Shown: positions 1 to 12,686 of the stretch, piece by piece | Layout: the number at the start of each line of letters is the position of its first letter | How positions within the stretch are numbered: position 1 is the first letter of the stretch | DNA from: an uncultured Streptomyces sp. | Lineage (GTDB): Bacteria > Actinomycetota > Actinomycetes > Streptomycetales > Streptomycetaceae | Assembly: GCA_946480485.1 (NCBI GenBank) | Contig: CAMLJW010000111.1 | Location: 1-12,686 of the forward strand | Direction of reading: 5' to 3' | DNA: 12,686 nucleotides | The notes under the pieces: model-generated | Told to the model about the DNA's origin: nothing | Database searches by the model: none | What the model saw: the letters and a program-made list of their open reading frames with translations, nothing else | Made by a program: the position numbers and the translations under genes

Positions 1-143
1 ACATCAGGCCCGGCAACGTCCGCCTCGCCGACGGCACCCAGCGCAAGGGCTACACACGCAACAAATTCCTCGACGCATGGCGCCGCTACTGCCCGACCGT
101 TCACTCAGTGAACGCCGAGCCCGCCGCCCCTGCCTCGGGCTGA
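1..143 (+). CDS. DUF3631 domain protein, C-terminal end (5' truncated by window)
   Basis: An open frame enters from the left edge (codons in register with position 3) and stops at TGA 141-143. The 46 visible residues begin IRPGNVRLADGTQRKGY and continue to FLDAWRRYCP. This resembles the conserved end of DUF3631 proteins, large actinobacterial proteins often encoded on plasmids and integrative elements; I recognise it from memory of the family. Their biochemical role is not established. A perfect 15-bp inverted repeat (GTTCACTCAGTGAAC, 99-113) lies inside the coding sequence. The same frame downstream keeps coding-like repeats (see 144-534), so this stop may be a nonsense mutation that trimmed a longer tail. 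The gene lies upstream of, and on the same strand as, the DUF2637 and mobilisation genes. Confidence 0.65.
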   Translation, partial: IRPGNVRLADGTQRKGYTRNKFLDAWRRYCPTVHSVNAEPAAPASG

Positions 144-172
144 GCCCCGCGTCCCCCGGTGGCCGTCCCTGC

Positions 173-219
173 CGTCCCTGCCGTGATCTCGCAGGTCAAA
201 CGGCATGCGGCCGGGACGG
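173..219 (+). repeat. Imperfect direct repeat, copy A
   Basis: This 47-base unit aligns without gaps to 308-354, with about nine mismatches by eye. The shared core ends GCATGCGGCCGGGACGG. Both copies lie in the same reading frame, so the repeat is probably protein-level duplication in the old DUF3631 tail rather than a protein-binding array. Confidence 0.6.
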
Positions 220-307
220 AAACCGGGGGCAAGACGGCAGCGCGATCATGAAGACCGCCCTGCCACCAAACAGGACGCCGCCCCGATCCGTCTCGTGCCG
301 TCCCGGG

Positions 308-354
308 CGTCCCCGCCGTATCACCGCAGGTCACAGCGCATGCGGCCGGGACGG
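308..354 (+). repeat. Imperfect direct repeat, copy B
   Basis: Second 47-base copy of the unit at 173-219, offset by 135 bases, an exact multiple of three. A third, more diverged unit follows from about 447 to 500. Confidence 0.6.
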
Positions 355-534
355 CAAGACGGATCCGATCCGTCCACAGCCACCGAGCCGCAGCCCCACC
401 GAATCGAAGGTGCCAAGACGCGACGGCACCGCCAAGACGGAACGCTGCCATCCCTGCCGTACCGGTCCTGACCTGCGCTTGCAACGGCCAGGACGGCAAA
501 GACGGACCATGCCACCACCGCAGGAGTATCCCGC

Positions 535-666
535 GTGACCACGCTCGCCGTAACCACAGACCGCACCACCGCACATCGATCGTCTGACGCGGACCGCGCC
601 GCGATCCCCACACTCGCCACAACCGGCTGCACCCGGTCCTACGACACGCTCAGGGACGGCAAGTGA
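535..666 (+). CDS. 43-aa small protein, coupled to DUF2637 gene
   Basis: GTG at 535 is preceded by AGGAG (522-526) with an 8-base spacer, a good ribosome-binding site. The frame runs 43 codons (MTTLAVTTDRTTAHRSD... ending LRDGK) to TGA 664-666, which overlaps the ATG at 666 of the membrane-protein gene. The peptide is polar, with no signal peptide, membrane segment or recognised domain. It could be a real small protein or a leader that sets translation of the next gene by coupling. The strong RBS and exact stop/start overlap support translation; the function is unknown. Confidence 0.5.
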   Translation: MTTLAVTTDRTTAHRSSDADRAAIPTLATTGCTRSYDTLRDGK

Positions 667-1475
667 TGACCAAGCGCGCCGCCGAACGGTATGCACTCGG
701 CGCGGCGGGAGTCGTCATTATCGCCCTCACCGCCGGAGGGTTCTGGCTCTCGTACGCGCACCTCGCCGAGGTCGCCGGGCAGCACGGGCTGGGGGGCTCC
801 CCGGTCCGCCAGTGGGCCTGGCCGGCGACCCTGGACGCTTTCATCGTCGCGGGCGAGTTGCTGATGCTCCGTGCGGGCCTGCGCCGGGTACCGGACTGGT
901 GGGCCATCGGCCTCACGGCCACCGGATCAGTCGGCTCCATCGCGCTCAACGTCGCCGGGGTCAGCCGTACAGGGAACGCCACCGCTGTCTCCCACCTCGA
1001 CTACGTGGTCGCCGCAGTTCCCCCGACTGCCGCGCTACTGGCCTTCGGTGTCCTGATGCGGCAGATCCACCAGCTCGTTGCCGAGTCCACCGAACGTCAC
1101 CACGCAGCCAACCACGGCCACAACCTCACCGTCGGCGCACAGCCCGCTGCACTTCCGGAAGACCACCCCGGTCTGCCGGAGCCAGCCGGTCTCGACGTGG
1201 CAGACGGCCAGGGCGACGTGGCGCAGGGGCCTGCCGAGGTGGCGCAGAAGCCCCCCGCTGTGTCCGACGGGTACCTCGCGATCGCCCGCACCGCGCCGCT
1301 GGGACGCGGAGGCCGCGCCTCGCGCCGCCACATCGAAGCGACGATCCGCGGCAAGGGCCTGTCCATCAGCAGGGCTGACGCGGAAACGATCAAGGACGTC
1401 CTGCAGGGCGAGCTCGACGAGGCCACCTCTCAGCGGCAGGCCGAACGCGACAAGGCCCCCGCTGACGCCTACTGA
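663..1475 (+). CDS. DUF2637 four-helix membrane protein
   Basis: The protein has 270 aa if started at GTG 663, or 269 from ATG 666. AGGGA at 652-656 is a suitable RBS, and the ATG overlaps the upstream stop. Four hydrophobic segments are visible: about residues 11-33 (after KRAAERY), 51-70 (WAWPATLDAFIVAGELLML), 79-100 and 112-134. This pattern and the GFWLSYAHL and WPATLDAF motifs match DUF2637, a family of actinobacterial mobile-element membrane proteins. A polar linker follows (about 140-200). The soluble end (about 203-262, around GRASRRHIEATIRGKGLSISRADAETIK in two short helices) looks like a small winged-helix or DNA-binding module. It may act in plasmid spread, replication or mobilisation at the membrane, as suggested by the following mobC and relaxase genes. 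Its exact role is unknown. Confidence 0.8.
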   Translation: MMTKRAAERYALGAAGVVIIALTAGGFWLSYAHLAEVAGQHGLGGSPVRQWAWPATLDAFIVAGELLMLRAGLRRVPDWWAIGLTATGSVGSIALNVAGVSRTGNATAVSHLDYVVAAVPPTAALLAFGVLMRQIHQLVAESTERHHAANHGHNLTVGAQPAALPEDHPGLPEPAGLDVADGQGDVAQGPAEVAQKPPAVSDGYLAIARTAPLGRGGRASRRHIEATIRGKGLSISRADAETIKDVLQGELDEATSQRQAERDKAPADAY

Positions 1476-1517
1476 GTCACGCAGCCGCTCCCATCACCCT
1501 TCGCGCACGACTCGCAC

Positions 1518-1553
1518 CCCTCGTCCCCGCGCAGGCCAGCGCGGGGACGAGGG
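1518..1553 (+). terminator. Perfect 15-bp GC-rich hairpin between DUF2637 and mobC genes
   Basis: The left arm 1518-1532 (CCCTCGTCCCCGCGC) pairs perfectly with the right arm 1539-1553 around a 6-base loop, AGGCCA. There is no T-run after it. It lies 43 bases past the DUF2637 stop, so a terminator or attenuator is the simplest reading. Because it sits in the only sizeable gap before the mobilisation genes, it could also be a structural part of an origin of transfer. Confidence 0.55.
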
Positions 1554-1626
1554 CCCGAGCCGCTACGAGTCCACCTGACATCGCCGCCCCTCCCGTCCTT
1601 GCCCTGACCAGGCATGGGACGAGCGT

Positions 1627-1641
1627 GCTCAGTCACTGAGC
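1627..1641. promoter_or_regulatory. Inverted repeat GCTCAGT-C-ACTGAGC upstream of mobC
   Basis: A perfect 7-bp inverted repeat around one central base, ending 28 bases before the mobC start. MobC proteins and relaxases bind short inverted repeats near their own genes, so this may be an operator or an oriT element. I see no match to a known nic consensus that I can vouch for. Confidence 0.4.
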
Positions 1642-1669
1642 GGCCACCAACACCCCCCGGAGAACACCC

Positions 1670-2317
1670 ATGCGCAAGCAGACCCACGAACTCCCCACCA
1701 GCGAGCAGAAGATGACCACCACCCCAGCCACAACGCCAGCAAGGTATCCCGCTGGACCGTCCAAGGGCCGGCTCAACGGGGATCCCTCCGCCCCGGGGGT
1801 GGCGGAGGGGCTCGGGCACCAGGGGGCGCCCGAGGGGAAACAGCCCGCAGGCACCGCAGCCGCCCAGCTGCCGCGTGCTGCCGACGCCGCCGCGCTGCAC
1901 CGCGTCGCCCGCCGCCGCCAGCGCGAAGCCGTGCAACGCAAAGAACGCGTCGATGTGCGCTACAGCGTCGACGAGAAGGCCGACATCCTCAACGAAGCTC
2001 GCTCGCTGAACATCGCCGGCGCCCACTACGTCGGCGCCGTCGTCATGGCCCACGTCCACGGTGATCTCGCCCTGCCCGGCCAGCGCACCGAACTCGACGA
2101 CTACATAGACGAGCTGACCGCCCTCCGTGGCGAGGTCGCCAAGATCGGCCACAACATCAACCAGATCGCCAAGAAGCTCAACTCCGGCGGCCATCCACAA
2201 CCTGTGGACACCGCCGTCCTGGCCCAGGGCGAACGCACCCTGACCGCGGTCGGCGCCACCGTCCGCCACATCGCCGCAGCCGCGAACCAGGCCGTCACCA
2301 AGAAGGCCGCCCGATGA
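1670..2317 (+). CDS. mobC: MobC-like mobilisation accessory protein
   Basis: 215 aa; ATG 1670 is preceded by GGAGAA (1659-1664). Residues 1-90 are Pro/Ala/Gln-rich and probably disordered. A basic stretch (RRRQREAVQRKERVDVR, about 81-97) leads into a ribbon-helix-helix-like region (about 93-130). The MobC signature follows at about 152-174: LRGEVAKIGHNINQIAKKLN. MobC proteins bind oriT with the relaxase, help open the DNA and so assist nicking. The stop overlaps the relaxase start by ATGA, so the two are translationally coupled. The N-terminal extension is longer than in classical MobC. Start codons further in are possible, but the RBS favours 1670. Confidence 0.85.
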   Translation: MRKQTHELPTSEQKMTTTPATTPARYPAGPSKGRLNGDPSAPGVAEGLGHQGAPEGKQPAGTAAAQLPRAADAAALHRVARRRQREAVQRKERVDVRYSVDEKADILNEARSLNIAGAHYVGAVVMAHVHGDLALPGQRTELDDYIDELTALRGEVAKIGHNINQIAKKLNSGGHPQPVDTAVLAQGERTLTAVGATVRHIAAAANQAVTKKAAR

Positions 2318-4014
2318 TCGCGAAGATCAGCAGCGGCAAGGAGACCGCCGGATTGATCCGGTACCTGTTCGACACGAAGAAGGCCAAGGACCACACCGAC
2401 CCGCACCTGGTCGCCTCCTGGGACGGCTTCGCCCCCGACCCCGGCCGCAGCGACGACGTCGACGCCACCAGGAGGCTCCTCGTCGCTGACCTCGACCTGC
2501 ACGTCAAGCAGGCCCGGCGGCTGGGCCGCGCGCCCGAGCGGCATGTGTGGCACTGCTCGCTCCGTGCCGCCCCCGAAGACCGCATCCTCAGCGACGAGGA
2601 GTGGGCCGACATCGCCCGCCGCGTCGTGGCGGCCACCGGCATAGCACCGGAAGGCGATCCGGACGGATGCCGATGGGTCGCCGTCCGCCACGCCCCCGAC
2701 CACATCCACATCGCCGCCACCAAGGTCCGGGCGGATCTGCGCACCGCGCGGCACTGGAACGACTACCACACCGCCGACCGTGAACTCGCCGCCATCGAGA
2801 AGGAATACGGCCTGCTCCAAGTGGTCCGCGGGGACCGCACCGCCGCCAAGCGGCCCACCCGCGCCGAGCAGGAGAAGGCCCGCCGCGCCGGCCAGGACAA
2901 GCCCGCCCGCGAACGGCTGCGCACCATCGTGCGCACCGCCGTGGCAGCCGCCTCCAGCATGGAGGAATTCGTCCACCTGCTCAGCCACATCGACGGCGTG
3001 CTCGTGGAAGTCGTGTACTTCCCCTCCGGTGATGTGCGCGGCTACAAGGTCGCTGCCGAAGACACCACCACCGCCGGCAAGGGGCCCGTGTGGTTCTCCG
3101 GCTCCGAACTCGCCCCCGACCTGTCCTTCCTCAAGATCCAAAAGCGCCTGGAAAACATCGACCCGCGGCCCGCTGGGCAGCCGGGCTGGCGCAAGCCCAA
3201 CCCCTGGCACCAGGCCACCGCCGCAGCCGAACGCATCCCCCACCGCCTCGACCAGGCCGACGACGAAGCCTCCCAGGCCCACCTCGCCGCCTTCGGCGAA
3301 GCCCTCGACGCCCTCCCGCTCCTCGCGCCCCAGGCGCTGCGGCCCCAACTTCGTGAGGCGGCGGTCGCGTTCGAGCGTGCCACTCGCTCCCGCATCCAGG
3401 CCGAACACCACCACGCCCGCGCACTGCGCGGCGCCGTGCGGGCGATGGTCCGCGCACCGGCCCCCAAGGACGGCGCCATCCTGGCGATGTTCCTGGACGC
3501 CGCGATCCTCGTCGTGATCGCCGCGGCCCGCTGGCACCAGCTCCGCCAACACGACCAGCAAGTCGCCGCCGCCCAGCAGACCCTGCTCCACCTCCAGGCC
3601 GCCTACGACCAAGCCGCAGCCGCACCCCTGGCCGCCCTCGCCCAGCGCCGGCCACCCCAGCAGACGGTAGACCGGCACATCCGCCACCTGCGCCAGGCCG
3701 TGCCCGATCATGTGGACCAGGTGCTCGAAGACCCCGCTTTCGACGCTCTCACCGCTGCCCTCGCCGAAGCCGAGGCTGCAGGCCACAAGCCGGAGCAGCT
3801 CCTCCAGCAGGCCGTCGACCAGCGTGCCCTGGCCAGCGCCCGCCGCCCCGCACGGGTACTGACCTGGCGTATCGAGCGCCTCAGCGCAAGGCCGCTACCA
3901 AGCACACGAGCGCGCGCAGCACAGGCCCGCAGCGCAGCACAGCGTTCCAACGCTCCGGTCCACGCGGCAGCCGCCGTCCCAACCGCGCAACCGTCGCACA
4001 CACGGCGGCGCTGA
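2314..4014 (+). CDS. MOBP-type relaxase / mobilisation nuclease
   Basis: 566 aa. The enzyme should nick oriT and stay joined to the 5' DNA end through a tyrosine during transfer. The likely catalytic Tyr is Y17 in GLIRYLF (motif I). The metal-binding motif III is R125-H-A-P-D-H-I-H-I133, with H126, H130 and H132, and HVWHCSLR at 77-84 is the usual strand before it. The nuclease domain spans about residues 1-170. A basic linker follows, then a middle domain to about 285. The C-terminal part is Ala/Gln/His-rich with a hydrophobic stretch at 387-405 (AILAMFLDAAILVVIAAA), then a probable coiled coil (about 406-445). The end (LASARRPARVLTWRIERLS) resembles other actinobacterial relaxases. No helicase or primase domain is visible. 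It is co-translated with mobC; no coupling protein or type IV secretion gene is visible here, so the element is more likely mobilisable than self-transmissible on this evidence. Confidence 0.88.
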   Translation: MIAKISSGKETAGLIRYLFDTKKAKDHTDPHLVASWDGFAPDPGRSDDVDATRRLLVADLDLHVKQARRLGRAPERHVWHCSLRAAPEDRILSDEEWADIARRVVAATGIAPEGDPDGCRWVAVRHAPDHIHIAATKVRADLRTARHWNDYHTADRELAAIEKEYGLLQVVRGDRTAAKRPTRAEQEKARRAGQDKPARERLRTIVRTAVAAASSMEEFVHLLSHIDGVLVEVVYFPSGDVRGYKVAAEDTTTAGKGPVWFSGSELAPDLSFLKIQKRLENIDPRPAGQPGWRKPNPWHQATAAAERIPHRLDQADDEASQAHLAAFGEALDALPLLAPQALRPQLREAAVAFERATRSRIQAEHHHARALRGAVRAMVRAPAPKDGAILAMFLDAAILVVIAAARWHQLRQHDQQVAAAQQTLLHLQAAYDQAAAAPLAALAQRRPPQQTVDRHIRHLRQAVPDHVDQVLEDPAFDALTAALAEAEAAGHKPEQLLQQAVDQRALASARRPARVLTWRIERLSARPLPSTRARAAQARSAAQRSNAPVHAAAAVPTAQPSHTRRR

Positions 4015-4088
4015 CCACGACCCCGTGGAAAGCCTGGGACTCCGGCGGCCTGACCCCATAGGCCACTCTCCATCCCCGCACCAGCGGA

Positions 4089-4141
4089 CCCGGGCTCCCC
4101 TCCCCCAAAGGCCCGGGGCCGCTGCCTTGTGCGAGGGCCCC
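4089..4141. terminator. Hairpin region between convergent relaxase and Nudix genes
   Basis: CCCGGGC (4089-4095) pairs with GCCCGGG (4111-4117). An overlapping alternative pairs GGGGCC (4115-4120) with GGCCCC (4136-4141). The site lies in the 212-base gap where the plus-strand mob genes meet the minus-strand operon. A two-way terminator is therefore expected here. No clear T-run is present, which is common in Streptomyces. Confidence 0.45.
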
Positions 4142-4226
4142 GAACATCCTCCATGGGGAGAGCGGACAACCGGGATCCGAGCTACGGACGACGCCACGAG
4201 GGGTGGAAAAGGCGGCCAGTCCAGGT

Positions 4227-4670
4227 CTACTGCCAGCCGTGTTCTGTGAGAGGGCCGCTGTCGTCGAGGTAGCCGCGCAGGCCGGCCTCCGGGTACTCGA
4301 TGATGTCGTCGGGCAGGTCGTGCACGGTGAACCACTCAAGGGCGAGGCACTTCTCAGGCTCCTTGTTGACGGGCTGCCCTTCCCATTCGGTGGCCTCGAA
4401 GAAGAAACCGATCCGCTCCACCTGCGCGTCCTGCCGGTGGTGCACGGTCTGGACCAGGCGAAGGTGAACCGGGTCGACGGTGATGCCGGTCTCCTCGTAC
4501 AACTCCCGGGCGGCGCCGTCGGGAAGGGGCTCGCCTTGGTCGAGCTTGCCCGACGGCATGTGCCATCGGCCGTGACCGTAAGGGCCGCCACGTTGCGAGA
4601 AAAGGATTTTGTCGCCATCGCGGAGGATGACGTGAGTGTCGATGACGGGCTGTGCCGGTTGTCCGCTCAT
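4227..4670 (-). CDS. Nudix hydrolase
   Basis: 147 aa. It carries a textbook Nudix box G-x5-E-x7-R-E-U-x-E-E-x-G-U: G41, E47, R55-E56, E59-E60, G62, I63 (GKLDQGEPLPDGAARELYEE, then TGI). The fold surrounds it: a strand at THVILRD, HMPSGKL before the box, and IGFFFEATEWEG after it. The family hydrolyses nucleoside diphosphates linked to another group, such as (d)NTPs, NDP-sugars and damaged nucleotides; the substrate cannot be read from sequence. The start ATG (4668-4670) overlaps the kinase stop by ATGA. AAGGA lies only two bases before the ATG, so coupling probably drives initiation. It is the last gene of the minus-strand run. With a nucleotide kinase directly upstream, a nucleotide substrate is a reasonable guess. 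Confidence 0.9.
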   Translation of the reverse strand: MSGQPAQPVIDTHVILRDGDKILFSQRGGPYGHGRWHMPSGKLDQGEPLPDGAARELYEETGITVDPVHLRLVQTVHHRQDAQVERIGFFFEATEWEGQPVNKEPEKCLALEWFTVHDLPDDIIEYPEAGLRGYLDDSGPLTEHGWQ

Positions 4671-5323
4671 GTTCCTTGGGGGGTTGGATGGGTGGGTGGG
4701 GTGACCGACGCTATCGGCAGAGCCGGGATGGCGTCGGCGATTCGGCGTGCTACGTCCGATGGCGTGGCATTGTTGGTTTCGAGAAGCAGCACCCTTACCC
4801 CCTGCCTCATCAGCTGGGATGCGGCATCGGCGTAGAGCTCGACTTCCCGGCCGGGCGCCGAGGGGTCGAGATGGAAGCGGTGGGTGGCGCCGCGCGTTGC
4901 GATGCGTTCGGCGATGAGTCCCGGTTGCGCGGTGAGGATCACGGCGAGGTCCGGCAGCAGCGCGTGACGGTTGATGTCGAGCAGGAATTCCAAGGGCACC
5001 CCGTCGAGTCGTTGCAGGACAAGTGTCGAGGGCAGATAGCGGTCACTGATGATCAGTTGACCAGTCTGCAGCGCAGGTTGGATCTCACTCTCGATGTGCT
5101 CGTAGCGGTTGGCGGCCACCAGGCAAGCGAGCGCCAGGCCGTGGATCTGGTTCGAGTGGCCGCGGATGAACTGGCCCAGGTCGCTGGTGGTCGGCTCGAC
5201 CGTCCGCCGTGCGGGACGCCCCTGGGCGGTGAGATGGTCATGGAGCGCCTTCACCGTCGTGGACTTGCCAACCCCGCTGGGACCGTCGATCGTCACGAAC
5301 CATCCTGTGCGCTTGCCCGTCAC
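4667..5323 (-). CDS. Thymidylate-kinase-like P-loop nucleotide kinase
   Basis: 218 aa. The Walker A loop is GPSGVGKST (14-22) in FVTIDGPSGVGKST, the typical thymidylate kinase opening. The substrate-side loop reads EPTTSDLGQFIRG (43-55) where TMKs have REPGGT..GE.IR. DRYLPST (94-100) is the conserved D-R-Y/S element, and a LID-like stretch with RGATHRF (144-150) follows. A canonical Tmk phosphorylates dTMP to dTDP. The altered EPTTS loop and the genomic setting suggest a paralogue with a special substrate rather than the housekeeping enzyme. GTG start at 5321-5323 overlaps the radical SAM stop by GTGA, with a perfect AAGGAGG seven bases upstream. It overlaps the downstream Nudix gene by ATGA. 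Confidence 0.85.
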   Translation of the reverse strand: MTGKRTGWFVTIDGPSGVGKSTTVKALHDHLTAQGRPARRTVEPTTSDLGQFIRGHSNQIHGLALACLVAANRYEHIESEIQPALQTGQLIISDRYLPSTLVLQRLDGVPLEFLLDINRHALLPDLAVILTAQPGLIAERIATRGATHRFHLDPSAPGREVELYADAASQLMRQGVRVLLLETNNATPSDVARRIADAIPALPIASVTPPTHPTPQGT

Positions 5324-6861
5324 GCGGCGACCTCCTTGGCCCCCTGGTTCCGGTCGTGCTGCTCGCGCGTGAGCATCGCCAGCGTCGCCCTGATTCGCTG
5401 GAGCGGCACGTCGCCGAACTGGATGCCGACGGAGAAGTTGAACTCGTCGCGCTGTCGCATCGACTCGTCGGCGCCGTCACCCGTGAGATCTACGTCGCCG
5501 TATGCGAGGAGGGCGTCCGGGTCATGGCCGGTCTGGATGAGGGTCTGCCAGATGGGCGTGCCCGGATAGGGGCGGAACTCGAAGACACTGGCGCGCACGT
5601 CACCTGGGTGCTGGTCGGAAATCTGCCACAGGTTGCGGATGTGGCGGACGGTCGCGTCGAGGTCTTCCTGGCTTTCACCGGGAAAGCCCAGGATGAAGTA
5701 GCCCTTGACACCGATGCCGTGTTCGACCAGGCGGCTGGCGACGCGCTCGGTCATCTCGGCGTTGATCCGCTTGTCCATCGTCTTCAGGATGCGGTCACTG
5801 CCGGATTCGATACCGAGGGCCACTTCGCGCAGCCCGTTGGAGACGAGGCGTTCGAGCTCGCTGTCGGAGACCCGGTCAAGGACGTTGATGCGGCCGGTGG
5901 CGTCCCACACGTACCGCTCGCCGATCCGGTGCCGGGTGAACGCTTTCATCTGCTCCTCGATGACGTTACGCACGCCCAGGAACAGGTCATCGACGAACCG
6001 GAAGGCAGTCACACCGTACTTGTCGTGCAGCTGGTCGAGCTCGCCGATGATGTTCTCCGGGCTGCGGACCCGGATCGTGACGTCGGGGTTGGCACTCCAG
6101 GCGGCACCGCAGAAGGTGCAGTTGTAGGGGCAGCCACGGCTGCCGACGATGTTTGCCTCCATGTGCCCGCTGCGGGCAGCGGCCTGGACCCAGTCGGCGG
6201 GTCGGCGGGCAGCGAGGCGCCGGTCGGCTGCAGTGGACGCGGCCTGGTAGGGGTCCTGTGAGAGGAAGGCGCGGTTGACGTACGGCAGGGCGTTGATGTC
6301 CGGGCCGAGCATCTGCGCGCTCGTCTTCGAATCTGCGATGCCCGCGGCCCGGGTGCCGAGCAGCGGGTCACGCCAGAGCACGCCGGGCAGCTCCCGCCGA
6401 CGCGTTCCGTCCTCCAGGAGCGCAGCGACGCGCAGCTCCCCTTCGCCGAGCACGAGTGCCCGCAGGCTGGCCATGCGTGGGTCGGCCAGGACACGGTCCG
6501 GCATAGCCTTGGCGTGGTGCCCGCCGACTATGAGAGCAATGGCGGGGTCGAGTTGGGCGGCGATCCGGGCGGACATCTCGTAAGTGGGTGCGAGGAGGTT
6601 CATCGCGGCCCACCGGGGCTTGGCCCCGTTCACGATCTTCGCGGTCTCGTCGATGCCCAGACCGTGCGCCTCAGCGTCGAGGACGCCGACGTTGAAGCCG
6701 GCCTGCTGGGCGTAGGTGGCGATATAGGCCATGCCCAGCACGGGAAGCGTGTAGTCGTTGGTGCGCGGCCGCAGGGTGTAGTCGCGCAGCGGCGCGTTCA
6801 CGAACAGAGCGTCGAGCTCGCGGTTGATGTCGGCGCCCGTGAGCAGCTCTAACTGCCGCAT
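5320..6861 (-). CDS. B12-binding-domain radical SAM enzyme
   Basis: 513 aa. The N-terminal half (about 17-155) is a cobalamin-binding-like Rossmann domain: ALFVNAPLRDY, then IATYAQQAGFNVGVLDAEAHG, IVGGHHA and VLGEGE. The radical SAM core has the 4Fe-4S cysteines C244, C248 and C251 (CPYNCTFC) after NIVGSRG. It also has GIESGSDRILKTMDK (350-364) and GYFILGFPGES (387-397), typical of this class. Such enzymes use cobalamin and SAM for C- or P-methylation or for ring rearrangements; the B12 radical SAM enzyme OxsB acts on a deoxyadenosine phosphate. The usual B12 ligand motif D-x-H-x-x-G is absent (D62-A-E-A-H66-G). The RBS TGGAGG lies four bases before ATG 6861. Codon 4 is TTA (6850-6852). The glycosylase stop is 12 bases upstream, and the kinase overlaps the 3' end. 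Substrate unknown. Confidence 0.88.
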   Translation of the reverse strand: MRQLELLTGADINRELDALFVNAPLRDYTLRPRTNDYTLPVLGMAYIATYAQQAGFNVGVLDAEAHGLGIDETAKIVNGAKPRWAAMNLLAPTYEMSARIAAQLDPAIALIVGGHHAKAMPDRVLADPRMASLRALVLGEGELRVAALLEDGTRRRELPGVLWRDPLLGTRAAGIADSKTSAQMLGPDINALPYVNRAFLSQDPYQAASTAADRRLAARRPADWVQAAARSGHMEANIVGSRGCPYNCTFCGAAWSANPDVTIRVRSPENIIGELDQLHDKYGVTAFRFVDDLFLGVRNVIEEQMKAFTRHRIGERYVWDATGRINVLDRVSDSELERLVSNGLREVALGIESGSDRILKTMDKRINAEMTERVASRLVEHGIGVKGYFILGFPGESQEDLDATVRHIRNLWQISDQHPGDVRASVFEFRPYPGTPIWQTLIQTGHDPDALLAYGDVDLTGDGADESMRQRDEFNFSVGIQFGDVPLQRIRATLAMLTREQHDRNQGAKEVAA

Positions 6862-6873
6862 GGATCCTCCAGG

Positions 6874-7677
6874 TCATGGGGCATGTGAGCCCCAGGTGAG
6901 GGTCGAGAGAGTCAGGGTGTGCAGGGCAGTGCGGTCGCTTCCGGCCCATCCGGTCCACAGCGGGCCGAACGCCTTGTCTTTCTTGTCGGGCCACGGGTGA
7001 TCGGGTGCGATCTGGGCGGCCCAGGTGCGCACGGCGAGGTCGTCGTGCGGGTAGATGCTGAAGTCGCCGGTGAAGTCGGCGGTGGCCGCAGCGGCGGTCC
7101 ACGGACCGATGCGGGGGATACCCGTCAGCGCGGTGACCAAATCGGCGGCGTCCAGGTGTTCCCACTCGGTGTGATGCTGCTGGTAGTCAGCAGCCGCGGC
7201 CTGCAGGACGGTGCGGTGAAACTTTGCTCCGACGCCGGTGAACTCTTCGTCGGCCAAGGCCAGGACGTCGGCGGGCGTGGGTGACACGGCGAACTCACCG
7301 AACGGACCCTGGACAGTCGTACCGAACGTGCGGCACCAGGCGCGGTACAGCTTGCGGGCCTGGTCGGCGCGTACCACCTGCCGCAGGATCGCGGTACTGA
7401 TCGCGTCCCACAGCCATGGGTTCGCCAGACGCTGGGTGACGCCGAGCTCGTCGAGTCCGGCCCGCAGCGCAGCAGGGACTGTGGCGGGCAGGCAGGCAGG
7501 GTCCGTTGGGACGAACGTGGGCTTCACGTCTTCGGTGCCCTGCACACACTGCATGTGCAGGCCCTCCCTGTCGTGGGACAGGACCCAGATACCGGAAGCC
7601 GTACGGACGGCACGCGCGACTGTGCCGTTCTCCTGCGAGTGCCAGGCCGGGTGATCGGTCATCAGCACGCCGGTCAT
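6874..7677 (-). CDS. HhH-GPD (AlkA-like) DNA glycosylase family protein
   Basis: 267 aa. NPWLWDAISTAILRQVV (86-102) corresponds to the AlkA helix that begins the glycosylase core. The helix-hairpin-helix is LTGIPRIGPWTAAA (184-197). The catalytic aspartate is D213 in YPHDDLAVRTW, aligning with the D-x-x-I/V-K/R signature of AlkA. The N-terminal 60-70 residues resemble the TBP-like AlkA N-domain only loosely. Family members remove alkylated or otherwise altered bases from DNA. Here the neighbours are nucleotide-handling enzymes rather than repair genes, so a specialised base substrate or protective role is possible. ATG 7677 is preceded by GAGGAGC at good spacing. The gap to the radical SAM gene is 12 bases. 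An early in-frame Met (residue 6) is an alternative start. Confidence 0.85.
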   Translation of the reverse strand: MTGVLMTDHPAWHSQENGTVARAVRTASGIWVLSHDREGLHMQCVQGTEDVKPTFVPTDPACLPATVPAALRAGLDELGVTQRLANPWLWDAISTAILRQVVRADQARKLYRAWCRTFGTTVQGPFGEFAVSPTPADVLALADEEFTGVGAKFHRTVLQAAAADYQQHHTEWEHLDAADLVTALTGIPRIGPWTAAAATADFTGDFSIYPHDDLAVRTWAAQIAPDHPWPDKKDKAFGPLWTGWAGSDRTALHTLTLSTLTWGSHAP

Positions 7678-7722
7678 CGATTGCTCCTCGTGTTGTGCTT
7701 TGTTTCGCCGTAGCCTCTCGCG

Positions 7723-8007
7723 TCACGGGGGTTCGGGGTGCCACAACCAGCACAGCCCTGGACCTGGCTCTGCTGCTCGCCGGATCCGTTCTCGTCTGCC
7801 ATGTGGCGTTCCCTTCGTCAGAGGCGGTCGGCTGCCGCCCCTGAAGTAAGCGAGCGCCTGCAGCCTGAGGCGGTTGAGGCTCTGCTCGCACGCGTAGAGC
7901 GGGGCGTGTTGCCCACCCCACTGCACCGGGCCGAGCCAGATCACCAGGACACCGGTACGCCCGCAGCCGAGCCAGCAGTCACCGGTGATCCACGGCCACT
8001 CCTCCAT
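7723..8007 (-). CDS. Small Cys-containing protein, 94 aa
   Basis: ATG 8007 is preceded by AAAGGGGA with a 9-base spacer, overlapping the upstream stop region. The core reads WITGDCWLGCGRTGVLVIW then GPVQWGGQHAPLYAC. Cysteines C11 and C15, and C40 in ACEQSL, look like a small zinc-ribbon-type fold in which the expected fourth cysteine (C-E-x-C) is Ser43. The last 35 residues are Arg/Pro/Gly-rich and may be poorly conserved. I recall similar short Streptomyces proteins with 'W-x-GPVQW ... APLYAC' but know no function. It sits between the other small protein (18-base gap) and the glycosylase (45-base gap). Confidence 0.55.
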   Translation of the reverse strand: MEEWPWITGDCWLGCGRTGVLVIWLGPVQWGGQHAPLYACEQSLNRLRLQALAYFRGGSRPPLTKGTPHGRRERIRRAAEPGPGLCWLWHPEPP

Positions 8008-8025
8008 GGAAGGACGTCCCCTTTC

Positions 8026-8238
8026 TCAGCTGGTCGGGATAGTCGATCTGGCGGCCTGGCAGTTGGGAGCGCAGGCCCAGAGCTGGAACGGCAGGCCCCG
8101 GTGGCGTATCTCGCCCAGTCGTCGACCGCTCGCTCCCAGTGGCCGGGCACAGAGGGCGCAGTCCATGGCCATCTGCTGGCGGGGCCGGAGTCGGGTGAGA
8201 TCTGGAAGAGGCGAGGGCGCCGTGGCCGGGATGCTCAC
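8026..8238 (-). CDS. Small putative zinc-binding protein, 70 aa
   Basis: GTG 8238 overlaps the ATPase stop by GTGA and follows GAGGG at about 7 bases, so I prefer it to an upstream in-frame start at 8283. A shorter start at Met23 (8172) would leave just the conserved core. That core is DCALCARPLGASGRRLGEIR then HRGLPFQLWACAPNC. The C27-x2-C30 and C56-x3-C60 pairs suggest a zinc ribbon. Such mini-proteins can be DNA- or partner-binding; I know no experimental function. Its place directly after the regulatory ATPase suggests that the two work together. Confidence 0.6.
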   Translation of the reverse strand: MSIPATAPSPLPDLTRLRPRQQMAMDCALCARPLGASGRRLGEIRHRGLPFQLWACAPNCQAARSTIPTS

Positions 8239-8681
8239 TTGCCACCCTCGGTACGGAGTTCCGCCCAGACCTCTTTGCCCCAAGGGCGTCTGTCCGAGCC
8301 GTGCAGGTCGTAGCCCCAGCGGTCGGCGACAGCGTCGACGAGGAGCAGCCCGCGGCCCGACTCGTCGTCGTCAGCCGCCTGGCTGAGTATGGGAAGACGC
8401 GATGGTTCCCGGTCCACGACCCCGACACGCAGTCGAGTCGCGCTCGGCCGCCCAACCGTGAGGCGGATCTCGGGACACGGAGTGTGCCTAGAGGCGTTCG
8501 CGATGAGCTCGGTGATGATCAGCGCGGCACAGTCGGCGAGGCCGTCGAGGTGCCACACACCGAGGACGTCCCGGAGGAGTTCGCGGCCGAGCTCGGCCGT
8601 GGACGGCTCGCACGGGAAGGTCTGGCTGTACGTGGGGTGGCCTACGGAGAGGGCCTCAACTGGTGTTCTCAGACTCGTCAT
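8235..8681 (-). CDS. SpoIIAB/RsbW-like ATP-binding regulatory kinase
   Basis: 148 aa from ATG 8681; GAAGG lies 10 bases upstream. A GTG in frame at 8720 would add 13 Gly/Arg-rich residues with no visible RBS. The HATPase_c (GHKL) motifs are present: N-box ITELIANASRH with E58 and N62, G1-like VGVVDREP with D90, and G2 ESGRGLLLVDA (107-117). The small size and PSTAELGRELLRDVL start are typical of the many Streptomyces anti-sigma-factor-type ATPases, which phosphorylate or sequester regulatory partners. No sigma factor or anti-anti-sigma gene is nearby. It is the first gene of the minus-strand run and diverges from the XRE/TPR regulator, so it probably helps control the operon or senses its output. 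Confidence 0.85.
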   Translation of the reverse strand: MTSLRTPVEALSVGHPTYSQTFPCEPSTAELGRELLRDVLGVWHLDGLADCAALIITELIANASRHTPCPEIRLTVGRPSATRLRVGVVDREPSRLPILSQAADDDESGRGLLLVDAVADRWGYDLHGSDRRPWGKEVWAELRTEGGK

Positions 8682-8730
8682 TGGGGTGGAGCCTTCGTGT
8701 CGTCTCGGCGCCCGCCCCACCCCCGCGGGG

Positions 8731-8758
8731 AAACCTCAGGGGCGGGCCGGGCCGTCAA
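8731..8758 (-). promoter_or_regulatory. Weak candidate promoter for the minus-strand operon
   Basis: On the minus strand TTGACG (8753-8758) is followed after 16 bases by AGGTTT (8731-8736), about 50 bases before the ATPase start. The -10 match is poor. The site is offered because the operon needs a promoter in this 241-base divergent region (8682-8922) and this is the best I see. Confidence 0.2.
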
Positions 8759-8904
8759 CAGCCACCCGCACGGTGGGGCGCGGCGGGCGACCAGCACCCA
8801 GACAACTCCCTTTCCCAGCAGGTTGGTTAGGGCGTTCAGGCACTCAGTCGACGGTCCCACCTAGGACGTTTTGACCTCTCCTTTACCTGGCGGGCGAGGA
8901 TCGT

Positions 8905-8922
8905 GCGGGCTACCGTGCCCGC
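8905..8922 (+). promoter_or_regulatory. Leaderless promoter with inverted repeat around the -10 box
   Basis: The sequence GCGGGC-TACCGT-GCCCGC directly abuts the ATG at 8923. TACCGT (8911-8916) fits the actinobacterial -10 pattern TANNNT and would place the transcription start at about 8923, the A of the ATG. No Shine-Dalgarno sequence is present. The 6-bp perfect arms flank the -10 and look like an operator, possibly for the encoded regulator itself. TTGACC at 8871-8876 is too far away to be the -35 of this box; with GAGGAT (8896-8901) it could form a second promoter. Confidence 0.5.
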
Positions 8923-10209
8923 ATGGACACCACCCGCAACACCGTTCTTGAGGCGTGGATGACCGAACACGGCTACAGCTCCAACAGCCTCGCCGAGGCC
9001 GTGAACAGGGCCATCGAACGGTTGACCGGACGCCCTGGTGGACTCGACGGCTCGTCGGTCCGGGCCTGGAAGGCAGGCCGGGTCACGTGGCCAAAATCAG
9101 CCGCCCGCAAGGCACTTGAGGACGTCACCGGACTACCCGCCATCGCCTTAGGGTTCGTGCCACGGAGCCGGCCTTCGTCCACCCCGGCCCCACCGCAGCA
9201 GGAGGACCCCGACATGAAGCGCCGCACCCTCGTCGGCAGCATCGCGGCGGCTGCCGCCGCAGCAGCAGCCGCACCCGGCACCGCATCGCCGCGCCGTATC
9301 GGCATGAGCGACGTCAACCGCCTCAACAAGCGCTTCGCCGAGATCATCGCCAGCGACCACCGCCACGGCGGACAACTCGGCATCGAACAGCGGGCCGCCG
9401 CCCTCGCCGACGAGGCGCTCAACCTCCAGAACGCGGGCAGCGCCACCCAGCGCGTACGCAGCAACCTCTACGCCTCAGCAGCCGCCTTCCGCTCCTCCGC
9501 GATGTGGGCCGCCATCGACGGCCGCCGCTACGACATCGCCAAGGCGCACATGCGCGAGGCCCAGGCCCTCGCCGAGATGTCCGGCGACCAGGCGATCAAG
9601 TTCCGCATCTGGAGCCACGCCGGCACCATGTACCGCCACATGGGCCGTCCGGCCGACGCGTTCGCCGCCAACGACGTCGCCCGCAACCTGCACCTCACCC
9701 GCCGTGACCCCCTGTTCGCCTCCCTCGGCCTGGCCCGCCAGGGGGCCATCCACGGCGCGGCACAGGACCGCACTGGTACCCGCCGGGCGTTCGAGCAGGC
9801 GCAGGACGCCATGTTGCGCGCCGACCCCGCCGATTACCGGCCGGTGTGGATGCTCGCCTTCTACGACCAGGCCGAGTTGGACTCCTTGGCCCTCTCCGCG
9901 CACTTGGCGCTCGGCGACTACTCGACGGCCGAGTACCACGCCCACCGCTGCCTGTCCGCTCTCCGGCCCCACATGATCCGTTCCCGGGCCATCGCCACCA
10001 CCCGGCTCGCCCACGCCCAGCTCGCCCAGGGCGCCCCCGACGCCGCCACGGCCACCGCGATGAAGGTCCCGGCCGAAGCCGCCACCCAGCACGCCCGGGT
10101 CACGCGCATGCTGCAGGAGTTCGGGGCCGCACTGCGCGCCACCGCGCCGGGCAGTTCCATCGCGCAGACCTGGACCGAGCACACCGCCACATGGAGGATG
10201 GCCGCATGA
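8923..10209 (+). CDS. XRE-type regulator with C-terminal TPR-like repeats
   Basis: 428 aa. Residues about 18-78 form a helix-turn-helix of lambda-repressor type (SSNSLAEAVNRAIERL ... SSVRAWKAGRVTWP ... LEDVTGLP). A linker leads to MKRRTLVGSI (98-107) and a run of ten alanines (108-117). This resembles a twin-arginine or membrane-anchor signal placed inside the protein. From about 135 to 420 the chain is all-helical with TPR-like pairs (for example AHMREAQALAEMSGDQA, AGTMYRHMGRPADAF). Such regulators sense a peptide, protein or small molecule through the repeats. The start appears leaderless. Codon 76 is TTA (9148-9150), implying a need for the bldA tRNA. It overlaps the GNAT gene by ATGA and diverges from the nucleotide operon, whose control is its likely job. 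Confidence 0.8.
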   Translation: MDTTRNTVLEAWMTEHGYSSNSLAEAVNRAIERLTGRPGGLDGSSVRAWKAGRVTWPKSAARKALEDVTGLPAIALGFVPRSRPSSTPAPPQQEDPDMKRRTLVGSIAAAAAAAAAAPGTASPRRIGMSDVNRLNKRFAEIIASDHRHGGQLGIEQRAAALADEALNLQNAGSATQRVRSNLYASAAAFRSSAMWAAIDGRRYDIAKAHMREAQALAEMSGDQAIKFRIWSHAGTMYRHMGRPADAFAANDVARNLHLTRRDPLFASLGLARQGAIHGAAQDRTGTRRAFEQAQDAMLRADPADYRPVWMLAFYDQAELDSLALSAHLALGDYSTAEYHAHRCLSALRPHMIRSRAIATTRLAHAQLAQGAPDAATATAMKVPAEAATQHARVTRMLQEFGAALRATAPGSSIAQTWTEHTATWRMAA

Positions 10210-10745
10210 CCACGGCGCCCGCCAACGAACTGCGCACCTTCACCACCCTCGACACAGCCCGCGGCGACCTCCTAGACGTGTACGCCGACGTACGCGCCCC
10301 ACTCCTCCACCTGCCGAACTACGCCGTCACCGCGTTCGGCGAGCGCCTAGACCGACACGGCACCGAGCCGGGGTTCACGGCCGTCCTCGCATACGCGGAC
10401 GGACATCCGGTCGGCTACGCCTACGGCAACACCATCGAGCACGGCGACCGCTATTGGCAGCGCACCAGCCCGACGCCGGCGGACAAGTACACCGAGCGCC
10501 CGGCCGTAGCACTCAAGGAGATCGGCGTCCGGCCCACCTGGCGGAAGACCGGCACCGCCCGTCGCATCCACGACGCCCTCCTCGCCACGCGCGACGAGCC
10601 GTACGTGACGCTCATGGTTAACCCGGCTGCTGGGGACGGAAAAGTTCATGCGCTCTACGAGTCGTGGGGGTATGAGGACATCGGGCAGAGCCAGCCGTCA
10701 CCGGCGTCGCCGGTCCTCACCGTGATGATCCGCGCCATCCGCTGA
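10206..10745 (+). CDS. GNAT-family N-acetyltransferase
   Basis: 179 aa from ATG 10206, which overlaps the regulator stop by ATGA. A much longer in-frame extension upstream is only a shadow of the regulator gene. Motif A is visible as ALKEIGVRPTWRKTGTARRI (102-121) with the acetyl-CoA loop R-K-T-G-T-A. The strand VTLMVNP and the ALYESWGYEDIG motif (149-160) complete the fold. The family transfers an acetyl group from acetyl-CoA to amines of proteins, antibiotics or metabolites; the substrate is unknown. Pairing with an XRE/TPR regulator as a two-gene operon suggests modification linked to that regulator or to the divergent pathway, for example self-protection. Confidence 0.8.
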   Translation: MTTAPANELRTFTTLDTARGDLLDVYADVRAPLLHLPNYAVTAFGERLDRHGTEPGFTAVLAYADGHPVGYAYGNTIEHGDRYWQRTSPTPADKYTERPAVALKEIGVRPTWRKTGTARRIHDALLATRDEPYVTLMVNPAAGDGKVHALYESWGYEDIGQSQPSPASPVLTVMIRAIR

Positions 10746-10871
10746 CTGGCGCGCACGACAGTCCGCCGTCTTCAAGCGGCGCAGGGCGACCACGACTGCC
10801 CAGCCGCATGCGGCGACTCCCCCGCTCAGGCCGTCGACCAGGAGCAGCGGGGATCCGGTAGAGGAGACCAT
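10698..10871 (-). pseudogene. Probable gene remnant encoding a short membrane segment
   Basis: ATG at 10871 opens a 57-codon frame. The first 46 codons have strong G/C third positions and encode a plausible membrane start: MVSSTGSPLLLVDGLSGG, then VAACGWAVVVALRRL. It then runs 48 bases into the 3' end of the GNAT gene on the other strand, where it is only shadow. There is no good RBS, because the bases upstream of the ATG are AT-richer and belong to the neighbouring low-GC segment. I read it as the N-terminal fragment of an older gene cut at both sides. A real small membrane protein is the alternative. Confidence 0.35.
10803..10814. repeat. 12-bp palindrome GCCGCATGCGGC
   Basis: A perfect palindrome inside the remnant frame, near a weak stem (CGCCG 10764-10768 with CGGCG 10777-10781) just past the GNAT stop. 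It may contribute to transcription ending there, or be chance in GC-rich DNA. Confidence 0.25.
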
Positions 10872-10894
10872 TTCCGTCTGTCAGGTGAACATTT

Positions 10895-12091
10895 CTATTC
10901 CTCGTCATCCTGAGCCGGACGTTCTCGTTGTTGCCGTAGCCCCTCCATAAAGACACGAATCGTGGTCTCGTACGGTTCGTAAGAGAAGGCACCGCCGGGC
11001 GGACGAAGCGAAATCAAGTCATGTGCCACGACGAGAAGCGAAAGCAATAGTCGGTTCACATCTGAGGACGAAACGTCAGAATGCAGCCCCTTATTGCTCA
11101 GGCTGTCCAGCTTATCAATCCGTTTCCCCAAGTCCTCGACGTTCGCGATGAGTAGTTCTCGTGTCGTGTCAGAGGTGACGTTTTCCGCGACGTATGCCCA
11201 TAGACGGTTCCGGTACTCAGCCTGGCCGACCTTTCGCCCATTGATCTTTTCTTCACGCGGAGGATAAAGGCAGTCTGCAAGCTTTTCCGTGAATCGTCGG
11301 CAAGACAGCGAAACATGCGCCAGCCCTTCGGCTGTCTCGTGGCTCTCGAACGCTTTAAGGGCAGCGTGCATCCGTTGAGTGAGGTTCGGGTCCAGGTCTG
11401 AGCAGCGCATCAGGGTTTCACCCAGCGCGGATGAGAACTGGCCCTGAAGCAGTTCGTCCGCCTCTCCGAGCCTGCGAAAGTGCTGCATGTTGTCGTACGG
11501 ATCGAAGATGGTCTCCCGCACCCCGGAGTCCTCCCAACGGACGGAGGAGAGGAGGCCGGAAGCTTCCCACTCGCGATACTCCACGTGGTCCCGGTTATCT
11601 TCGACCTCCAGCTCATACTGTCTATGAAACAGGTAGAGGAAGTCTTCGAAGATCCGAAACCGACTCGGGATACCCTTCAGGAACACCGCCCAGTGTTCGG
11701 GAATCTCCGGACGAATCTGTACTGCCCCCAGGTACCACTCCGTGCCCTTTAGCCGGATGTGCATGGCGCGAGCGTCCGACGGAGTCAGAGATTCCACGAC
11801 CATACCTGCGATATCAAATGACTCAATATGCTTGGCAAGGTCCGGCCCAAGGAAGGTGCTCCAGACTGCCCAGTGCTCGCCGAGAACGCTGTTTGCAGCG
11901 TCCTCGGTACTGCTCACCTCTTGGGCAAGTCGCCGCAGCGGGAGAGTTCCCATGGAAAAACGGGCATGACGCCTATGCCGTGGAACGGATTCCATGAACG
12001 CTCGTACCAGGGATTCCCTCATGGTGAGCCATCCCCAGGTTCCGGCCTCCCGCGAGCTCCAACCTTCGTTAATCAGGAAACAGACTCTCAC
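10895..12091 (-). CDS. Unrecognised 398-aa protein with HEPN-like C-terminal domain
   Basis: GTG 12091 follows a GGGGGGA run and overlaps the stop of a 24-codon ORF by GTGA. ATG 12022 (Met24, GGGGA upstream) is an alternative start. I do not recognise residues 1-235; they are soluble, with aromatic and acidic patches (FRIFEDFLYLFHRQYELEVE). Residues about 238-363 are helical. LSCRRFTEKLADCLYPP and a lysine-rich turn are followed by YRNRLWAYV, then RIDKLDSLSNKGLHSDVSSS and a hydrophobic helix. The NKGxH turn between helices resembles HEPN-type domains of abortive-infection proteins, although the classic R-x4-6-H is not kept. GC is visibly lower than in the left part (34 of 60 G/C at 11641-11700 against 47 of 60 at 3301-3360). 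It probably arrived by transfer with its upstream partner; a defence or toxin role is inference. Confidence 0.6.
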   Translation of the reverse strand: MRVCFLINEGWSSREAGTWGWLTMRESLVRAFMESVPRHRRHARFSMGTLPLRRLAQEVSSTEDAANSVLGEHWAVWSTFLGPDLAKHIESFDIAGMVVESLTPSDARAMHIRLKGTEWYLGAVQIRPEIPEHWAVFLKGIPSRFRIFEDFLYLFHRQYELEVEDNRDHVEYREWEASGLLSSVRWEDSGVRETIFDPYDNMQHFRRLGEADELLQGQFSSALGETLMRCSDLDPNLTQRMHAALKAFESHETAEGLAHVSLSCRRFTEKLADCLYPPREEKINGRKVGQAEYRNRLWAYVAENVTSDTTRELLIANVEDLGKRIDKLDSLSNKGLHSDVSSSDVNRLLLSLLVVAHDLISLRPPGGAFSYEPYETTIRVFMEGLRQQRERPAQDDEE

Positions 12092-12162
12092 TCATCCCCC
12101 CAAAAAACTGATTTCAACAGATGCTCCGCCCTGTCGGGCCTCAGGTCATTCAGAATAACCAC
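12088..12162 (-). CDS. Possible 24-aa coupled mini-ORF
   Basis: From GTG 12162 a short frame (MVILNDLRPDRAEHLL ... FWGDE) ends in TGA that overlaps the GTG of the 398-aa gene (GTGA). It fills the 78-base gap between the two low-GC genes. No clear RBS is present. It could be a coupling leader, or the displaced end of the upstream gene after a frameshift, since it is in a different frame from that gene. Confidence 0.25.
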   Translation of the reverse strand: MVILNDLRPDRAEHLLKSVFWGDE

Positions 12163-12169
12163 GCACAAC

Positions 12170-12686
12170 TCACTGTCCGTCGCTCGGCATCATAAAAGCG
12201 CCCAACGTGTTGATGAGTGTGGTCGCCTCCACCAGCAAGTCCGAGAACGCGTGAGCGAGACCCTTCTCGTCAAGAGCAAAATGGTCGGCAGCTCGCTCGT
12301 AGTCCCTGCCTTTCACGTGAGCCGGCCCACTGCGTAGACCGTTGAGATTACGCAGCAGCGCGATGAGTTCTTGTCTGTCAGGAAACCCGACCTCATCCAG
12401 GTACTTCTGAAACTTCGTGATTCCCTTGTCGCCCTGCTCGACCGTAATATGCTTGGCGATCTCGCGTTCGTTCAAGCGCTCAACGAGAACCTTCGACAGC
12501 GACATGACCTGGTCGTCGAACTCCCGCTGATTCTCGCTCGCAGGTACGTGCAGCGTCGCCCAGTAGTGCTCATCCTCCTGCTTGAGCGGCTTGAACAGAT
12601 TCCATCCAAAGCACTCATGCCAGTCGTCGCGGAAACGCCCGTACGAGGCTTTGAAGGCGAGCGCTGGTTCGTCGGCATCTGCCCAC
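12170..12686 (-). CDS. HEPN-domain protein, C-terminal part (5' end outside window)
   Basis: The frame is open from the right edge to TGA 12170-12172, giving 171 visible residues; an internal ATG at 12505 is not the true start because coding continues upstream (FRDDWHECFGWNLFKPL, then HYWATLHVPAS). The C-terminal region is helical with NLNGLRSGPAHVKGRDYE. Here R-S-G-P-A-H fits the HEPN ribonuclease motif R-x4-H, and the A-H-x-K-G-x-x-Y context is typical of HEPN domains in defence proteins. HEPN proteins usually cut RNA or form the toxin or effector half of an anti-phage system. The N-terminal partner domain is out of view, so the protein's class is open. It lies upstream of the 398-aa gene on the same strand, probably in one operon, in the same low-GC segment. 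Confidence 0.6.
   Translation of the reverse strand, partial: WADADEPALAFKASYGRFRDDWHECFGWNLFKPLKQEDEHYWATLHVPASENQREFDDQVMSLSKVLVERLNEREIAKHITVEQGDKGITKFQKYLDEVGFPDRQELIALLRNLNGLRSGPAHVKGRDYERAADHFALDEKGLAHAFSDLLVEATTLINTLGAFMMPSDGQ

Follow-up and report, generated by a model that had tools for sequence, protein, structure and literature searches.

A set of four genes, encoding an HhH base glycosylase, a B12 radical SAM (rSAM) enzyme, a thymidylate-kinase-like enzyme and a Nudix hydrolase, constitutes a conserved unit which recurs on plasmids, in a phage and on chromosomes of actinobacteria. Its relatives keep a related kinase and swap the radical enzymes and the DNA-repair enzymes. We consider this unit, type A hereafter, to be a mobile nucleotide-antimetabolite cassette (probability roughly 0.6), whose product is probably a modified DNA building block and which probably shields its own host from it. 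The window, that is, the whole stretch of 12,686 nucleotides analysed, comes from an uncultured Streptomyces sp. (contig CAMLJW010000111.1) and contains the following features:

4227-4670, minus strand: Nudix hydrolase, 147 aa (PF00293, 72.9 bits, cut-off 21.1; Nudix-box residues)
4667-5323, minus strand: thymidylate-kinase-like nucleotide kinase, 218 aa, common to types A, B and C (PF02223, 93.2 bits, cut-off 27; TIGR00041, 97.7 bits, cut-off 83.25)
5320-6861, minus strand: predicted cobalamin-binding rSAM enzyme, 513 aa (PF04055, 75.9 bits, cut-off 29.5; B12-binding PF02310, 48.4 bits, cut-off 32.1, an N-terminal cobalamin-binding domain)
6874-7677, minus strand: putative HhH-type DNA glycosylase, 267 aa (profile match to AlkA 2jhj; model matching OGG1/AlkA)
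7674-7802, minus strand: candidate 42-aa ORF of uncertain status (reading frame; ATGA common with the glycosylase start)
7723-8007, minus strand: small ORF of the regulatory head, 94 aa as read (partial homologues at type B loci and L001)
8026-8238, minus strand: small ORF, 70 aa (4-base overlap with the ATP-binding gene; homologue at L001)
8235-8681, minus strand: HATPase-type (anti-sigma-like) regulator, 148 aa (HATPase_c_2, 25.9 bits, slightly under the 27.4 cut-off)
8923-10209, plus strand: NsdA-family TPR-like regulator, divergent from the cassette (NF053720, 275 bits, cut-off 75)
10203-10745, plus strand: GNAT acetyltransferase beside the NsdA-family regulator (PF00583, 24.2 bits, cut-off 20.7)

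The initial annotation described seven minus-strand genes with overlaps or gaps of 45 bases or less, and the ORF coordinates confirm this run at 4227-8681, where the biggest intergenic gap is 45 bases; in the window there is a 4-base overlap between the rSAM and kinase genes and another between the kinase and Nudix genes, and 12 bases separate the glycosylase from the rSAM gene. As a conserved unit, however, the operon of seven had to be abandoned because the upstream genes vary between loci: the conserved part is the last four genes, preceded by a variable head whose three genes are all kept at L001 only among the loci compared. Homologues of the HATPase-type regulator occur at 17/49 cassette loci vs 0/20 random loci, and the 70-aa ORF has a 48% match at L148, a glycosylase-only locus. 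The first part of ORF 7723-8007 is 84% identical at L001 and 39-64% identical to stretches at four of the ten type B loci (L125, L128, L138 and L141), but the last third of this reading frame is doubtful, since the first-part homologue is only 64 aa long at L128 and the 42-aa ORF overlaps it in another frame.

The last four genes are linked steadily. The initial annotation proposed to look for the conserved order glycosylase, radical SAM, kinase and Nudix, and held that rarely co-occurring homologues would speak against its reading; the glycosylase and the kinase adjoin the rSAM gene at all 25 loci compared (L001-L025) and the Nudix gene does so at 23, being undetectable at the other two, and this linkage persists in four Nocardia loci where the gene order differs and the four-gene membership is kept. 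The 4-base overlaps inside the unit are found at most loci, the four-gene set is also present on plasmids and in phage SF3, where the cassette lies upstream of an integrase gene, and dN/dS was 0.05-0.35 in all twelve gene pairs tested, that is, purifying selection. That these are unrelated genes thrown together on a mobile element, a reading to which the mobile setting lends something and nothing further does, is most improbable, as it is contradicted by order, overlaps and membership kept across five genera, plasmids and a phage. The distribution is patchy and mobile, with the type A rSAM in 18 of 392 Streptomyces genomes; the kinase is missing in 3 of these 18, in which either the rSAM is truncated or the cassette is interrupted, and 8 of the 26 genomes with a glycosylase of this family have no such rSAM.

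The cassette count excludes the rSAM-only loci L030, L032 and those among L034-L079, as well as the viral loci L089-L095. A patescibacterial rSAM (L030, 36%) has no kinase, glycosylase or cassette nearby and one weak Nudix-like match 4 kb off, and the kinase matches G400 and G429 are without an rSAM cassette. An rSAM-kinase fusion (P0003, 731 aa) was set aside because a one-base indel in the contig's 4-base overlap would look identical. The alignments, window included and some near-duplicates removed by choice, comprised 29/33 glycosylase, 25/33 kinase (L017 and L033 left out), 24/37 rSAM and 23/29 Nudix rows; the rSAM rows left out include L001, L026-L029, L031 and L033 (stop or cut short) and L030 and L032 (distant).

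The four enzyme assignments of the initial annotation hold. For the cobalamin-type radical SAM enzyme, in addition to the two family matches listed above, the CX3CX2C cluster motif (C244, C248, C251) is invariant in 24/24 aligned rows, and the AlphaFold model (pLDDT 85) resembles AprD4, MgmA, OxsB and TsrM. The AlkA-like glycosylase is borne out by its profile match to AlkA-like structures (A. fulgidus AlkA 2jhj, E 7.4e-9) and by a model (pLDDT 94) matching OGG1/AlkA folds with probability 1.00, and D213, at the catalytic-Asp position, is invariant in 29/29; against Pfam no family, the HhH-GPD family included, was matched at E<=0.01, so its predicted relation to HhH-GPD glycosylases is one of profile and fold only. 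The Nudix hydrolase has an intact Nudix box, GX5EX7REUXEEXGU, in which G41, E47, R55, E56, E59 and E60 are invariant in 23/23 aligned homologues, and its solved relatives include the MutT, NUDT1, NUDT15 and plant Nudix hydrolase 1 types.

The kinase had been called thymidylate-kinase-like with a changed substrate loop, and this is corroborated by the PF02223 and TIGR00041 matches and by the loop itself, which is one residue shorter in 40/40 cassette kinases and two shorter in 38 of them. Its P-loop and DRY motif are invariant in 25/25 type A rows. The Tyr of the AYQ motif, kept in 8/8 housekeeping Tmk, is aliphatic in 40/40 cassette kinases, and the aromatic residue before AADR is Val in 24/24 type A and Ile in 11/11 type B kinases and is kept in 5/5 of type C; we take both to be base/sugar pocket residues of thymidylate kinase. 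The window kinase lacks the conserved aromatic pocket of the dTMP-specific housekeeping enzyme. Housekeeping Tmk have the fold family and the P-loop, DRY and AADR-type motifs in common with it, but the identity to eight housekeeping rows is 24-36%, the matches are separated by a clean gap (1.1e-49 for cassette kinases vs 6.7e-30 for housekeeping Tmk), and in a tree the eight housekeeping Tmk fall outside a single clade uniting the kinases of types A, B and C, with 5/7 type C kinases (L137 and L144, damaged or short, left out) and 8/9 housekeeping-like regions (L163 left out) included. Judged from sequence, the kinase is no housekeeping copy, and the simple duplicate which the initial annotation named as a counter-case is contradicted by the separate clade and by the rSAM linkage.

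This linkage extends beyond type A: the kinase family occurs at 36 loci in 392 Streptomyces genomes, 35 of them beside an rSAM gene or remnant, and these loci are 18 of type A (B12 rSAM, glycosylase, Nudix and kinase; one without rSAM), 11 of type B and 7 of type C. Type B combines the kinase with another rSAM, nearest to SPASM-type families but under their cut-offs, an ExoIII-like nuclease and a MazG-like protein, the last called from a motif and record annotation with weak profile matches (5ie9, E 0.014; phosphoribosyl-ATP diphosphatase, E 0.007). Type C has a third rSAM beside the kinase, with a DEDDh exonuclease in 7/7 and an aldo/keto reductase in 5/7. Relatives of the type C rSAM on Streptomyces plasmids show the arrangement thymidylate synthase - NDP kinase - rSAM - exonuclease in all five examined among six listed, and one also carries MazG-like and NUDIX genes; the two plasmid type C kinases tested belong to another P-loop family, AAA_28. 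Only the kinase family and the shared recipe connect type C with the window.

The antimetabolite model builds on the linkage, the conserved active-site residues, the kinase clade and the partner swaps, which are observed; from these we infer substrate, order of steps, product and target. The B12 rSAM would modify a (deoxy)nucleotide in its base or its sugar, and the thymidylate-kinase-like enzyme would phosphorylate the product, or its precursor, toward the triphosphate, the last phosphorylation being supplied presumably by the host NDP kinase (on Streptomyces plasmids the type C relatives have an NDP kinase gene of their own). The triphosphate of the analogue may then poison the DNA synthesis of a phage or competitor, while the Nudix enzyme would destroy it in the host as self-protection and the glycosylase would excise the misincorporated base from host DNA.

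As the target, phage are slightly favoured over competitors reached by a secreted antibiotic, because of the carriage by phage SF3 and the defence-type neighbours of alphaproteobacterial type C cores. On alphaproteobacterial plasmids such neighbours were seen in 5/6 cores examined (record annotation, no control set), namely CBASS genes; an anti-phage dGTPase and TIR gene; VapBC; VapC with ABC-3C; or a DNA methylase. Defence genes are not overrepresented in the regions flanking 20 cassettes (14 A, 5 B, 1 C), four of them from other actinobacteria, PADLOC giving 5 matches in 140 proteins (41,628 residues) vs 16 in 135 proteins (49,739 residues) from 20 random regions of ten Streptomyces genomes, counted as protein-by-family matches on genes called by a simple script; a defence-island setting was therefore rejected for these 20. 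In PADLOC-DB 2.0.0 the core genes are not recognised as a known anti-phage system: the window rSAM and glycosylase have no match at E<=0.01, the Nudix matches PDC-S07, and the kinase matches PDC-M51B and, more weakly, VakA, mad3, mad8 and SspC. The initial proposal, that the set could make, phosphorylate or trim an unusual nucleotide with the glycosylase protecting or editing host DNA, is upheld in part.

The same chemistry could serve a secreted nucleoside antibiotic, the dephosphorylated product leaving the cell and hitting competitors as 4'-thiothymidine does, with Nudix and glycosylase as resistance genes. We regard this as rather unlikely, although defence genes are not enriched around the 20 cassettes and the nearest system studied by experiment, the three-gene rSAM-kinase-NTPase unit thmA-C, has varied flanks and yields an antibiotic (PMC12691670); cell-autonomous immunity is the more usual setting for carriage by an integrase-bearing phage and for the defence-type neighbours of type C, and a transporter gene is absent beside the cassette in the four annotated type A contexts examined.

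Two further readings are improbable. The modified nucleotide might mark host DNA and the glycosylase attack DNA with the wrong base, the alternative offered in the initial annotation; glycosylases and nucleotide kinases do feature in base-modification conflicts, but an ExoIII-like or DEDDh exonuclease replaces the glycosylase in types B and C, a swap more in keeping with the repair of 3' ends or of damage than with the recognition of a single base, and an NTP hydrolase would be expected to counteract the building of a mark. Spore photoproduct lyase, an rSAM acting in repair, is the model for a nucleotide-pool hygiene and DNA-repair module serving host stress, and the Nudix, MazG-like, glycosylase, ExoIII-like and DEDDh proteins are all of repair or sanitising families; such a module, equally doubtful, leaves unexplained the steady rSAM-kinase pairing with three different rSAMs and the presence, next to the type C rSAM, of thymidylate synthase and NDP kinase, and it sits poorly with the patchy, mobile distribution.

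A wider form of the antimetabolite reading, which we put forward tentatively and at somewhat less than even odds, is a modular DNA-directed nucleotide immunity, in which interchangeable rSAMs would make different toxic dNTP analogues via one specialised kinase, each with a protection pair: Nudix or MazG-like for the pool, and for the chromosome a glycosylase against an altered base or an ExoIII-like or DEDDh exonuclease against a 3'-end blocker. If so, one could predict the chemistry of an analogue from the repair enzyme that accompanies it, and streptomycete plasmids and prophages would hold small nucleotide-poison factories with antidotes. These would be counterparts of viperin directed at DNA and could yield new nucleoside analogues. 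What a B12 rSAM does to nucleotides would also become testable, the repair enzyme of the cassette giving a hint as to which of the two, base or sugar, is altered.

Among known enzymes, AlkA/OGG1-type HhH glycosylases have the same fold and catalytic Asp position as the window glycosylase, which is 12-17% identical to the solved structures listed and lacks a Pfam family match at E<=0.01. OxsB (oxetanocin), AprD4, MgmA and TsrM are 16-20% identical to the window rSAM and their substrates differ; we know of none of them from a cassette of this kind. No description of the cassettes was found in full-text searches of an open-access collection, a scope that leaves aside most subscription papers and all preprints, nor in the available parts of PMC10853773, PMC12839542, PMC7159879, PMC10865869 and PMC10058120.

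The nearest system is Photorhabdus thmABC. According to PMC12691670, E. coli needs no more than thmA-C (rSAM, nucleoside kinase and NTPase) to make 4'-thiothymidine, the product enters DNA, and thmC alone protects. Compared by gene content, thmABC and type A are both compact cassettes with changing flanks, in which adjacent rSAM, kinase and NTP hydrolase genes travel together, and entry into DNA and self-protection by the NTP hydrolase are proposed for type A as well; unlike type A, thmABC has three genes, is gammaproteobacterial, has no base glycosylase, and its kinase is a distant AbmG homologue (PMC12691670, in the portion available). By this analogy, the recurring recipe suggests synthesis of a nucleotide analogue that is aimed at DNA and comes with its own immunity.

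Viperin (RSAD2) with CMPK2, and the prokaryotic viperins, likewise pair an antiviral rSAM acting on nucleotides with a neighbouring nucleotide kinase gene (PMC10058120, PMC10865869). Viperin membership of the window rSAM was ruled out, with no PADLOC match at E<=0.01; the type A rSAM differs from viperin in being of the B12-binding type and has no pVip match, and the type B rSAM is weak against the pVip models (56 bits) and the NCBIfam viperin model (48 bits, cut-off 180). The repair enzymes would point to DNA, not RNA, as the target of the cassettes, unlike viperin.

The initial annotation had placed the window cassette in an operon of seven minus-strand genes. Gene reading and family assignment confirmed all seven, but as a unit the operon stood only in its last four genes, which span 4227-7677 and encode a glycosylase, a B12 radical SAM enzyme (rSAM), a thymidylate-kinase-like enzyme and a Nudix hydrolase; the three genes upstream, two small ORFs and one for an ATP-binding protein, were found together only in L001, one of the nearest rSAM loci. 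The best 80 of 289 rSAM relatives in the genome collection, that is, 79 distinct loci, were examined, and all window proteins were searched for in them. In L001-L025 the glycosylase and the kinase adjoin the rSAM in 25/25 and the Nudix gene in 23/25; this search detected no Nudix gene in L012 and L013, both of which are window-like (type A) loci. The rSAM of L001 and the kinase of L017 have one in-frame stop each. Further down, L028 and L029 have all four genes with an interrupted rSAM, L026, L027, L031 and L033 have only parts of the cassette, and L030 and L032 have the rSAM without the other cassette genes. Four Nocardia loci (L019, L020, L024, L025) show the order kinase-glycosylase-rSAM with a convergent Nudix gene, so cassette membership outlasts rearrangement. 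Purifying selection acts on the cassette genes, with dN/dS values of 0.05-0.35 across 12 gene pairs.

In alignments excluding broken and near-duplicate rows, the catalytic motifs are invariant: the rSAM cysteines (24/24), the P-loop and DRY motif of the kinase (25/25), the Nudix box (23/23) and D213 of the glycosylase (29/29). D213 falls at the position of an aspartate conserved in A. fulgidus AlkA, which we take to be the catalytic residue, and the predicted glycosylase structure (pLDDT 94) matches OGG1 and AlkA. The predicted rSAM structure (pLDDT 85) is about equally similar to AprD4, MgmA, OxsB and TsrM, so the fold does not reveal its chemistry. The closest Nudix structures are mixed (plant Nudix hydrolase 1, a MutT-type enzyme, geranyl diphosphate hydrolase, NUDT1 and NUDT15).

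A survey covered 392 genomes of the genus of Streptomyces colonosanans (G001, the genome of L002), with few candidates scored per genome in its searches (3, 6, 7). The window-type rSAM was present in 18 genomes (E ≤ 1e-60), all of them among the 26 with a member of the glycosylase family (E ≤ 1e-15). A profile made from the type A kinases gave strong matches at 36 loci in 35 genomes (E ≤ 1.1e-49) and, after a gap, housekeeping Tmk from 6.7e-30, matched as open reading frames some 1,000 aa long. Of the genomes with the rSAM, 15 also have the strong kinase, and the three without it (G104, G155, G174) have a shortened rSAM or an interrupted cassette. Sixteen of the 36 loci adjoin the window-type rSAM, and the other 20 were retrieved and examined; two of these are type A remnants, one with rSAM pieces (L143) and one with kinase and Nudix only (L126). 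Altogether 35/36 loci adjoin an rSAM gene or its remains. Phylum-wide, kinase matches were found in 5/396 genomes (E ≤ 1e-36): one is type A (G001), two are B-like, and the remaining two are weaker and lie at loci with no rSAM cassette.

Two further cassette types carry related kinases. Type B (11 loci) has the kinase and a 369-aa rSAM (cut by the contig end in L130). It also has an exodeoxyribonuclease III-like protein, which exceeds the cut-off of PF03372 but not that of TIGR00633 (61 bits against 99), and a MazG-like protein, so named in one record, whose EExxE...ExxD motif is invariant in 11/11. Type C (7 loci) has a 385-aa rSAM (partial in L136, L137 and L144) and the kinase, with a DEDDh exonuclease in 7/7 and an aldo/keto reductase in 5/7. 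Types A, B and C combine different rSAM and repair enzymes in one repeated recipe of rSAM, nucleotide kinase and DNA-repair-type enzyme, joined in types A and B by an NTP pyrophosphatase-type enzyme. Separately, at L145, L147 and L150 the glycosylase family occurs without a B12 rSAM, beside a mutually related gene (29-32%) that looks endonuclease/exonuclease/phosphatase-like by eye and has no NCBIfam match; at L145 there is also a weak ExoIII-like match (E 0.004), along with another rSAM. This arrangement is perhaps another cassette type.

In a kinase tree of 48 sequences (24 A, 11 B, 5 C and 8 housekeeping), A, B and C form a single clade apart from the housekeeping enzymes (100/100), within which B (99/97) and C (97/81) are each one group and A is not resolved as a single group. 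This separate clade and the adjoining rSAM genes or remains at 35/36 loci argue against a housekeeping duplicate. The Tyr of the AYQ motif is kept in 8/8 housekeeping kinases and lost in 40/40 cassette kinases, in all 40 of which the following loop is shorter; the residue before AADR, aromatic in housekeeping enzymes, is Val in 24/24 A, Ile in 11/11 B and Tyr in 5/5 C. As both positions are presumably sugar/base contacts in Tmk, the cassette kinases, judged from these sequence changes, likely use an altered substrate.

The type C rSAM has relatives on 24 plasmid records, and gene contexts were examined for 12. In all five Streptomyces plasmids examined (six are listed), a thymidylate synthase gene is followed in order by those for NDP kinase, rSAM and exonuclease. 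The next gene, of AAA_28 type in the one case profiled, is annotated in four plasmids as ATPase or ATP-binding and in one as hypothetical; four of the five have an aldo/keto reductase. The most complete form of the recipe observed is on one of the five, a plasmid of Streptomyces sp. NBC_01304 (L207 2822-10875), where a single run of genes holds thymidylate synthase, NDP kinase, the rSAM, the exonuclease, an ATPase, an aldo/keto reductase, a MazG-like protein and a convergent NUDIX gene. A Nocardia record has the exonuclease, ATPase and aldo/keto reductase, its rSAM stretch being annotated just as hypothetical proteins. In all six alphaproteobacterial plasmids examined, the order is rSAM, exonuclease and an AAA family ATPase, which is AAA_28 in the one profiled, and four of the six have an HD-domain gene; the copies in Labrenzia and Roseibium have protein accessions in common and are not independent. 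The genes for thymidylate synthase and NDP kinase suggest that these type C relatives, at least, work on deoxypyrimidine nucleotides and end at a triphosphate.

The window rSAM itself occurs on 12 streptomycete plasmid records (11 Streptomyces, 1 Kitasatospora; at least 59% identity over at least 98%), three of which were examined for gene context, and a record of Streptomyces sp. CWNU-52B labelled as a plasmid has an rSAM 95% identical to that of the window. Plasmid records with DNA similar to the window are all from Streptomyces (12/12); these matches mark the window as streptomycete-like. In addition, the rSAM is found in 5/12 IMG/VR loci, some not independent and one ending at a contig edge, and the cassette rSAM lies upstream of the integrase gene in Streptomyces phage SF3. 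In the window, 663-4014 (+) encodes a protein whose homologue is annotated as DUF2637, with the PHROG label excisionase, and two ORFs recognized by eye only:
1670-2317, plus strand, MobC-like ORF
2314-4014, plus strand, relaxase-like ORF with a HIHI motif
The genes of 663-4014 suggest that the window sits on a mobilisable element. At the other end, 10895-12505 (-) is low in GC (0.57 against about 0.70) and encodes proteins of 398 and 111 aa, the former matching nothing in Pfam, NCBIfam, PADLOC or PHROG at E ≤ 0.01; this stretch may be one more accessory system.

The most likely product of the cassette is a nucleotide analogue that would finish in DNA; the host would be protected from it in the nucleotide pool by the Nudix enzyme and in the chromosome by the glycosylase. 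With a glycosylase as guardian, there is a weak hint that the window rSAM alters the base. We put antimetabolite synthesis with self-protection at a probability of about 0.6, held for that reading and not for one target, because the evidence on phage or competitor is mixed. The analogue may be aimed at phage rather than at a competitor: by record annotation, and with no control, type C cores have defence-type neighbours in 5/6 alphaproteobacterial plasmids. The rSAM - 3'-5' exonuclease - AAA family ATPase module stands beside CBASS genes in L202 (S. meliloti psymA) and a module of the same type beside anti-phage dGTPase, WYL, TIR and helicase genes in L203 (an A. vitis plasmid), and these modules are defence candidates in their own right; of three other plasmids, one has VapC, ABC-3C and helicase genes, one has VapBC and helicase genes and one has a DNA methylase gene, and the annotation of the sixth has no defence-type neighbours. 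Carriage by phage SF3 also speaks for phage as the target. Against it, PADLOC matches were fewer in the flanks of 20 cassettes from Streptomyces and other actinobacteria (5 in 140 proteins) than in random regions (16 in 135). HTH_31 was commoner in cassette flanks (11/140 against at most 2/135 control proteins), and relatives of the ATP-binding regulator of the window were present at 17/49 chosen cassette loci (10/30 A, 5/10 B and 2/9 C, some not independent) against 0/20 random loci.

No account of cassette types A, B or C was found in searches of open-access full texts. The nearest experimental precedent is Photorhabdus thmA-C (rSAM, kinase and NTPase), which is enough for 4'-thiothymidine formation in E. 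coli; this compound gets into DNA, and thmC alone gives protection (PMC12691670). The general kind, rSAM-made nucleotide analogues with self-protection, is already known; what is new, as far as the literature was searched, is that a cassette of this kind has a B12 enzyme, that the kinases of the three types share a clade and that the repair enzymes are swappable.
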